This document shows positions 1 to 64,000 of a DNA stretch of 64,000 nucleotides, piece by piece (position 1 is the stretch's first letter; every line of letters starts with the position of its first letter). The stretch comes from Pseudomonas fluorescens Q2-87 (GTDB taxonomy: Bacteria; Pseudomonadota; Gammaproteobacteria; Pseudomonadales; Pseudomonadaceae), in assembly GCF_000281895.1 (NCBI RefSeq), contig NZ_CM001558.1, forward strand, positions 2,174,556 to 2,238,555. Reading direction: 5' to 3'. The position numbers and the translations under genes are program-made. Under the pieces are notes generated by a model, which worked only from the letters and a program-made list of their open reading frames with translations, had not been told where the DNA came from and ran no database searches.

Positions 1-1
1 G

Positions 2-859
2 AAGGGTCTTGAAAAGGCATACAATCACTTCATACAAAGATTTCCTGACGTACCTGGAGCATGTTCTTTCTCAGGAACTAAAAAATGGCTTAGCTCTTCA
101 GAGGAAGGCCCAGTTCTATATACTCCGGGTGTTTCCGTTTTAATTGAAGAATTCATCGAGGGGCCTGAAGGTTCTTTAGAGTGCTTAGTTATCGACGGTA
201 GCATTCACCCGATGCTAATCTTCGAAAAGATGATAACAAGCAATACTTCTAATACGGTATTAGAAAAGGTCATAGTCACACCGCCCCAAAGCTTTTCCAA
301 CGACCAAATTTCGATAATAGTATCAGCTATTAGCGATTCTATAAAAGCGCTGAAGATAAAGAACGGATTTTTACACGTTGAGTTCAAATTATCCCCAGGC
401 GGCCCCCAGGTAATTGAGGTAAATCCTAGGCTGGGTGGGTTCTTCGTGGACGAAGCTCTTAAGGATTTGTGCTCATGTGATGCGTATTCTTTAAACGTAA
501 ATTACCTAACAAATAAGCCAGTGACCATAGGGCATTATTTGGGGGATGACCTTCCGATCTTGCCTGAGGACGCCGTATACGCGATGCTCCTATTCTATCC
601 AAATCGCTCAGGCTACATCAAAGCTATAAAACTCCCAGAAATTGATTCTGCATGTGAGATTTTATCGCAGGTACTGCCTACTACTAACGGGCACAAAGAT
701 GGATTCTTCGATGTAGAGAACGAAGAAGCTTATATCGCTAAGTTGTGGGTGAGGGCAACGTCCATAGATGAGATACTTAACTTCCATAAAAAGTATGAGA
801 AAAATATTGAAATCGAAGTATCTGAATATAGCGAAGACAAATTAATGGGGGAGTGCTAG
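2..859 (+). CDS. ATP-grasp carboxylate-amine ligase, C-terminal part (5' end outside window)
   Basis: An open frame enters from the left edge without a stop, so only the last 285 residues are visible. They hold the core of an ATP-grasp fold: an E-E-F-I-E-G-P-E-G lid segment near residue 50 and the Mg-ATP site HVEFKLSPGGPQVIEVNPR with the E-V-N-P-R signature. ATP-grasp enzymes of this type activate a carboxylate as acyl phosphate and couple it to an amine, often joining two amino acids. The stop codon directly abuts the ATG of the asparagine-synthetase homologue, so the two are cotranscribed and probably translationally coupled. The DNA is AT-rich like the next seven genes. The substrate cannot be told; the role in a small-peptide pathway is inferred from the neighbours. 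Confidence 0.85.
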   Translation, partial: KGLEKAYNHFIQRFPDVPGACSFSGTKKWLSSSEEGPVLYTPGVSVLIEEFIEGPEGSLECLVIDGSIHPMLIFEKMITSNTSNTVLEKVIVTPPQSFSNDQISIIVSAISDSIKALKIKNGFLHVEFKLSPGGPQVIEVNPRLGGFFVDEALKDLCSCDAYSLNVNYLTNKPVTIGHYLGDDLPILPEDAVYAMLLFYPNRSGYIKAIKLPEIDSACEILSQVLPTTNGHKDGFFDVENEEAYIAKLWVRATSIDEILNFHKKYEKNIEIEVSEYSEDKLMGEC

Positions 860-2422
860 ATGTGTGGGATAGCTGCAATATTTGAAACGTCTACTAGTTC
901 TGATGGACGGCGCGACATTGAGGCTACTTTATTAGAAATGTTGGGGAGAATCTCTCATAGAGGCGCGGCTGAAAGATTTGGAGAGCGTTTTATATTTTCT
1001 AATGCTGCCATTGGTACCAATCGCTTGCCTATCGTGGAGAGAGAAGAAAATAATCAACCGTTCATAGATAAAATTTCTGGCCACGCAATTATATTTAATG
1101 GCGAGATTTATAATCTCGATGAATTGCGATTGATTTTATTATCGCAACGAGTGGAGTTTTTAGGCTGCTCAGATACTGAGCTGGTTCTTAGAGCCTATAT
1201 TCACTGGGGAAGGTCTTGTCTGAGCCGGTTCAATGGAATATTCGCCTTTATTATCTACTCACCGGAAGACAACACTGTTTTTGCTGCGAGGGATCGGTTG
1301 GGCGTAAAGCCTCTATACTGGGCTCAAGTGGGATCCGTCCTCTATTTCGCATCGGAACTGAAAGCACTGATTGGGCTGAGCAACAAGACACAAGAAATTC
1401 TCCCCGGATATTATTGGGAGGATGGTCAACAAAAAGCATATTATTTAATTAGCGAAAGCATAGAGCTGAAATTTGATTGCAAGTCCGCGGTAGCTAAATG
1501 CAACGAGTTACTGCACCTTTCGGTAAAACGCCAAGTTAATACGGATCTTCCGGTTGGAGTAGTTTTCTCTGGCGGGCTAGACAGCGCGATTATTCTTTAT
1601 CTTGCTAACCTATATCATAATAACGTCACCGCGTACACGGTAGGCGTGCCTGGCTCATCTGACGTAGTATTCGCTCAGAGACTATGCAAAGAACTCGGCA
1701 TAAAAATAGTTGTTTGTGATGTTGATCGCGCAGACCTCATGCAATCTATTAGAACACACATATACGTGTCTGAGCAGTTTGAGCCTGTGGATATAACTGA
1801 CGCATTAACTATAAATGCTGCTTTCTCCCGGATGAAAGAAGACGGCATACGTATAGCTTTATCTGGAGATGGAAGTGACGAGCTATTTGCTGGTTATGAC
1901 TTCTTTCAAGGGGTCAGTGACCGTCGTGCACTTCAATTACATAAGGTTAGGAACTTGTATCGAACTGATCTACAACGTGTGGATAGAATGAGCATGTTCA
2001 ATACGGTGGAATGCCGTGTGCCGTTTCTTGATAAAGATCTTTTCGATTTTATAATCTCGTTACCAATGGAATTTCATGTAAGAGATGATTTTACGAAAGC
2101 TTTGCTTAGAGACGCCTTCTCTCTCGAATTACCAGATTATATCACTCGGCGACCAAAAATGAGAATGTCAGAAGGGTCAGGTATAGGCGGACTCATATTT
2201 GACGTACTTCAATCCATGAATCAGAGCCTGGATTACAAGCCATTTCCGCTAGAAGATGATGCAGTTAATAATGCTGCTTTGATATTCCAAGAGTTCGGCT
2301 TTGGGCTTCCAAATAGTCGATATAAGATACAAGGTCTCGACTATCATAGCGGCGGATGGACGACCTCAAAAACTGCAGATATTGACAAAAATCTTATCAG
2401 TCACCCTGCCATCCAAGGATAA
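860..2422 (+). CDS. Glutamine-dependent asparagine synthetase homologue
   Basis: A 520-residue protein with the two domains of AsnB. The N-terminal Ntn glutaminase starts M-C-G-I, so the catalytic Cys2 is present, and FNGEIYN lies at 79-85. The C-terminal synthetase has the PP-loop SGGLDS at 237-242, and LSGDGSDELFAGY and ECRVPFLD further on. The family adenylates a carboxylate and attacks it with glutamine-derived ammonia. In antibiotic clusters the same fold can instead close lactam rings (beta-lactam synthetase), but those enzymes have lost Cys2, so amide formation is favoured here. It starts right after the ATP-grasp stop and ends four bases before the aminomutase ATG. Its place in a cluster suggests a specialised substrate rather than aspartate. 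Confidence 0.88.
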   Translation: MCGIAAIFETSTSSDGRRDIEATLLEMLGRISHRGAAERFGERFIFSNAAIGTNRLPIVEREENNQPFIDKISGHAIIFNGEIYNLDELRLILLSQRVEFLGCSDTELVLRAYIHWGRSCLSRFNGIFAFIIYSPEDNTVFAARDRLGVKPLYWAQVGSVLYFASELKALIGLSNKTQEILPGYYWEDGQQKAYYLISESIELKFDCKSAVAKCNELLHLSVKRQVNTDLPVGVVFSGGLDSAIILYLANLYHNNVTAYTVGVPGSSDVVFAQRLCKELGIKIVVCDVDRADLMQSIRTHIYVSEQFEPVDITDALTINAAFSRMKEDGIRIALSGDGSDELFAGYDFFQGVSDRRALQLHKVRNLYRTDLQRVDRMSMFNTVECRVPFLDKDLFDFIISLPMEFHVRDDFTKALLRDAFSLELPDYITRRPKMRMSEGSGIGGLIFDVLQSMNQSLDYKPFPLEDDAVNNAALIFQEFGFGLPNSRYKIQGLDYHSGGWTTSKTADIDKNLISHPAIQG

Positions 2423-2426
2423 TAAA

Positions 2427-3539
2427 ATGATTATTGCAAAGGACACTCTGAGTAAACAGGATTTACTTTCTTCCGACCAATGGGGTGACTACAAGTTCCA
2501 GATGAAGAATGCCATCCGCACCAAGTCTCAGCTGGAAACCTGGGTGAATCTCAGTGAAACGGAGTTGAGGGGGATTGAGCAAACAGAGAGCCAGTATAAG
2601 TGGATGATTACTCCCTATTATGCATCACTGATGGATGAGACCAATGAGAATTGTCCGATTAGGCTGCAAAGCATACCCCACCCAAAAGAAGTTGAAGAGA
2701 GCAATCAGCAGGAAGAAGTAGATCCGGTTGGTGATATGGCTTACATGAAAACCAGGCGCGTCGTACATAAATATCCAAACCGGGTCATATTCCTAGTTTC
2801 GGATACATGTCCAGTTTACTGTAGGCATTGTACTAGAAAATTTCATACAACTGATAAGTCAGGTACTTATTACAACAAAGAACTTCCCGCTTCATATGAT
2901 CAAGACATAGAGTACATCGCGAATAACAAAAATATCAGCGACGTATTACTCACCGGAGGCGACCCGCTAATTCTTTCAGATAAGCTTCTGCATAGTATTA
3001 TATCTAGGCTCAATGCAATCCCCCACGTCGATTTTGTACGAATTGGCTCACGATATCCGGTTTTTCTCCCGCAGCGGATAACAGATGATTTTTGTAAGAT
3101 GTTGTCTGAATTCAGATCGATCTGGTTTAGCACTCATTTCAATCATCCCGTAGAAGTGACTCCTGAGGCCTTAAGCGCGGTAGATAAACTCCTTTCCCAC
3201 GGGATACCGGTGCAAAACCAGACAGTGCTGTTGCGTGGAGTTAATGACGACGTTGAAACTCTTAGAACGCTGAACCGGATGTTAGTGAAAGGCAGGGTAA
3301 GACCTTATTATCTTTATCACGCGGACAATGTTCAAGGCGTGTCGCACTTTAGGACGTCGATTGAAAAAGGGCTTGAGATTATGGAACAGTTGCACGGTTA
3401 TGAAACTGGTTTCAGTGTCCCACAGTATGTTTACACCACCAAGCTTGGAAAGATTCCTCTGAATAACCAGTACTTTTATAAACTAGGCTCAAAGAAGTTT
3501 GTGCTCGGTTATGATCATAAAACGCTTGAGATCTCTTGA
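2427..3539 (+). CDS. KamA-like radical SAM amino acid 2,3-aminomutase
   Basis: A 370-residue protein that follows clostridial lysine 2,3-aminomutase along nearly its whole core. The cluster motif is C128-x3-C132-x2-C135, followed by TGGDP near 176-180, THFNHP near 236-241 and the PLP lysine, probably K342 in L-G-K-I-P. The family moves an alpha-amino group to the beta carbon using SAM, a 4Fe-4S cluster and PLP. Of the two aspartates that hold the lysine side chain in KamA, one is kept (D300, in H-A-D-N) and the other is replaced around 337-338. The C-terminal Cys-rich zinc tail is also missing. The substrate may therefore not be lysine. The ATG at 2427 has AAGGA seven bases upstream and is preferred over in-frame starts inside the preceding gene. 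Confidence 0.9.
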   Translation: MIIAKDTLSKQDLLSSDQWGDYKFQMKNAIRTKSQLETWVNLSETELRGIEQTESQYKWMITPYYASLMDETNENCPIRLQSIPHPKEVEESNQQEEVDPVGDMAYMKTRRVVHKYPNRVIFLVSDTCPVYCRHCTRKFHTTDKSGTYYNKELPASYDQDIEYIANNKNISDVLLTGGDPLILSDKLLHSIISRLNAIPHVDFVRIGSRYPVFLPQRITDDFCKMLSEFRSIWFSTHFNHPVEVTPEALSAVDKLLSHGIPVQNQTVLLRGVNDDVETLRTLNRMLVKGRVRPYYLYHADNVQGVSHFRTSIEKGLEIMEQLHGYETGFSVPQYVYTTKLGKIPLNNQYFYKLGSKKFVLGYDHKTLEIS

Positions 3540-3616
3540 GCTAAATTGACGCGTGAGTGGTTCACTACACCTCGTGGCTTTGAAGCTACCTAACTTACCA
3601 TTTCTTCGGTGTTGAT

Positions 3617-4456
3617 ATGATACTTACAAAATTAGACTACTCGATGTTAAAGCCAGAAGCTGTTGTAGCTCAATTTAAAGAGGACTTTAGTTATTCGTCC
3701 GACATAATAGTATTAGACCTCCCTAAAGCCAATGAACAGCGTCCAACGCCGAAACACTGGAAAGACGACTGTCATTCAAACTACGATGATTTGTTTCTTC
3801 AGCTTTCAAGGCATGTTGGTGATGTCTTCGGTTATAGCGACCTGCAGAACGGTAATCTTATTCAAGAAATATTCCCCATATTCAAAGATAGAAATAAGCA
3901 GTTGGGGAGTGGTTCTGTGCATTTAGAACTTCATACGGAAGACCCCGCTCTAGCCTATAGGGCAGATGTGCTAGGATTTTTATGCGTAAGAAACGACGAT
4001 AAAATCCCTAACTTGCTGTCTTGCCCAGACTTCTCAACTATTGATGCAACACTCAAACATAGGTTAACTGAGAATCGTTATACAATTCTTTCCGACCGAC
4101 CATCCACGATCGAATATAAGCCGAAAGCTCTAGAGACGGCGGTATTGCAAGAGTCTCCAGCCGAAGGTTACAGCTTCATTTATGATCCGGTCTACGTTGA
4201 CTACAGTAAAATGTCTCAGTGTGAAGAACTAGTGTTTAAGGATTTTATCGCGCTGGTTGAGTCAGCCACCTTTAACTTATCAATGAATGAAGCGCAGGTT
4301 TTATTTATCAACAACTACAAGTGCGCTCACGGCAGGCCGGAATTTACACCAAGGTACGATGGAACGGATCGATGGCTAAAAAGAGTACAGATTTCCAAGG
4401 ATATATCTAAGCACCTAGATCGGGAGTACAGTCTTGACATCATCACTGATATATAA
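3617..4456 (+). CDS. Fe(II)/2-oxoglutarate oxygenase, arginine-hydroxylase / clavaminate-synthase type
   Basis: A 279-residue oxygenase of the family that includes VioC, OrfP, AsnO and clavaminate synthase. The facial triad is visible as H106-x-E108 (L-H-T-E-D-P) and distal H238 (C-A-H-G-R-P). The typical tail P-R-Y-D-G-T-D-R-W-L-K-R supplies R252 for 2-oxoglutarate. Relatives hydroxylate free arginine, asparagine or related amino acids at the beta or gamma carbon. It is shorter than VioC (about 360 residues from memory), mainly at the N-terminus. A 77-bp gap separates it from the aminomutase, so a promoter there is possible, while its 3' end overlaps the exporter gene. The exact substrate is unknown; a basic amino acid is the leading guess. 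Confidence 0.85.
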   Translation: MILTKLDYSMLKPEAVVAQFKEDFSYSSDIIVLDLPKANEQRPTPKHWKDDCHSNYDDLFLQLSRHVGDVFGYSDLQNGNLIQEIFPIFKDRNKQLGSGSVHLELHTEDPALAYRADVLGFLCVRNDDKIPNLLSCPDFSTIDATLKHRLTENRYTILSDRPSTIEYKPKALETAVLQESPAEGYSFIYDPVYVDYSKMSQCEELVFKDFIALVESATFNLSMNEAQVLFINNYKCAHGRPEFTPRYDGTDRWLKRVQISKDISKHLDREYSLDIITDI

Positions 4457-5834
4457 TCGTGCCGTGAGGCTTTCCCGTAGATATACATCTGAGATGCGCG
4501 AGAGTTTCCGGCTCTCGCTTGCCTTCGTATTTGGCAATATCGCGCATGTGATTATTGCTACTACGGACGTAATAATGGCTGGATGGATTAGTACAGAGGC
4601 GTTAGCTGCGTCGACTTTGGCACAGGGCCTCTACTATCTCCTGTTCTTATTATTTTCCGGATTGCTAGTCTCTACAATCCCATTTATAACTGATGCGTTG
4701 GGCTCTAAGGAAAAAGAGGAACAATATATATCTGTATCAACCAGTTGCGTTCAGCTCATAGCAGCTGCGTTTTTAATATGCTTATCAATACTCTATTTTA
4801 CGAAAGAAATATTAGTTTTTTTCGGCCAGGATATTCTTTTGTCTCTCGAGGCCCAGAGATATATGAGTAGCCTGATGTGGAGCATTGGACCAGCGATTTT
4901 ATTTGTACACCTCAGAAATGTTTTATCTATAATGGGGTCCGCGCGATATGCAGTTATCGCAATTATTATAGCGTCGGTCTTTAACTTCGTTGCGCACCTG
5001 ATTCTAATATTTGGGTTTTTGTGGATACCCCCCTTGGGTTTGTTCGGTGCAGGTATAGCCACGACTCTAACAAACGTTCTGCTTTGTATGTTGCTGATCA
5101 CATTCGGTTTAATGAATCCGCAGTTTAGGGAGCGTCGGCACTGCATAAAATTAATGGTAGTGAGATGGCGGTTGATGTTGCCTATTTTAAAAAACGGTAT
5201 TCCGGTCTCTTTAACTCAAGCAAACGACACGCTGTTTTTCTTCATCCTTACAATTGTAGTGGGTAAATTTGGAGTCGTTGCATTGGCTGCTCATGGTATC
5301 GCAATGCAAGTTCTTCAAGTTGTATTTACAATACCTAATGGTATTTCGCAAGCATCTACCACAAGAATAAGCCTTTGCTCACCTTTAGGTTTGTATTCGC
5401 GGCGGACTAGTGACACAGGATGGAGTGCTCTATGGCTCAGCTGGATAGTGCTCACTGTGACATCTTCTATTCTGATTATTTTTTCTAATGATATCGTTCA
5501 GTTATTTGTTGCTCGCGATGACGGTGTAAATGACGAACTCATCATGCTATCTAGCCTCTTTGTCAGCATCTTAGGAATCTTCCATTTCTTTGATGGTAGT
5601 CAAATGGTCCTGCTCGGTATATTTAGGGGTCTGAAAAAGACTGTTATTCCGATGCTGCTCTCAATCATTTGTTTTTGGCTAGTGGGGCTGCCGCTAGCTC
5701 TATTACTTGCATTTTATACTGACCTAGGAGCAGCTGGTATATGGTGTGGCTTAGCGCTCGGACTTTTAGCGCTGTTCTCTCTACTTTTATTTAGATGGAT
5801 TCAATACGAGCCTTCGGCGCAGGTTGCGACATGA
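4434..5834 (+). CDS. MATE-family multidrug/metabolite exporter
   Basis: A 466-residue, very hydrophobic protein with about twelve membrane segments and the NorM-like N-terminal signature (A-T-T-D-V-I-M-A-G-W near residues 41-50). MATE proteins export organic cations or metabolites with Na+ or H+ antiport. A TTG start at 4434 is chosen because GGGAG lies seven bases upstream, giving a 23-bp overlap with the oxygenase gene. The stop overlaps the next ATG as ATGA, so both junctions point to one transcript. In this setting it is probably the export and self-resistance pump for the cluster product, which is inference. A second, GC-rich MATE gene at 38933 is not closely linked. Confidence 0.9.
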   Translation: MTSSLIYNRAVRLSRRYTSEMRESFRLSLAFVFGNIAHVIIATTDVIMAGWISTEALAASTLAQGLYYLLFLLFSGLLVSTIPFITDALGSKEKEEQYISVSTSCVQLIAAAFLICLSILYFTKEILVFFGQDILLSLEAQRYMSSLMWSIGPAILFVHLRNVLSIMGSARYAVIAIIIASVFNFVAHLILIFGFLWIPPLGLFGAGIATTLTNVLLCMLLITFGLMNPQFRERRHCIKLMVVRWRLMLPILKNGIPVSLTQANDTLFFFILTIVVGKFGVVALAAHGIAMQVLQVVFTIPNGISQASTTRISLCSPLGLYSRRTSDTGWSALWLSWIVLTVTSSILIIFSNDIVQLFVARDDGVNDELIMLSSLFVSILGIFHFFDGSQMVLLGIFRGLKKTVIPMLLSIICFWLVGLPLALLLAFYTDLGAAGIWCGLALGLLALFSLLLFRWIQYEPSAQVAT

Positions 5835-7060
5835 GAAACCTATACGGCATTCGAGGCATAAATTATATACTGAAACACAGTATATCCGTGATAGCTTGCT
5901 TATTGTTATATGTATCTCTTATTCTGGCTGTTCCGATCGATCTCTTGTCGATATATTCTGTTTCCTACTGCTGTTTGCTATTTTTTCTTCTATATTCCGT
6001 CAGCTCCTGGCCGATTATTCGTTCCCAATTCGATATCCTTAATATCGTCGTACCTTACTCTGCCGTGCGACGCTATAGTAGCTGCTTGTGTTGGTTTGTT
6101 CCTCTCTCTATTTTTACTTTAGTGGCGGGTCTATATTACAGAACCGAATTATTGGGATTTGGACTTTTAGGAGCGAGCCAGGTATTACTCATTTACCTCA
6201 TAATCCGGCTATATGCGACTGTAGTGATTGCCTGCAGGTCTGCTCTAAAGTGGCGGGAGCCGGTCGTCACATTGTGGCGCGATGTATTAGATGAACTTGG
6301 CGATATCGATGATAAAACACGTGAGTGTGTCCTTGATCTAATAGAATTGGAATGTTATGAGAGTAAATCATCATTACCTAGCCGCCTATCCAACCGCCTA
6401 TCCAGCGGCCTATCTAAGCATGTTTCGCCTGTACCTTATGCTACGAATATAAATATCAATGGGTTTAAGTCGTTGTTTGGACCAAGAAAGCCTCTTTGGT
6501 CTAAAGACGATTTCAGCTTTCTCTCAGGCGTTGATACTCTACTCGCCGAGATGACGCAGGAATTAATCCAGCTCTATGATAAATATAAGAACACGCAAGA
6601 AAAATATCCCTTTCATGGCGACCCTTTGTGGAAATCAATTCCACTTTATAAAGGTGGTCAAAAAGTTGTTGTATACGCTGACCTTGTACCAAATACTATT
6701 CGCTTTGTTGAGGATATTGTGCCAGGTGCGACTATCAGAGAGGTTGTGCTTTCAAGCCTAGAGCCTGGCGGTCATATCGAACCGCATCTAGATTATGTTT
6801 ATCCTATGCTGACGTTACATCTACCTATAGTTTGTTCTGACGATGGTTTGTCTGGGCTGAGAGTCGGGGAAGAGATCGTTAGTTGGAGAACTGGTGACAT
6901 AGTAATCATTGATACGACTTTTCAACATGAGTCTTGGAACTATAGTAAATGTACTCGTGTAAATCTAATGTTTGATTTCTGGCCCCAGGATCTGGGACCG
7001 TCGGCAAAAGCTTTTTTCACTGAAGTCTACTCGCGGCAGATGCTGCGACATCTAAAATAA
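5831..7060 (+). CDS. Membrane protein with aspartyl/asparaginyl beta-hydroxylase-like domain
   Basis: A 409-residue fusion. Residues 15-140 contain about four hydrophobic segments. The last 150 residues are an AspH/LpxO-like cupin oxygenase with GGHIEPHLDY (H319, D321), W-R-T-G-D, F-Q-H-E-S (H366) and the 2-oxoglutarate arginine R376 in C-T-R-V-N. The family hydroxylates Asp/Asn side chains or lipid acyl chains with Fe(II) and 2-oxoglutarate. The start is the ATG at 5831, overlapping the exporter stop as ATGA. A second hydroxylase next to the VioC-like enzyme suggests two oxidations of the product or its precursor. Its membrane location beside the exporter hints at late modification, which is inference. 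Confidence 0.8.
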   Translation: MRNLYGIRGINYILKHSISVIACLLLYVSLILAVPIDLLSIYSVSYCCLLFFLLYSVSSWPIIRSQFDILNIVVPYSAVRRYSSCLCWFVPLSIFTLVAGLYYRTELLGFGLLGASQVLLIYLIIRLYATVVIACRSALKWREPVVTLWRDVLDELGDIDDKTRECVLDLIELECYESKSSLPSRLSNRLSSGLSKHVSPVPYATNININGFKSLFGPRKPLWSKDDFSFLSGVDTLLAEMTQELIQLYDKYKNTQEKYPFHGDPLWKSIPLYKGGQKVVVYADLVPNTIRFVEDIVPGATIREVVLSSLEPGGHIEPHLDYVYPMLTLHLPIVCSDDGLSGLRVGEEIVSWRTGDIVIIDTTFQHESWNYSKCTRVNLMFDFWPQDLGPSAKAFFTEVYSRQMLRHLK

Positions 7061-7078
7061 TTACAGTTGGTTAAAATT

Positions 7079-8206
7079 ATGTTAAGCCCGAGTCAGAAGT
7101 TGTCGCAGGTCTTAAGTAAAAGTCCTCAAGTGGGCGACTTAATTCAGATGCACGATGGTGAGTTCAATCTTAAAGTTCCGCAGGAAATTTCTCGCGCAAC
7201 GATTAACGCCTTAACGAATGGACATACTGGCTATTGTGATCTTACCGGCATAGAGTCTTTAAAAAGCTCTTTGATCGAGAAGTGTTTTCACATGCATAGT
7301 AAGTTGTACGACCCAGCCGAGATTTTAGTCTCTAATGGCTCGAGTCAGGCTTTGTTTATGTTGATGAAATGCATATTAGCCAAAGGTGACGAGGTTCTTA
7401 TTCCGAACCCATGCTGGCCCGCTTATAGATCTTACATAGAGCTTAACGAGGGCATTGCCGTCGATTATGAAATGGGCACTAAGCGTATCGACATAGCTGA
7501 AATTCGTAAGTTGGTCACTAGCAAAACTAGGGCGTTGATCGTTAACTCGCCGCACAACCCCACTGGCTCGGTTCTAAGTCGACAAGAAATTCTAGAGTTG
7601 GTGCTCTTATCTCAAGAGTTTGGATTTTTACTAATTTCCGACGAAGCCTACGAAGGCATCGTTTTTGGTAGCGGTGAACATGTTAGTCCTCTGGATCTTA
7701 TGGTGGATACTAGCCTGCTGGTGGTTACACGTACGTTTTCAAAACTGTTCTCCATGTCTGGTTTTAGAATAGGCTATATGTTCGCGGATAGAAATATTAT
7801 CAATCGCTGCTCCACGCTTCAGGGCGTTATGACGGATAATGCTTGTACATTTGCTCAGCACGGTGCCCTGGCAGCAACAGCTTTGCCTAAAAATATTCTT
7901 AAAACGCGTGTTGATGAGTTGCAACGCCGAGCCTATTACTGCCATCAATTGTTAAGCACTACGTTTGATATTGTAATGCCGCAGGGTGGATTTTTCCTAT
8001 TTCCTAATATTTCCCGCGTATTGGGTGCTACTTGGGATTCGGACGCTCAATTTGTAGACGATCTCCTAAACGTAAAATCTGTTTCTACCACGCCGGGCTC
8101 TTCTTACGGTATGAAGGACCATATCCGAATATCAATTGCTTCCGTTAATGAAGTTGAAATTAAAGAGGCTTGTGGGAGAATTGTAGATTTTGTCCACCGT
8201 CGCTGA
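7079..8206 (+). CDS. PLP-dependent fold-type I aminotransferase-like enzyme
   Basis: A 375-residue protein with the class I/II aminotransferase landmarks: NSPHNPTG, S-D-E-A-Y with the pyridine-binding Asp, the Schiff-base lysine K222 in T-F-S-K-L-F, and R-I-G-Y. It could transaminate. Beside a VioC-like arginine hydroxylase it could also be a cyclase like VioD or OrfR, which use the same fold to close capreomycidine or streptolidine rings from hydroxyarginine. The sequence itself looks closer to ordinary aminotransferases. The ATG at 7079 is chosen; an in-frame TTG at 7067 would add four residues. It starts 18 bases after the hydroxylase gene. A hairpin at 8268-8285 follows it. Confidence 0.85.
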   Translation: MLSPSQKLSQVLSKSPQVGDLIQMHDGEFNLKVPQEISRATINALTNGHTGYCDLTGIESLKSSLIEKCFHMHSKLYDPAEILVSNGSSQALFMLMKCILAKGDEVLIPNPCWPAYRSYIELNEGIAVDYEMGTKRIDIAEIRKLVTSKTRALIVNSPHNPTGSVLSRQEILELVLLSQEFGFLLISDEAYEGIVFGSGEHVSPLDLMVDTSLLVVTRTFSKLFSMSGFRIGYMFADRNIINRCSTLQGVMTDNACTFAQHGALAATALPKNILKTRVDELQRRAYYCHQLLSTTFDIVMPQGGFFLFPNISRVLGATWDSDAQFVDDLLNVKSVSTTPGSSYGMKDHIRISIASVNEVEIKEACGRIVDFVHRR

Positions 8207-8431
8207 TTTTCATGCGGCAAGTGTTAATAGTGTGGAAAAATTTGTCAATTGGAGGTTGCGCTTTCTTGGTTAGCCCACGCTAACCTTGTTGAGGTTTGGT
8301 TAAGTTTATATGCCTAAGATGCCATTGCGTCATCAGATATTATATGTGATCACGCATTAATTTTAGGTCAAGACAGTTCCATATTTTATCATTTCCTATA
8401 TTCCATTAAAGAATCTTATTGGCTACTAATT
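8207..8431. other. Intergenic region with hairpin before the second radical SAM gene
   Basis: This 225-bp AT-rich gap is the longest inside the island. It contains a perfect 7-bp stem, GGTTAGC at 8268-8274 pairing with GCTAACC at 8279-8285, followed by a T-rich stretch. That may be a terminator or attenuator for the upstream operon. The rest is AT-rich and probably carries the promoter of the last gene; no clear -35/-10 pair could be fixed. Confidence 0.4.
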
Positions 8432-9781
8432 ATGCATTCTATAGAAAATCTAGCGGTGAGTGTTGATGACTTCACAAACAAATCAGAGGTTGAACGTTTC
8501 AAGGTTTATACCTTGAAACAAATTGACCACATTTCTCAGCTTGCTAAATTAGACAGCCAGACTATTTGGGAGATGAAGGTTGTGGCAAGCGTCTTGCCAT
8601 TTCGGGTCAATGAATATGTTATAAAGAATTTGATCGATTGGGACAATATTCCCAACGACCCTATATACCAACTTACCTTCCCCCAGAAGGATATGCTGGA
8701 TAAAGAGTCTTTTGATCTAGTGTCATCTTTACTTTTAAGGAGTTCCGAACGTTCAACGTGTGAGGTTGCGATAAAACAGGTTAGAGCTAGACTGAACCCT
8801 CATCCAGCGGGACAGCTTGAGCGTAACATCCCTTCACTGTCTGGCGTGACGGTAACTGGTGTCCAGCACAAATATCGTGAAACTGTGCTTTTTTTCCCAA
8901 GCGCTGGTCAGATTTGCCATAGCTACTGTACTTTTTGTTTCCGTTGGGCCCAGTTCACTGGAGACCAATCGCTCAAAATTGCTGCTAAGGAAAACACCCA
9001 GCTGTTGGATTACCTGCGGGCCAACCCTCAAGTGACTGATGTTTTAATCACTGGTGGAGATCCGCTGGTTATGAAGACAAGCAATCTACGTGCTTATCTA
9101 GAACCTCTTTTGACTCCTGAGTTCGAGCACATCCACACTATCCGAATTGGTACGAAAGCGCTTTCTTTCTGGCCTCAGCGGTTTGTGACTGATAGCGACG
9201 CAGGTGAACTTCTTGATCTATTTAGGAAGATTAGCATGCATGGGAAACACTTAGCTTTAATGGCTCATTATAATCATTGGGCGGAACTTGAGCCTGCAAT
9301 TGCTCGAGAGGCTATTCGTCGTGTTCGAAAAACAGGTGCTCAAATACGTAGTCAGGGCCCGTTGCTGGCTCATATTAATGACTCTGCTGATGTCTGGGCG
9401 CGACTCTGGCAGACGCAAGTTGAACTAGGTATTATTCCTTACTATATGTTTATCGAACGTGATACCGGGGCTCGCCGGTATTTTGAAGTGCCTCTTATAC
9501 GTTCGTGGGAAATTTACCGAGACGCTGTCAAACAAGTCTCAGGTATTGCTAGGACCGCCAGAGGACCTTCGATGAGCGCAGATCCGGGGAAAGTTGAGGT
9601 CTGCGGTGTAGCTGAAATTAGAGGAGAAAAGGTGTTTGTTTTACGCTTTATCCAAGCACGAAACCCGGATTGGGTGCAAAGACCATTCTTCGCACGATTT
9701 GATCCCGATGCTACGTGGTTCGATCAACTAAAACCGGCTTTCGGGGAGACTGCCTTCTTTTTCGAGGAGGAAGTTTCTTAA
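8432..9781 (+). CDS. KamA-family radical SAM protein (divergent aminomutase-like)
   Basis: A 449-residue protein with the radical SAM motif C162-x3-C166-x2-C169 (I-C-H-S-Y-C-T-F-C-F), TGGDP near 207-211 and a lysine in S-A-D-P-G-K-V-E-V (K387) where KamA carries its PLP lysine. It is clearly different from the aminomutase at 2427, with a longer N-terminus, A-H-Y-N-H-W in place of T-H-F-N-H-P, and another C-terminus. Proteins of this subgroup occur widely in bacteria; I know of no assigned reaction. It lies 225 bp downstream of the aminotransferase with probably its own promoter, but shares the island's AT-rich codon use. It may act on a second amino acid of the product. Confidence 0.85.
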   Translation: MHSIENLAVSVDDFTNKSEVERFKVYTLKQIDHISQLAKLDSQTIWEMKVVASVLPFRVNEYVIKNLIDWDNIPNDPIYQLTFPQKDMLDKESFDLVSSLLLRSSERSTCEVAIKQVRARLNPHPAGQLERNIPSLSGVTVTGVQHKYRETVLFFPSAGQICHSYCTFCFRWAQFTGDQSLKIAAKENTQLLDYLRANPQVTDVLITGGDPLVMKTSNLRAYLEPLLTPEFEHIHTIRIGTKALSFWPQRFVTDSDAGELLDLFRKISMHGKHLALMAHYNHWAELEPAIAREAIRRVRKTGAQIRSQGPLLAHINDSADVWARLWQTQVELGIIPYYMFIERDTGARRYFEVPLIRSWEIYRDAVKQVSGIARTARGPSMSADPGKVEVCGVAEIRGEKVFVLRFIQARNPDWVQRPFFARFDPDATWFDQLKPAFGETAFFFEEEVS

Positions 9782-10383
9782 CCCGTTTTTCCAGCCTTGC
9801 CGCTGATGATCAAACTACCAGGCTGAGAAAATGTGCTCTCACTCAATACCCTGTGCCCAGTTTTCATGGATCCGCGTTTCATAACCGAAGGAAGCGAGAT
9901 CAACTGTGCATTTAGTATGCTGCAGCCCCTAATAGACCTGTATCGAATCAAAAAAGACCTGTTTCAGGGCTTTAAGGGAACCGGGAGACTCGCAGAGGGG
10001 AATTGCCAAGATTCGCCCCTTTTTGGGCGAAGCGTTCGAATGGCTGCTTCTGGCCGATTCTGTTGAAAAAGTCGGTTCGCCCAAATGGCCTGAATATTGG
10101 ACGGTGAAAACGCCTTTTTTGCACGCTGCTACGTGAAATCTGAGCTTGGAAGCCTCTGCCCAAAGTTAAGATTTCAACCTCAGGCGCGTACTTTTCTGCC
10201 GTGGCAACCATGGCCGACTTTTTCAACAGAATCGGCCGAAAGCAGTCCATAGTGAACGCCCGCAGACGCCAGTTTATTAAGCCACGGCCTCAAAACTGGG
10301 GGCGAAAATCACGCGTAGATGCTGGGTAAGACTCAGCACATGCAGTGCAATTGGCCTGCGGAACTCCGCTCTACCAAACAAGC
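9782..10383. other. Non-coding junction between AT-rich island and core DNA
   Basis: About 600 bp with no believable gene on either strand. Base composition rises from island-like to core-like across it. The only clear structure is the inverted-repeat element at 10046-10246. Short open frames here have no good ribosome binding site and no recognisable protein. Confidence 0.5.
10046..10246. mobile_element. IS-end scar or MITE-like element with long inverted repeats
   Basis: A perfect 24-bp inverted repeat lies at 10052-10075 and 10212-10235 (core GATTCTGTTGAAAAAGTCGG). Pairing continues outward for a few bases with two mismatches, through CTGCTT at 10045-10050. The 136 bp between the arms have no transposase. 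Arms containing TGTTGAAAAAGTCGG look, from memory, like the ends of IS5/IS1182-type elements of pseudomonads. The element sits at the edge of the AT-rich island, which fits a leftover of the transfer event. Whether it is a MITE or an internally deleted IS cannot be settled here. Confidence 0.55.
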
Positions 10384-10409
10384 AAAAACGGGCGCTTTCA
10401 GGCGCCCGT
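10383..10409 (-). terminator. Rho-independent terminator of the small minus-strand gene
   Basis: On the minus strand an 8-bp stem, ACGGGCGC pairing with GCGCCCGT across a 6-base loop, is followed by TTTTT. It lies just after the stop codon of the 90-residue protein gene. Confidence 0.8.
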
Positions 10410-10416
10410 CACTCCA

Positions 10417-10689
10417 TCAGCCCTCAACCTGCGCCTGAAGCCGCCGACCAATCACCTCCAGCAAATCACATCCATCGCGCAACGGAATCACCAACAGCTG
10501 TGCGAAATCCGAAAGCACCACCGTGTCGCTGGCGGTCTCGGAGCGAAACGCGATGTTTTCCAATACCTGCGTCACCACGCGAATGCGGTAATCAGCGGTT
10601 GCGTGCAGGACGTCAAGCGGGGCTTGGGTATCGATGAGGAGGGAAGCGGGGGTGCAGTCGATGCCGGTGATGGGGACGTATCTTTCCAT
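10417..10689 (-). CDS. Small conserved Pseudomonas protein of unknown function
   Basis: A 90-residue protein beginning M-E-R-Y-V-P-I-T-G-I-D and ending in a hydrophobic/charged stretch with L-L-V-I-P-L-R-D-G-C-D-L-L. GGAG lies eight bases before the ATG and a strong terminator follows the stop, so it is a real monocistronic gene. I recall similar short proteins (DUF3077-type) in pseudomonads but cannot assign a role. No signal peptide or membrane segment is visible. Its leader contains elaborate hairpins (10748-10902), suggesting RNA-level control. Confidence 0.7.
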   Translation of the reverse strand: MERYVPITGIDCTPASLLIDTQAPLDVLHATADYRIRVVTQVLENIAFRSETASDTVVLSDFAQLLVIPLRDGCDLLEVIGRRLQAQVEG

Positions 10690-10905
10690 GTTTGAAACTC
10701 CAATCTAACGAGGACTCGAATAACCCAATCGTCGCCAAACAATCGGGTGGCAGTTGTACGCAGGTTGGCGAACCGGGATTGGAACCGGCAGACCCCAAGG
10801 TCTCCCACGCACAACTGCCATAACAGGCAGCCGTGCAAGTGTGCCAAGCCTCCGCAAAAAAAGCAGTACTTTTGCACCCAATTCCCAGGTCGCCAAACCT
10901 GGTCA
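10690..10905 (-). ncRNA. Candidate structured RNA leader upstream of the 90-residue protein gene
   Basis: Read on the minus strand, a 10-bp outer helix joins 10811-10820 with 10748-10757 (ACAACTGCCA/TGGCAGTTGT on the plus strand). It encloses a 5-bp hairpin at 10790-10803 and a CCGG/CCGG hairpin at 10773-10788, which competes with GGTT/AACC at 10763-10774. A separate 6-bp hairpin is at 10885-10902. This three-way-junction-like layout, in front of a small gene and without a convincing reading frame, looks like a cis-regulatory RNA. The function is unknown, and the pairing was worked out by eye only. Confidence 0.4.
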
Positions 10906-11181
10906 CCCTTCCGAGCGACGGGAACGACTATAGGTTCGAACACCCAACGCGGACTAGGTGACGGCTTCCGAGTGTTTCGTAGGAATCGAGAGACTTCGCC
11001 ATGGAAACGAACCGACGGTTTCAGCTTGCGTAGGAACATTCTGATCGGGCTGGCTTCCGCAAAAGGCAACAGGCCTTTGCCTTGGCCGCGCTAACGACCC
11101 ACCTCCCGTGTTGAGCATCACCTTGGTCCTCCCGACGCTTTTTTCGTATGATCCCCCAACACTTCAACTGGATGCAGCGGC

Positions 11182-12183
11182 GTGAAATCGTCACCTAAAA
11201 GTGCTTCAACAGGCCCGGCTGTGCAGGGTGGCGTCAAGTGGGATCTGAGCGAAGCTGTGAACCAGCTGTCCTGGGACGATTTGCGCATCATCAAATCCCT
11301 GAGTGAATGCGGCAATCGCGCCGCCACGGCCAAGAAGCTGGGCATCAACGTGTCCACCGTATCGCGTCGAGTGGCTCAGGTTGAGAAAACGCTCGGGGTG
11401 GCTCTGTTTGATCACCGTCGCTCTGGGTACATGCTCACGGCGGAAGGTGCGGAGTTGCGGGCGCTGGCGGAGCGCGTCGAGCTCGATATCGTCAGCGTCG
11501 CGCGGCGTGTTTCGCGCTCGGGCCAGGGGCTGCTCGGGAAACTTCGCATCACGACCAGCGACTCGTTGCTGCTGTACTTTCTCACTCCCATCATCGCCGA
11601 CTTCAAGACCCTTAACGAAGGGATAGCGATAGAGGTTCTGGTGGGCAACCAGACATTGAGCCTGGCCCGGGACGAATCAGACATCGCGGTGAGAGCGACC
11701 AGCAAACCAGCGGAAAGCCTGGTGGGGCGCAAACTGGCGACCATCGCTTGGGCGCCCTATGGCAGCAGCAAAAGTGCATCGACTTGCGACCCTTTCGCGC
11801 AAGGTCAGGCGTGGGTGTCTTACTCCGCAGCGTTGAGCGGTCTCAAGGCAACGAGCTACGTCGACAGCCGAGTCGATGCCAGCTGCATTTCGTATCGCAC
11901 CGATTCGGTCGCCGCAGCGAGTGTGGCAATCGCGGCGGGACTGGGTGTTGGGTTTCTGCCGTGCATGGTGGGCGATATCACGCCGGGGTTGATGCGCGTG
12001 GGGCCGGTGATGCCAGAGCTTCAGGACGAGCTTTGGTTGCTGACCCACCAGGACATCCGCAAGTCATGGCGAGTCAAAGCGTTCATGACGTTTTGCGCAG
12101 CGGCCGTCGCGGACCAGAAATCCTTGATCGAAGGGCAGCGAGCGCTCCCGGCCGCGCTAATCGAAACCGGGAGTGTGGCTTAG
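11182..12183 (+). CDS. LysR-family transcriptional regulator
   Basis: A 333-residue LysR protein: the winged HTH lies around residues 40-65 (K-K-L-G-I-N-V-S-T-V-S-R-R-V), followed by a periplasmic-binding-protein-like effector domain to the end. A GTG start at 11182 gives an unusually long 25-residue lead before the HTH; a later start is possible. The stop overlaps the convergent RidA-family gene by a few bases. It probably controls the RidA/isochorismatase pair, whose shared promoter region holds two GCGCAT palindromes. Confidence 0.85.
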   Translation: MKSSPKSASTGPAVQGGVKWDLSEAVNQLSWDDLRIIKSLSECGNRAATAKKLGINVSTVSRRVAQVEKTLGVALFDHRRSGYMLTAEGAELRALAERVELDIVSVARRVSRSGQGLLGKLRITTSDSLLLYFLTPIIADFKTLNEGIAIEVLVGNQTLSLARDESDIAVRATSKPAESLVGRKLATIAWAPYGSSKSASTCDPFAQGQAWVSYSAALSGLKATSYVDSRVDASCISYRTDSVAAASVAIAAGLGVGFLPCMVGDITPGLMRVGPVMPELQDELWLLTHQDIRKSWRVKAFMTFCAAAVADQKSLIEGQRALPAALIETGSVA

Positions 12184-12641
12184 TCGGCTCGTGCACCGAT
12201 CACTGCCTTGCAGACGATTTCAATCAGCTGCGAACGCTGGGCCAGTCTCGACACGCCGATGATGTTGCTGGCGCACTGGGGGCGTTCAGCGTCATAGGCG
12301 GCCTTGCGAATATTGCCCACCACGGCAAAGGCCGCGTCCATATCCAATACATAAAGCGTTTCTTCAACGACGTCTTGAAGTGTTGCGCCATAGAGCGCCA
12401 GCAACTTGGAGATGTTGTCGTAGGACGTGCGCATCTGTTCGCCCATCGAGGAGAAATCGCTGGGTTTGCCCTCGCTGTCCAGCGGCGCTGGGGCTACCAG
12501 GTTGCCGTCTTCATCGTGGCTGAACTGGCCGGATACATAAATCTCGTTTCCCACTTGCCTTGCCTGCGGATAGCCATAGCTCTGTTCCCATGGAACACCC
12601 CAGTAAGCGGTTTTGTTATTGAACGGTTGTGAGGCTGCCAT
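12180..12641 (-). CDS. RidA/YjgF/Rid family protein
   Basis: A 153-residue RidA-like protein (about 25 residues longer than RidA itself at the N-terminus). Characteristic segments are the Q-V-G-N-E-I-Y-V-S-G-Q-F strand and the C-terminal E-I-V-C-K-A-V. The family deaminates reactive enamine/imine intermediates, or has related hydrolase roles as in RutC. The ATG at 12641 has GGAG six bases upstream; an upstream ATG lacks one. It is divergent from the isochorismatase-family hydrolase, a pairing common in N-heterocycle or amide catabolism, though the substrate is unknown. Confidence 0.85.
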   Translation of the reverse strand: MAASQPFNNKTAYWGVPWEQSYGYPQARQVGNEIYVSGQFSHDEDGNLVAPAPLDSEGKPSDFSSMGEQMRTSYDNISKLLALYGATLQDVVEETLYVLDMDAAFAVVGNIRKAAYDAERPQCASNIIGVSRLAQRSQLIEIVCKAVIGARAD

Positions 12642-12730
12642 TGCATTCTCCTGGTGCGTGACGGATCGCTCGAAACGGCAATTCGTGTGGTTGGAAGGCA
12701 AAGGCTAGCACTGGGGAAGCGTGCAAAAGA

Positions 12731-12766
12731 GCGCATTTTTGCGCCCATGAAAGCGCATTAATGCGC
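12731..12766. promoter_or_regulatory. Two spaced palindromes, candidate operator for the LysR regulator
   Basis: GCGCATTTTTGCGC at 12731-12744 and the perfect palindrome GCGCATTAATGCGC at 12753-12766 have centres 22 bp apart, about two helical turns. They lie between the divergent RidA and isochorismatase genes, where an LysR dimer of dimers would bind. The regulator assignment is inference from position. Confidence 0.55.
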
Positions 12767-12913
12767 CCCAAAAGATGCTGGCTATCGGTTAACTTGTTTC
12801 CAGTCCGGGCCGCAGCCCCTTGTGTAAAGCGCTGCGGCCTCCATGACGAAAACGAAACTGATGTCGCCGTCGCGATCCGCACACCAACCATCACTCATTT
12901 AAAGGGAACCACA

Positions 12914-13600
12914 ATGAACAATCCAAAAAACGAAGTGCTGACACCTCTGAACAGCCAAGTGATCTTCATCGACCAACAGCCGCAAATGGCCTTTGGCGTA
13001 CAGAGCATCGACCGGCAAACGCTGAAGAACAACACTGTGGGTCTCGCCAAGGCGGCCAAGATCTTCAACGTGCCGACCACCATCACCACGGTGGAAACCG
13101 AAAGCTTCTCCGGCCACACGTACCCCGAGCTGCTCGCCGTATTCCCTGATGCTCCGCTGCTGGAGCGCACCTCGATGAACTCCTGGGACGACCAGAAGGT
13201 ACGCGATGCGCTGAAGAAGAACGGCCGCAACAAGATCATCGTTTCCGGCCTGTGGACCGAGGTGTGCAATACCACCTTCGCGCTCTCCGCGATGCACGAT
13301 GCCGGCTATGAGATCTACATGGTCGCCGATGCTTCAGGTGGCACCACGAAGGATGCCCACGACTACGCCATGCAGCGCATGATCCAGGCCGGCGTGGTGC
13401 CGGTCACCTGGCAGCAGGTGCTTCTGGAGTGGCAGCGTGACTGGAAGAATCGCGACACCTACGATGCGGTCATGAACCTGGTCAAGGAACACTCCGGCGC
13501 CTATGGCATGGGTGTCGACTACGCCTACACCATGGTGCACAAGGCGCCTGAGCGCGTTGAACACGGTCCGACCCTGGCGCCGACTGCGGCACCTATCTGA
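12914..13600 (+). CDS. YcaC-like isochorismatase-family hydrolase
   Basis: A 228-residue cysteine hydrolase. The active-site Asp lies in V-I-F-I-D-Q-Q near residue 21 and the nucleophile in G-L-W-T-E-V-C-N-T near residue 117. The layout matches E. coli YcaC, including the K-N-N start of the first helix and the D-A-S-G-G strand. Family members hydrolyse amides or N-carbamoyl compounds. The ATG at 12914 has AAAGGGA upstream; the frame is open further upstream but without a ribosome site. The tail after residue 195 is longer than in YcaC. Confidence 0.87.
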   Translation: MNNPKNEVLTPLNSQVIFIDQQPQMAFGVQSIDRQTLKNNTVGLAKAAKIFNVPTTITTVETESFSGHTYPELLAVFPDAPLLERTSMNSWDDQKVRDALKKNGRNKIIVSGLWTEVCNTTFALSAMHDAGYEIYMVADASGGTTKDAHDYAMQRMIQAGVVPVTWQQVLLEWQRDWKNRDTYDAVMNLVKEHSGAYGMGVDYAYTMVHKAPERVEHGPTLAPTAAPI

Positions 13601-13644
13601 GTTCAGGAACAGCCACATTCTGCAGGGGCTCTGGGCGAATGAGC

Positions 13645-14520
13645 CTATCCCCTCAGAACCAGCGACATGTCCGGGTATCTGGCGCAAATGAAGTCGACGA
13701 ACGCGCGAACCTTCGGCGCAGCAAGGCGCCTGGACGTGTGCAAAACCCAAAGCGCTGGCTCGATGCCTGACACCGTGCCCCACTGAACCAGTTCGCCGCG
13801 GGCAAGGTGGTTCCAGGCAATCGACTGTGGAATGAGGGCAACACCGCCGCCGGCGATAGCCGCATCGCGGACCATCAGCAGTGAAGAGAATCGCATTTTC
13901 GGAACCGGCTCCAAGACCAGCTGCCCGCCATCGAGGCTCCATTGGGTGGGCTGGAAACTCGACGTCACGATGCTGGCAACCGGTCTGATTGCGCCGGGCA
14001 TCGGCTTGGCTATTTCAGGCGCAGCGACGACGACCAGTCGATCCTTGGCGAAGCACCGGCCGACCAGATTGCTGTCCGGGCTGGGGCTGATGCGAATGGC
14101 GATGTCGAACTGTTCCTCGACGAGATCCACCAGGCGATCTTCCGCCACCACTTCAATTTCAACTTGCGGGTAGGCCGCGCAAAATTCGGCGCCGATACGG
14201 CCCATCGCGAGTTGGGAAAACAGCACCGGCGCGGCGACTCGCAAGCGACCACGCGGCGTCGAAACGCCTTCGCGCGCCGCCGTCATGGCTTCGGTGACTT
14301 CGCTCAGCGGGCCCTCCGTTCCAGACATCAACAGCTCGCCGGCTTCGGTGAGTTTCAAACCGCGCGCGCTGCGTTCGATCAGCCTCACGCCCAGTTGTTC
14401 TTCGAGATCGGCAATGCGGCGCGACAGGGTGGCCTTGGAAATGCCGCTCGCACGGCTGGCCTTTCCCAGCCCCTCATTGGTGGCGACGAGGATGAAATCG
14501 ATCAGGGCGTTGAGGTTCAT
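13645..14520 (-). CDS. LysR-family transcriptional regulator
   Basis: A 291-residue LysR regulator with HTH around residues 19-40 (G-K-A-S-R-A-S-G-I-S-K-A-T-L-S-R-R-I) and a substrate-binding-like domain from about residue 90. It belongs to the group close to DsdC/CrgA-like regulators that often control neighbouring oxidoreductases. It is divergent from the NmrA-like gene over a 171-bp spacer, so it is probably its regulator. A short inverted repeat, CGTTT/AAACG, lies at 14528-14540. Confidence 0.88.
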   Translation of the reverse strand: MNLNALIDFILVATNEGLGKASRASGISKATLSRRIADLEEQLGVRLIERSARGLKLTEAGELLMSGTEGPLSEVTEAMTAAREGVSTPRGRLRVAAPVLFSQLAMGRIGAEFCAAYPQVEIEVVAEDRLVDLVEEQFDIAIRISPSPDSNLVGRCFAKDRLVVVAAPEIAKPMPGAIRPVASIVTSSFQPTQWSLDGGQLVLEPVPKMRFSSLLMVRDAAIAGGGVALIPQSIAWNHLARGELVQWGTVSGIEPALWVLHTSRRLAAPKVRAFVDFICARYPDMSLVLRG

Positions 14521-14691
14521 GGGGTGTTCCGTTTTTGAAACGAGGTGTCTGGATTTTGTGGTCTTCGTTTTGTAAGTGCAACGGAATATTGTCTCGGCAT
14601 CGCAGCTCGGTATGCCATCTCACGCACTGGCAAGGCCGTTGCGGACTTCCACGTTGATCCATCCCATTTATTCGATGCAGGAGTTTCAAAC

Positions 14692-15561
14692 ATGAGCATT
14701 CTCGTTATTGGCGCCACGGGCACTATTGGTTCACTCGTCACCCAAGGCCTTGCTGATGCAGGCGCCGAGGTCAAGGCACTGGTCCGCCAGGCCGGTAAGT
14801 GGGCCTTCCCGGCGGGCGTCACCGAAGTGGTCGGCGACTTGACCGATGTGGCCTCGCTGCGCGCTGCACTGTCGTCGGTGCGTACGCTGTTCCTGCTCAA
14901 TGCAGTGACGCCTGACGAAGTCACCCAAGCCCTCATCGCGCTGAACCTCACTCGCGAGGCAGGCATCGAGCGCATCGTCTACCTGTCGGTGATTCATGCC
15001 GACAAGTTCACCAATGTCCCGCACTTCACCGGCAAGCATACGGTCGAGCGCATGATCGAGAGCCTCGACATGCCGGCGACCATCCTGCGCCCGGCTTACT
15101 TCATGCAAAACGATCGCATGGTCCAGCAGACGATTCAGAACTACTCGGTGTACCCGATGCCCATCGGCTCGGCGGGCGTCTCGATGATCGATGCGCGTGA
15201 CATCGCCGACGTCGCCGTTGCCGAGTTGCTGCGCCGCGACAAGGCCCCATCCGCGCTGGAGCGTGTGACGCTGGAGCTGGTTGGGCCGCACGCGCTGACC
15301 GGTGCCTCGGTGGCGAAGACCTGGAGCGCAGCCCTGGGGCGCGAGATCGCCTACGCCGGTGATGACGTCGCCGCGTTCGAGGGGCAACTGGCTTCGTACG
15401 GCCCGACCTGGCTGGCCTATGACATGCGCTTGATGATGTCGGGGATCCAGACGTTCGGCATGCAAGCGGCGCAAGGGGCAGTGGAACGGCTCCAGACCCT
15501 TATCGGACACCCGCTGCGCAGCTATGAAGACTTCGTGCGCGAGGCTGTTGCCGAGGGTTGA
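14692..15561 (+). CDS. NmrA-like NAD(P)-binding SDR protein
   Basis: A 289-residue atypical short-chain dehydrogenase with the N-terminal dinucleotide motif V-I-G-A-T-G-T-I-G and no Y-x3-K catalytic pair in the usual place, typical of NmrA/QOR2-like proteins. These act as NAD(P)H-dependent quinone or carbonyl reductases or as redox sensors. The ATG at 14692 has GGAG eight bases upstream; the frame is open earlier but lacks a ribosome site. It is divergent from its likely LysR regulator. Confidence 0.87.
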   Translation: MSILVIGATGTIGSLVTQGLADAGAEVKALVRQAGKWAFPAGVTEVVGDLTDVASLRAALSSVRTLFLLNAVTPDEVTQALIALNLTREAGIERIVYLSVIHADKFTNVPHFTGKHTVERMIESLDMPATILRPAYFMQNDRMVQQTIQNYSVYPMPIGSAGVSMIDARDIADVAVAELLRRDKAPSALERVTLELVGPHALTGASVAKTWSAALGREIAYAGDDVAAFEGQLASYGPTWLAYDMRLMMSGIQTFGMQAAQGAVERLQTLIGHPLRSYEDFVREAVAEG

Positions 15562-15611
15562 AAACCTGGCGGTCCGGTACATCAGGCTGATCGAGCGGTC
15601 CTTGGGGGGAC

Positions 15612-15772
15612 GGCTTCGCAGCCCGGCGGGAGCAAGCGCCCTCGCCACAAAGGCATCCGCCACAGCCAGGAAGTTTATTGGCGGCTGATAGGGATGGAGA
15701 GGCCCCATAATTTGCGCCAAGCACAACTCCCGTGGCGAGGGAGCTTGCTCCCGCTGGGTCGCGCAGCGGCCC
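15612..15772. repeat. Inverted pair of REP elements (GTGGCGAGGGAGC family)
   Basis: One copy at 15612-15648 (GGCGGGAGCAAGC type) and an inverted copy at 15731-15772 (CGTGGCGAGGGAGCTTGCTC) face each other across about 80 bp, between the convergent NmrA-like and TIM-barrel genes. The same family recurs at 22095 and 60621. Confidence 0.75.
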
Positions 15773-15836
15773 TAACATGCTAAGGAGAAGGGGGCGGACT
15801 CATCCAGTACCGCCCCATTGCTCTGTCTAGATCCTG

Positions 15837-16739
15837 CTACTTGAAGTACCTGTCGACGTAGCGCTGGATCTCCTTGCGCATGAACCGTCCGGAGTCGTCA
15901 GCCCGTTCCTCCCATCCGAATACGCACGCGGTGACGATGCCATCGAAACCGGTCTTGGCGAGGGATTGGAAAAACAGGTCCCAGTCGATTTCGCCCTGAT
16001 GCATGTCCATGTGCTGATGCACCGTCACTTTCGCGCCAGGCGGATTGACGATGTAGCGCAGTCCCGACGAAGCCTTGTGGTTATAGGTGTCGGCGATGTG
16101 GACGTGGGTGATCATCGAGCCCGCGTCGGCGATCATTTGCGCCATGTCATCACCGAAGTAAAAGGTGTGCGGCGTGCAGTACAAGAATTTCACGTTGTCC
16201 GAGCCGATGGTTTTAAGCATGTCCAAGGCTGGGTGCAGCGTCTCGCACCAATCTTCAGGGTGAGGTTCAACGTTGAGCGTCACGCCTTCTTTTTCAAACA
16301 CCGGCACAAGCTCTTCCATCGAGCGCCACCAGGCAGCTTCGCTGGATTCATGGCTGTGGGCGCCGCCACAGCAACTCACCTTGTGTCCGCGATCAGGCGA
16401 TGGGCCACGACCGAACTCCGAATTCATCGTGGTGCAGCCCATCTCCACGGCAATCTGAATCGCTTCTTTCCAGTAATTCACCGCGGCGCGGCGTTCGTCC
16501 TCATGGGGGCTGGCCCAGCGGTACATGGGCAGTAATGAGGCGAGCTGCACATTGTGATCGCGCAGCGCCTTCTTGAATTCGCTGATGCGTTCTTTATGGG
16601 CCCGTGGACGAACCCACCAAGGCAAAAAGTCATCCCTGGGCGATAGCTCGATGTATTCGAAGCCGAGTTCGGCCGTCTTGCGGCACAGCTCTGGCAGGCT
16701 CAAGTGACGGTGCATGTAAGGGTCGAGGGCGATTTTCAT
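15837..16739 (-). CDS. Sugar phosphate isomerase/epimerase (xylose-isomerase-like TIM barrel)
   Basis: A 300-residue AP-endonuclease-2/xylose-isomerase-type barrel. Likely metal ligands are in N-V-E-P-H-P-E-D, T-H-V-H-I-A-D-T and the final G-W-E strand. A short Cys/His insert, S-C-C-G-G-A-H-S-H-E, near residues 123-132 is uncommon for the family. The ATG at 16739 follows GGAG. It is last in a three-gene run with the Gfo/Idh/MocA oxidoreductase and a second barrel, downstream of a divergent LacI regulator. The set probably oxidises and isomerises a sugar or cyclitol. Confidence 0.85.
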   Translation of the reverse strand: MKIALDPYMHRHLSLPELCRKTAELGFEYIELSPRDDFLPWWVRPRAHKERISEFKKALRDHNVQLASLLPMYRWASPHEDERRAAVNYWKEAIQIAVEMGCTTMNSEFGRGPSPDRGHKVSCCGGAHSHESSEAAWWRSMEELVPVFEKEGVTLNVEPHPEDWCETLHPALDMLKTIGSDNVKFLYCTPHTFYFGDDMAQMIADAGSMITHVHIADTYNHKASSGLRYIVNPPGAKVTVHQHMDMHQGEIDWDLFFQSLAKTGFDGIVTACVFGWEERADDSGRFMRKEIQRYVDRYFK

Positions 16740-16800
16740 TGTTGTTCTCCGTTGGCTGTTCGATTCGCGGCAAAGCTTGAGTAATGAGCAAGGCAGGGCC

Positions 16801-17970
16801 TCAATAGGCCACCCAGGCGGCATCGTTATTGGCCGATTGCACACAGCGCTCGACCCAGCGCACGCCTTCGACCCCGGCATCTATGCCGGGATAGCGGATT
16901 GCGTCGAGCGCTTTCGTGTCCCCTCTATCGGAGGCATCCATGGCCAAGGCAAACCGGTAATAGAGATTTGCCCACGCTTCGAACAGGCCTTCGGGATGGC
17001 CACCGCCGATGCGATCATCGACCAACGCATTCGGGTGCAAGTAACCCATGCCGCGCTCCAATATTTGCGTGGGTTGGCCTTGGACTTCGAAACTCAGCTG
17101 GTTGGGGCGTTCATCCCACCATTCGATGCTCGCGCGAGAACCGATGACGCGGATTTTCTGACCGTGCATCGACCCTGCATTGACGGCACTCGACCACACC
17201 ATGCCCATCACGCCGCCGTCGTATTCCATCAGCGTGTAAGCGTTATCTTCCAGCGGCGCACGACTGGCGACGAAACTTTGCCGGCTGCACATCAGCCGTT
17301 TGATTTTAAGGTCAGGCAGCATCACCTCTGACAAGTACAGCGGGTGCGTGCCGAGATCGCCCAATACGTAGCTGGGCCCAGCCTGCCGCGGATCGACGCG
17401 CCATTGCGTAGCCGGGTTCTGCGCTTCCACCGGAGCACTATGGAAGCCATGGGCAAACTGCATATGCACCATGCGGATGTCACCCAACTCACCGGCAGCG
17501 ATCATTTCGCGTGCCTGTTCGATCAGTTGATGGCCTGCATAACCGTAGGTCACACCGACGATGCGGTTCTTTTGCATGGCCAGCTCACGCAGGGTTTCGG
17601 CCTGCTCGACGATGAAACACAATGGCTTTTCACACACCACATGCAACCCGGCCTCCAGCGCCGCCTTGGTAATGGTATAATGCGTGCCGTTGGGCGTGGC
17701 GATGGATACCGCTTGGATGCCGTCCGCACGCAGGGCTTCCTGTTCGAACATGCTCAGGTAATCGGCGTAGCAGCGCTCACGGTCGACCCCCAGCTGTTCG
17801 CCAAATTCGCTGCCACGCGCAGGGTCGATGTCGAACGCGCCCGCCACCAGGACGAATGTGTTGTCACGAAGTGCTGCGCAACGGTGGATGTAGCCGATCT
17901 GGCTCTGGCTTCCGCCGCCCACCATGGCCCAGCGGATCGGTCGCGGGATACGTTTGCTGCCGTTGATCAT
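16801..17970 (-). CDS. Gfo/Idh/MocA-family NAD(P)-dependent oxidoreductase
   Basis: A 389-residue oxidoreductase with the Rossmann motif V-G-G-G-S-Q-S-Q-I-G near residue 17 and the family's catalytic C-E-K-P-L near residues 114-118. Family members oxidise a hydroxyl of a sugar or inositol with NAD(P). It lies between two TIM-barrel isomerases with short spacers (61 and 18 bp), so all three form an operon. The exact sugar cannot be deduced and no transporter is in the run. Confidence 0.9.
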   Translation of the reverse strand: MINGSKRIPRPIRWAMVGGGSQSQIGYIHRCAALRDNTFVLVAGAFDIDPARGSEFGEQLGVDRERCYADYLSMFEQEALRADGIQAVSIATPNGTHYTITKAALEAGLHVVCEKPLCFIVEQAETLRELAMQKNRIVGVTYGYAGHQLIEQAREMIAAGELGDIRMVHMQFAHGFHSAPVEAQNPATQWRVDPRQAGPSYVLGDLGTHPLYLSEVMLPDLKIKRLMCSRQSFVASRAPLEDNAYTLMEYDGGVMGMVWSSAVNAGSMHGQKIRVIGSRASIEWWDERPNQLSFEVQGQPTQILERGMGYLHPNALVDDRIGGGHPEGLFEAWANLYYRFALAMDASDRGDTKALDAIRYPGIDAGVEGVRWVERCVQSANNDAAWVAY

Positions 17971-17988
17971 AGGTTTGTTTCCTGTCGG

Positions 17989-18912
17989 TCAGAATCCGAT
18001 GTCTGCAAGGTAGGTGCGACTGGACCTGACATCGTCCAGGCTGCCGTTGGCGTTGCGAGGGTCGCGTTCTTGTTCGACGGTGATGTAACCCTGGTAATCC
18101 AGGCTTCGAACCAGGCGATACAAGTGGGGGTAATCGATCACGCCTCGCCCGATCGGGCACATCACACCTTTGCCACAGGCGTCGAAGAACGTGATGCGTT
18201 CATTCATGACCTGGTCGAACACGGCTTGGTCGATGTCTTTGAAATGGATGTAATCGAGTCGATGGGCATAAGCCTGTAACGAGGCCGCGGGGTCCATACC
18301 GGCGTAATAGAGATGGCCGGTGTCCAGGCACAGCCCGGCGACTTCGTCCGGGATATCCTCGACCAGCCGCGCCAGTTCGTCCGCAAACTCGATATGACCG
18401 CCTGCGTGGGGGTGAATCACGGGGCGAATGCCGTAATCATTCCAAGCGATGTCACAGATGGCGCGGATGTGGCCCATCATCGTTTGCCACGCCGCATCAT
18501 CGAGGCGTTGCGCTTGTTCCGAGTGGCCCGCTGCGTAATCGCGATGCTCATGGCCCCAATCAATGATTACCAGGTAGGGGCCGGCGAAGCGCTGCCCGGG
18601 TTCCTTTTCAATAGCGGGCAACTGCTTGAGCAGTGCGCAGATATCGTGTGCTTGGCGGAGCAAGGAAGGCAGCTTCGCGGGTGTCGTCAGATCATCGAAA
18701 ATTGTTCCCGCGACAACGCGCAGGCAGTTATCGGCAAGGGCAGCGTTGACGACGTCGGCGTCAAGCGGCAAGTAACCATAGGGGCCCAACTCGATACCTT
18801 GATACCCAGCCTCTGCGGCTTCGCCGAGCACGTTGCGCCAGGGCGGCAGGTCAGGATTGTCGACATCGTCGACGCCCCAGCAGCAGGGCGCTGTGGAGAT
18901 ATGAATCGGCAT
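17989..18912 (-). CDS. Sugar phosphate isomerase/epimerase, IolE/MocC-like
   Basis: A 307-residue TIM barrel resembling IolE/MocC, with H-P-H-A-G-G, L-D-T-G-H, Y-I-H-F-K-D and V-E-Q-E-R-D as the likely metal and substrate strands. IolE dehydrates 2-keto-myo-inositol; other members isomerise keto sugars. It is first in the minus-strand operon and divergent from the LacI regulator. With the oxidoreductase this suggests an inositol-like oxidise-then-dehydrate route, which is inference. Confidence 0.85.
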   Translation of the reverse strand: MPIHISTAPCCWGVDDVDNPDLPPWRNVLGEAAEAGYQGIELGPYGYLPLDADVVNAALADNCLRVVAGTIFDDLTTPAKLPSLLRQAHDICALLKQLPAIEKEPGQRFAGPYLVIIDWGHEHRDYAAGHSEQAQRLDDAAWQTMMGHIRAICDIAWNDYGIRPVIHPHAGGHIEFADELARLVEDIPDEVAGLCLDTGHLYYAGMDPAASLQAYAHRLDYIHFKDIDQAVFDQVMNERITFFDACGKGVMCPIGRGVIDYPHLYRLVRSLDYQGYITVEQERDPRNANGSLDDVRSSRTYLADIGF

Positions 18913-19009
18913 GAACGCACTCCGGCTTTGTTGTTATGGATGAGTGTTTAGCGCTGCCTCGATGCTATTTCAGTCGTAAGGATCACGGCTACGGGGGGAT
19001 GGCTAACTG

Positions 19010-19059
19010 TGTCAAAACCCTTCATTATCAAAAAAAGGAATGTCAAAACATGTCAAAAG
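19010..19059. promoter_or_regulatory. TGTCAAAA direct repeats near the lacI-type start
   Basis: TGTCAAAAC occurs at 19010-19018 and 19041-19049, and TGTCAAAAG at 19051-19059, across the start codon of the LacI-family gene. They could be an autoregulatory operator, but are not palindromic as most LacI operators are. Confidence 0.3.
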
Positions 19060-20102
19060 CGCCACGCCGAAAACTCCGTCCAACCATGGCTGATGTCGCT
19101 CGCGAAGCGGGTGTGAGCCTCTCCACGGTGGATCGCGTGCTGAACCTGCGAGCAGACGTGCGCACGGACACGGCGCATCGCATCGCAACGGCTGCGGCGC
19201 GCTTGGGTTTTCATGCCAAAGGCGTGATCGAGCAACGGGTGCTCAACGACAAGCCGACGGTGCGCTTGGGCTTTTTGCTGCAAAAGAGCGGGGTGGCGTT
19301 TTATCAGGGGCTTGCTCAAGCATTGTCGAACGCCGCGACGACGTTCACGCGGGCGCGCATCCGTGTGGTAATCGGTTATCTGGACGATCTTGACCCGGCA
19401 ACGGTGGCTCAGCGCGTGCTGGCGCTGGGGAATCAAGTCGACGGTATCGGCATGGTCGCGGTCGATCATCCGTTGGTGCGTGACGCCATCGGCCGCTTGC
19501 GAGGTGCCGGCGTTCCGGTGGTTGCCCTGATTTCCGAACTGGCAGGGCCCGCCGACGGCTCGTACGTTGGTGTTGATAGTCGGCTGATGGGTCGCACGGC
19601 AGGGTGGTTTGTCAGTCGATTGGTCAGGGCGCCCGGTTCGGCAGCGGTGATGGTCAGCAGCCAGCGTTTCCAATGCCAGGAGCTGTGCGAGCTGAGCTTT
19701 CGCAGTTATCTGTCGAAGCACTCCAGCGATTGGGAATTGCTCGCTTCGCGCCTGACGCTTGAGGATGATGATTTTGCTTATGGCAATGCGCTGGACTTAC
19801 TGAGCGGTGAGCCGGATCTCTCAGCCCTGTACGTGGCGGGCGGCGGCGTCGCCGGGGTGCTGCGTGCTTTGCGGGAGCTCAAGCAACAGGCGATCAGGCT
19901 GCCGGTGGTGGTGTGTCATGACTTGACGCCCCTGACCCGGGACGCGCTGAAAACCGACCTGGTGCAGGCTGTGCTCTCTCACCCGGTGGTAGAAGTGGCG
20001 GAACAGGCGGTGCAAACCCTGGTTGCAGCGGTCTCGGACCCAAACCTTGTCGCGAGGGTGATGTTGCCTATACAGATATCGGTCAGCGAGAGTGTCGACT
20101 GA
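19050..20102 (+). CDS. LacI-family transcriptional regulator
   Basis: A 350-residue regulator. The LacI HTH (T-M-A-D-V-A-R-E-A-G-V-S-L-S-T-V-D-R-V-L) covers residues 12-31 and is followed by a periplasmic-binding-like ligand domain. The V-D-R variant and the domain sequence resemble regulators of inositol or sugar operons. The ATG at 19050 is chosen because AAGGAA lies about ten bases upstream and it leads directly into the HTH. It is divergent from the three-gene catabolic operon and probably represses it in the absence of its sugar. Confidence 0.9.
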   Translation: MSKAPRRKLRPTMADVAREAGVSLSTVDRVLNLRADVRTDTAHRIATAAARLGFHAKGVIEQRVLNDKPTVRLGFLLQKSGVAFYQGLAQALSNAATTFTRARIRVVIGYLDDLDPATVAQRVLALGNQVDGIGMVAVDHPLVRDAIGRLRGAGVPVVALISELAGPADGSYVGVDSRLMGRTAGWFVSRLVRAPGSAAVMVSSQRFQCQELCELSFRSYLSKHSSDWELLASRLTLEDDDFAYGNALDLLSGEPDLSALYVAGGGVAGVLRALRELKQQAIRLPVVVCHDLTPLTRDALKTDLVQAVLSHPVVEVAEQAVQTLVAAVSDPNLVARVMLPIQISVSESVD

Positions 20103-20297
20103 CGGCACGCGATGTTGGGCCGCAATCGCGCTTGTTGGCGTAACCCTATTATTGAATTTATGCTTGCGCTGGATAGGCGGATACACATATACCAACGCCG
20201 CTCACCTGCAGGACATGGAAGGACGACCTGTCCGCGAAGCAGCCTGTTACTGAAATCCGATCTTGATGCCCGCAAAAAAGCGGCTGGAGTACTCTCC

Positions 20298-20768
20298 ATG
20301 CGAGTCCTGTTCATGTGTACGGCCAACAGTTGCCGGAGCGTGCTTTCTGAAGGTTTGTTCAACCATGTGGCGCCCAAGGAAATGACGGCGATAAGTTCGG
20401 GAAGCTTCCCGAGCGGGCGCCTCAATCCACGGGCGATCAGCACCTTGCAATCCCTTGGCGTGGACACTTCGGTGCTCTACAGCAAAGGCTCCGAAAGTTT
20501 CACCGATAACCCACCGGACATCGTGATTACGGTCTGTGACAAGGCCGGAGGCGAACCGTGCCCTGTGTACTTCGGATCTGCAATAAAGACTCACTGGGGC
20601 TTATCCGATCCCTCCGAAGTGGACGGTAGCGACGAGGAAATACAAGCGGCATTTGACGCTACGGTCGCCAAGATCCGCCAACGATTCGCCGCGTTTTTTA
20701 CGCTCGATCCAAGCTCCCTGAGCGCGATTGAACTCAAGCAGGCGTTGGACCGGATAGGAGACATGTGA
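20298..20768 (+). CDS. arsC: Arsenate reductase, LMW phosphatase-like (ArsC, thioredoxin type)
   Basis: A 156-residue low-molecular-weight phosphatase-fold protein with the P-loop C-T-A-N-S-C-R (Cys7, Cys12, Arg13) and later cysteines in [13 protein letters not shown], the layout of thioredoxin-coupled ArsC. It reduces arsenate to arsenite. GGAG precedes the ATG at 20298. The stop shares bases with the arsH start (TGATG), so they are coupled. No arsR or arsB is next to it, which is unusual. Confidence 0.9.
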
Positions 20769-21502
20769 TGAACGAGTCCAATAGCGACGAGCTTAATGAT
20801 TTTCCAAACCTCGATCGGGCCCTGCTGGATGTCCCGACCCTCGAGAAGCTTTCCGGGCGAGAAGTGCCGGCGCATAAACCCCGCATACTTTTGCTGTATG
20901 GATCCACCCGTGAACGCTCCTTCAGCCAGTTGCTGACGCGAGAGGCTGCGCGCCTCCTGGAGCTCATGGGTGCCGAAACGGCGATCTTCGATCCTAGTGG
21001 ACTGCCGCTGCCAGATGACGCGCCTATCGATCATCCCAAGGTGCAGGAACTGCGTGACTTGGTGATGTGGTCAGAGGGGCAGGTCTGGTGCTCGCCGGAA
21101 CGCCATGGCGCCATGTCGGCAGTGTTCAAGGCGCAGATCGATTGGATTCCCCTGGCGCTTGGAGCGGTTCGTCCTTCCCAAGGCAAAACCTTGGCGGTGA
21201 TGCAAGTTTGTGGCGGCTCGCAATCATTCAACACGGTCAACCAGCTTCGTGTGCTTGGGCGCTGGATGCGCATGGTCACGATACCCAATCAGTCATCCGT
21301 GCCAAAAGCGTTTCTTGAGTTCGACGAAGCCGGGCGCATGAAACCTTCGTCCTATTACGACCGGGTTGTCGATGTCATGGAGGAGCTGATGAAGTTCACG
21401 TTATTGGTGCGGGGCAGGGAAGACTATTTGGTGGATCGTTACTCCGAACGCAAGGAAAGCGCTGAAGCGCTTTCCAAGCGAGTCAATCAAAGGTCCATTT
21501 AA
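20768..21502 (+). CDS. arsH: ArsH NADPH-dependent FMN oxidoreductase
   Basis: A 244-residue flavoprotein. The FMN phosphate loop [13 protein letters not shown] begins near residue 42, and S-P-E-R-H-G-A-M-S follows. ArsH oxidises trivalent organoarsenicals and reduces quinones or azo compounds. The ATG at 20768 overlaps the arsC stop; a GTG one codon earlier is less likely. The 3' end overlaps the convergent acetyltransferase by four bases. Confidence 0.93.
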
Positions 21503-21942
21503 GCGATGCGCTTGGTCATGTAACTCGCCGTGGCGGGACACAGGCTGCGGAACTCAAGAGTGCCCTGAATGGCAGAAGGCGCAGCAGCCCGGTCACGATG
21601 TTCAAAACCGTGACGCTCGAAGAATGGAGCGGCAGTATTGGTCAAGAGGTGCAACGACTTGACCCCGTGACCCACCAGTAGCGCTTCCACTGATTTGAGC
21701 GCTTCTGAGCCGAGGCCTCCGCCTCGATGGGAGGGGAATATCAAAAACGAACGCAACAGGCGATCAGCAGTGGAACCCTCCACACCGACATAGCCCACCG
21801 GTTGATCGTCCTGATGAAACGCAAAGAAATGGCGCTCAGGCTCGTGGAGATCGGCATAGGGTAATCCTTCGGCCCGGAGCGACTCCATTAGCGAGTCGAG
21901 GTTGCCCAGTGGTGAAACTTTCAAGTGTTGAGCGATAGACAT
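21499..21942 (-). CDS. GNAT acetyltransferase, ArsN2-like
   Basis: A 147-residue GNAT protein with the acetyl-CoA loop H-R-G-G-G-L-G near residues 71-77 and the C-terminal signature F-F-E-R-H-G-F, then [10 protein letters not shown], found in ArsN2-type proteins of ars operons. ArsN enzymes are linked to resistance to organic arsenicals by N-acetylation (shown for ArsN1 and arsinothricin, from memory). It is convergent with arsH, supporting an arsenic role. The assignment to ArsN2 is by motif memory only. Confidence 0.75.
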
Positions 21943-22094
21943 GAAAAATCCCTTAAGCCAAGTGATGGTTGACAGTCCAATGGCTGGTTTCGTGGAGGAT
22001 GAATTGTGGTGGTAGTTCCAAGGCAGACTCCGTGTCCTGGTGCGTTGAGGACCATTGCTTTAGCGGTGTGGCATTTTCCAGCGAGTGCCAGCTT

Positions 22095-22138
22095 GGGACT
22101 GCTTCGCAGTCCAGCGGGAGCAAGCTCCCTCGCCACGG
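22095..22138. repeat. REP element (GTGGCGAGGGAGC family)
   Basis: A single copy, with GACTGCTTCGCAGTC hairpin followed by CAGCGGGAGCAAGCTCCCTC, sits a few bases from the 3' end of the LysR gene. It matches the copies at 15612 and 60670. Confidence 0.75.
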
Positions 22139-22145
22139 GGTGCAA

Positions 22146-23012
22146 CTATCCTTCGAATTGGGCCTGCAACATCGCTAGAAATGCCTCTCTGGCGGGGTGC
22201 CGGCCAGCGTTTTCATGCCAATAGAATAAGTTGTCCATGCCCGTCAGCCCAGGGAAGTCGTAGCCTTTCCAGCCAGCTCCCTGACGGTATTGCTCATAGA
22301 TCCCACGGGGCACCAGCGAAACGCCTGCACCAGCACTGACGCAGCCGACTATGGCGCCATAGCTGGCGATGCTGATGATCGGTTGGGCTTGGTCATGGCG
22401 TAATAACCACTGTTCCAATGCCAAGCGGTATGGGCAGCCCGTGGGCCACATGAAGATCGCCTTGCCTTGCAGGTCTGCCGCGTTGCGCAAGGGGCCGTGG
22501 GATTCGGAGGCGATGAGTACCAGCTCTTCGCGGTACATCACGGCGCGCTTGAGTCCGGGGCGTTCCACGTCCACCGCTACGATCACGCCATCGAGCCGGT
22601 GATGCTGGGTATCGTCCAGTAACTGTGCCCACGTTCCGGTGCTCAGTTCCAATGTCACTTGCGGGTACTGCGCGTGGTATTTGGCCAGCAGCTGGGGCAG
22701 GCGCCCCGTGGCGCTGGATTCGATGGCGCCGATGCGCAGTGGCCCGTTCGGCGTGCCGGCCGGGCTTACCGCACGGCGGGCTTCTTCCGTCAGGCCGAGG
22801 ATTTTCGTCGCGTATCCCAGAAGCACCTCACCTGCAGGGCTCACCCGCAAACCGCGACCTTCGCGGAAAAACAATGGTGCGCCGAGTTCCCGTTCCAGGG
22901 ATTTGAGCCGTGCGGTGATGTTGGAAGGCACGCAATGCAGCACTTCGGCGGCACGGGCGATGCTGCCGGTGTCGCAGACGGTCTTGAGCATGCGCAGTTG
23001 GGACAGTTCCAT
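22146..23012 (-). CDS. LysR-family transcriptional regulator
   Basis: A 288-residue LysR protein with HTH around residues 16-37 (G-S-I-A-R-A-A-E-V-L-H-C-V-P-S-N-I-T). The effector domain follows from about residue 90. It is divergent from the EamA exporter gene, separated by about 105 bp, so it probably controls that exporter. The downstream REP element may mark its transcript end. Confidence 0.88.
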   Translation of the reverse strand: MELSQLRMLKTVCDTGSIARAAEVLHCVPSNITARLKSLERELGAPLFFREGRGLRVSPAGEVLLGYATKILGLTEEARRAVSPAGTPNGPLRIGAIESSATGRLPQLLAKYHAQYPQVTLELSTGTWAQLLDDTQHHRLDGVIVAVDVERPGLKRAVMYREELVLIASESHGPLRNAADLQGKAIFMWPTGCPYRLALEQWLLRHDQAQPIISIASYGAIVGCVSAGAGVSLVPRGIYEQYRQGAGWKGYDFPGLTGMDNLFYWHENAGRHPAREAFLAMLQAQFEG

Positions 23013-23117
23013 GGCTCATCCAAAGTGAATGGTTGGCTGAGTTTAAGTCACTTGTATTGATGATGGGTGGTTTCGATACTTCGGGCATCGACAGAGGGTC
23101 AACGCGCCGGAGCCCGA

Positions 23118-24041
23118 ATGGATAACCGCTGTGAGACGCTGGAACGCTTGAGCAACCCCAGTAGGTTCAAGGTAAAGATTATTCTGGTGACGTTGTTCGT
23201 GATTCTTTGCTGGGCCTATTCGCCGATTGGTATTCGCATCGGCTTGCAGGCTTATGAACCCGGTCAACTGGCGTTGATGCGGTTCCTCATCGCCTCGGTG
23301 TTCATGGCCTTCGTTGCAATGGTGAAGGGCATTTCCCGCCCGCGTCCCAAGGACCTGCCGATGCTGGCTATCTTGGGCCTGTTCGCCGTGAGCCTGCACC
23401 ACATCGCCCTCAATTACGGCCAGCGGGGCGTCAGTGCCGGTGCGGCCAGTGTGCTGGCCCAGTCCACGCCTTTGTTCAGCACGCTGCTGGCGCATTTTGT
23501 CTTCAAGGACAGAGTCGGCGGTTGGCAATGGGCCTGCGTACTGTGTGGTTTGCTGGGCGCTGGCGTGGTCGTCGCGGGGGATCGGGGCTTGGGTGAGGTG
23601 GATATCCATGGGATGTTGATCCTGTTGGCGGCGCTGTCCTGGAGCGTGTATTTCGCTTTGCACAAGCACCACTCCCATCGCTACGACGGGTTGACCATGG
23701 TTTGCTACACCGTCTGGTCGGGCACGATCCTGTTGTTGGTCTTCGCGCCGGGGCTGTTGGGCGCGGCGCGGGAGGCTTCGGTTTCGGTGGCCCTGGCGGT
23801 GCTGATCCTGGGCATTTTTCCCAGCGCGCTGGCGTACCTAGCCTGGGCTTATGTGCTGGCACACAGCAACGTGAGCCGGGCGTCCCTGGCGCTTTACCTG
23901 ATACCGCCCACCGCGATGGTGATGGCCTCATGGGTCCTTGAGGAACGTCCGTCGAGGATGGTCATGGTTGGGGCAGTGGTGGTGTTGATGAGCGTGCTTG
24001 CGTTGAATCTTGAACCGGCGAGCAGGACAAAAGCCGGCTGA
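23118..24041 (+). CDS. EamA/DMT-family transporter
   Basis: A 307-residue protein with ten hydrophobic segments in two EamA repeats (L-C-W-A-Y-S-P-I-G-I-R-I near residue 30; S-A-L-A-Y-L-A-W-A in the second half). DMT members export amino acids, metabolites or drugs. The ATG at 23118 has GGAG five bases upstream; an upstream GTG would add 17 residues without a ribosome site. Confidence 0.88.
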   Translation: MDNRCETLERLSNPSRFKVKIILVTLFVILCWAYSPIGIRIGLQAYEPGQLALMRFLIASVFMAFVAMVKGISRPRPKDLPMLAILGLFAVSLHHIALNYGQRGVSAGAASVLAQSTPLFSTLLAHFVFKDRVGGWQWACVLCGLLGAGVVVAGDRGLGEVDIHGMLILLAALSWSVYFALHKHHSHRYDGLTMVCYTVWSGTILLLVFAPGLLGAAREASVSVALAVLILGIFPSALAYLAWAYVLAHSNVSRASLALYLIPPTAMVMASWVLEERPSRMVMVGAVVVLMSVLALNLEPASRTKAG

Positions 24042-24058
24042 TTCTGTGAGGCCCAGCT

Positions 24059-24601
24059 TTATTTCTTGACCTGATAATCCTGCCCCCAGACGCGCACAGT
24101 ATTGATTTTCTCGTTCAACCCTTCGAACACGAACTTCTGCCGCACTGCCGTCTTCGGCGGGATGGTGATTTCATCAGGGTTTTCAAACCCTGCCAGCCGG
24201 TTGGCGTAACCCGCCTGGTCGATGGCGAGCAGGGCGCCCGTCTGGCCGAGGTTGATCAGGCGCAGTTGCGTGTCGGTGCTGTTCTTGAAGCCGAGGGTGA
24301 CGCTGAAGGTGTCGTCAACCGGCTCCAGCTTCAGTACTTCAATGGCGACGTGGTCTTTCAGTTGCTCGTTGGAGGAAATGATCGCGGCGCCATCGGTGCC
24401 CTGGACCGACTCGCGGCCGTCGAGCACGCCTTCACTGACGCCGCCCAGCAGGTTCTTGCCGGCGGTGATGAACGTCGAGACGGCGGCCTTGGTGGAATCC
24501 TTGATGAGGCTGCCGTCCGTTGGCTCACCTTCGGCCAGGCACAGCGAGCTGAGCAGGAGGCTGGAGACGAATAGGGTGGAGCGTGACGGCAGAAAGGTCA
24601 T
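24059..24601 (-). CDS. Secreted hypothetical protein
   Basis: A 180-residue protein with a signal peptide (hydrophobic L-F-V-S-S-L-L-L-S-S-L-C-L-A, cleavage likely after residue 23). The mature part has a beta-rich region (residues 90-180) with a conserved-looking V-T-L-G-F-K-N-S-T-D-T-Q. I do not recognise the family. AAGGA precedes the ATG at 24601. It stands alone between the DMT transporter and the two-component genes. Confidence 0.7.
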   Translation of the reverse strand: MTFLPSRSTLFVSSLLLSSLCLAEGEPTDGSLIKDSTKAAVSTFITAGKNLLGGVSEGVLDGRESVQGTDGAAIISSNEQLKDHVAIEVLKLEPVDDTFSVTLGFKNSTDTQLRLINLGQTGALLAIDQAGYANRLAGFENPDEITIPPKTAVRQKFVFEGLNEKINTVRVWGQDYQVKK

Positions 24602-24681
24602 ACCTGGATCCTTAAGGGTGGCCTGCAATATCGCCCATCAGCAGGGCGAACGGCATCATAGCCGTGATCGGCGACCACTTG

Positions 24682-25323
24682 CTATGAGCCGCCGGCATCC
24701 TTGAGTTTTTCCGACATCTTGACCAGCGCCGCCAGCGAATCGGCATTCATCTTGCGCATCAGCGACCCGCGCCGCACTTTCACGGTCACCTCGCTCAAAC
24801 CCAGCTGGGCGGCAACCTGTTTGTTCAACAGGCCCGAGACGACCAGGGCCATCACCTCGCGCTCGCCGTCAGTGAGCGCGTCATGACGGCATTTCAATTC
24901 GTCCATCAGCGCCGCCGCCTTGCGTCTTTCCCGGTCATGGTTCAGGCCCTGGCCGATGGCATCGAGCAGGTCCTGTTCGCGGAACGGCTTGGTCAAGAAC
25001 TCCAGTGCCCCGGCCTTCATGGCTTTGACCGACATGGGAATGTCGCCATGGGCAGTGATGAATACAACGGGAATCTGGATGTCCAGGTGGGTCATTTTCT
25101 GCTGGAAATCCAGGCCGCTGAGGCCCGGCATGCGCACATCAAGGATCAGGCACGCGGGGGCGTCCGGGCGCGTAGCGTCCATGAACTCGCGGGCCGAACC
25201 GAACGCCATGCTCGCCAGGCCCACAGAAGCCAGGAGGTCTTGCAGCGATGCGCGCACCGAGCTGTCATCGTCGACGATGTAGATCATCGCTTCGGCAGGG
25301 CTCTGAACCTCGGTTTTATTCAT
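24682..25323 (-). CDS. FixJ/NarL-type response regulator
   Basis: A 213-residue regulator. An N-terminal receiver (Y-I-V-D-D-D near 15-20; phosphoacceptor in L-I-L-D-V-R-M-P-G near 62) is followed by a C-terminal LuxR HTH (L-T-D-G-E-R-E-V-M then L-S-E-V-T-V-K-V-R). The start codon lies inside the end of the kinase gene, an 8-bp overlap, so the pair is translated together. It is last in the ABC transporter operon and probably regulates it. Confidence 0.9.
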   Translation of the reverse strand: MNKTEVQSPAEAMIYIVDDDSSVRASLQDLLASVGLASMAFGSAREFMDATRPDAPACLILDVRMPGLSGLDFQQKMTHLDIQIPVVFITAHGDIPMSVKAMKAGALEFLTKPFREQDLLDAIGQGLNHDRERRKAAALMDELKCRHDALTDGEREVMALVVSGLLNKQVAAQLGLSEVTVKVRRGSLMRKMNADSLAALVKMSEKLKDAGGS

Positions 25324-26368
25324 CGGGCTCCCGTGTAACGGCCGGCAGGGTGAAGTGGAAGGTCGAGCCGGATCGCGGATCGCTTGAGGCCCAGATACGC
25401 CCGTCGTGGGCTTCGATGATGGAACGGCTGATCGCCAGGCCCATGCCCATGCCGTCCTGTTTGGTGCTGTAGAAAGCATCGAACACCCGCTCACGGTCGC
25501 CGGCGGACAAACCGCCGCCCTGGTCCGACACTGAAAACAGCAATCGATCAGGTGATTCGAGCGCGACTTGCACCGTCAGTACGCGGCGCTCGATATCGAC
25601 CTGGCGCATGGCGTCGACCGAGTTCATCGCCAGGTTGAGCAGCACCTGCTGGATCTGCACTTCATCCGCCAGCACCGGCGGCAACCCGTCCTCGACCTGA
25701 ACGTGTAATGTGATGTCCTGCTCGTTCAGTTCCCCCGCCAGCAATCGCAGTGCGGCATTGACCGTGTCAGCCACGTTCAGCCATTGCTTGGTGGGTGCCT
25801 GATGCCTGGCCATGCCGCGCAATCGGGCGATGATTTCGCTGGCGCGGTGGGTGTCGGCAACGATCCGCTCCACCGCTTGGCGGGCCTTGGGCAGGTTCGG
25901 TGGTTCGGTGGCCATCCAGCGCAGGCAGGCTCCGCCGCTGGTGGCCACCGCAGCCAGTGGCTGGTTGACTTCGTGGGCAATGGAAGCGGCGAGCTCGCCC
26001 AGCATGTTGATCCGGGTGATGTGGGCCAGGTGCGCGCGGGTTTGATGCACGGTGCGGATGGCGGTCGACAGACGCAGTGCCAGATAAGTCGTTCCAGCGA
26101 TGGCCGCGAGGCTGATCAACACGTTGATCAGCCCGGCTTCGGTGTCGCCGAAACGCGTGAATCGATAGCTCAGGATCGTCAAGAGCATGCAGATGGCCGA
26201 GACGCCGGCCACCGCCCGTGCGGGCAGGATCCTCACGGCGATCAGCACCACCACGATCTGGAACACCCCCACCGCGATTTCCAGATCGGTAACGGTGTCT
26301 ATCGCGGCGATGCCCAGGGCAAGCCCCAGCAAAAGCGCCACACGGAGCGCCAACGGGGTGCTCCTCAT
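25316..26368 (-). CDS. Membrane sensor histidine kinase (FixL-like transmitter)
   Basis: A 350-residue kinase with about four to five membrane segments in the first 115 residues and almost no periplasmic loop. The DHp box is A-A-S-I-A-H-E-V-N-Q-P-L near residue 142. The HATPase domain has N-L-A-M-N-S-V-D-A and G-M-G-M-G-L-A-I-S-R. There is no PAS or other soluble sensor, so it may sense membrane state or the neighbouring transporter. The chosen start is ATG at 26368; the frame is open further upstream into the ATPase gene. Confidence 0.88.
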   Translation of the reverse strand: MRSTPLALRVALLLGLALGIAAIDTVTDLEIAVGVFQIVVVLIAVRILPARAVAGVSAICMLLTILSYRFTRFGDTEAGLINVLISLAAIAGTTYLALRLSTAIRTVHQTRAHLAHITRINMLGELAASIAHEVNQPLAAVATSGGACLRWMATEPPNLPKARQAVERIVADTHRASEIIARLRGMARHQAPTKQWLNVADTVNAALRLLAGELNEQDITLHVQVEDGLPPVLADEVQIQQVLLNLAMNSVDAMRQVDIERRVLTVQVALESPDRLLFSVSDQGGGLSAGDRERVFDAFYSTKQDGMGMGLAISRSIIEAHDGRIWASSDPRSGSTFHFTLPAVTREPDE

Positions 26369-26441
26369 CGAATCTTCATCCGCATCGCTCCAACGCCAGG
26401 CCCTCGATCCAAGCAGTCTATACCGGGGCAGGTGAATCGCC

Positions 26442-27745
26442 TCAGGAAGGATTGTCCAGGCTGAACTGGTCGGCCACTTCGTCGTAGGCGAACAGCTCGG
26501 CATAACGGCCCCACTGGATGACACAGTCCAGCGTATTGGCCGCGTCGTGTTCGGACATGAAGTCCTCCAATTGATCGCGAAAGCGCCTGGCCGGTGCCGT
26601 GCGTGTCGGACGGTCGTCGAGCACCTTGCGAACGTGGCTTACCAACGGAACGTACCTGAGCAGATGCTGGGCAAACAATTGCTTGCGCTCGTCAACCGTC
26701 GAGTGCGCGTAGCGTTGCCCGGCGGGCAGCAGCGTTATGTGGCCGTCCTGCATGTCGGCCAGGCGCATGAGTTGCAGCACTTCGGCGACAGGCAAGAGGT
26801 CGCTGGCGGAAAATCGCAATGCCGTCGCAAGCTCGCGCAAATCCGCCTGGCCAGCGAACGGCTGGTCCTGCACCGCCTCGATCAGCCCCGCCAGGGCATT
26901 GGTGGAGATCGACGGCAGGACCATGCCCTTGCCGCTGCCTGCAAACATGCCCTGGCGCGGCGCCCCTTCTTGCGCTCCGCCGGCCATCTGCACGTAGATA
27001 TGTTCGACCAGGGCCTGGAAGGCCGGGTCCGAGCGATGGCGTGGTTGATTGAGCTCAACGGCGATTTCCTTCATGACCCGCCCGGGATTGGAGGAAAAAT
27101 CAGGATCCGGTCGCACATCAACACGGCTTCTTCAATGTTGTGGGTGACCATCAACATGGATTTGATCGGCATCCGTCCTTCGCACCACAACTCCAGCAGA
27201 TCGGTGCGCAGCGTTTCGGCGGTCAAGACGTCCAGCGCTGAAAACGGCTCGTCCATCAAGATGATATCTGGAGCGACGACCAGTGCCCTTGCCAGGCCGA
27301 CGCGCTGGCGCATGCCGCCCGACAATTCCTTCGGGAACGCGCTCTCGAAGCCGTCGAGGCCGATCATGTCGATGGCAGCCAAGGCCCGGCGCCGTCGCTC
27401 GGGGGCCGCCACATTCAAGGCTTCGAGGCCAATTTCGACGTTCTTCAACACGGTCAGCCAGGGGAACAGGGCGAAGCTTTGGAAGACCATGCGCACTGAA
27501 CTCGAAACCCCTTGGGCGTCGGCCGGAAACTCAACCGCCCCGGTCGTGGGCGAAATCAGGCCGGCGATGGAGCGCAGCAAGGTCGACTTGCCGGAACCGG
27601 AGCGTCCCAGCAGACCGACGATTTCCCCTTCGTTCAAGCGCATGCAGACATCGTCCAGCACCACGCGCTCGGCGCCCCCTGCGGTGCCATAGACATGCCC
27701 AAGTTGCTGAACATCCACCAGGCAACGTTTATCGATTACTTGCAT
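26442..27745 (-). pseudogene. Nitrate/taurine-type ABC ATP-binding protein, split by a one-base frameshift
   Basis: The upstream part (27745 to 27071) is a full ATPase core: Walker A G-R-S-G-S-G-K-S-T, the L-S-G-G-M-R-Q-R signature and Walker B I-I-L-M-D-E-P. It then ends after M-C-D-R-I-L-I-F-P-P-I-P. In the -1 frame the family's continuation, S-S-N-P-G-R-V-M-K-E-I, runs on to 26442 as the AAA-associated C-terminal domain. One extra T in the T5 run (27095-27099 as A on the plus strand) would rejoin them into about 434 residues, the family length. It is either a sequencing indel, a real mutation or slippage. It follows the permease by 10 bp. Confidence 0.85.
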
Positions 27746-27755
27746 CGGATCACCC

Positions 27756-29501
27756 TCAATCTATTCGAAGCCGGCGTTCGGCAAACCTGTAAAGCGGGCG
27801 CCACAGCAGCCGGTTGAAGCCCACCACGAAAATCGACATGACCGAGACGCCCAGTGCCACGCGTTGCAGATCCCCGGCCGAGGTGGCCTGGGCGATATAG
27901 GAGCCCAGGCCGGACGCGTACAAATGGTCATTTCCCCAGGAGACTGCCTCGGCGACGATGCTGGCGTTCCACGAGCCGCCGGCTGCTGTGAGAGCGCCGG
28001 TGACGTAGTAGGGGAATACGCCCGGCAGCGCGACCTGGCGCCACCATTGCCAACCGCGCACGTGGAAACAGCGTGCGGCTTCGCGCAGATCGGTGGGCAG
28101 TGCGCTGGCGCCGGCGATGACGTTGAACAGGATGTACCACTGGGTGCCCAGCACCATCAGTGGCGACAACCAGATATCGGGGTCGAGCTTCAGCGCCACG
28201 ATGGCGATCACCGCAAACGGGAACAGGACGTTGGCAGGGAAGGCTGCCAGCAGCTGTGCAACGGGCTGCAAGCGCTCGGCCCAACGCGGGTTCAAACCGA
28301 TCCAGACGCCGATGGGCACCCATAGCACGCTGGCAAGGACCGTCAGCACGGCGACTCGCAGCAAAGTGGCAAGGCCCAGCCCCAACGTGCTGGCTACCTC
28401 TTCCAGGCCCAAGGTGCTGCCGATGAAACGCGACAATTGCAGGATGCCGGCCATGCACGCGGCGACGACCAGGGCGATCCAGGCCACGTCGGCTACACGA
28501 CTGATGCGGGCGTTGGTCTTGAAGCGGATTGACGGTAATCGGGGGAGTTTCTCCAGGAATAACGCGGCCTTGAGGTTGTCCAGCGCAAGTAATGCCAGGG
28601 GCGCCAGCCGAGCTGAGCGCAGCAGGTCATAGACCCTGGACCGTGGGCGTTTCTGGGAGGCGGTTTGTTCGAAGCGGAATTTGTCCGCCCAGGCGACGAT
28701 TGGCCGGAAAAACAACAGGTCATAAATGACGATCACCCCAGCCATGGCCAGCACGGCCCACGCGATGGCGGCGATGTCCTTGCGTTCGATCGCCAGGGCC
28801 AGCCATGAACCGATGCCCGGCAGGCTCACGGTGGTGTCGCCCACCGTGATGGCCTCGGCGGCGACCACGAAGAACCAGCCGCCCGACATCGACATCATCA
28901 TGTTCCACACCAGGCCCGGCGTGGCGAAAGGCAACTCGAGCCTGACGAAGCGCTGCCATGGCGAAAACGCGAACTGCCGGCTGACTTCATAGAGATCGTG
29001 GGGCACGGTGCGCAGCGATTGATAGACGCTGAAGGTCATGTTCCAGACCTGGCTGGTGAAAATGGCGAAGATGGCCGCGCATTCCACGCCGGTTTCCTTG
29101 CCGGGGAACAAAGCCATGAAAAACACAACGGTGAAGGTGAGAAATCCCAGTACCGGCACGGACTGGAGAATATCCAGCGCGGGCAGGATCACGATGGCTG
29201 CCTTGCGGCTTTTTGCAGCCAGCGTCGCGACGACCAGAGAGAAAAAAAACGATGCGAACAGGGCGATGAACATCCGCAATGTGGTGCGCAGCGTATATTC
29301 CGGCAGGTGGGCCAGATCAAGCGACAGAGGCGATGCCTCAAGGGCGGCGAGCGGCTGGCTCATCTGATCCAGGCCATGGAATATGAACGTAGCCAGGCAC
29401 ACCAGCAGGCTCAACAGCACGATATCGGCCCAGCCGCAATGGATGGGGACTGTCCTGTCCTTTACGCGAGCCAATGCCGGTGTCGGGAATGAAGGACGCA
29501 T
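27756..29501 (-). CDS. ABC transporter permease with two fused permease domains
   Basis: A 581-residue membrane protein with two BPD_transp_1 domains, roughly residues 75-285 and 360-575. The EAA-like loops are R-Q-F-A-F-S-P-W-Q-R-F and A-A-R-C-F-H-V-R-G-W-Q. Both half-pores are thus in one chain, so no second permease gene is needed. The partner ATPase of the nitrate/sulfonate/taurine group follows by 10 bp. No periplasmic binding protein gene is present in the run. The substrate is unknown. Confidence 0.9.
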   Translation of the reverse strand: MRPSFPTPALARVKDRTVPIHCGWADIVLLSLLVCLATFIFHGLDQMSQPLAALEASPLSLDLAHLPEYTLRTTLRMFIALFASFFFSLVVATLAAKSRKAAIVILPALDILQSVPVLGFLTFTVVFFMALFPGKETGVECAAIFAIFTSQVWNMTFSVYQSLRTVPHDLYEVSRQFAFSPWQRFVRLELPFATPGLVWNMMMSMSGGWFFVVAAEAITVGDTTVSLPGIGSWLALAIERKDIAAIAWAVLAMAGVIVIYDLLFFRPIVAWADKFRFEQTASQKRPRSRVYDLLRSARLAPLALLALDNLKAALFLEKLPRLPSIRFKTNARISRVADVAWIALVVAACMAGILQLSRFIGSTLGLEEVASTLGLGLATLLRVAVLTVLASVLWVPIGVWIGLNPRWAERLQPVAQLLAAFPANVLFPFAVIAIVALKLDPDIWLSPLMVLGTQWYILFNVIAGASALPTDLREAARCFHVRGWQWWRQVALPGVFPYYVTGALTAAGGSWNASIVAEAVSWGNDHLYASGLGSYIAQATSAGDLQRVALGVSVMSIFVVGFNRLLWRPLYRFAERRLRID

Positions 29502-29822
29502 GGGTCACCTCTGTCTACCTGTTCAAAAACCAGGACTGCGACCTCGCCGGCGGCCATCGGGATTCATTGATTCGAAGCGCATCTGGTCTGCGGCGTTGGA
29601 TGCCGGGCAAGGTTAAGCGGTGTTCCGGTTGATGGCCACGCTGCGTTGGCACATGAAAATATACGTTGGTATATCCGTTGCGTCGGACACGAGGTATTTG
29701 TCTGATCCGTATTTTCCTGCGCCAGGTGCATCTGTAATGAACGCCATCTCCAGCCCAGAATAAACACGCGGTTCGCCTGGCAGACGACCCGTGTACTGCA
29801 ATTTTTTGTCCCAGGAGTGCTT
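29502..29822. other. Divergent control region with AT-rich inverted repeat
   Basis: This 320-bp spacer carries the ABC operon promoter (minus) and that of a small plus-strand reading frame. It contains the inverted repeat ATATAC/GTATAT at 29659-29674 with a GTTG loop, a possible site for the linked response regulator. No other gene is seen. Confidence 0.4.
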
Positions 29823-29906
29823 ATGGCGAAGATGGCGATTTTTCTAGGTGGTTTTTTGGCCCTGACCCTGCTGATTGGCGTGCTGGCGACGATCTCACCC
29901 ACATAG
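29823..29906 (+). CDS. Very small membrane protein (27 residues)
   Basis: An ATG with GGAG five bases upstream opens a 27-codon frame for a basic N-terminus (M-A-K-M) and a single hydrophobic helix (I-F-L-G-G-F-L-A-L-T-L-L-I-G-V-L), ending in S-P-T. It lies in the gap between the ABC operon promoter and cheB. The ribosome site and clean transmembrane pattern make it more likely than chance, but nothing is known of its function. Confidence 0.5.
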   Translation: MAKMAIFLGGFLALTLLIGVLATISPT

Positions 29907-29946
29907 GCACGGGGGATTGGGTTGGTTTGAGGGAAGGATGTGCTGG

Positions 29947-31023
29947 TTATTTGTGCAAAATCACCTGGGCAATGTCTTGCAACCCCATGACCCGTTGGGC
30001 CGCGTTGAGTTTGATGGCTTCCTTGGGCATGCCGAAGACCACGCAGCTGGCTTCGTCCTGGGCCACGGTGCTGCCGCCGGCGTCGAGCATTTCCTTCAGG
30101 CCGCGGGCGCCGTCGTCGCCCATGCCGGTCATGATGATGCCGGTGGCGTTGCGGCCGGCGAATTTGGCGACTGAGCGAAACAACACATCCACCGAAGGGC
30201 GATGGCGATTGACCAAGGGGCCGTCCACCACTTGCACGTGATAAAACGCGCCGCTGCGGGTCACCATCATGTGTTTGCCGCCCGGTGCGATGAGCGCCAG
30301 GCCCGGGTGGATGCGATCGTTGTTGCGGGCCTCGCGCACTTCGATCTGGCAGAGGCTGTTGAGGCGCGCAGCGAACGATGCGGTGAATTTTTCCGGCATG
30401 TGCTGGACGATGACGATGCCTGGGCATACCCGTGGCAGGGCGGTGAGTACCGCTTCCAAGGCCTGGGTGCCGCCGGTGGATGTGCCCAGGGCGACGATGC
30501 GCTCGGTGGTTTGCGCCATGGCGTGGCCGTTGGCGGCCGGCAGCATCGCGTCGGCAGTCAGTTTGGTGGCTGGCATCAGCGGCGGCGGGGCGGGGCGCTT
30601 GCCGAGGTTGCGGACGTTGACCTGGGCCGCCGCCCGGATTGCCGAGACCAGTTCCGGTGCCGATTCCAATAAGAAATTCTTCAGCCCGGTGGTTGGCTTG
30701 GTGATGATTTCCACCGCCCCGGCGGCCATCGCCTGCAAGGTGGTTTCCGCGCCCTTGGGCGTCAGGGACGAACAGATCACCACCGGCGTCGGACGCTCGC
30801 TCATGATTTTTTTCAGGAAGGTGATGCCATCCATGCGCGGCATCTCCACGTCCAGCACGATGACATCGGGCCATTCCTTCGCCAATTTATCCATCGCGAA
30901 GATCGGGTCGGAGGCTGCGCCGATGACATGGATGTCCGGCGTGTCACTGAGGATCGCCAGCAATACTTGGCGGACCACGGCGGAGTCGTCCACCAGCAAT
31001 ACGTTTATCTTTTTCCCTGGCAT
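29947..31023 (-). CDS. cheB: Chemotaxis protein-glutamate methylesterase/deamidase CheB
   Basis: A 358-residue CheB: receiver with D58 in [11 protein letters not shown], linker, then the esterase domain with the serine in G-T-S-T-G-G-T, histidine in V-Q-H-M-P and aspartate in M-T-G-M-G-D-D-G. It removes methyl groups from receptors to reset signalling. It is the last gene of the che operon, two bases after the cheD stop. AAGGA is thirteen bases before the ATG, somewhat far. Confidence 0.95.
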
Positions 31024-31025
31024 GG

Positions 31026-31523
31026 TTAATGGCGAGTCCTTATCGGTTGATGCCTGACCCATACATCGCCAGTGCAAAGGTCGAAAACAATAGTCCGGTG
31101 GCCAGTGCTGCCCATGTCATGGGCGATCAGGTCCAGGTGATAGAGAGCGGCCATTTCCAGCGCCGCGTTGACGTTCAAGCGCGCCACGTCGCCGAAGGGC
31201 ACATGGCGCTGCAGCTCAGGGAACATCTCACCGCCGCCGAACAACTTGAGCTGGTAGTCCTCGGGCTCGGTGTCGTGGGCGTGTGCCTGGCGGATGAACA
31301 GTTCGATGGCCTCGTCGGCGTACAAACCGTTCAATGCGGTGGAACAGCGCACCCGGCTGGGCAACATGAAATGGCACATGCCGCCAATCCTGCGCTGCGG
31401 GTGCCAGAGAGTGATTGCGACGCAGGAACCGAGAATCGTGCGCATGCGGGTCGGGGAGGTCGCGAAGCGAAACTCCCCCGGCTTCAGATACGCCTCGGGC
31501 ACTTCTTTTATCGCGGCGTTCAT
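31026..31523 (-). CDS. cheD: Chemoreceptor glutamine deamidase CheD
   Basis: A 165-residue CheD with the catalytic C34 in L-G-S-C-V-A and H51 in G-G-M-C-H-F-M-L-P. It deamidates receptor glutamines. The start overlaps the cheR stop as ATGA. The order cheR-cheD-cheB is the same as in the Che2 cluster of P. aeruginosa. Confidence 0.95.
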
Positions 31524-32356
31524 GGCTTGCGGTAGATCGACGGGGCGACCAGTTTCAACGCATCGGACACCCCGTTGAGGCTTTCCGAATGGCTGACGAT
31601 GAAATACCCGCCGGACTTGAGCCGCGGGATCAGCCGGGCGACCACTTTGCTTTTGGTCGGCTGGTCGAAATAGATCATCACGTTGCGCAGGAAAATCACA
31701 TCGAACTCGCCCAACTCAGGCAGGGTTTCGTTGAGGTTGACCTGGATGAAGTTGACCCGGTTGCGCAGCGCCCGGTCGATCAAGAGTGTGCCTTGTTGGC
31801 TTCCGGTGCCCTTGAGGCAATATTTCACCAGCAACTGATGGGGCAGGTTGCGGGCGCGTTCCATCGGATAATGCCCGGAACGGGCCTTGGCCAGGACCTG
31901 GGTGCTGATGTCCGAGCCGATGACTTCCCAAGGCGTAGTGCCGAGGCTTTCGGCCAGGGTCATGGCAAGGCTGTAGGGCTCCTCTCCAGACGAACTGGCC
32001 GCGCTCCACAGGCGAAAGGTCTTGCCCGGCGTCGCGTGGGGCAGCACATGTTCGCGCAAAAAATCGAAGTGCTTGGGCTCGCGGAAAAAATAGGTCTCGT
32101 TAGTGGTGAGCAGGTCCAGCGCCACCTGCAACTCATCGGTGCGCTGGCCGTTCATGATCAGCTTGAAATAATCGCCGTAGCTGTCCAGCTCATAGTGCTT
32201 GAGGCGCTTGAACAGGCGCCCGGCCACCAGGGCTTTCTTGGCCGGCGACAGGTTGATACCGGCGGCCTGGTACAGCCAGGATTGAAACTGGTTGAACTCC
32301 CGGTCGGTGAGGGCCATTGAGTTCACCGTGCGTTCCCTGCAAATGTCTGTGCTCAT
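31520..32356 (-). CDS. cheR: Chemoreceptor methyltransferase CheR
   Basis: A 278-residue CheR: an N-terminal helical domain and a SAM-binding domain with L-W-S-A-A-S-S-S-G-E-E-P-Y-S near residues 117-130 and F-L-R-N-V-M-I-Y-F. It methylates receptor glutamates. It overlaps cheW upstream and cheD downstream, each by ATGA. No TPR or pentapeptide-binding extension is present. Confidence 0.95.
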   Translation of the reverse strand: MSTDICRERTVNSMALTDREFNQFQSWLYQAAGINLSPAKKALVAGRLFKRLKHYELDSYGDYFKLIMNGQRTDELQVALDLLTTNETYFFREPKHFDFLREHVLPHATPGKTFRLWSAASSSGEEPYSLAMTLAESLGTTPWEVIGSDISTQVLAKARSGHYPMERARNLPHQLLVKYCLKGTGSQQGTLLIDRALRNRVNFIQVNLNETLPELGEFDVIFLRNVMIYFDQPTKSKVVARLIPRLKSGGYFIVSHSESLNGVSDALKLVAPSIYRKP

Positions 32357-32889
32357 GATCCGGGCGCTTCCAGCGCGGCGGGGCTGGCCTGGGCGAGTTC
32401 GGACATCTCGTCGATGGACAGCACGCGATCCACCTCCAGGACAATGACGAACTTGCCGTCGACCTTGGCCATGCCGCTGATGAAATCGGCGCGGATCTTC
32501 GCTCCGAAACTTGGTGGCGGCTCAATCTGCGAAGCCGGAATTTCCAGCACTGCCGACACCGTATCCACCAGCAGGCCAATGTCCTGGGCCTGTCCGTCAA
32601 CGCTGGCGGCTTCGATGATTACCACGCAACTGCGGCGGCTGATGGCGGAATTTGGCCGGCCAAAACGGGCCGACAAATCCACCACCGGCACCACCGCGCC
32701 GCGCAGATTGATGACCCCGCGCACGAAGGCCGGCATCATCGGCACGACGGTTAGGTTGCCGTATTCGATGATTTCCTTGATGCACAGGATGCCGATGGCA
32801 AACATCTCCGTGCCGAGCATGAACGTCAGGTACTGCGCTTCTTCCTCGACCGCGCTGGCCGTTTGACGTGTGGTCGCGATGGCGCCCAT
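32353..32889 (-). CDS. cheW: Chemotaxis coupling protein CheW
   Basis: A 178-residue CheW domain protein (G-T-E-M-F-A-I-G-I, G-V-I-N-L-R-G-A-V-V-P-V-V-D-L) that links receptors to CheA. The ATG at 32889 has AGGAG eight bases upstream; an ATG seven codons earlier lacks one. It is the only CheW of this operon. Confidence 0.94.
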   Translation of the reverse strand: MGAIATTRQTASAVEEEAQYLTFMLGTEMFAIGILCIKEIIEYGNLTVVPMMPAFVRGVINLRGAVVPVVDLSARFGRPNSAISRRSCVVIIEAASVDGQAQDIGLLVDTVSAVLEIPASQIEPPPSFGAKIRADFISGMAKVDGKFVIVLEVDRVLSIDEMSELAQASPAALEAPGS

Positions 32890-32928
32890 TGCCTTTTCTC
32901 CTTTAAGCAAGCCTGTGGAACCGGGCTA

Positions 32929-34587
32929 TCAGAACCGGGTGAATTCCGACTCGTCCGGCGCGCTAGCCATGTTGTAGGCGAACGCCTTGGGCATCACCGG
33001 TGCAGGTGCCCGGGCCGTTTTGCGGCTGGACGGACCGGGCGTGTTATCCGCCCTGGAAACCTGAACGGCGGATTTCGACGGCGAGTCCAGGGTGAAGAAG
33101 CTCATGGCCTGCTGCAGCTGTTCGGCCTGGCTGCTCATCTCCTCGGCGGTGGCGGCGAGCTCCTCGCTGCTGGAGGCGTTTTGCTGGGTCACCTGGTTGA
33201 GCTGGGTCATCGCCGTGTTGATCTGCGCCACACCCGCGGCCTGTTCCTCGGAAGCGGCACTGATTTCCTGCACCAGGTCCGAAGTCTTGTTGATCGATGG
33301 GACCATCTCATTGAGCAGATGTCCGGCCTTTTCGGCCATGTCGACACTGCTGGAGGACAGTTCGCCAATTTCCTGGGCCGCCACCTGGCTGCGTTCGGCC
33401 AGTTTGCGCACCTCGGCGGCGACCACCGCGAAGCCTTTGCCATGTTCTCCGGCGCGGGCCGCTTCGATGGCCGCGTTGAGCGCCAGCAGGTTGGTCTGGT
33501 AGGCGATGTCGTCGATGATGCTGATGCGCTGGGCGATTTTCTTCATCGCCACCACGGTCTGCTGCACCGATTCGCCGCCGTCGGTGGCTTCCTTGGCCGC
33601 CTTGCTCGCCATGCCATCGGTGACCTTGGCGTTCTCGGTGTTCTGGTTGATGCTGGCGCTCATCTGCTCGATGGACGCGCTGGTTTCCTCGACACTGGCA
33701 GCTTGTTCGCTGGTGGCCTGGCTCATCGATTGTGCGGTGGCGCTGACTTCTTCGGAGGCGCTGGCCAGGTTATCCGCCGCGTTACGCACTTCACCGATGA
33801 TGTGCGACAGCTTGCCCACCATGTTTTGCATGGCGTTGAGCACCATGCCGGTTTCATCCTTGGAGCCGGCTTCGATCTTCGCGTTCAGGTTGCCTTCGGC
33901 CAGTTGCTCGGCCACGGCGGCGGCTTGTTTCAATGGGCGCGAAATAATTCGCGAGATGAACAGTGCCAGGGCCAGCCCCACCAACAGCGCGACCACCAGC
34001 GCGGCGATGATCGACAGGCGCGCGTTTTCGAACAGCGTTGCGCCGCGCTCGCTGGCCGCGGCGGCCCCGGTATCGTTGAGCTCTACCAGCTTCTGCAAGT
34101 CGGCGGTCACCAGATCGAATTGACGCTTGGACTCGCCCTTGAGTAGCGCATGGGCCTGCTCGGTCAGGTTCTGCCGGGACAGCGCAAGCAGGTCCTTACT
34201 GATCGCCAGGTAAGCGACCCAGTCCTTTCGGGCAGCTTCGAACAACTGGCGATCTTCTGCGTTGGAGAGCAGTTTTTCATAGGTGTCCAGACGTGTTTCG
34301 AAGGCTTTCCTGGCCTCTGCGGCTTCCTGTTCGAGCGTGCTGCGCTCCTGGTCTGAGTCGGCGGCGATGTGGCGGTTTTCTTTCAGGCGATAGCTCGCCC
34401 CGAAGAAACGCATGCCCGACGCCGCACGCATGGAAGGCATCCAGTTTTCGCGAATTTCAACAGTGGTGCCGTTCACCTGGCCCAGCTGGATGATCGAGAA
34501 CACGCCCATGACGGCAGTGAGCGCCAGCACCACCAGGAACGAGGTGATCAGTTTGGTGGCGATTCTAAGATCGTAGAACCATTTCAT
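32929..34587 (-). CDS. Methyl-accepting chemotaxis protein with 4-helix-bundle sensor
   Basis: A 552-residue chemoreceptor. TM1 is at about 9-30, followed by a periplasmic helical bundle of about 155 residues, TM2 near 185-210, a HAMP domain, and a long coiled-coil signalling domain with the hairpin tip [20 protein letters not shown]. The sensor is of the 4HB_MCP class, which binds diverse small ligands. It lies between cheA and cheW. No C-terminal CheR-binding pentapeptide is obvious. Confidence 0.92.
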
Positions 34588-34620
34588 TGGGGAATACCTC
34601 TCCATGGAGTTGCTAAAGCG

Positions 34621-36726
34621 TCAGCGAGCAGTGGCGTGTTGTGATGGGTTTGAGGTGTAGCGGTTTTCTATCTGTGCGATTTGGGTCAGCAGTGCCGGCA
34701 CGTCGAGGATCAATGCCACGGCGCCGCTGCCCAAGATGGTCGAGCCGCTGATGCCGCGCAGTGCGCCGAACAGCTTGCCCAAGGGCTTGATTACGGTTTG
34801 GAATTCACCGAGCAGGTCATCGACGACCAGGCCGGCCTTGAGTTCGGCGTAGCGCACTACCACCACGTTTTGCCGGCGCGAAGCCGGGCCTTCGTGGTGG
34901 AAGTGATCGCGCAGGTACACCAGCGGCAGCACTTCGCCGCGCAAGTCGAGGTAGCCTTGTTCGCGGCTGGCGACGCCATCGTCTTCGCTCAGTTCGATGC
35001 ACTCCTGGACCATGTCCAGTGGAATCACATAGGTGGATTGGCCGATGCCGACCAAGAACCCATTGATGATGGCCAAGGTCAGGGGCAAGCGGATGCGCAC
35101 CACGGTCCCTTTGCCCGGTTGGCTGTCCAGGTCGACGGTGCCGCGCAGCAGCGTGATATTGCGCTTGACCACGTCCATGCCCACGCCACGGCCAGAAAGG
35201 TTGGTGACGGCCTGGGCGGTAGAAAAACCGGCTTCGAAGATCAGGTTGTAGATCTCCTGGTCGGTCAGGTTCGCACCCGGTGCGATCAGCCCGCGTTCCT
35301 GGGCTTTTTCGACAATGCGGTCGCGATTGAGGCCGGCGCCGTCATCGGCGATTTCCAGCACGATACTGCCCGAGTCGTGGTAGGCATTGAGGTGCAGGTG
35401 TCCCTTGGCCGGTTTGCCTGCCGCCAGCCGCGCCTCGGCGGTTTCGATGCCGTGGTCCATGGCGTTGCGCAGCAAATGCATGAGCGGGTCGCCGATTTTT
35501 TCCACCACGGTTTTGTCCAGCTCGGTTTCCGCACCGCTGATGATCAGGTCGATGTCCTTGCCCAATTCCTGGCTGACATCGCGCACCACCCGACGGAAGC
35601 GGTTGAAGGTTTCACCAATGGGGATCATGCGCAGGCGCAGGGCGCCATCGAGGATTTCCTCCACCAGGCCGGACACCGACGAGGCCGCTTCTTGCAGTGG
35701 GTCGTTCTGGCAGGTGCGTGCGAGCAAGCTGGCACCGGCGCTGGCGATCACCAGTTCGCCGACCAGATTGATCAGTTCGTCGAGCTTGTCGGCGTTGACC
35801 CGTACATACGCTCCGTCCCTGGCTTTGCCTTCGCTGGCCACTGCCTGTTTGTCAGACGTGACCTGGGCCGGCAGGCGAGGGGTCTTGCGCTGGTCCGGCA
35901 ACAGTTCGCCGGTGGTGACCAGGGCGGTGCTTTCGTCAGCCTGTGCCTGCGCCGTCGCGACCAGGTCGGTGCTCGCTTGGGGCTCGGCGTCTTGTGCGGC
36001 AACGATGTCGATCACGCAATCCTCGCGGACAAAATCGAAGACCTCGTTGATCGCCCCATGGCTGGCATTCGAGCGAAACTCGATGTCGAAGCCCAGGTAG
36101 CAGGACTCGGCGTCCCAAGCGTCGATGGTCGGCATCGCTTCGGTGTTGGTGTCGATGCGGACGATCTCACCCAGCGTCTGCAGATAACGCAGGAACGACA
36201 ACGGGTCCATGCCGTTGCGGAACACGTCCAGGCCAAAACGCAGGGAAATGTGCCAAAGGCTCGCTTCGCCGGGTGCGTCCGTTTCGGTTTCCTGCACCGG
36301 TTCTGGTTCGGTTGCGGCTGGGGGCGCCTGGTATTCCTGGAGAATCTGGCACAGCTCTTTTTCCCGGGCCAGGGCAGGGGGCTGCAACGTCGCGCCTTTA
36401 TTGGCGACGACGTCGATCAGCTCAAGCATGTGGTCGCCGGACTTGAGCAGTACCGCGATCAGGCCCGGGTCCACCGCAACGCTGCCTTCGCGCAGGCGAT
36501 CGAGCACGTCTTCGACGATGTGGGTGAAGCTGACGATCGGTTCCAGGCCAAACAGCCCGGCCGAGCCCTTGATCGTATGGGCCGCCCGGAAGATCGCGCC
36601 GATGGCGTCATCGTCGCTCGGGTCGGTTTCCAGTTGCAGCAGCGATTCCTCCATCGCTTGCAGCTGTTCCCGTGCCTCGACGATGAAGGTTTGTTGTGCC
36701 TGATCGAGATTGATGCTCACGCTCAT
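34621..36726 (-). CDS. cheA: Chemotaxis sensor kinase CheA
   Basis: A 701-residue CheA. The Hpt domain has H50 in R-A-A-H-T-I-K-G-S-A-G-L-F-G. A middle region (155-250) is not the usual P2 of E. coli, and is followed by the P3 dimerisation helices. The ATPase domain has L-L-R-N-A-M-D-H-G-I-E and N-L-S-G-R-G-V-G-M-D-V-V, and a CheW-like P5 follows. It sits directly downstream of the STAS gene and upstream of the receptor. Confidence 0.95.
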   Translation of the reverse strand: MSVSINLDQAQQTFIVEAREQLQAMEESLLQLETDPSDDDAIGAIFRAAHTIKGSAGLFGLEPIVSFTHIVEDVLDRLREGSVAVDPGLIAVLLKSGDHMLELIDVVANKGATLQPPALAREKELCQILQEYQAPPAATEPEPVQETETDAPGEASLWHISLRFGLDVFRNGMDPLSFLRYLQTLGEIVRIDTNTEAMPTIDAWDAESCYLGFDIEFRSNASHGAINEVFDFVREDCVIDIVAAQDAEPQASTDLVATAQAQADESTALVTTGELLPDQRKTPRLPAQVTSDKQAVASEGKARDGAYVRVNADKLDELINLVGELVIASAGASLLARTCQNDPLQEAASSVSGLVEEILDGALRLRMIPIGETFNRFRRVVRDVSQELGKDIDLIISGAETELDKTVVEKIGDPLMHLLRNAMDHGIETAEARLAAGKPAKGHLHLNAYHDSGSIVLEIADDGAGLNRDRIVEKAQERGLIAPGANLTDQEIYNLIFEAGFSTAQAVTNLSGRGVGMDVVKRNITLLRGTVDLDSQPGKGTVVRIRLPLTLAIINGFLVGIGQSTYVIPLDMVQECIELSEDDGVASREQGYLDLRGEVLPLVYLRDHFHHEGPASRRQNVVVVRYAELKAGLVVDDLLGEFQTVIKPLGKLFGALRGISGSTILGSGAVALILDVPALLTQIAQIENRYTSNPSQHATAR

Positions 36727-36750
36727 ATCCTTGTCGTATCCGACGTGTCT

Positions 36751-37035
36751 CTAGGCAACCAGGTTGCACAGAGCGAGTGTTTCCGTAACGGCTTTGCTTT
36801 GGCCGGTCACTGTCAGTTGGGTGCCGGCCTTGGGGGCCTCGCGCTGAATCATCAGCAGCAATTGCAAGCCGGCGCCATCCATCTCGGTGACCTGCGACAG
36901 ATCCAGCGCCATATGTGGCGTCGCGCCCAGTCGTGGCAGCCATTGCGCGGACAGATCGGCAGCGGTGTAGATCGTCAGTTCACCGTCGATCTGCACTTGG
37001 GCCATGTCGCCGTTTGTTTCGTACAGCAGTGGCAT
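36751..37035 (-). CDS. STAS-domain protein in the chemotaxis operon
   Basis: A 94-residue STAS domain (anti-sigma-factor-antagonist fold). The M-D-G-A-G-L-Q-L-L-L loop matches the conserved D-S/D-G-A region, but the phosphorylatable Ser of SpoIIAA is not there: aspartate and glycine occupy M-D-G-A. It lies 15 bp after cheY and 24 bp before cheA. Such proteins occur in several Che2-type operons; a signalling or scaffold role is likely but unproven. Confidence 0.88.
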   Translation of the reverse strand: MPLLYETNGDMAQVQIDGELTIYTAADLSAQWLPRLGATPHMALDLSQVTEMDGAGLQLLLMIQREAPKAGTQLTVTGQSKAVTETLALCNLVA

Positions 37036-37050
37036 TGAAGCCTCCGGCCA

Positions 37051-37419
37051 TCAAGGAAGAATCAGCTTGGATACCGCCGCCAGCATCTGCGCCGGTTGGA
37101 ATGGCTTGACCACCCAGGCCTTGGCGCCTGCGGCCTGGCCTTCCTGCTTCTTCGATTCCTGGGATTCGGTGGTCAGCATGATGATCGGCGTGAACTTGTA
37201 GCTGGCCAGTTTCTTGACCTCCTTGACGAAGGTGATGCCGTCCATGTTCGGCATGTTCACGTCACTGATGATCAGGTGCACTTTCTGGCCGTTGAGCTTG
37301 CCCAAGGCGTCCTTGCCATCGCTGGCCTCGATCACGTCATAGCCGGCACTTTTCAACGCGATGCCGACGACCTGCCGAACGCTCGCGGAGTCGTCGACAA
37401 CCAATACATTTTTAGCCAT
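37051..37419 (-). CDS. cheY: Chemotaxis response regulator CheY
   Basis: A 122-residue single receiver domain: D9-D10, phosphoacceptor D53 in I-I-S-D-V-N-M-P-N-M-D-G, T in M-L-T-T-E and lysine in V-V-K-P-F. CheA phosphorylates it. The gene starts 11 bp after the first receptor gene. Confidence 0.95.
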   Translation of the reverse strand: MAKNVLVVDDSASVRQVVGIALKSAGYDVIEASDGKDALGKLNGQKVHLIISDVNMPNMDGITFVKEVKKLASYKFTPIIMLTTESQESKKQEGQAAGAKAWVVKPFQPAQMLAAVSKLILP

Positions 37420-37430
37420 GAATGGCGCTC

Positions 37431-38648
37431 CTAAAAGAAGGTTATTTCCTGTGAATCCTGTTGCGCGGCCGAGCTGCCGTGGTGATTACGGCGTTGCTCG
37501 TCGGTGGCGTAGGTGGTTTCCATGCGCGCCAGCCATTGGCGGGCGTCGATGGAGGGCGCCTGTTCGGGCGACTGGCTGGCCTGCTGCACATGCACATGCA
37601 GGTCTTCGATGTTGTCGCGCACATGGCTGAGGATCTGGCTGACCCGATCCTGGAATTGAAGACTGACCAGCACTTCGGTGAGTTCGTCGCGAATGCCGAA
37701 GCTTTCCCGCTGCAGCAGGTCGGCCGAGTCGGCCAAGCGCCCGGTGACGCTCTTGAAACGTTCGAGCACGCGCTGGATGCTGCCCTCGGACACGACCACT
37801 GATTGGCTGTCCTGGTCGGCGCCGCTGGAGGCGGCCTGGACCAACTGGGTGATAGAGGTGTTGATGACGTCGACCTTGGCTGACATCTGTTGGCCAGTCT
37901 CGCTGGACTTGCTCGACAGCGCGCGCACCGCATCGGCCACCACCGCGAAACCGCGCCCCGCTTCGCCCGCCCGGGCGGCTTCGATGGCGGCGTTAAGGGC
38001 CAACAGGTTGGTCTGCGCGGCAATCGCTGCGACATCGGCAGCCATGGTCCGCAATTCGCCGGTGTAGGCGGTGAGGTTGCGCACTTGGGCCAGGGTTTCG
38101 TCGCGGCTGGCTTGGGTGGACTTCAAGGAGTCGATGACCTTCACCAGTTCGCCTTCGCTTTGCGCCAGCACTTGAACGGCTCCGCCGCTGCTGCTGCCCG
38201 CCAACTCTCCAGCGGCCAGTTGCGAGGCTTGCACCGTCTCTTCAAGGCGAGAGGAAATACCAGTGAAACGGCTGGTCAGCGAGACGATCGCGGTTTCAGT
38301 CTGCTGGCGTGAGCTCTCCACTTGCTTGGCCCAGATCGGCATGGCGCCGAGGATCACTTCGTTGAGCTGAGCACTGGCTTGTTGCTGAATGCTGTTGGCG
38401 GCTTGCAGAGCGTGCTGGGCATCGGTCGCTGCAATGATACCTTCAAGTTGGCGGCCTTGAGACCGCGCGCCGATAACGCCGACAGCTAAACCAAGGATCA
38501 CCAGCAGCACACTCAAACCGATGTTTTGCCCGCTCGTGCCGTTCAGCGTCAGCGTGCCAATGCTGGCGACAATCGCCACAGCTACGGGGTGCCAAAGGAG
38601 TGGCGAGGTTTTTGCGGTAAAAGAATGACCGGGGGAATACGGCGTCAT
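37431..38648 (-). CDS. Methyl-accepting chemotaxis protein, membrane-anchored, no large sensor
   Basis: A 405-residue receptor with two close membrane helices (about 20-60) and almost no periplasmic domain, then a cytoplasmic coiled coil with the tip [18 protein letters not shown]. It ends S-Q-E-I-T-F-F after a flexible tail. It is the first gene of the che operon and begins about 50 bases downstream of a FliA-like promoter. It may sense membrane or cytoplasmic state. Confidence 0.92.
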
Positions 38649-38698
38649 GGTTCGGTCCCTGAACAGGTATTGCTGAAGAGTTATTTGCTAATGCCAAG

Positions 38699-38725
38699 TT
38701 ATCTGCTGTAGCTACCCGGACTTTA
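38699..38725 (-). promoter_or_regulatory. FliA (sigma-28)-type promoter of the che operon
   Basis: On the minus strand TAAAGTCC (38725-38718), an 11-bp spacer and GCAGATAA (38706-38699) match the known sigma-28 pattern TAAAGTTT-N11-GCCGATAA at 6 of 8 and 7 of 8 positions with the exact spacing. The implied transcript start is about 45 bases before the first receptor ATG at 38648. This would tie the operon to flagellar gene expression. Confidence 0.7.
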
Positions 38726-38932
38726 TGACCGGCTGTCAGTTCCCCGGCGCCAGCGGCTTGTCGCTGGCCATGTGCCATTATCCTATGATGCCACTGGTAA
38801 ATTGTCGAGACTAGTCCAAGAAAATGAAATCGGATGAGCAAATGCGTGGCGAAGGGATTAAATCACTCGCCACAGGGAGGGTTTGAGCTAGATTAACGGC
38901 AGCCGAATTTTGAACCTGCCATCAGAGCCCAC

Positions 38933-40279
38933 ATGCCCACCCAGCCTCTTTGGAAAACCTACCTCCTGTTCCTGACACCCATGGTCCTGTCCAACTTCCT
39001 GCAGTCCATGTCCGGTACGTTCAACAGCATCTATATCGGCCAAATGCTCGGTACCCAGGCGCTGGCGGCGGTGTCGGGGATGTTTCCCATCGTGTTTTTC
39101 TTCATCGCCCTGGTGATCGGGCTGGGCGCGGGAGCCGGGGTGTTGATCGGGCAGGCCTATGGCGCGGGGGAAACCGGTACGGTGAAGGCTGTTGCCGGTT
39201 CGACACTGTTGCTGGGGGCGATCATCGGGCTGGTGGCGGCGGTGCTCGGCAGCGTCTTTGCGCGCCAGGCGTTGCAAGGGCTGGGCACGCCGGCCGATGT
39301 GCTGGAGGACGCCGTTTCGTATGCCCGGGTCATGATGTGGATCTTGCCGATCCTCTTGGTGTTCGTGGTGTTTACCCAATTGTTGCGCGGCGTGAGCGAT
39401 ACGCTGTCGCCGCTGCTCGCGTTGCTGGTGTCCACCAGCATCGGATTGATGCTCACGCCTGCGTTGATTCGTGGCTGGCTGGGGTTGCCGCAAATGGGCA
39501 TCCAGAGCGCGGCATTCGCAGGGTTGGTGGGGACTTCGTCGGCCATGCTCTTGCTCGCGTGGCGCTTGAACCGTCGCGAGCATGCCTTGGCGCCGGACCG
39601 CGCCCTGTTCGCAGCGATGCGCCTGGACCGGGTCATCCTCGGCAAGGTGCTGCGCATCGGCCTGCCCACGGGGTTGCAGATGGTGGTGATCTCCCTGTCG
39701 GAGCTGGTGATCCTGGCACTGGTCAACCGCCACGGCTCCCAAGCCACGGCGGCCTATGGCGCGGTGACGCAGATCGTCAATTACGTGCAATTTCCGGCGC
39801 TGTCGATCGCCATCACCGCCTCGATCCTCGGCGCCCAGGCAATTGGTGCCGGACGCCTGGAGCGCCTGGGGCCGATTCTGCGTACGGGGCTGCTGATCAA
39901 TGTCTGGCTCACGGGTGGGCTGGTGGTGCTGGGGTACTTGTTGTCTCACTGGCTGTTGGGGCTATTCATCACCGACCCGGTGGCGCGGGTCCAGGCCGAA
40001 CACCTGCTGCATATCATGCTCTGGAGCCTGCTGGTGTTCGGCTTCCAGGCAATCGTCGGCGGCATCATGCGCGCCAGCGGCACAGTGCTGGTGCCGGTGG
40101 CGATCTCGATCTTTTGCATTGTCGCTGTGGAAGTGCCGGCGGCGTACCTGCTGGATGCGCATTTCGGTCTGCAAGGGGTGTGGATGGCGTTTCCCGTGGC
40201 GTACCTGAGCATGCTGTTGTTGCAGACCCTGTATTACAAACGGGTCTGGCAGCACCAGGCGATCGAGCGACTGGTGTAG
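38933..40279 (+). CDS. MATE-family efflux transporter
   Basis: A 448-residue MATE protein with twelve hydrophobic segments. Landmarks are P-M-V-L-S-N-F-L-Q-S near the N-terminus and G-A-G-A-G-V-L-I-G-Q-A-Y-G-A-G. It is GC-rich and core-like, unlike the island MATE gene. It is divergent from the che operon over about 280 bp and followed by the tandem REP array. Confidence 0.92.
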   Translation: MPTQPLWKTYLLFLTPMVLSNFLQSMSGTFNSIYIGQMLGTQALAAVSGMFPIVFFFIALVIGLGAGAGVLIGQAYGAGETGTVKAVAGSTLLLGAIIGLVAAVLGSVFARQALQGLGTPADVLEDAVSYARVMMWILPILLVFVVFTQLLRGVSDTLSPLLALLVSTSIGLMLTPALIRGWLGLPQMGIQSAAFAGLVGTSSAMLLLAWRLNRREHALAPDRALFAAMRLDRVILGKVLRIGLPTGLQMVVISLSELVILALVNRHGSQATAAYGAVTQIVNYVQFPALSIAITASILGAQAIGAGRLERLGPILRTGLLINVWLTGGLVVLGYLLSHWLLGLFITDPVARVQAEHLLHIMLWSLLVFGFQAIVGGIMRASGTVLVPVAISIFCIVAVEVPAAYLLDAHFGLQGVWMAFPVAYLSMLLLQTLYYKRVWQHQAIERLV

Positions 40280-40330
40280 ATGACCCATGTTAAGTAGCCG
40301 GGGTATTTTGGGCCTGGCATAAAAACCTGT

Positions 40331-41259
40331 GGGTGTACGCGGCATTTGCGCAAGGCACCGGACCCTGTGGGAGCGGGCTTGCCCGCGAAGACGGCAGCAC
40401 ATCCACCATCACTTCAAGCTGACCCACCGCATTCGCGAGCAAGCTCGCTCCCACAGTGGATCGCGGGTGTACACGGCATTTGCGCAAGGCACCGGACCCT
40501 GTGGGAGCGGGCTTGCCCGCGAAGACGGCAGCACATCCACCATCACTTCAAGCTGACCCAGCGCATTCGCGAGCAAGCTCACTCCCACAGTGGATCGCGG
40601 GTATACGCGGCATTTGAGTAAGGCACTGGACCCTGTGGGAGCGGGCTTGCCCGCGAAGACGGCGGCACATCCACCATCACTTCAAGCTGACCCAGCGCAT
40701 TCGCGAGCAAGCTCACTCCCACAGTGGATCGCGGGTATACGCGGCATTTGCGTAAGGCACCGGACCCTGTGGGAGCGGGCTTGCCCGCGAAGACGGCGGC
40801 ACATTCACCATCACTTCAAGCTGACCCAGCGCATTCGCGAGCAAGCTCACTCCCACAGTGGATCGCGGGTATACGCGGCATTTGCGTAAGGCACCGGACC
40901 CTGTGGGAGCGGGCTTGCCCGCGAAGACGGCGGCACATTCACCATCACTTCAAGCTGACCCAGCGCATTCGCGAGCAAGCTCACTCCCACAGTGGATCGC
41001 GGGTATACGCGGCATTTGCGTAAGGCACCGGACCCTGTGGGAGCGGGCTTGCCCGCGAAGACGGCGGCACATTCACCATCACTTCAAGCTGACCCAGCGC
41101 ATTCGCGAGCAAGCTCACTCCCACAGTGGATCGCGGGTATACGCGGCATTTGCGCAAGGCACCGGACCCTGTGGGAGCGGGCTTGCCCGCGAAGACGGCG
41201 GCACATTCACCATCACTTCAAGCTGACCCAGCGCATTCGCGAGCAAGCTCGGTCCCACA
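40331..41259. repeat. Seven-copy tandem array of a 134-bp unit built from inverted REP elements
   Basis: The core GACCCTGTGGGAGCGGG recurs exactly every 134 bp at 40361, 40495, 40629, 40763, 40897, 41031 and 41165. Each unit holds a forward REP (GTGGGAGCGGGCTTGCCCGC) and an inverted REP (TTCGCGAGCAAGCTC) separated by about 45 bp. Units differ by a few bases in a graded way: copies 2-6 share CTCACTCCC, copy 1 has CTCGCTCCC and copy 7 CTCGGTCCC. The long frames that run through it are a by-product of the repeat length. It lies between convergently ending MATE gene transcripts and the HAD gene promoter. Confidence 0.95.
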
Positions 41260-41362
41260 TGAGATCTGAGTATGCCGAGGTATGGTGGCTGGCATGCAAA
41301 CCCGTGGAGGCGCATGACGGTGATACAGTGGCCGTCATTCGCCACGCCTTCACGAGGATCCG

Positions 41363-42031
41363 ATGCCTGCCACAATCCCCTCCGACACTGGTTACCGCGC
41401 CTTCCTCTTCGACATGGACGGCACATTGCTCAATTCCATCGCCGCTGCCGAGCGGATCTGGACTCGCTGGGCCCTGCGCCACGGCGTGGATGTGGCGACG
41501 TTCCTGCCGACGATCCATGGCGTGCGGGCCATCGACACCATCGCCCGCCAGCGCTTGCCGGGCGTCGATGCCAGGGCCGAGGCCGAGCAGATTACCCGGG
41601 AGGAAATCGAAGACGTCGAAGGTGTGGTGCAGGTGCCCGGCGCCTCACAGTTCCTGAAAAGCCTGCCGCCGGATCGCTGGGCAATCGTCACCTCGGCTCC
41701 CTTGGCATTGGCCTTGCGCCGTATGGAAGCGGCCGGCATTGCGCGTCCGCACGTGATGATCACCGCCGAAGATGTCAGCGAAGGCAAGCCTGACCCCGCG
41801 TGCTATCGCCTGGCCGCCGAGCGGTTGCAAGTGCCACCGCAAACATGCCTGGTCTTCGAAGACGCTCACGCGGGCATCCAGGCTGGCGAGGCGGCGGAAG
41901 CGGACGTGATCGTGGTGACGGCGACACATACCCATCCGCTGGCCAGCATCCATCCGCTGATCGAGGATTACCGAGGCCTGGCGGTGGACATGGTCGAAGG
42001 TGGACTGATGCGCCTGGGCATGGCTCGATAA
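41363..42031 (+). CDS. HAD-family phosphatase (sugar-phosphatase-like)
   Basis: A 222-residue HAD hydrolase with motif I F-D-M-D-G-T-L-L-N-S near 15-24, motif II T-S-A near 110, K-P-D-P motif III and F-E-D-A-H-A-G-I motif IV. It resembles small sugar phosphatases such as YfbT/Gph. The helical cap lies between motifs I and II. It is convergent with the thiolase gene. Confidence 0.9.
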   Translation: MPATIPSDTGYRAFLFDMDGTLLNSIAAAERIWTRWALRHGVDVATFLPTIHGVRAIDTIARQRLPGVDARAEAEQITREEIEDVEGVVQVPGASQFLKSLPPDRWAIVTSAPLALALRRMEAAGIARPHVMITAEDVSEGKPDPACYRLAAERLQVPPQTCLVFEDAHAGIQAGEAAEADVIVVTATHTHPLASIHPLIEDYRGLAVDMVEGGLMRLGMAR

Positions 42032-42127
42032 CCCCTACACGCTTCACGAGGCTGCCCGTGACAAACGCACGCCAGGCGCCCGGCAAAAAAAAACGGCGAA
42101 ACCGAGGTTGCGCCGGTGGTGTTGCCA

Positions 42128-42163
42128 GTGGCGGTGCGGACATTCGTGGGGCCGCACCGCCAC
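42128..42163. terminator. Strong hairpin between convergent genes
   Basis: A 12-bp perfect stem, GTGGCGGTGCGG at 42128-42139 with CCGCACCGCCAC at 42152-42163, lies between the HAD and thiolase stops. It has no T-run, so it may be a factor-dependent or RNA-stabilising hairpin rather than an intrinsic terminator. Confidence 0.4.
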
Positions 42164-42180
42164 CGTAGAACCCTCTGCGA

Positions 42181-43362
42181 CTAGGCCCGTTCCAGCGCCA
42201 GTGCGACGCCTTGACCGCCGCCAATGCACAAGGTCGCGAGGCCTTTCTTGGCATCGCGCTTGATCATTTCATGCAGCAACGACACCAGTACGCGACAGCC
42301 CGACGCGCCAATAGGGTGCCCCAGGGCGATGGCGCCGCCGTTGACGTTGACCTTGGCCATGTCCCATTGCAGCTCCCGGGCCACGGCCAGGGACTGGGCG
42401 GCGAAGGCTTCGTTGGCTTCGATCAGGTCCAGTTGATCCAGTGACCAGCCGGCCTTGTCCAGGCAACGCCGGGTCGCCGAGACCGGGCCGATGCCCATGA
42501 TCGCCGGATCGACGCCAGCATTGGCGTAGGCGCTGATCTTTGCCAGCACCGGCAGGCCCAGGACCTTGGCTTTTTCGGCGCTCATCAGCACAACGGCGGC
42601 AGCACCGTCGTTGAGCGACGAAGCATTGCCGGCAGTGACGCTGCCGTCCTTCTTGAACGCCGGTTTGAGCTTGCCCAGGGATTCGGCGGTGGTGCCGGCG
42701 CGCGGCTGTTCGTCAGTGGCGAAGGCGACGGGATCGCCTTTGCGCTGGGGAATCAGGATCGGCGTGATCTCATCGGCGAACCGACCGCCCTTGATGGCGG
42801 CGACGGCTTTCTGCTGGGACGAGGCGGCAAAGGCATCCTGTTCTTCGCGGCTGATGCCGTACTTGTCCACCAGGTTCTCGGCGGTGATGCCCATGTGGTA
42901 ATCGTTGAAGGCATCCCACAGGCCGTCGGTGATCATGCTGTCGATCACCTTCGCGTGGCCCATGCGCAGGCCGGTGCGGGCGGCCGGCAGCACGTAGGGC
43001 GCCAGACTCATGTTTTCCATGCCACCGGCAATGATGACGTCAGCATCGCCACAGCGAATCGCCTGGGCGCCGAGGTGCAGGGCCTTGAGGCCCGAACCGC
43101 AGACCTTGTTCAGGGTCAGCGCTGGCACTGCGTGCGGCAGGCCCGCCAGGATCGACGCCTGGCGTGCCGGGTTTTGCCCGGAGCCTGCGGTCAGCACCTG
43201 GCCAAGAATCACTTCGTCGACTTGCTCGCCGGCAAGGCCGGTCTGTTCCAGCAGGCGACGAATCACCGCTGCACCGAGTTCCGGGGCGGGAATGGAAGCC
43301 AGCGCACCCTGGAAACTGCCGATGGCGGTACGGGTGGCGGCGACAATCACGACTTCTTGCAT
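42181..43362 (-). CDS. atoB: Acetyl-CoA C-acetyltransferase (thiolase II)
   Basis: A 393-residue thiolase with the nucleophile in N-K-V-C-G-S-G-L-K near residue 89, and the C-terminal [14 protein letters not shown] and C-I-G-G-G-Q-G. It cleaves acetoacetyl-CoA to two acetyl-CoA. The ATG at 43362 has GGAG seven bases upstream. It is third in an operon after CoA-transferase subunits A and B. The order matches dhcAB-atoB of P. aeruginosa, from memory. Confidence 0.92.
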
Positions 43363-43373
43363 CGAATCTCTCC

Positions 43374-44039
43374 TCACTGGGCAGCGAACTGCATTTCAGG
43401 GACGTGGTCCGGCACGATCAACTTGCCAGCGGTCTTGGCGACGATTTCCTCGACGCTGACGCCCGGGGCCCGTTCTTTCAGGATGAAGGCGCCGTCCTGG
43501 ATTTCCAGGTACGCAAGGTCGGTCAGCACGCGCTTGATGCAACCGGCACCGGTCAGCGGCAGGCTGCAGCGGGGCAGCAGTTTCGACTCGCCGTCCTTGG
43601 ACGCATGGGTCATGGTGACGATGATGTTCTCGGCGCCGGCCACCAGGTCCATCGCGCCGCCCATGCCTTTGACCAGTTTGCCGGGGATCATCCACGAGGC
43701 AATGTTGCCTTCGACGTCCACTTCGAACGCGCCGAGCACGGTCAGGTCGATGTGGCCGCCGCGGATCATGGCAAACGATTCGGCCGAAGAGAAGATCGAG
43801 GCGCCGATGCGCGCGGTGACGGTCTGCTTGCCGGCGTTGATCATGTCGGCGTCGACTTCGGCTTCGGTGGGGAACGCGCCCATGCCGAGCAAGCCGTTCT
43901 CCGATTGCAGCATGACTTCCATGCCTTCGGGGATGTAGTTGGCGACCAGGGTCGGAATGCCGATGCCCAGGTTCACGTAATAGCCGTCCTGCATTTCGCG
44001 GGCGACGCGTTGAGCCATTTGTTCACGGGAAAGTGCCAT
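43374..44039 (-). CDS. 3-oxoacid-type CoA-transferase subunit B
   Basis: A 221-residue beta subunit. The catalytic glutamate is in [10 protein letters not shown], and G-G-A-M-D-L-V follows. With subunit A it moves CoA onto a 3-oxoacid such as acetoacetate or 3-dehydrocarnitine. The gene pair precedes a thiolase, so the product is split to acetyl-CoA. Whether it is AtoA-like or DhcB-like cannot be decided without alignment. Confidence 0.92.
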
Positions 44040-44074
44040 GGTGTTATTCCTTCATTCGGGCCGGGGGCAGGGGA

Positions 44075-44773
44075 TCACTTACGCACGGTGCGCTGTTCGA
44101 TGCGCTTTTCGAACGTGCCGCAAATGACCCGGTCGACGTAGATGCCGGGGGTGTGGATCTGCGTCGGGTCCAGCTCGCCGGGTTCGACGATTTCTTCGAC
44201 TTCCACCACGGTGATCTTGCCCGCCGTAGCGGCCAGCGGATTGAAGTTTTGCGCGGTATGGCGGTAGACCACGTTGCCGAAATGGTCGGCTTTCCAGCCC
44301 TTGACGATGGCGAAGTCGCCGGTGATGGATTCTTCCATCAGGTACTGGCGGCCATGGAATTCACGCACTTCCTTGCCCTCGGCCACCGGCGTGCCGACGC
44401 CCGTGGCGGTGAAGAATGCCGGGATGCCTGCGCCACCGGCGCGCATTTTTTCAGCGAGGGTGCCTTGGGGGGTGAGCACGACTTCGATTTCGCCGCTGAG
44501 CAGTTGCTTCTCGAAGAGGGCGTTTTCACCGACATAGGAGGCCACCACCTTGCGAATCTGCCGGTCTTCCAGCAACACGCCGAGGCCGAAACCGTCGACG
44601 CCGCAGTTATTGGACACCACGGTGAGGTCGCGGATGCCCTTGCGCTTGATCTCGGCGATCAGGTTTTCCGGGATGCCGCAAAGGCCGAAGCCGCCGGCGA
44701 TGACGGTCATGCCGTCCTTCAAGCCTTCGAGCGCTTCTTCATAAGAACTCACGCGTTTGTCGAAACCTGCCAT
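44075..44773 (-). CDS. 3-oxoacid-type CoA-transferase subunit A
   Basis: A 232-residue alpha subunit with the CoA-binding [12 protein letters not shown] near residue 25 and S-N-N-C-G-V-D. The ATG at 44773 has AGAGG upstream; a GTG two codons earlier is less likely. It is first in the operon and divergent from a LysR gene. It is the probable partner of subunit B in acetoacetate or dehydrocarnitine use. Confidence 0.92.
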
Positions 44774-44873
44774 AGACACCTCTTTTATTCTTGATGGGGT
44801 CGCAATGAAATGCAGTGTTGCGCCAAGTCATATATTTGTTAAGTTGATTTTTAGGTTGGATTTATTGATTAAT

Positions 44874-44885
44874 CTCATTAATGAG
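44874..44885. promoter_or_regulatory. Palindrome CTCATTAATGAG in the LysR/CoA-transferase spacer
   Basis: A perfect 12-bp palindrome lies in a very AT-rich stretch (44820-44885) between the divergent genes, with a related ATTGATTAAT just upstream. It is a candidate LysR binding site. Confidence 0.45.
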
Positions 44886-44939
44886 TGACAGCCACTTGCT
44901 GCTCAAAACTTACCGCTTGCCGCTGGGAGCACAGCGACC

Positions 44940-45842
44940 ATGACCCTCAAGCAAATCCGTGCCTTCCTCGCCGTGGCCCAGAGCCTGAGCTTTGCCGTCG
45001 CGTGCGAGCGACTGCATTTGTCCCAGTCGGCCCTGAGCTTGACGATCAAGGCGCTGGAAGAAGGCCTGGGCGGGCGCTTGTTCAGCCGCAACACCCGCAA
45101 CGTGGCGCTGACACCCGAAGGCGAATCCTTGCTGCCGCTGGCCCGCCGGCTGATTGCCGATTGGGACAACGCCGAGGATGAAATGCGCCAGCGCTTCACC
45201 TTGCAGCGTGGTCGCGTGACGTTGGCGGCGATGCCTTCGTTCGCCGGCAACCTGCTGCCACCCATCCTCAAGACCTTCCGCGCCCGCTATCCGAATGTCA
45301 ACGTCACGGTGAACGACGTGATCAACGAGCAGGTGCTGGAGATGGTGCGTGACCGGCATGTCGAGTTGGGCGTAGCGTTCGAGCCGATGCAGAGTTCTTC
45401 ACTGGCCTTCACCCCGCTGTATCTGGATCGCTTCGTCGCGGTGGTGCCGCTGGATTCACCGTTGGCCCGGGTCAGCGAGATCAAATGGCAGGCCTTGCTG
45501 GAGCAGCCGTTCATCACCCTGCAACGGCCGTCCACCGTCCGGGTGATGCTGGAAGAGCATTTGCAGGCACGGGGCATGAAACTGCCGGTGGAATTCGAAA
45601 GCCACCAGTTGGCGACGGTCGGGCGAATGGTCGCCAGTGGGCTGGGCGTGAGCGCGGTGCCGGCGCTGTGTGTCGGGCAAATGCATGAGCTGGGCGCGCG
45701 TTGCATCACCTTGAGCGACCCGGTGATCGAACGGGCCATTGGCGTGCTGACCAAGCCCGGGCATGAATTGTCGGCGGCCGCGCAGGCGTTGTTCGATACG
45801 ATCAAGGGGCAGGAGTTGGGTGCGCAGCTGGCCGCGAGTTGA
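44940..45842 (+). CDS. LysR-family regulator of the CoA-transferase/thiolase operon
   Basis: A 300-residue LysR protein with the HTH at about 18-37 (S-F-A-V-A-C-E-R-L-H-L-S-Q-S-A-L-S) and an effector domain from 90. It is divergent from the CoA-transferase genes by 166 bp. The arrangement resembles dhcR next to dhcAB in P. aeruginosa, so activation by a carnitine-derived or acetoacetate-like signal is plausible. Confidence 0.88.
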   Translation: MTLKQIRAFLAVAQSLSFAVACERLHLSQSALSLTIKALEEGLGGRLFSRNTRNVALTPEGESLLPLARRLIADWDNAEDEMRQRFTLQRGRVTLAAMPSFAGNLLPPILKTFRARYPNVNVTVNDVINEQVLEMVRDRHVELGVAFEPMQSSSLAFTPLYLDRFVAVVPLDSPLARVSEIKWQALLEQPFITLQRPSTVRVMLEEHLQARGMKLPVEFESHQLATVGRMVASGLGVSAVPALCVGQMHELGARCITLSDPVIERAIGVLTKPGHELSAAAQALFDTIKGQELGAQLAAS

Positions 45843-45852
45843 CCCCGGCCAC

Positions 45853-45942
45853 TGTGGGAGCGGGCTTGCTCGCGAAAGCGGTGTATCAGTCGACAGCAGT
45901 ATTGAATCTTCCATCGTCTTCGCGAGCAAGCCCGCTCCCACA
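45853..45942. repeat. Inverted pair of REP elements (GTGGGAGCGGGCTTGC family)
   Basis: A perfect 24-bp inverted repeat with arms at 45853-45876 and 45919-45942 lies between the convergent LysR and sirtuin genes. It is the same family as the 134-bp array and the pair at 62466. Confidence 0.85.
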
Positions 45943-45958
45943 AAGGGTCCGGGCGTTG

Positions 45959-46798
45959 CTAAAACGGGTGCTGTGTCAGCAACGGCAACAACCACTCGCA
46001 AGGCTCTTCCAGTTTCAAGTCCAGCAACTCGTCGGCCCGGGTCTTGCCCCGGTTGATCGCCAACAGTGGCTTGCCCTGGTCCTTGATCGCCTTGCAGAGC
46101 CGAAACGCCGAATAAGCCATCAGCGACGAGCCCACCACCAGCAGGCCATCTGCTTGCCGGACGGCTTCAGTGGCGCGGGTCGCAGTGGCGGGAGCGACAT
46201 TTTCACCAAAGAACACCACGTCGGGTTTCAAGCGCTCACCGTCGCAATGGGGGCAGCGGGGTACCTGGAAGCGCGCCTCGAACGCCGAGTCCAGCAGGGT
46301 GTCGCCGTCGGGCGCCTGCACGGCGTCGACACCGGCCAGGTAAGGATTCTGCGCTTCCATCAACAACTGGATCTGCTGCCGCTCGCTGCGCTGCTCGCAA
46401 TCCAGGCACAGCACGCGGTGCAGGCTGCCGTGGAGTTCAATGACGTCCTGGCTGCCGGCCTGGTCGTGCAGCGTGTCGACATTCTGGGTAATCAACCCGC
46501 TGATGCGCTGCTGTGCCTGCAACTCGGCCAAGGCTTCATGGGCCACGTTTGGCCGGGCCTGCCTCACCCGTGGCCAGCCCAGCATCGCCCGCGCCCAATA
46601 GCGTCGACGGGACTCGGTCTGGGCGAGGAATTCCTGGTACATCATCGGCTGGCGCCCCCGACGCACGCCCTCACTGTCGCGGTAGTCGGGAATGCCCGAG
46701 GGGGTGCTGATGCCGGCGCCGGTGAGCACCAGGAATCGGCGCCCGGCCATATGCTCCAGCAGCTGATCGAGCGGTTCGAAGTGAAGGTCGTCGGGCAT
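45959..46798 (-). CDS. Sir2-family NAD-dependent protein deacylase
   Basis: A 279-residue sirtuin: G-A-G-I-S-T-P-S-G-I-P-D-Y-R near residue 27, T-Q-N-V-D-T-L-H near 111, catalytic H in E-L-H-G, and a zinc site with C-L-D-C and C-P-H-C. The S-T-P-S-G-I-P-D-Y-R form is typical of SIRT4-like class II sirtuins. It removes acyl groups from lysine using NAD. The ATG at 46798 has GGAG seven bases upstream. Confidence 0.92.
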   Translation of the reverse strand: MPDDLHFEPLDQLLEHMAGRRFLVLTGAGISTPSGIPDYRDSEGVRRGRQPMMYQEFLAQTESRRRYWARAMLGWPRVRQARPNVAHEALAELQAQQRISGLITQNVDTLHDQAGSQDVIELHGSLHRVLCLDCEQRSERQQIQLLMEAQNPYLAGVDAVQAPDGDTLLDSAFEARFQVPRCPHCDGERLKPDVVFFGENVAPATATRATEAVRQADGLLVVGSSLMAYSAFRLCKAIKDQGKPLLAINRGKTRADELLDLKLEEPCEWLLPLLTQHPF

Positions 46799-46992
46799 GG
46801 CATGTCTCCGTTGGCCTGGAGCCGTTGAGGTTAGCATTCCCATCGACCAGTGAAACGATGGCGGCGCCTTTCGTCGCCCTGAAAGGCGGTTCCGCCAAAC
46901 TTTCCTCAGCGCCGCGATATCCACTTTTATGTACGGTATTTCCATCATTGTCGCGCTGCGGTGCGGTGGCGACCTCTCGCAAGGAGAACGAA

Positions 46993-47502
46993 ATGGCAAC
47001 GCCTAAAGAGAACCTCCTGGACTGGCTCAACGACGCCCATGCCATGGAGCAGCAAGCGGAGAAAATGCTCAAGGCCCAGGCCGAACGCCTGGAGCACTAC
47101 CCCGTACTCAAGGCCCGGATCGAGCAGCACATCGAGGAAACACTCGGGCAACAGAAGCTGGTGGACCAGTGCATCCAGCGCTTGGGTGGCAGCACCTCGA
47201 TGATCAAGGACATGGCCGGCAAACTCATGGCTTTCGGCCAAGCCATGGGCGGCATGATGATGACCGACGAGGTGGTTAAGGGCGCGATGAGCGGCTACGT
47301 GTTCGAGAACCTGGAAATCGCTTCTTATACGGTGCTGATCGAGGCCGCCAAAGTGGCCGGTGACGTGGAAACGCAACGGGCCTGCGAACAGATCCTGCCG
47401 CAGGAAATCGCCATGGCCGATTGGTTGCGCGAACACTTGCCGGAAATCACCCAGGCCTTCCTGGAACGTTCCGCCAACCCGCATACCGAAGCCAAGCGCT
47501 AA
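46993..47502 (+). CDS. YciF-like ferritin-fold stress protein (DUF892)
   Basis: A 169-residue all-helical protein of the YciF/DUF892 type, with conserved acidic and histidine residues in the four helices (H-A-M-E-Q-Q, I-E-Q-H-I-E-E-T, E-N-L-E-I-A-S-Y). Members bind a di-metal centre and are induced by osmotic or oxidative stress. AAGGAG is six bases before the ATG. It opens the stress gene region. Confidence 0.85.
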   Translation: MATPKENLLDWLNDAHAMEQQAEKMLKAQAERLEHYPVLKARIEQHIEETLGQQKLVDQCIQRLGGSTSMIKDMAGKLMAFGQAMGGMMMTDEVVKGAMSGYVFENLEIASYTVLIEAAKVAGDVETQRACEQILPQEIAMADWLREHLPEITQAFLERSANPHTEAKR

Positions 47503-47559
47503 AGGGCCCGTGTGGCCGGTTACGCCTGTAGCCGGCCAGCAGCCTTCACGAGGAGAGGC

Positions 47560-47829
47560 ATGAATAAAACCACCGGTGAAGTACGCGCCATCAATCGCCA
47601 GAGCGGCCTGGTCGGCGTGCTCGTGGCAGATGCGGGCGGCCATACCGTTTTCGAATTGCGTTCGGTCAATGACATCAGCGTCGGGGACGTCATGGAGTGG
47701 GACTGCGGGACAGCGCTCGGCACACAGGTCTACCGCAACCTGACCAAGGGCTGGGCCGCCGATGTTTATGTCGAAAACCATGGCGTCGCGGCGGCGAATC
47801 TGGAAGTTCAATTACTGGTGGGGTCTTGA
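47560..47829 (+). CDS. Small protein of unknown function in the stress region
   Basis: An 89-residue protein, beta-rich by pattern (V-R-A-I-N-R-Q-S-G-L-V-G-V-L-V, then W-D-C-G and A-D-V-Y-V-E-N-H). AGGAGAGGC directly precedes the ATG. It has no signal peptide. I do not recognise a family. The order between a YciF-like protein and metallothionein suggests stress-related expression. Confidence 0.7.
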   Translation: MNKTTGEVRAINRQSGLVGVLVADAGGHTVFELRSVNDISVGDVMEWDCGTALGTQVYRNLTKGWAADVYVENHGVAAANLEVQLLVGS

Positions 47830-47859
47830 AGAGACACCGGACAACGCAGGAGGACGAGC

Positions 47860-48108
47860 ATGAACGAGTTACGTTGCGGCTGCCCGGATTGCCACTGCAA
47901 GGTAGATCCGGAGCGCGTATTCAATCACGACGGCGAAGCCTATTGCAGCCAGGCCTGTGCCGAGCAGCACCCCAACGGCGAGCCCTGTCCGGCGCCGGAT
48001 TGCCATTGTGAGCGCAGCGGCAAGGTCGGTGGGCGGGACATTACCAACAATCAACTGGACGAGGCCCTGGAAGAAACCTTTCCAGCCAGTGACCCGATTT
48101 CTCCCTGA
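47860..48108 (+). CDS. Bacterial metallothionein (BmtA/SmtA type)
   Basis: An 82-residue protein with nine cysteines in the bacterial metallothionein pattern: C6-x-C8-x2-C11-x-C13, then C29, C33, C42, C47 and C49, plus histidines. It binds Zn or Cd in a cluster. A longer C-terminal tail (33 residues, acidic) extends beyond the fold. It starts about 30 bp after the 89-residue protein gene. Confidence 0.9.
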   Translation: MNELRCGCPDCHCKVDPERVFNHDGEAYCSQACAEQHPNGEPCPAPDCHCERSGKVGGRDITNNQLDEALEETFPASDPISP

Positions 48109-48499
48109 TTTTTCGCTTGAATCCGGGCATTGGCAGCAGCGTGCCCGGACACCGCAAGCCGGTCAGTGCGGTGGTGCAAGACAACACCGGCAGCCCGCGA
48201 GTTTTGGCTTCCTGGAACGGCGCGAGGCCAGGGTGACGAGACCGGTGCAAAGGGGTGCCGGCGCCATCCGGTCTTTGGCGGACGGCGTGGAAAGACACGC
48301 ACTGTTCAAATAATTAATGGCGCGCCGCTTGGGCGATAGCGGGTTGTAATAGATCCAACTAGTGCATTTGAAAGTGAACTTCATCGTTACGACCGTTCGT
48401 CGTGGTATGCGCGCCTTTTTTCAAACCTTGGGCGGGACAGGTTTTCTCAATAAGACGAGCCAATGCGGTTCGCTAACAGCAACTAACGAGGTGAATGAA
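48109..48499. other. Intergenic region upstream of the KGG-repeat gene
   Basis: About 390 bp without a believable gene; the short frames on either strand lack ribosome sites. The right half is AT-richer and should hold the stress promoter of the KGG gene, but no clear sigma-factor pattern could be fixed. Confidence 0.4.
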
Positions 48500-48877
48500 A
48501 TGGCTAACACAGGCAATAACAACCCTGGCAATTTCGCTAACGATCGTGAGAAAGCATCGGAAGCGGGCAAGAAAGGCGGCCAGGCTTCGGGCGGCAACTT
48601 CGCCAACGATCCAGAACGCGCAGCCGAAGCAGGACGCAAGGGCGGTCACGTCTCGGGTGGTAATTTTGCCAACGACCCGGAACGTGCCGCAGAAGCCGGC
48701 CGCAAAGGCGGCCAAGCCTCGGGCGGCAACTTTGCCAATGACCCTGAACGCGCCTCGGAAGCTGGCAAGAAGGGCGGCCAGGCGTCGGGTGGCAATTTCG
48801 CCAATGACCGGGAAAAGGCCTCCGAAGCAGGCAAGAAAGGTGGTGAAAACAGCCACGGTGGCGGTCGCAAGTCGTAA
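48500..48877 (+). CDS. KGG-repeat stress protein (YciG/GsiB-like)
   Basis: A 125-residue hydrophilic protein made of five copies of a 22-residue unit built on G-N-F-A-N-D, E-A-G and K-G-G. This is the stress-induced acidophilic repeat (KGG) of YciG and GsiB, thought to be disordered and protective in drying or osmotic stress. GAGGTG lies before the ATG. A strong hairpin follows. Confidence 0.9.
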   Translation: MANTGNNNPGNFANDREKASEAGKKGGQASGGNFANDPERAAEAGRKGGHVSGGNFANDPERAAEAGRKGGQASGGNFANDPERASEAGKKGGQASGGNFANDREKASEAGKKGGENSHGGGRKS

Positions 48878-48890
48878 CGTCCCGAGGCTG

Positions 48891-48930
48891 CAGGTCCCGC
48901 GTTAATAGCGCGGGACCTGTACTGTATTCC
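48891..48930 (+). terminator. Terminator hairpin of the KGG gene
   Basis: An 11-bp perfect stem (48891-48901 with 48909-48919, CAGGTCCCGCG) and a T-rich tail follow the stop codon. Confidence 0.7.
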
Positions 48931-49125
48931 TTTTCAAACACAACAGGTTTTCGCTTGTTGCGTATTCAATGACGCGGCGATATAGACGGCGACTTAATTG
49001 CAGTTTGCCGTTCGTCTTGTTTGTTGAATAAAAACCAAATTATCAACCGTATAACTTCTTCAGAGTCTTGTGGGCCTGTCGTTGGCAGTGTCCGCGTGTC
49101 TTATTGCTGATCGAGGAGTTCAATC

Positions 49126-50007
49126 ATGTTTCTACATAATAAACGACTGCAATACACCGTGCGTGTCGCTGAACCCAATCCTGGGCTTGCCAACCTGTTG
49201 CTCGAACAATTCGGGGGCGCCCAAGGTGAATTGGCGGCGGCGTCACGTTACTTTACGCAGGCGCTGTCCGAGGACGATCCAGGCCGCAAGGATTTACTGA
49301 TGGACATTGCCACCGAAGAGCTCAGCCACTTGGAGGTGATCGGTTCGATCATCGTCATGCTGAACAAAGGCGCCAAGGGCAAGATGGCCGAGGGCGTCGA
49401 GCAGGAAGGCCAGCTGTACCGGGACATCAATGGGGCCGGAAACGACTCGCACATCACCAGCGTTTTGTACGGTGCCGGTTCGCCGCTGACTAACTCGGCC
49501 GGTGTGCCCTGGACCGCCGCGTACATCGACACCATCGGTGAACCCACAGCGGACATGCGCTCAAACATCGCCGCCGAGGCTCGGGCGAAAATCGTGTATG
49601 AGCGGCTGATGAACGTGACCGATGATCCAGGCGTCAAGGAGGCACTGGGCTTTCTGATGACCCGCGAAATCGCCCACCAACTGTCCTTTGAAAAAGCTTT
49701 GCATGCGATCCAGCCGAATTTCCCTCAAGGTAAATTGCCAGGCATGCCGGAGTTCACCCATGTGTACTTCAATATGTCCCAGGGCGAGCCGACCGTTCGC
49801 GGTCCGTGGAACCAGGGCGACGATTGGGAGTTCGTCGAGAACCCAACCCCTGCGGTGGATGGCGGCGACGGAATGGCCAGCGTACAGTTGAGTGAAGCAG
49901 ATGAAGCGTTGCTGATGGACATGAAGGCGCGGACGATGTCCAACCCTGAAAGCGATCCCACCACGGGCGCCGACTTGGGTTCGGGGATGCAAATTGACAA
50001 ACTGTAA
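49126..50007 (+). CDS. Manganese catalase (KatN-like)
   Basis: A 293-residue non-haem catalase with the di-manganese ligands in E-L-A-A-A (E35), D-I-A-T-E-E-L-S-H-L-E-V (E69, H72) and R-E-I-A-H-Q-L-S (E/H near 178-181). It splits hydrogen peroxide. GAGGAG is seven bases before the ATG and an intrinsic terminator follows at 50012. The C-terminal 60 residues are poorly conserved. Confidence 0.93.
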   Translation: MFLHNKRLQYTVRVAEPNPGLANLLLEQFGGAQGELAAASRYFTQALSEDDPGRKDLLMDIATEELSHLEVIGSIIVMLNKGAKGKMAEGVEQEGQLYRDINGAGNDSHITSVLYGAGSPLTNSAGVPWTAAYIDTIGEPTADMRSNIAAEARAKIVYERLMNVTDDPGVKEALGFLMTREIAHQLSFEKALHAIQPNFPQGKLPGMPEFTHVYFNMSQGEPTVRGPWNQGDDWEFVENPTPAVDGGDGMASVQLSEADEALLMDMKARTMSNPESDPTTGADLGSGMQIDKL

Positions 50008-50011
50008 AGAA

Positions 50012-50045
50012 AGGCGAGGGGGGCGACTCCCTCGCCTGAATTTTC
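50012..50045 (+). terminator. Terminator of the manganese catalase gene
   Basis: A 9-bp stem, AGGCGAGGG with CCCTCGCCT, is followed by GAATTTT. Confidence 0.8.
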
Positions 50046-50110
50046 GTCGGGTCGTTCCCATTTTCATGGTAACGATCGGATAAGCCATGGTTAGACAGTA
50101 AGGACATTCG

Positions 50111-51040
50111 ATGGACCAGCCCACCTCCCGAATCCGCTCGCCCTGGCGCACCTGGCTGGGCCCCGTGCAAAACAATCTGTTGCTGGGGGTGAGCTTCTGG
50201 CTGGGCTTGGCAGTGGTCGCGGCGCTGCTGCTGTATAGCGGCTACAACGCATTGGTCGGTGCTGACCGGCACAACTTGGGCTACGCGATCCTGGGCGGCA
50301 CGTCCGGTTTCGTCGCCACTGCCCTGGGTGCGGTCATGGCAGTGGTGTTGCGGGATATCTCGTCGCGGACCCAGGACATCATGCTGGGTTTCGCCGCCGG
50401 GATGATGCTGGCCGCCAGTTCCTTCTCGCTGATCCTGCCAGGCATCGAAGCGGCGCAGATCATCTGTGGTAACCAACTGCTCGCCGCGTTTGTCGTGGTG
50501 GTCGGCCTGGGGTTGGGCGTGGCCCTGATGATCGGCCTCGACCGTTTCGTGCCGCACGAACATGAGCTGAGCGGCCGACGAGGCCCCCAGGCCGAGCGCA
50601 TCAATCGCGTCTGGTTGTTCGTGCTTGCGATCACCTTGCACAACCTGCCGGAGGGCATGGCCATCGGTGTGAGTTTCGCCGACGGCGATTTCAAGGTGGG
50701 CTTGCCCCTGACCACCGCCATTGCCATCCAGGACATTCCCGAAGGCCTCGCCATTGCCATGGCGTTGCGGGTCACCGGCATCAGCACCTTGCGTGCCGCG
50801 CTGATTGCGGTGGGCTCGGGCCTGATGGAACCGCTGGGCTCGGTGATCGGCCTGGGCATGTCGTCGGGCGTGGCCGTCGCGTACCCCATCAGCCTGGGGC
50901 TGGCGGCGGGGGCGATGATCTTCGTGGTGTCCCACGAAGTGATTCCCGAGACCCACCGCAACGGCCACGAAACCCCGGCCACGCTGGGGCTGATGATGGG
51001 GTTTGCCGTCATGATGTTCCTCGATACGGCGTTGGGTTGA
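50111..51040 (+). CDS. ZIP-family metal transporter (GufA-like)
   Basis: A 309-residue membrane protein with about eight segments. The metal-site motifs H-N-L-P-E-G and Q-D-I-P-E-G lie in the two central helices. ZIP proteins import Zn, Mn or Fe into the cytoplasm. Its position after Mn-catalase and metallothionein suggests metal supply under stress. Confidence 0.9.
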   Translation: MDQPTSRIRSPWRTWLGPVQNNLLLGVSFWLGLAVVAALLLYSGYNALVGADRHNLGYAILGGTSGFVATALGAVMAVVLRDISSRTQDIMLGFAAGMMLAASSFSLILPGIEAAQIICGNQLLAAFVVVVGLGLGVALMIGLDRFVPHEHELSGRRGPQAERINRVWLFVLAITLHNLPEGMAIGVSFADGDFKVGLPLTTAIAIQDIPEGLAIAMALRVTGISTLRAALIAVGSGLMEPLGSVIGLGMSSGVAVAYPISLGLAAGAMIFVVSHEVIPETHRNGHETPATLGLMMGFAVMMFLDTALG

Positions 51041-51255
51041 GGAAGGCCTCGACCGTTTCGGAACCTGCTTATATGCGCCCCTCGGGCAGGCTTTTGCGTG
51101 CCCAAGCGGCGCTCGATACCGCACAGCGTCCCACCGCAAAACTCGTTTGAACTCCCCCCTGTCACCCTCCGTCATCTGTTCTGAGAGACACGTATTGGGC
51201 ATCACTGCGGTGGTTGCTCGTTATTGAGTTTTCATCACGGAGGCGATGGACAGAC

Positions 51256-51909
51256 ATGACTATCCCGGACAACAACCCCGAACGGCAAAGTGGTACATCG
51301 AACCAGGCGCGACCCGAAGAACACGTGGACGCTATCAAGGAAGATGTGAACGAGGCCATTGGCAGCGCCCGCGAAAAAGCCGACGCGCAATTTAGTCAGT
51401 ACCGCGACACGGCGGCGGATCAGATCGACGCACTGGCCCGTGGCGCCAAATCGGCGATGTCGGAGCTCGAAGACAACGACACCCTTGGCCTGTCGCATTA
51501 CCTGGCGGACATGGCCGATCGCATGACAGGCCTGGCCAGCACCTTGCGCAACAAGAGCGCCGAACAGCTGCTGCACGAAGGTTCGCGCCTGGCCCGGGAC
51601 AACCCAGCGCTGTTCCTGGCAGGCAGCTTGGCGGTAGGCTTCGGCTTGTCGCGGTTCCTCAAGGCCGGCAGTTCGCCGGTTGCCAGCGATGGTGAAGACC
51701 CTGCGCAAGGGCATTCGACACCACCCCAGGGTGGTTTCGCCGCGGACCGGCCGTTCGACCCCATTCCCGATCCCATCGGCCCAGGCGCCGGTACCGCCAG
51801 TGGGCTTGCCACCGGCATTACCCCCACGTCACCCAATGTCCAGGACCATCCCAGTGACGCCGCCACCGGCTCGTTGCCCGGTTCGGCCAATAGCAAAGGA
51901 GCGTTGTAA
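51256..51909 (+). CDS. DUF883/ElaB-like membrane-anchored stress protein
   Basis: A 217-residue protein with a helical, charged region (residues 20-110, coiled-coil-like) followed by a single hydrophobic stretch (P-A-L-F-L-A-G-S-L-A-V-G-F-G-L) and a Pro/Gly-rich tail. It fits small ribosome-hibernation or envelope-stress proteins of ElaB/DUF883 type only loosely. It ends by overlapping the next ATG. The ribosome site GGAG is 13 bases before the ATG. Confidence 0.65.
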   Translation: MTIPDNNPERQSGTSNQARPEEHVDAIKEDVNEAIGSAREKADAQFSQYRDTAADQIDALARGAKSAMSELEDNDTLGLSHYLADMADRMTGLASTLRNKSAEQLLHEGSRLARDNPALFLAGSLAVGFGLSRFLKAGSSPVASDGEDPAQGHSTPPQGGFAADRPFDPIPDPIGPGAGTASGLATGITPTSPNVQDHPSDAATGSLPGSANSKGAL

Positions 51910-52340
51910 TGAACCGACAAGACCCTGATTTCCAGCGTCCCGCCGCAACTTCCGTGACCGACAACGATGCGTCGGTGGCGGGGCTGTTGAAGCAGTTGAG
52001 CCGCGAAGTCCCTTCGCTGTTTACCAAGGAACTGGCGCTGGCCAAGGCCGAGATCCAGGCAAGCGTCAATACCCTCAAGGCGGGCGTCGCCGGTGTCGCG
52101 GGCGGAGCGATCGTTCTATTGGCGGGTTTTGTCATCCTGTTGATGGCGGTGGTCTACGGCTTGAGCACCATGATGCAACCCTGGCTGGCGGCGCTGATCG
52201 TCGGCGCGGTGACGATGATCATCGGGTTCGTCATGGTGCAGTCGGGCAAAAAACAATTCGAACCCTCGCACTTCAAGCCTGACCGAACCCTCGATGCGTT
52301 GAACAAAGACCAGGAAGCCCTGCGGAGGAAAGCCTCATGA
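51909..52340 (+). CDS. Phage-holin-like DUF1469 membrane protein
   Basis: A 143-residue protein with two adjacent membrane helices (about 58-105) and charged ends, of the DUF1469/holin-superfamily type. Despite the name these are chromosomal envelope proteins in pseudomonads. It overlaps the gene before it by one base and the following one by four (ATGA), so all three are one operon. Confidence 0.8.
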   Translation: MNRQDPDFQRPAATSVTDNDASVAGLLKQLSREVPSLFTKELALAKAEIQASVNTLKAGVAGVAGGAIVLLAGFVILLMAVVYGLSTMMQPWLAALIVGAVTMIIGFVMVQSGKKQFEPSHFKPDRTLDALNKDQEALRRKAS

Positions 52341-53146
52341 AGGATGAATTCAAAACCGAATCCCAGAAGAGCCCGGAAACCATCGAGCGTGAAATCGACG
52401 AGCAACGGGATCACATTAGCCATATCGTCGATGCCCTGGGCAGCAAGTTCACGCCGGGGCAGATGCTCGATCAGGCCATGAGCCTGATGCAGGGTAACGG
52501 CGCGGCTTTCTTCAGCAACCTGGGCACCAGCGTGCGCAACAACCCGGTGCCCACGGTGCTCACTACCGTGGGCCTTTGCTGGTTGATGCTGGGCCAGAAC
52601 CATCCCCCACGCGTCGGCTACCGTGTCGGTCCGGACCAGGCGTCCAGCGGTTGGAGCGAGGGGCTTTCAGGTGGCCTGGACAGCGCCAAGGAACATCTGC
52701 ACAGCACCAGCGATTCGTTGCGAGAAGGTTTTCACCATCTCAAGGACAAGGCATCGCACTTGGCCGATGACCTGGGGGCAGGGGCTCGTCATGCCCGGCA
52801 CAGCGCTCACGAAAGGCGCGAGCGCATGTCCCATTACTCCCAAGAGTCGGGCGCGCAATTGAGCCGTCTGCTCAAGGAGCAACCCTTGATGATGGCGGCT
52901 GCCGGGATCGCCCTGGGCGCCATGCTCGGCGCCGCACTGCCCAGCACGTCCACGGAGCAGCGGGTGATGGGCAAGACCAGTGCCGGCATGGCTGACAAAG
53001 CCAAACGGACGGCGCGTGAGGGGTACGAGGCGGCGCGCGATACGGTGAGCCGGACCACCAGCCACCGTGATGACACGGCGCCCACGGCACCCAATGGCCA
53101 GGCGCGCTCCGGCACTGACCTGTCGGAGGGGCTCGGCACCTCATAG
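52337..53146 (+). CDS. DUF3618-family membrane-associated protein
   Basis: A 269-residue protein with the DUF3618 N-terminal motif (I-E-R-E-I-D-E-Q-R-D-H-I), a hydrophobic segment near 70-85, a coiled-coil stretch, and a second hydrophobic segment near 185-200. It is third in the envelope triad. Function unknown; similar triads are common in stress islands of soil bacteria. Confidence 0.82.
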   Translation: MKDEFKTESQKSPETIEREIDEQRDHISHIVDALGSKFTPGQMLDQAMSLMQGNGAAFFSNLGTSVRNNPVPTVLTTVGLCWLMLGQNHPPRVGYRVGPDQASSGWSEGLSGGLDSAKEHLHSTSDSLREGFHHLKDKASHLADDLGAGARHARHSAHERRERMSHYSQESGAQLSRLLKEQPLMMAAAGIALGAMLGAALPSTSTEQRVMGKTSAGMADKAKRTAREGYEAARDTVSRTTSHRDDTAPTAPNGQARSGTDLSEGLGTS

Positions 53147-53162
53147 GCGAGGGCCCGACGGG

Positions 53163-53200
53163 CCGGCGCAGTGTGACCAACACCTGCGCCGGTCGGTTTT
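53163..53200 (+). terminator. Terminator after the DUF3618 gene
   Basis: A 9-bp stem, CCGGCGCAG with CTGCGCCGG, is followed by TCGGTTTT. It separates the envelope triad from the homospermidine synthase gene and supports the latter's start at 53238. Confidence 0.75.
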
Positions 53201-53237
53201 ACAGCGTGATCAATCCGTCTCTCCAAGGAGAGAACAC

Positions 53238-54644
53238 ATGGCACAGCGAATACCGTTCACCGGCCATCTGATTGTCATCGGCTTTGGCTCCATCGCCCGG
53301 GCCACCTTGCCATTACTGTTGGGCCAGGATCACATCCCGGTCAGGCAGATCACCGTGATCGCACCGGTGATCGAACAGCAGATCTGGTTCAAGGATCGGG
53401 GCATTCGCTTCGTGCGCAAGGCATTGACCGAGCCTACCTTTGCCAAAATCCTGGACCGCTTCGTCAAGCCTGGAGATTTCATCGTCAACCTCTCGGTGGA
53501 GGTCAGCTCGCTGGCGTTGATGGCGTATGCCTGCGACAAGGGCGCGCTGTACCTCGACACGTGCGTGGAACCTTGGGCGGGCGGCTACAGCGACCCACAA
53601 CTGAGCTTGTCGCGCCGCACCAATTACGCGTTGCGCTACCAAGTCCTGGACCTGCGCAAAAAACTCGGCAGAGGCCCCACCGCCGTCGTGGCCCACGGGG
53701 CAAATCCAGGCCTGATAACGCACCTGCTCAAGGCCGGCCTGGTGGAACTGGCGATGCAACTGGATCATCCGTTGCCACAACAGCGCGCAGGCGTGGATTG
53801 GGCCCGCCTGTGCATGCAGACAGGCATCAAGGTGATTCACTTTGCCGAGCGTGATACCCAGCGTTCCCTGCGCCTCAAGCAGGACGATGAGTTCGTCAAC
53901 ACCTGGTCGGTGGAAGGGTTCATCAGCGAGGGCCGCCAACCAGCGGAGCTGGGCTGGGGCACTCACGAACGCCGTTGGCCATCGTCTGCCCAGCGGCATC
54001 GCTTCGGCACACGCAACGCCATCTATCTGGAACGCCCAAGCGCCAGCGTACGGATCAAGACGTGGACGCCAATAGGCGGACCGTGCCTGGGACTGATGAT
54101 CACCCATCATGAAACGGCTTCGACCGCCGATCTGCTGACGGTGAAAGAGCGGCAGAAGCTGATCTATCGACCCACGCTGCACTACGCCTACCATCCGTGC
54201 AACGACGCGCTGCTATCGATTCACGAACTGATCGGCCGCGGCTGGCAGCCCCAAGGCCAGCAACGCATCCTCAACGACGAAATCGACAGTGGCGGCATCG
54301 ATGCGCTGGGTGTGTTGTTGATGGGCCACGGCCTGAATGCCTTTTGGTATGGATCGGTGCTGAGCATCGACGAGGCCCGGGCCCTGGTGCCATTCAACAA
54401 CGCCACCAGCCTGCAGGTGGCGGCGGGGGTGTTGTCGGGAATCGTGTGGGCGGTGGAGCATCCGGATCGCGGCATCGTCGAACCGGAGCAGATGGATTAC
54501 GAACGGGTGCTGGAAGTGGCCAGGCCTTACCTTGGCACCTTGATAGGCCAGCAAACCGATTGGACGCCGGTGGGGGCCGTGCATGAGCCGTCCCGGGACG
54601 GTGCGGCAGATGCCTGGCAATTCGAGCATTTCACCCGGTTCTGA
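53238..54644 (+). CDS. hss: Homospermidine synthase
   Basis: A 468-residue saccharopine-dehydrogenase-like enzyme with the Rossmann motif I-V-I-G-F-G-S-I-A near residue 15 and the homospermidine synthase segments H-G-A-N-P-G-L-I and D-T-C-V-E-P-W. It makes sym-homospermidine from putrescine/spermidine with NAD. The ATG has AAGGAG upstream; earlier in-frame starts lie in the previous gene and across a terminator. Confidence 0.93.
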   Translation: MAQRIPFTGHLIVIGFGSIARATLPLLLGQDHIPVRQITVIAPVIEQQIWFKDRGIRFVRKALTEPTFAKILDRFVKPGDFIVNLSVEVSSLALMAYACDKGALYLDTCVEPWAGGYSDPQLSLSRRTNYALRYQVLDLRKKLGRGPTAVVAHGANPGLITHLLKAGLVELAMQLDHPLPQQRAGVDWARLCMQTGIKVIHFAERDTQRSLRLKQDDEFVNTWSVEGFISEGRQPAELGWGTHERRWPSSAQRHRFGTRNAIYLERPSASVRIKTWTPIGGPCLGLMITHHETASTADLLTVKERQKLIYRPTLHYAYHPCNDALLSIHELIGRGWQPQGQQRILNDEIDSGGIDALGVLLMGHGLNAFWYGSVLSIDEARALVPFNNATSLQVAAGVLSGIVWAVEHPDRGIVEPEQMDYERVLEVARPYLGTLIGQQTDWTPVGAVHEPSRDGAADAWQFEHFTRF

Positions 54645-54695
54645 AGGCGTCGCGGTATTACTCGGCTGACCCGAAGGCACCCGCGATGAAGCCCC

Positions 54696-54723
54696 TTGTG
54701 TGAGCGAGCTTGCTCCCACAGGG
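54696..54723. repeat. Single REP-like palindrome
   Basis: GTGTGAGCGAGCTTGCTCCCAC-type half of the REP family lies after the homospermidine synthase gene. Only one arm is present. Confidence 0.6.
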
Positions 54724-54801
54724 TTTTGTGTTTAGGCCGGTTGCGGTTTTTCGCGGCCTATACTCAACCAAGGGGTGACATGAATCCGGGGTGGCGCGAT
54801 T

Positions 54802-55821
54802 GTGCTGCGTTCGCTGATGTTGGCTGTCTTGCTCGTTCTGGCGGGGTGCGCCACGCCACAGCGCGGTCAACAGGCAGCGACGGTGGCGGTTTCCCAGGAC
54901 ACCTGGCGACAGGTCGACCGGCAGATCATCGCCGCTTCGAAAAGCGCCCTGGAGCAGACCGGCGTCTATGCTAGCGGTTCGATGGAGCATTGGCGGGTGC
55001 TGGTGTACGAGCGCACCGAGGCTGAGTTCATTCCCTGGTTCAGCAGCTACTGGACGCAGGAGTGGCTGGCGATGAAGGTCGGCTGGTATTCCGCCAGTGC
55101 CAAGGGCGCGGAGGACTCTTCGGCCCGGCGACTGGCGGTTTACCTGCAGGAGCAATATCGCGACCAGGTGCTGGAGCCCGTGGCGGTGGAGATCGACCCC
55201 GAGGCAATCAGGGCCAGTGCGACGGATTATTACGTGCGCCTGGTCAATCAGCAGGTCCAGGTCATCGCCCAGCGGCATCGAATCCCCATTGAATGGATCA
55301 ATCGGCGCCTGCACGCCATTCCGGCCATCAACCTGGGTCCGCCGGCGACGCGCAATGCTTCGTTGTACGAGGTGGTCCATACCGAACCATTGAACACGTT
55401 GCCGGCGTACGCCGCGCTGATTGACCACGTCAACAAGGCCGCCGCCACCGGTTCGGGGCCATCGGACGCGGTGATTGCCACAGTGGCCCAGCGCACCAGC
55501 GAGAAGATCGAAGGGCAGTTCGCCACGCGAGGGGCGGCAGGTGCAGCGGCGGCCGTGGCCGGGAAGGCGGCGGGAGCGCTGATTTCTGTGGGCGTGGCAG
55601 GCGTTCGCGCGATCATCCACGAAGGCGAGCGCCCGGAAATGGAGGCACAGATCCGCAAAAGCCTGAGCGCCGCGTTCGACGAGGCCTGGTTCAAATCGCT
55701 CAAGCATCCCCTCAGCGGGGTGATGGCGCCGGTGTACTACCTGGACGAGGAAATCGAGGGCAACCTGGTGGAAACGGAGCTGGCGAATCGGGCAGTGGTG
55801 TTGCCACAGATCGAGCCGTGA
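54802..55821 (+). CDS. Predicted lipoprotein of unknown function
   Basis: A 339-residue protein with a lipobox L-V-L-A-G-C (lipidated Cys near residue 16 from the GTG start). The mature part is mostly helical, with a small-residue-rich hydrophobic stretch near 245-275 (A-A-G-A-A-A-A-V-A-G) and a basic C-terminus. A GTG start at 54802 is chosen; an ATG at 54817 would give a shorter signal. I do not recognise the family. Confidence 0.72.
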   Translation: MLRSLMLAVLLVLAGCATPQRGQQAATVAVSQDTWRQVDRQIIAASKSALEQTGVYASGSMEHWRVLVYERTEAEFIPWFSSYWTQEWLAMKVGWYSASAKGAEDSSARRLAVYLQEQYRDQVLEPVAVEIDPEAIRASATDYYVRLVNQQVQVIAQRHRIPIEWINRRLHAIPAINLGPPATRNASLYEVVHTEPLNTLPAYAALIDHVNKAAATGSGPSDAVIATVAQRTSEKIEGQFATRGAAGAAAAVAGKAAGALISVGVAGVRAIIHEGERPEMEAQIRKSLSAAFDEAWFKSLKHPLSGVMAPVYYLDEEIEGNLVETELANRAVVLPQIEP

Positions 55822-55831
55822 CGGTGCTGGC

Positions 55832-56026
55832 TCATTCCGACCCGAGGGTGACGCGGCAGCCCTTGCGGCGGCGGATCTGTTCGTCGGTAGGGCGTTCCCT
55901 GACGAATTCAAAACGCGGCTCGCCTTCGCTGTAGACCACCAGCCATCCCCATTCCAGCTCACTTTCATCCTGTCCCGGCCTGGGCGGCGAGGCCCACCAG
56001 GGTTCTTTTTGCACGATTTGACGCAT
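55832..56026 (-). CDS. Small conserved hypothetical protein (64 residues)
   Basis: A 64-residue protein rich in Trp and charged residues (E-W-G-W-L-V-V-Y-S-E-G-E). AGGAGG is six bases before the ATG, a near-perfect ribosome site. It is convergent with the lipoprotein gene. Function unknown. Confidence 0.72.
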   Translation of the reverse strand: MRQIVQKEPWWASPPRPGQDESELEWGWLVVYSEGEPRFEFVRERPTDEQIRRRKGCRVTLGSE

Positions 56027-56162
56027 GGTGTTCCTCCTGCGGTTTGATCCTTTTCACTATAGCCCGCTCGATTTAAAGACTCAGTGTGCTCTGATCCCGT
56101 CCATCAGCGTCTAGCGTCTGTATCCCCGCACTCGAACGGGGAATGACTGGACCCCTGCGCAT

Positions 56163-57071
56163 ATGCAAGCACTGTTGAACGAGATCCTCGATGCGGTTCG
56201 CCCCCTGATAGGTCAGGGCAAGGTGGCCGATTACATTCCTGCCCTGGGCACCGTGGCGCCCAATCAGCTGGGCATTGCCGTGTACGGCAACGACGGCGAG
56301 ATGTATTGCGCAGGCGACGCCGATACGGCGTTTTCGGTGCAGAGTATTTCCAAAGTGTTCAGCCTGGTGCAGGCCATCGGGCATTCCGGCGAAGCGATTT
56401 GGGAGCGTCTGGGTCATGAGCCGTCTGGCCAGCCCTTCAATTCCCTGGTACAGCTGGAATTCGAGCGGGGGCGACCACGCAACCCGTTCATCAACGCCGG
56501 CGCGTTGGTGATTTGCGACATCAACCAGTCGCGTTTCGCCGCTCCGGCGTTGTCGATGCGCGATTTCGTACGCCGCCTGTCGGGTAATCCCCAGGTGATG
56601 GTGGACGGCAAGGTCGCCGAGTCGGAATACCAGCACCGCGCCCGCAACGCTGCGATGGCTTACCTGATGCAGTCGTTCGGCAACTTTCATAACGACGTCG
56701 AAGCGGTACTGCGCAGCTATTTCAGCCATTGCGCCCTGAGGATGAGCTGCATCGACCTGGCCCGGGCGTTCTGCTTCCTCGCCAACGACGGATTCTGCAA
56801 GCACAGTGGCGAACAAATCCTGAGCGCCCGCCAGACCCAGCAGGTCAACTCCATCATGGCCACCAGCGGGCTCTATGACGAGGCGGGCAATTTTGCCTAT
56901 CGCGTGGGCCTGCCCGGCAAGAGCGGCGTGGGCGGCGGGATTGTCGCCGTGGTGCCGGGGCGCTTCACGGTGTGCGTCTGGTCGCCGGAGCTCAACGTGG
57001 CCGGCAACTCCCTGGCCGGCATGGCGGCGCTGGAACTGCTCAGCCAGCGGATCGGCTGGTCGGTGTTCTAG
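56163..57071 (+). CDS. glsB: Glutaminase (beta-lactamase-fold)
   Basis: A 302-residue glutaminase with the Ser-x2-Lys catalytic pair S61-x2-K64 in [16 protein letters not shown] near 118 and K-S-G-V-G-G-G-I near 252. It hydrolyses glutamine to glutamate and ammonia. The length is normal for the family. A two-way terminator follows. Confidence 0.95.
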
Positions 57072-57079
57072 ATTCCACG

Positions 57080-57115
57080 AAAAAGGGCCCGTTCCTGTTG
57101 AGGAACGGGCCCTTT
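57080..57115. terminator. Bidirectional terminator between convergent genes
   Basis: A long stem, AAAAGGGCCCGTTCCT pairing with AGGAACGGGCCCTTTT, with A-rich and T-rich flanks, serves both the glutaminase gene and the gene at 57129. Confidence 0.9.
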
Positions 57116-57128
57116 TATTCAAGTGGAA

Positions 57129-57458
57129 TCAGCAGAGGCGGTCGATGACCCGCACTGGCGAGGTGGCCTGCATCGACTCCCACGCCTGGGTCAGCGTTTG
57201 CAGGACGCGTCCCATGAAGTCCTTGTCCGCGGCGGCCTTCTTGCCAACGTAGCCTTGGCCGCGACGGTACATCTTCAGCCGGGCACACAGGTCTTGCGTG
57301 TTCCTTTCGAACTCTTCTTCCTGGGTGTACGGCGACAAGCAGTCCATATGCACCTGGCCAGTCTTGCTGATCCACAGGATATGGCTGTCGAGGGTGTCCT
57401 TGTGTGCTGCGAACATGCGAGCCAGTTCATCAATAGATGGTTGATTATTCAGATTCAT
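57129..57458 (-). CDS. Conserved hypothetical protein (109 residues)
   Basis: A 109-residue soluble protein with no signal or membrane segment. AAGGAG is seven bases before the ATG and the shared terminator follows the stop. Motifs such as S-H-I-L-W-I-S and Y-R-R-G-Q-G-Y-V-G are visible but not diagnostic to me. Confidence 0.78.
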   Translation of the reverse strand: MNLNNQPSIDELARMFAAHKDTLDSHILWISKTGQVHMDCLSPYTQEEEFERNTQDLCARLKMYRRGQGYVGKKAAADKDFMGRVLQTLTQAWESMQATSPVRVIDRLC

Positions 57459-58005
57459 GTGTAAGCTCCTTGACCATTTGGTTGATCTGTCTGGTGGTTC
57501 GCAAAAACTTCGCTTCTCGGTAAGTGCCTGCCTGCTACCGAAACCAGGCCGTCAGCGTTCGTCTGTCGAACTTAGACAGGGTCATGCATCGGTTGTGTAG
57601 TGTTATCGAAGGGCTGCTACGCAAATGCGCTACAACGAAGAGAAACCGCGAAGAATCTTCAACCAGTGTCAACTCTCGAGGGGTCGACCACGTGCGTCAT
57701 GAGGATTGATCGCCAGCGTTTCTCGTCCTTGTTACCGGACGGTCAGGCCAGGTCAGCACCTTCAATCTGCCTTGTGGGCAGTCCCTTATCCAAAAAAACA
57801 GCTCGGCGGTCAGACGAGCTTGCTCAAACAGTTGCCTGTACTCCCGATCGGGGAGACGTCTTCATCATGCAAGGGCAAACCGGAGGCGTCAACGGTTTTG
57901 TAGTGATTATTTTTGGTCACTACATATTGTCGGACAAAATGGTTTGGGTATGAGGATTCCGGTCAAGCCCCATTGATATGGCGTTCATGCTAGGACTGAT
58001 TTTGC
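57459..58005. other. Intergenic region of about 550 bp, lower GC
   Basis: No convincing gene. A 117-codon plus-strand frame (57600-57953) lacks a ribosome site and resembles nothing I know. A 7-bp hairpin, GTAGTGA/TCACTAC, flanks a T-rich loop near 57900-57924. The lower GC suggests foreign or decayed DNA, or a strong control region. Confidence 0.4.
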
Positions 58006-59952
58006 TCAGGTCGCCTTGGCCTTGCTTGCTTTACGCGGTGTACCGGCAGCCTTGCGCTTGGCCGGTTTGCGTTTGTTCTTCCACGGTGTAGCGCCGCGAC
58101 CGGCGGGGCTGGCGGGGCCGCTGATGGTCAGGCTCATGCCTTGGCAGCGGGCGATGTGCTTGCTCATCCAGGCCGCTTGCCGGGTCACGAATTCTTCCAG
58201 GCTCATTTCACCGCTTTGCACCATGTCCAGCGCCTGTTCCCAAATGGCGGTGGTGCCCGGGTCGGCGATGGCGCGGGGCACGGCATCGATCAGGCTGAAG
58301 GCCGCCGGGGTGGCTGACAACGCCTTGCCGTTTTTCACCAGGTAACCCCGGTCGAGCAGCCCCTGGATAATCGAGGCCCGGGTCGCTTCGGTGCCGATGC
58401 CGGTGGTGTCCTTGAGCTTTTGCTTGAGCAGCGGATCGTCTACCAACTTGGCGACGTTCTTCATTGCCTTGATCAGGTCGCCTTCGGTGAAGGGTTTCGG
58501 GGGCTGGGTCCACAGGTCCTTGGGTTTCACCTCGTCCACGGCACAATCACGCCCCTCGGTCAGCGCCGGAAGGGTTTGCGGCACGGGCGCCTCGCGGCCT
58601 TTTGTCGGCGCCAACGCTTCGGGCAATGCGCGTTTCCAGCCCGGCTCGACGATCTGCTTGCCCACGGCACGCAGCGCCTGGCCGGCACAGTCGAAGTCGG
58701 CCTGGGTCCGGTCGTATTCATGATTGGGCAGGAATTGCGCCAGGTAGCGCGCACGAATCAGCGTATACACGGCGCGCTGCTTGCCCGCGAGTTTGTCGAG
58801 GTTCTTCGCGGCAGCGGTGGGAATGATGCCGTGGTGGGCACTGACCTTGGCGTCGTTCCAGGCCCGGGATTTGCGCTGCGGCTGCAAATGTTCGCGCAGC
58901 GGTGCAAGGCTTGGGTCAGCCTGGGCGAGGGCGGCGAGGATGGCCGGGGCTTCGCTGTGCTGGCTCAACGGCAGGAAACCGCAATCGCTGCGTGGATAGG
59001 TGATCAACTTGTAGGTTTCGTAGAGCGACTGGGCAATGTCCAGCGTCTCCTGGGCGCCGAGGCCGAGCTTCTTCGAGCAGACCTCCTGCAGCGTGCCCAG
59101 GTCGAACGGCAGTGGCGCCGCTTCGCGCAGGCGCTCGGTGCGCACTTTCAACGCCCGGGCGGTGGCAGCGTTGCCCATGGCCTGGGCAGCGTCCCGGGCG
59201 AGGGCCTGGTTCAGGCAGCGTTCCTGGTCGTCGCAGGCATCCGGGTCGGCGCGCCACTGGGCCATGAACGCCGTGCCGTCATGGCTCAGTTGCACGTCGA
59301 TGGCCCAGTAGGCGACCGGCACGAAGTCGGCAATGCTGCGGTCGTGATCCACCACCAGCCGCAACGTGGGCGTCTGCACCCGGCCAACCGGCAACACGCC
59401 CTGATAACCGGACTGGCGCCCCAGCAAGGTGAACAGGCGACTCATGTTCATGCCGATCAGCCAGTCGGCCCGGGAGCGACCCAGGGCGGAGTGATAGAGG
59501 TTGAACGTCTCCGCCCCCGGCTTGAGGGCGGCCAGGGCCTTGCGGATCGACGCTTCGTCCAGTGCCGACAACCAGAGTCGCTGGATCGGCCCGCGATAGC
59601 GGCAATGCTCCACCAGTTCCCGGGCGATCATTTCGCCTTCACGGTCGGCGTCGGTGGCGATCACCAATGCCTTCGCTTCCCCCAGCAAACGCTTGACCGC
59701 CTTGTATTGGCTGGCGGTTTTTGGCTTGACGGTCATTTTCCATTGCGCCGGCACGATAGGCAGGTCAGCCAGCACCCAGCGCTTGTAGCGCGGGTCGTAG
59801 GCGTCGGGCGGCGCGGTTTCCAGCAGATGGCCGATGCACCAGGTAACCGTGACGTTCGGGCCCAGCCAGCAACCATCGCCACGACGCGTGGCGCCGAGCA
59901 CGGCTGCGATGTCCTTGGCCTGGGACGGTTTTTCACACAGGTACAGCTGCAT
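58006..59952 (-). CDS. topB: DNA topoisomerase III
   Basis: A 648-residue type IA topoisomerase: TOPRIM with A-T-D-A-D-R-E-G-E near 103-111, and the catalytic tyrosine in I-T-Y-P-R-S-D-C-G. The C-terminal 35 residues are a Lys/Arg/Ala-rich tail. It decatenates DNA. The ATG at 59952 leads directly into the conserved L-Y-L-C-E-K-P-S-Q-A; upstream in-frame ATGs are less likely. Confidence 0.95.
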   Translation of the reverse strand: MQLYLCEKPSQAKDIAAVLGATRRGDGCWLGPNVTVTWCIGHLLETAPPDAYDPRYKRWVLADLPIVPAQWKMTVKPKTASQYKAVKRLLGEAKALVIATDADREGEMIARELVEHCRYRGPIQRLWLSALDEASIRKALAALKPGAETFNLYHSALGRSRADWLIGMNMSRLFTLLGRQSGYQGVLPVGRVQTPTLRLVVDHDRSIADFVPVAYWAIDVQLSHDGTAFMAQWRADPDACDDQERCLNQALARDAAQAMGNAATARALKVRTERLREAAPLPFDLGTLQEVCSKKLGLGAQETLDIAQSLYETYKLITYPRSDCGFLPLSQHSEAPAILAALAQADPSLAPLREHLQPQRKSRAWNDAKVSAHHGIIPTAAAKNLDKLAGKQRAVYTLIRARYLAQFLPNHEYDRTQADFDCAGQALRAVGKQIVEPGWKRALPEALAPTKGREAPVPQTLPALTEGRDCAVDEVKPKDLWTQPPKPFTEGDLIKAMKNVAKLVDDPLLKQKLKDTTGIGTEATRASIIQGLLDRGYLVKNGKALSATPAAFSLIDAVPRAIADPGTTAIWEQALDMVQSGEMSLEEFVTRQAAWMSKHIARCQGMSLTISGPASPAGRGATPWKNKRKPAKRKAAGTPRKASKAKAT

Positions 59953-60194
59953 AGCGCCGTTTCTCTCAGCGGTTTTCTTGGGGCCTAGCATGGTCATGGT
60001 TGCGCGCCGGAGCAAGTTTTATCTGTATGGATATACAGATGAAAACGTTGCCCTGCGTTGCGGCGGATATCTCCGGGGCCGCATTCAGGCGATCCGTAGG
60101 CAAGCAGAATGAATTTCTCGCAAGGGGATCGCTCATAACTTGCAGAGCGGTACAAACCGCAAGAGAAGTTAATGGGGCCAAGGAGAGTCACTTA

Positions 60195-60602
60195 ATGAAT
60201 TCGATGCCAAACGGCAACGGACAGGCGACCACACGTTTGATCCTCGTCGTTGAAGATGATCCAACGATCCTGGAATTCCTCTGTGAAATCCTGGAAGACG
60301 AGGGATTTGTCGTCGAGCCACGGGAAAGCGCAGATGCGGCGCTGACGTTTCTCGAAGAAAGCGCCGATTACGTCGACCTGTTGCTGACCGATATCACCAT
60401 GCCGGGCCTGATAAATGGTGCGGACCTGGCCAACCTGACCGGCGACCGCTGGCCGCAGATACCCTTATTGATCATGTCCGGTTTCGAAACGCCGGAAAGC
60501 GCCGGGATCAAGCATCACGCTTCGTTCATCGCCAAGCCTTGGGCGTTGGGGCAGATGCTGGATCTGGTGGAGAGCACGGTGAAGGATCACTCGGTTCATT
60601 GA
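60195..60602 (+). CDS. Single-domain response regulator
   Basis: A 135-residue receiver protein (V-V-E-D-D near 18-22; D in L-L-L-T-D-I-T-M-P-G; lysine in F-I-A-K-P-W). No output domain is present, so it works by protein contact or phosphotransfer. AAGGAG is nine bases before the ATG. No kinase is adjacent. Confidence 0.88.
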   Translation: MNSMPNGNGQATTRLILVVEDDPTILEFLCEILEDEGFVVEPRESADAALTFLEESADYVDLLLTDITMPGLINGADLANLTGDRWPQIPLLIMSGFETPESAGIKHHASFIAKPWALGQMLDLVESTVKDHSVH

Positions 60603-60620
60603 GAGACTTGGCAGACAGCC

Positions 60621-60712
60621 TGTGGCGAGGGAGCTCGCTCCCGCTCGGTTGCGCTGCGACCGCCAGAGGGGCCTGCTTCGCAGTCCAGCGGGAGCAAGCT
60701 CCCTCGCCACGG
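60621..60712. repeat. Inverted pair of REP elements (GTGGCGAGGGAGC family)
   Basis: Arms at 60621-60659 and 60670-60712 face each other between convergent genes; same family as 15612 and 22095. Confidence 0.85.
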
Positions 60713-60742
60713 GAGGATCAGGTTCCGCAGGGTTAATTACCC

Positions 60743-62365
60743 TCAGTTCTTATCCAAGTCCACATTCCGCGTTTCCCGCAGGCAGAACATGCCCACTACG
60801 AGGCTCACGCCGGTAATCACCACCGGGTACCAAAGCCCATAGAAAATATCGCCGGTGTAGACCACCAGAGCGAACGACACGGTGGGCAGGAAACCGCCGA
60901 ACCAGCCGTTGCCGATGTGGTAGGGCAGGGACATGGAGGTGTAGCGGATCCGCGTCGGGAACAGTTCAACCATGAGCGCTGCCAGTGGGCCGTAGCACAT
61001 GGCCGAAATGATGATCAGCGCCACGATCAAGGCGACGATCATCGGCCGATTGATCTGCTGGGCGTCGGCCTTCTGCGGATAGCCGGCCAGGGTCACGGCG
61101 CCGCGCAGGGCCGCTTCGTCATAGCCTTCGAGTTTCACGTCACCGACGCTGACCTGCACTGTGCTGCCGGTCGGGGCTGCGACGCTGCTGTAGGGCAGGC
61201 CTTGCTTGACCAGGAACGTCTTGACCTTGTCGCAAGGGCTGTCGAAACGTGCCTTGCCCACCGGGTCGAACTGGAAGGTGCAGGTGGCCGGGTCGGCAAC
61301 CACAGTGATAGGCGCCTGACGGCTCGCCAGGTCGATGGCCGGGTTGGCATAGTGGGCCAGGGTCTTGAAGATCGGAAAGTAGAGCGCCGTCGCCAGCAGC
61401 AGGCCGATCATCAGCACGGGTTTGCGTCCGACCTTGTCCGAGAGCCAGCCAAAGAAGATGAAAAACGGTGCGCCGATCACCACGCTGACGATCAGCAAAC
61501 TGTTGGCCAGGGCCGGGTCCATCTTCAGGAACTGGGTCAGGAAAAACAGCACATAGAACTGCGCAGCGTAGAACGTCACCGCTTGGCCTGCGTTGATGCT
61601 GAACAGGGCGATCAACACCACTTTCAGGTTTTCCCATTTGCCGAAGGACTCGCGGATCGGTGCCTTGCAGCACTTGCCTTCTTCTTTCATTTTCACGAAG
61701 GACGGCGATTCATGCAGGCTCAGGCGGATCCAGGTGGAGATGCCCAGGAGCAGGATCGACAGCAGGAACGGAATGCGCCAGCCCCAGACTTCGAATTGAT
61801 CGCCGGTGAAGTAGCGGCAGCCCAGCACCACCAGCAGCGAGAGCAATAACCCGAGGGTGGCCGTGGATTGAATCCAGCTGGTATGAAAGCCGCGCTTGCC
61901 TATCGGGGCATGTTCGGCGACATAAGTGGCGGCACCGCCATACTCACCGCCCAGGGCCAGGCCCTGGAGCATGCGCAGCAGCACGAGGATGATCGGCGCG
62001 GCGATGCCGATGCTGGCGTAGTTGGGCAGCAGGCCGACGCAGAACGTCGCCAGGCCCATCAACACGATGGTGGCCAGGAACGTGTATTTGCGCCCGATCA
62101 TGTCGCCCAACCGTCCGAACACCAGTGCACCGAACGGTCGCACGATGAAGCCGGCGGCGAATGCCATCAGGGCGAAGATAAACGCCGTGGTGTCATTGAC
62201 CCCGGCAAAGAACTGTTTGCTGATGACCGCCGCCAGAGCGCCGTAGAGAAAAAAGTCGTACCACTCGAACACCGTCCCCAGGGAGGAGGCGAAGATGACT
62301 TTCTGGGTTTCCTGGCTGGTGCCTGCGCTACGCGTGGCTTCCAGGGGCTGAACGTGTTCAGACAT
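60743..62365 (-). CDS. MHS-family major facilitator transporter
   Basis: A 540-residue MFS protein of the metabolite:H+ symporter type, with the loop 2-3 motif G-R-L-G-D-M-I-G-R-K and F-E-W-Y-D-F-F-L-Y near the N-terminus. A hydrophilic insert of about 90 residues (roughly 340-430) lies between two helices in the second half and has two cysteines. MHS members take up organic acids or osmolytes. The ATG at 62365 has GAGG nine bases upstream. The neighbouring GMC enzyme may act on its substrate. Confidence 0.9.
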   Translation of the reverse strand: MSEHVQPLEATRSAGTSQETQKVIFASSLGTVFEWYDFFLYGALAAVISKQFFAGVNDTTAFIFALMAFAAGFIVRPFGALVFGRLGDMIGRKYTFLATIVLMGLATFCVGLLPNYASIGIAAPIILVLLRMLQGLALGGEYGGAATYVAEHAPIGKRGFHTSWIQSTATLGLLLSLLVVLGCRYFTGDQFEVWGWRIPFLLSILLLGISTWIRLSLHESPSFVKMKEEGKCCKAPIRESFGKWENLKVVLIALFSINAGQAVTFYAAQFYVLFFLTQFLKMDPALANSLLIVSVVIGAPFFIFFGWLSDKVGRKPVLMIGLLLATALYFPIFKTLAHYANPAIDLASRQAPITVVADPATCTFQFDPVGKARFDSPCDKVKTFLVKQGLPYSSVAAPTGSTVQVSVGDVKLEGYDEAALRGAVTLAGYPQKADAQQINRPMIVALIVALIIISAMCYGPLAALMVELFPTRIRYTSMSLPYHIGNGWFGGFLPTVSFALVVYTGDIFYGLWYPVVITGVSLVVGMFCLRETRNVDLDKN

Positions 62366-62465
62366 AGCACTATCCCTCACAGTGATTGTTTTTGTTGTTC
62401 CACTGCCGACGCCGGTAGGGCGTCTTCTGCTTTGATGCGTTCCTTGAATCGACACGTTTTTTCCC

Positions 62466-62555
62466 TGTGGGAGCGGGCTTGCTCGCGAAGGCGGTGTGTC
62501 ATCCACCATAAAAGGTGGCCGTATGATTGCATTCGCGAGCAAGCCCGCTCCCACA
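62466..62555. repeat. Inverted pair of REP elements (GTGGGAGCGGGCTTGC family)
   Basis: A perfect 24-bp inverted repeat with arms at 62466-62489 and 62532-62555 lies between the GMC gene and the MFS gene, both on the minus strand. Confidence 0.85.
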
Positions 62556-62572
62556 GGAGGCTGACTTGTTCT

Positions 62573-64000
62573 TCAGACCGCGGCAGGTACTTTTTCGATG
62601 CTGGTGTTCCTCGTGGCTGGGTTGAGGATCATCTGCGCCGCTTTCTCGGCAATCATCAATGTCGGCGAGCAAGTGTTGCCCGAGGTGATGCGCGGCATGA
62701 TCGAGGCGTCGGCGATGCGCAGGCCCCTGATGCCATGGACGCGCAATTGCGCATCCACCACCGCGTCGCGGTCCTGGCCCATGCGGCAGGTGCCGACCGG
62801 GTGGAAAATCGTCGTGCCGATGCGGGCGGCGGCCTGGTGCAGTTCCTCTTCGGTCTGCAGGCTGGGGCCCGGCAGGTATTCCACTGGGTTGAAGCTGCCC
62901 AGGGCCGGGGCCGCGACGATGCGCCGGGTCAGGCGGATGGCGTCGGCGGCGACCCGCAAGTCTTCGGGGTGGCTCAGGTAGTTGGGTTGGATCAGTGGTG
63001 CTTCGTGCGGATCGGCGGAGCGGATGTCTACCCGGCCTCGACTTTGCGGACGCAGGTCGCACACCGATGCGGTGAACGCTGGAAAGCTGTGCAGTGGTTC
63101 GCCAAAACGCTCCAGGGACAATGGTTGGACGTGGTACTCCAGGTTGGCGCGGGTCTGTTCCGGGCCCGAGCGGGCGAACGCACCGAGTTGGCTTGGCGCC
63201 ATCGACAATGGGCCGCTGCGGTCGTACAAGTAGCGCAGGCCCATGCCCATCTTGCCCCACAAGGTGCCGGCGATCTGGTTCAGGGTCCGGGCGTTTTCCA
63301 ATTGATAGATCAACCGCAGTTGCAAGTGATCCTGCAGGTTGCCGCCGACGCCGGGCAGCTCATGAACCACGCCGATACCCAGGCGCTGGAGCAGGTTGCG
63401 CGGGCCAATCCCGGAGCGCTGCAGGATTGTCGGCGAGCCAACGGCGCCAGCGCACAGGACGATTTCCTTGCGGGCCTTGAAGGTCATGCCTTTGCCTTGC
63501 CAGCGAGCGCTGACCGCGTGGGCCCGATTGTCACGCAACAGCACGCGATCCACTTCGACGTCGGTCAATACGGTCAGGTTGGTGCGGTTGCGAATCGGTT
63601 TGAGAAAGGCCTTGGCCGCGTTCCAGCGCACGCCGGCCTTCTGGTTGACCTGGAAGTAGCCGCAGCCTTCATTGTCACCGCCGTTGAAATCGTCGACGTT
63701 GGGAAGACCGCTCTGTTCGGCGGCGGTACGGAACGCATCGAGGATCGGCCATGACAGGCGCTGGCGTTCGACCCGCCATTCGCCGGCGGCACCATGGAGT
63801 TCGGAGTCTCCGGCGAAGTGGTTCTCGCTCTGCCGGAACAGTGGCAGCACGTCATTCCAGGCCCAGCCGGGGTTGCCTTCGGCGGCCCAGCCATCGTAGT
63901 CCGCGGCCTGGCCGCGCATGTAGATCATGCCGTTGATGGACGAGCAACCGCCCAACACCTTGCCGCGAGGGTAGCTCAGGGCGCGCCCTTGCAGGCCGGG
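62573..64000 (-). CDS. GMC-family oxidoreductase (choline-dehydrogenase-like), 5' end outside window
   Basis: The minus-strand frame is open to the right edge, so the N-terminal FAD-binding part is missing. Visible are Y-P-R-G-K-V-L-G-G-C-S-S-I-N-G and, near the C-terminus, G-T-C-R-M-G, R-I-A-D-A-S-I-M-P and G-N-T-C-S-P-T. These are the GMC signatures. The enzyme oxidises an alcohol with FAD; BetA and alcohol dehydrogenases are relatives. It lies upstream of the MHS transporter on the same strand, separated by a REP pair. Confidence 0.92.
   Translation of the reverse strand, partial: PGLQGRALSYPRGKVLGGCSSINGMIYMRGQAADYDGWAAEGNPGWAWNDVLPLFRQSENHFAGDSELHGAAGEWRVERQRLSWPILDAFRTAAEQSGLPNVDDFNGGDNEGCGYFQVNQKAGVRWNAAKAFLKPIRNRTNLTVLTDVEVDRVLLRDNRAHAVSARWQGKGMTFKARKEIVLCAGAVGSPTILQRSGIGPRNLLQRLGIGVVHELPGVGGNLQDHLQLRLIYQLENARTLNQIAGTLWGKMGMGLRYLYDRSGPLSMAPSQLGAFARSGPEQTRANLEYHVQPLSLERFGEPLHSFPAFTASVCDLRPQSRGRVDIRSADPHEAPLIQPNYLSHPEDLRVAADAIRLTRRIVAAPALGSFNPVEYLPGPSLQTEEELHQAAARIGTTIFHPVGTCRMGQDRDAVVDAQLRVHGIRGLRIADASIMPRITSGNTCSPTLMIAEKAAQMILNPATRNTSIEKVPAAV

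Follow-up and report, generated by a model that had tools for sequence, protein, structure and literature searches.

The window, by which we mean the whole stretch of DNA analysed here (64,000 nt, positions 2,174,556-2,238,555 of the forward strand of NZ_CM001558.1, Pseudomonas fluorescens Q2-87, assembly GCF_000281895.1), carries eight open frames, g1 to g8, at positions 2-9781, all on the plus strand. These are the eight plus-strand genes that an earlier note on this DNA had described, the first of them cut by the window edge; extending the sequence leftwards, as that note had advised, gave the whole of g1 as 463 aa (L005:18024-19415), with its ATG at L005:18024 (window position -532), 533 bases before the window begins. 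The features of the region, with predicted functions and supporting evidence, are as follows.

2..859, plus strand: g1, ATP-grasp amide ligase, 3' part (Pfam ATP-grasp_4, ATP-grasp_3)
860..2422, plus strand: g2, asparagine-synthetase-type amidotransferase (TIGR01536; alignment with human ASNS and E. coli AsnB)
2427..3539, plus strand: g3, arginine 2,3-aminomutase of BlsG type, 370 aa (TIGR04468; BlsG signature residues)
3617..4456, plus strand: g4, short VioC/GntD-like Fe(II)/2-oxoglutarate oxygenase, 279 aa (GntD and VioC models; motifs)
4434..5834, plus strand: g5, MATE-family exporter (PF01554, TIGR00797)
5795..7060, plus strand: g6, AspH/LpxO/OlsC-type 2OG oxygenase with hydrophobic N-terminal segments (PF05118)
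7067..8206, plus strand: g7, class I PLP enzyme of a cassette-specific lineage (PF00155; tree)
8432..9781, plus strand: g8, second KamA-type aminomutase (TIGR00238; alignment with lysine 2,3-aminomutase)
9782..9906, no strand: right end of the conserved island (blastn ends, junction alignment)
10051..10243, minus strand: 193-bp element, right copy (193/193 bases identical to the inverted left copy)
L005:14791-14983 (window -3765 to -3573), inverted relative to the right copy: 193-bp element, left copy

Coupled junctions, claimed for the gene row as a whole, stand for five of the seven: g1 and g2 adjoin (TAG-ATG), g2/g3 and g6/g7 are separated by 4 and 6 nt, and g4/g5 and g5/g6 overlap, while wider gaps of 77 nt (g3/g4) and 225 nt (g7/g8) part the remaining two. 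An alternative g6 start at 5831 gives an ATGA overlap with g5, and g7 has an alternative ATG at 7079. Promoter and terminator scans returned site numbers not above those in shuffles. The sharp difference in composition from the flanks was borne out, with per-gene G+C of 0.415-0.456 where the flanks are mostly at 55-65%, and GC3 of 0.38-0.47 against 0.725 and 0.757 for two genes of the right flank.

Homology ends at position 9906 in five of seven relatives, and group II intron-like sequence continues there in those five; Rfam RF00029 scores above threshold in two of the five loci scanned (L047 and L010), from the base next to the homology end. The two copies of the 193-bp element, which has near-palindromic ends, bracket the island, and a search of the 6.37-Mb genome found its terminal 24-mer in these two elements only. 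Mobile elements flank the island on both sides. An upstream PRTase-CE gene gave no PADLOC match for a defence role. Among 38 relatives, own genome included, no contiguous empty site was seen, and flank pieces were matched in 8 and 6 of the 38 at 68-79% identity, own copies apart. The island is a foreign, AT-rich and probably mobile unit in soil-type Pseudomonas.

The earlier note had proposed neighbourhood comparison as a check on its cluster, and the genes proved to be kept as a unit: the same eight, in the same order, occur in all seven related loci fetched, at mostly different sites. With omega of 0.02-0.20 in all 47 comparisons scored once the nearest relative is set aside, this conservation of genes and order exceeds what a chance gathering would give, and the operon is, judged by these alignments, under purifying selection. 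In relative L047 g1 carries a stop and in relative L010 the frame of g7 is broken, so the trait is not intact everywhere. Its distribution is rare and patchy (four of the 298 genomes searched in the genus, this one among them); in a phylum sample g3 and g2 were each found only in the own genome (1/398 at E 1e-110 and 1/398 at E 1e-115, respectively), as was g4 in a class sample (1/350 at E 1e-30). The genome holds 29 matches to PF00668, the NRPS condensation domain, the nearest of which lies about 339 kb from the cluster; a condensation domain more than 300 kb away argues against membership of an NRPS cluster, in keeping with the earlier description of the cluster as non-NRPS. A search of an open-access collection of papers found no description of this eight-gene set. 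What we have is probably an NRPS-free cluster on a foreign island for a small beta-amino-acid peptide or amide, without a description found in that literature.

Each of the eight genes matches the family class named for it in the earlier note, g4 and g8 falling below their Pfam cut-offs (25.9 bits against 27 and 23.7 against 29.5) and being held by NCBIfam matches. For g1, ATP-grasp_4 and ATP-grasp_3 score above cut-off, and the nearest solved relative is the L-amino acid ligase BL00235 (E 1e-16). It is 30-33% identical to ATP-grasp proteins from ten other genomes of the genus, and in all four loci read from those ten the g1-like gene (32-33%) adjoins a KamA-type aminomutase gene; it is also 31% identical to an ATP-grasp protein beside an aminomutase gene in a Burkholderia record. 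By these identities g1 belongs to an ATP-grasp family whose genes come after those of aminomutases in a shorter four-gene Pseudomonas operon, ordered like pboFGHI. We reject a BlsI-type identity, the blasticidin-type ligase beside blsG matching g1 only at E 0.029. The g2 protein scores 345 bits to TIGR01536 (cut-off 267), a score that does not imply a substrate, and it begins MCGI, keeping the glutaminase cysteine in alignment with human ASNS and E. coli AsnB. The own genome contains another AsnB-like frame.

Both KamA-type enzymes of the earlier note stand, with g3 refined from a lysine to an arginine 2,3-aminomutase. It scores 643.6 bits to TIGR04468, above the curated equivalog cut-off of 600, and its BlsG active-site stretches CTRKFHTTD and YHxDN recur in every other arginine aminomutase of the alignment (L015, L016 and L017), one of which adjoins blsE and blsF; CxxxCxxC is present, and the PLP lysine of g3 aligns with LAM Lys337. 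By curated family match, g3 is predicted to convert L-arginine to beta-arginine. The second enzyme, g8, retains both CxxxCxxC and the PLP-lysine motif and scores 142 bits to TIGR00238 (cut-off 199) and 98.6 bits to the glutamate 2,3-aminomutase model TIGR04368 (cut-off 650), under which it is not filed. The lysine-binding Asp293 is replaced by Arg (ERDTG) in g8, as in all 12 chosen rows of its family, one of which lies among type I PKS genes. This replacement, the one charge change on which the assignment mainly rests, suggests an acidic substrate such as glutamate; in clostridial glutamate 2,3-aminomutase, a lysine takes the role of Asp293. Relatives of g8 are found in 26 of the 194 genomes sampled from the order, its own among them, and no common neighbour was found across five loci read with all stop-to-stop frames compared, the best sharing being one 28%-identical frame pair in two of the five; genome context outside the cluster therefore does not point to glutamate.

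Model scores for g4 lie under the equivalog cut-offs for both GntD (160 bits against 345) and VioC (125 against 418.6), while HTED, the distal His of the facial triad and YDGTDRWLKR are invariant in nine of nine VioC/OrfP/GntD-type rows, g4 among them. The g6 protein scores 100 bits to PF05118 (Asp_Arg_Hydrox), has hydrophobic 19-mers starting at residues 22-57, 95-97 and 118-133, and is 32% identical to a protein of an Azospirillum cluster; g5 scores 127 bits to PF01554 (MatE) and 184 bits to TIGR00797, over the cut-off of 147. With 213 bits to PF00155 and 226 bits to the GntC model (equivalog cut-off 415), g7 groups with Azospirillum and Xenorhabdus cassette enzymes in an 11-row tree (support 84/98), and the g3-g7-g4 cassette as a whole recurs in NRPS/PKS clusters of these two genera, in Azospirillum together with the g6 relative.

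Several known systems share parts of this gene set. The excerpted text of PMC8473136 places a KamA-type protein, an ATP-grasp ligase, a 2OG-Fe oxygenase and an exporter together in the Pbo region of P. syringae pv. phaseolicola (pboF-G-H-I), pboF being PSPPH_4554, annotated as a putative arginine aminomutase (PMC3639832). Pbo differs in having NRPS and PKS genes, an Ido-type oxygenase and MFS exporters, and the entries listed in that excerpt include no AsnB, MATE, VioC/GntD-like, PLP or AspH-like gene (PMC8473136). As regards a Pbo-type pairing of aminomutase and ATP-grasp genes, g1 has its homologues (30-33%) in the other genomes of the genus, but in the present operon g2 separates g1 from the aminomutase g3; Pbo itself is likened by description, not by sequence. 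The blasticidin S locus of a Kitasatospora relative (L017) has a BlsG-type arginine 2,3-aminomutase 56% identical to g3 and, two genes downstream, an ATP-dependent carboxylate-amine ligase, but this is the ligase matching at E 0.029, nucleoside genes are present, and AsnB, VioC-type and second aminomutase genes are not listed in the 29-kb stretch.

An arginine aminomutase, a PLP enzyme and a clavaminate-synthase-like oxygenase stand in a row in Xenorhabdus nematophila (XNC1_2153-2162) and in a megaplasmid cluster of X. bovienii, as given in PMC5313471, with identities of 61%, 35% and 44%, respectively, for the X. bovienii cassette; these adjoin PKS/NRPS genes, and that paper lists them as 'Unknown'. 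Locus L025, which we call streptothricin-type on account of a PLP enzyme nearly identical to OrfR (4m2j/4m2m), likewise combines an aminomutase, a VioC-type oxygenase and a PLP enzyme for an arginine-derived residue, but has an annotated lysine aminomutase, a cyclase with the signature, and NRPS and glycosyltransferase genes. For g8 the parallel is IdnL4, a radical-SAM enzyme proposed, as we propose for g8, to make beta-glutamate: PMC11284099 describes idnL4 as involved in the incednine beta-glutamate route, with activity unseen in vitro. Its context is that of a polyketide macrolactam, and the likeness to g8 comes from description, not from sequence.

We favour, with a probability of roughly 0.55, the reading of a mobile NRPS-independent operon whose exported product is a small peptide or amide containing beta-arginine. 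In this scheme g3 would supply beta-arginine, and g8, to go by its active-site residue, a second beta-amino acid, most likely beta-glutamate; g4 and the dedicated PLP enzyme g7 would modify the arginine-derived unit, as in the Xenorhabdus and Azospirillum cassette, g4 perhaps by C-hydroxylation, and g6 may add a further oxygen at the membrane. Family and active site suggest that ATP-grasp chemistry in g1 links the units and that g2 amidates a carboxylate with glutamine-derived ammonia, and g5, by its family, would export the product. Apart from arginine for g3, the substrates, like the product itself, are those that we infer. Counting against this reading are the reliance of the g8 substrate mainly on a single charge change, with a score far under the TIGR04368 cut-off, the distance of g1 from the blasticidin-type ligase, the position of g2 between g1 and the aminomutase, and the damaged g1 of L047 and g7 of L010.

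The same enzymes could be read as a route to a cyclic guanidine, in which g6 or g4 hydroxylates arginine, g7 closes an enduracididine- or capreomycidine-like ring, g4 rehydroxylates it and the product of g3 is either beta-arginine or a cyclic analogue, on GntB/C/D- or VioC/VioD-like lines. We consider this unlikely. In its favour is the likeness to guanitoxin enzymes: among NCBIfam models g4 matches GntD best and g7 has GntC in second place, and the partners from Azospirillum and Xenorhabdus reach 249-289 bits to the GntC/GntD models, with GntC ahead of all others for the PLP enzyme of Azospirillum. In addition, g6 is a hydroxylase with membrane segments, and PMC10367076 describes GntB as transmembrane. 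However, every Gnt model score, those of the cassette partners included, is under its equivalog cut-off, and g7 is far closer to aspartate aminotransferase chains (E 4e-52) than to GntC (3.4e-17). Moreover, GntC, VioD and OrfR share one conserved Glu and two conserved Ser close to the N-terminus (PMC10367076), and these are absent from g7 and from both cassette relatives, which have an HDGEF-like sequence instead. With that signature missing, g7 as an arginine cyclase survives only within this rival, and the 'PLP cyclase' of viomycin/streptothricin type suggested by the earlier note is not supported.

An osmolyte or storage dipeptide akin to N-acetylglutaminylglutamine amide, with solutes made by the aminomutases, is improbable. 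Amidation by AsnB relatives and ATP-grasp ligation are both known in such solutes, and the second AsnB-like frame and the g8 relatives scattered through the order without common neighbours would fit, but an exporter, three dedicated Arg-cassette enzymes, the rare and patchy distribution and the placing of cassette relatives in NRPS/PKS clusters would not. More improbable still is closure of a beta-lactam by g2, after the manner of clavulanate, carbapenem or tabtoxin. Beta-amino acids could plausibly serve as precursors, the operon contains a distant relative of clavaminate synthase, and g2 has remote similarity to CarA (E 1.6e-13) and beta-lactam synthetase (2.3e-12), but it is much nearer to glutamine-hydrolysing AsnB (1.7e-49). 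Lactam synthetases lack the N-terminal cysteine, a loss that marks beta-lactam synthetase, CarA and TblS and that g2 does not show; its intact glutaminase cysteine makes amide formation likelier than lactam closure and speaks against the analogy to a tabtoxin-type lactam synthetase, and we reject g2 as a lactam synthetase. Least probable of all is that unrelated genes came together by chance on a composite island, or that the operon is a decayed relic, as the flanking mobile elements and the presence of a broken gene in two of seven relatives might suggest; the conserved order at mostly different sites and the low omega values contradict this.

If the preferred reading of an exported beta-arginine peptide or amide is right, a compact, transferable NRPS-free operon can build the kind of beta-amino-acid peptide that is known best from the NRPS, PKS or nucleoside routes, and g4, g7 and g8 would be three uncharacterised enzymes with a building block that Pseudomonas, Xenorhabdus and Azospirillum share and that can be tested. 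The four-gene operon of other Pseudomonas and the Pbo region of P. syringae might then share its logic. It is possible, and we put it forward only tentatively, that radical-SAM aminomutases feeding dedicated ATP-grasp ligases form an unrecognised NRPS-free class, of which this operon would be an elaborate member: its two different aminomutases would supply beta-arginine and beta-glutamate for a new beta,beta-dipeptide amide antibiotic, and the operon would pass from one pseudomonad to another as a mobile unit. Elsewhere, a diverged version of the operon is hinted at by an AsnB (53%, P0126) and a VioC-type protein (49%, P0251), both listed with a longest contig of 20,952 bases, and a 50% relative of g4 occurs in Burkholderia gladioli (P0254).

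Extending the sequence leftwards in the single-contig, 6.37 Mb genome places the start of the operon's first gene at window -532, and eight genes, g1 to g8 from left to right, run from there to window 9781:

g1, plus strand, starting at window -532: ATP-grasp ligase
g2, plus strand: AsnB-type amidotransferase
g3, plus strand: arginine 2,3-aminomutase
g4, plus strand: VioC/GntD-like 2OG oxygenase
g5, plus strand: MATE exporter
g6, plus strand: AspH-type oxygenase with hydrophobic N-terminal segments
g7, plus strand: class I PLP enzyme
g8, plus strand: second KamA-type radical SAM protein

A neighbourhood comparison finds these genes together and in identical order in all seven related loci (L010-L014, retrieved via g4, and L046 and L047, via g3), confirming the unit proposed in the earlier note, whose main interpretation of the operon is supported. 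Its description of the junctions as coupled holds for five of seven, which are tight or overlapping, but not for g3/g4 and g7/g8, which are spaced by 77 and 225 bases. The non-NRPS character it assigned is borne out: there is no condensation domain near the operon, the closest of 29 NRPS condensation-domain matches genome-wide lying about 339 kb away. Within the open-access literature searched, we found no description of the operon, and the only related accounts concern the Pseudomonas syringae pv. phaseolicola Pbo cluster and Xenorhabdus.

Selection on the genes is evident in Nei-Gojobori omega values of 0.022-0.199 across all 47 comparisons excluding the nearest relative, L046, for which omega is 0.036-0.604 at a dS of 0.03-0.09. 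Identity per gene across the related loci is 75-99%. The exception is L010 g7, whose alignment falls into two pieces; its frame is broken, so it was left unscored for omega. A stop interrupts g1 of L047, and of its 463 codons 381 were therefore scored. Composition is foreign, with G+C of 0.415-0.456 and GC3 of 0.38-0.47 in g1-g8, whereas two genes of the right flank have GC3 of 0.725 and 0.757; the flanks examined are mostly 55-65% G+C, with some left-side stretches at about 51%. Only 4 of 298 genus genomes sampled, this one included, carry g3. Composition and distribution together suggest that the AT-rich island is mobile, and no empty site was found among 38 relatives. The following elements flank the operon (L005 being the stretch of this genome that reaches left of the window):

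L005:14791-14983, inverted relative to the right copy: 193-bp MITE-like element, left copy, identical at 193/193 bases
L005:15798-16609, minus strand: IS3-type transposase pieces (HTH_Tnp_1, HTH_21, partial rve), between left element and operon
L005:16900-17667 (window -1656 to -889): PRTase-CE gene (PF24390), directly upstream of the operon
window 10051-10243: 193-bp MITE-like element, right copy, with near-palindromic ends
L047:15084-15157 and L010:16219-16292, minus strand: group II intron 3' end in two related loci, above the Rfam threshold

The 193-bp elements are the only two copies in the genome and bracket 13.6 kb; their terminal 24-mer has no further genomic site at up to one mismatch, and when the right flank served as query, its one match other than itself was the left copy, over 202 bases at 99%. 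Three long matches at 75-77% identity link window 10428-10821 to other chromosomal places. Homology on the right ends at window 9906 in five of the seven relatives (L046, L047, L010, L011, L012), and the intron match begins at the next base in L047 and L010; an intron-like stretch is also present, below the Rfam threshold, in the other three of these five scanned loci. The PRTase-CE gene (52.6% G+C) has a 94.5% identical copy in L046 and a remnant in L013. Outside the island, our genome has nothing in common with L046 but the transposase and PRTase-CE region on the left, and nothing in common with L013 but that remnant, and among five relatives compared a long downstream flank is common to L010 and L047 alone.

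We read the g3 and g8 alignments against the roles of Asp293, Asp330 and Lys337 in lysine 2,3-aminomutase. The g3 protein scores above the arginine 2,3-aminomutase cut-off; its Azospirillum and Xenorhabdus relatives pass it too, and so does the one from a Kitasatospora strain with blsE and blsF as neighbours. CTRKFHTTD and YHxDN at the Asp293 position are common to all four. Relatives of g3, g7 and g4 are grouped, in the company of NRPS/PKS genes, on a plasmid of Azospirillum, at 60, 36 and 43% identity, and on a megaplasmid of Xenorhabdus bovienii, at 61, 35 and 44%, and X. nematophila XNC1_2153-2155 is annotated as the same trio, with product unknown (PMC5313471). Against four other aminotransferases, and with a long-branched OrfR-like row, the PLP enzymes of the operon, Azospirillum and Xenorhabdus form a group (support 84/98; found in 83% of bootstrap trees). 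All nine g4 rows retain the iron-binding and YDGTDRWLKR residues. The g3/g7/g4 cassette presumably supplies one arginine-derived building block. Among 24 matching plasmid records only that of Azospirillum covers g6 to at least 80%; it encodes two g6-like proteins, one of which (32% identical) lies within the fetched stretch.

The PLP cyclase in the earlier note's comparison is not supported as a reading of g7: the protein lacks the Glu and Ser residues conserved across the arginine cyclases GntC, VioD and OrfR (PMC10367076), and for this reason we do not count it among the cyclases, even with GntC as its second-best NCBIfam model.

Substrates other than arginine for g3 are assigned tentatively throughout. 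The g8 protein falls below all curated cut-offs and retains the cluster cysteines and PLP-type lysine; because Arg replaces Asp293 in all 12 hand-chosen family rows, its substrate would be acidic, most likely glutamate. In incednine biosynthesis, disrupting the radical-SAM gene idnL4 confirmed that it has a role in a route through beta-glutamate, with IdnL4 activity not seen in vitro (PMC11284099). One g8-family row is surrounded by type I PKS genes and a gene of the proline-iminopeptidase family, a locus we take for a macrolactam cluster. The glutamate assignment is weakened because g8 relatives, which 26 of 194 genomes in the order carry (this one among them), lack a common neighbour, none being shared by more than two of five loci examined.

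The closest solved chains to g1 are L-amino acid ligases. Proteins of this type (E of 1e-40 or better) occur in 14 of 268 genus genomes, own included: four carry the operon itself and ten hold 30-33% relatives. All four loci examined of these ten have one gene order; the four-gene operon with this order was seen in:

L060, L061, L062, L063 (and L023:10820-15280): KamA-type aminomutase, ATP-grasp ligase, 2OG-Fe oxygenase (PF10014, checked in two of the four loci), MFS exporter

The order recurs in a Burkholderia cenocepacia record and is also that of pboF-G-H-I (PMC8473136). The KamA proteins of this four-gene operon have a distinct signature and fall far short of the arginine cut-off, so their substrate is probably a different one. 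In L060, a frame of 1519 aa some 2 kb upstream is, by eye, a candidate NRPS.

The g2 protein matches glutamine-hydrolysing AsnB and still has its Cys at the N-terminus; its kinship to CarA and beta-lactam synthetase is no more than distant. We infer an order of ligation and amidation, product export and product bioactivity. Beyond operon orthologues, the next g2 relative is 53% identical (P0126), followed by others at 47-48%; one from Tistrella (43%) adjoins a LysE-type exporter and a methyltransferase gene. On a Streptomyces cellulosae plasmid, an NRPS-containing stretch (L019:9687-43659) holds relatives of g2 (40%), g6 (33%, partial) and g8 (46%).
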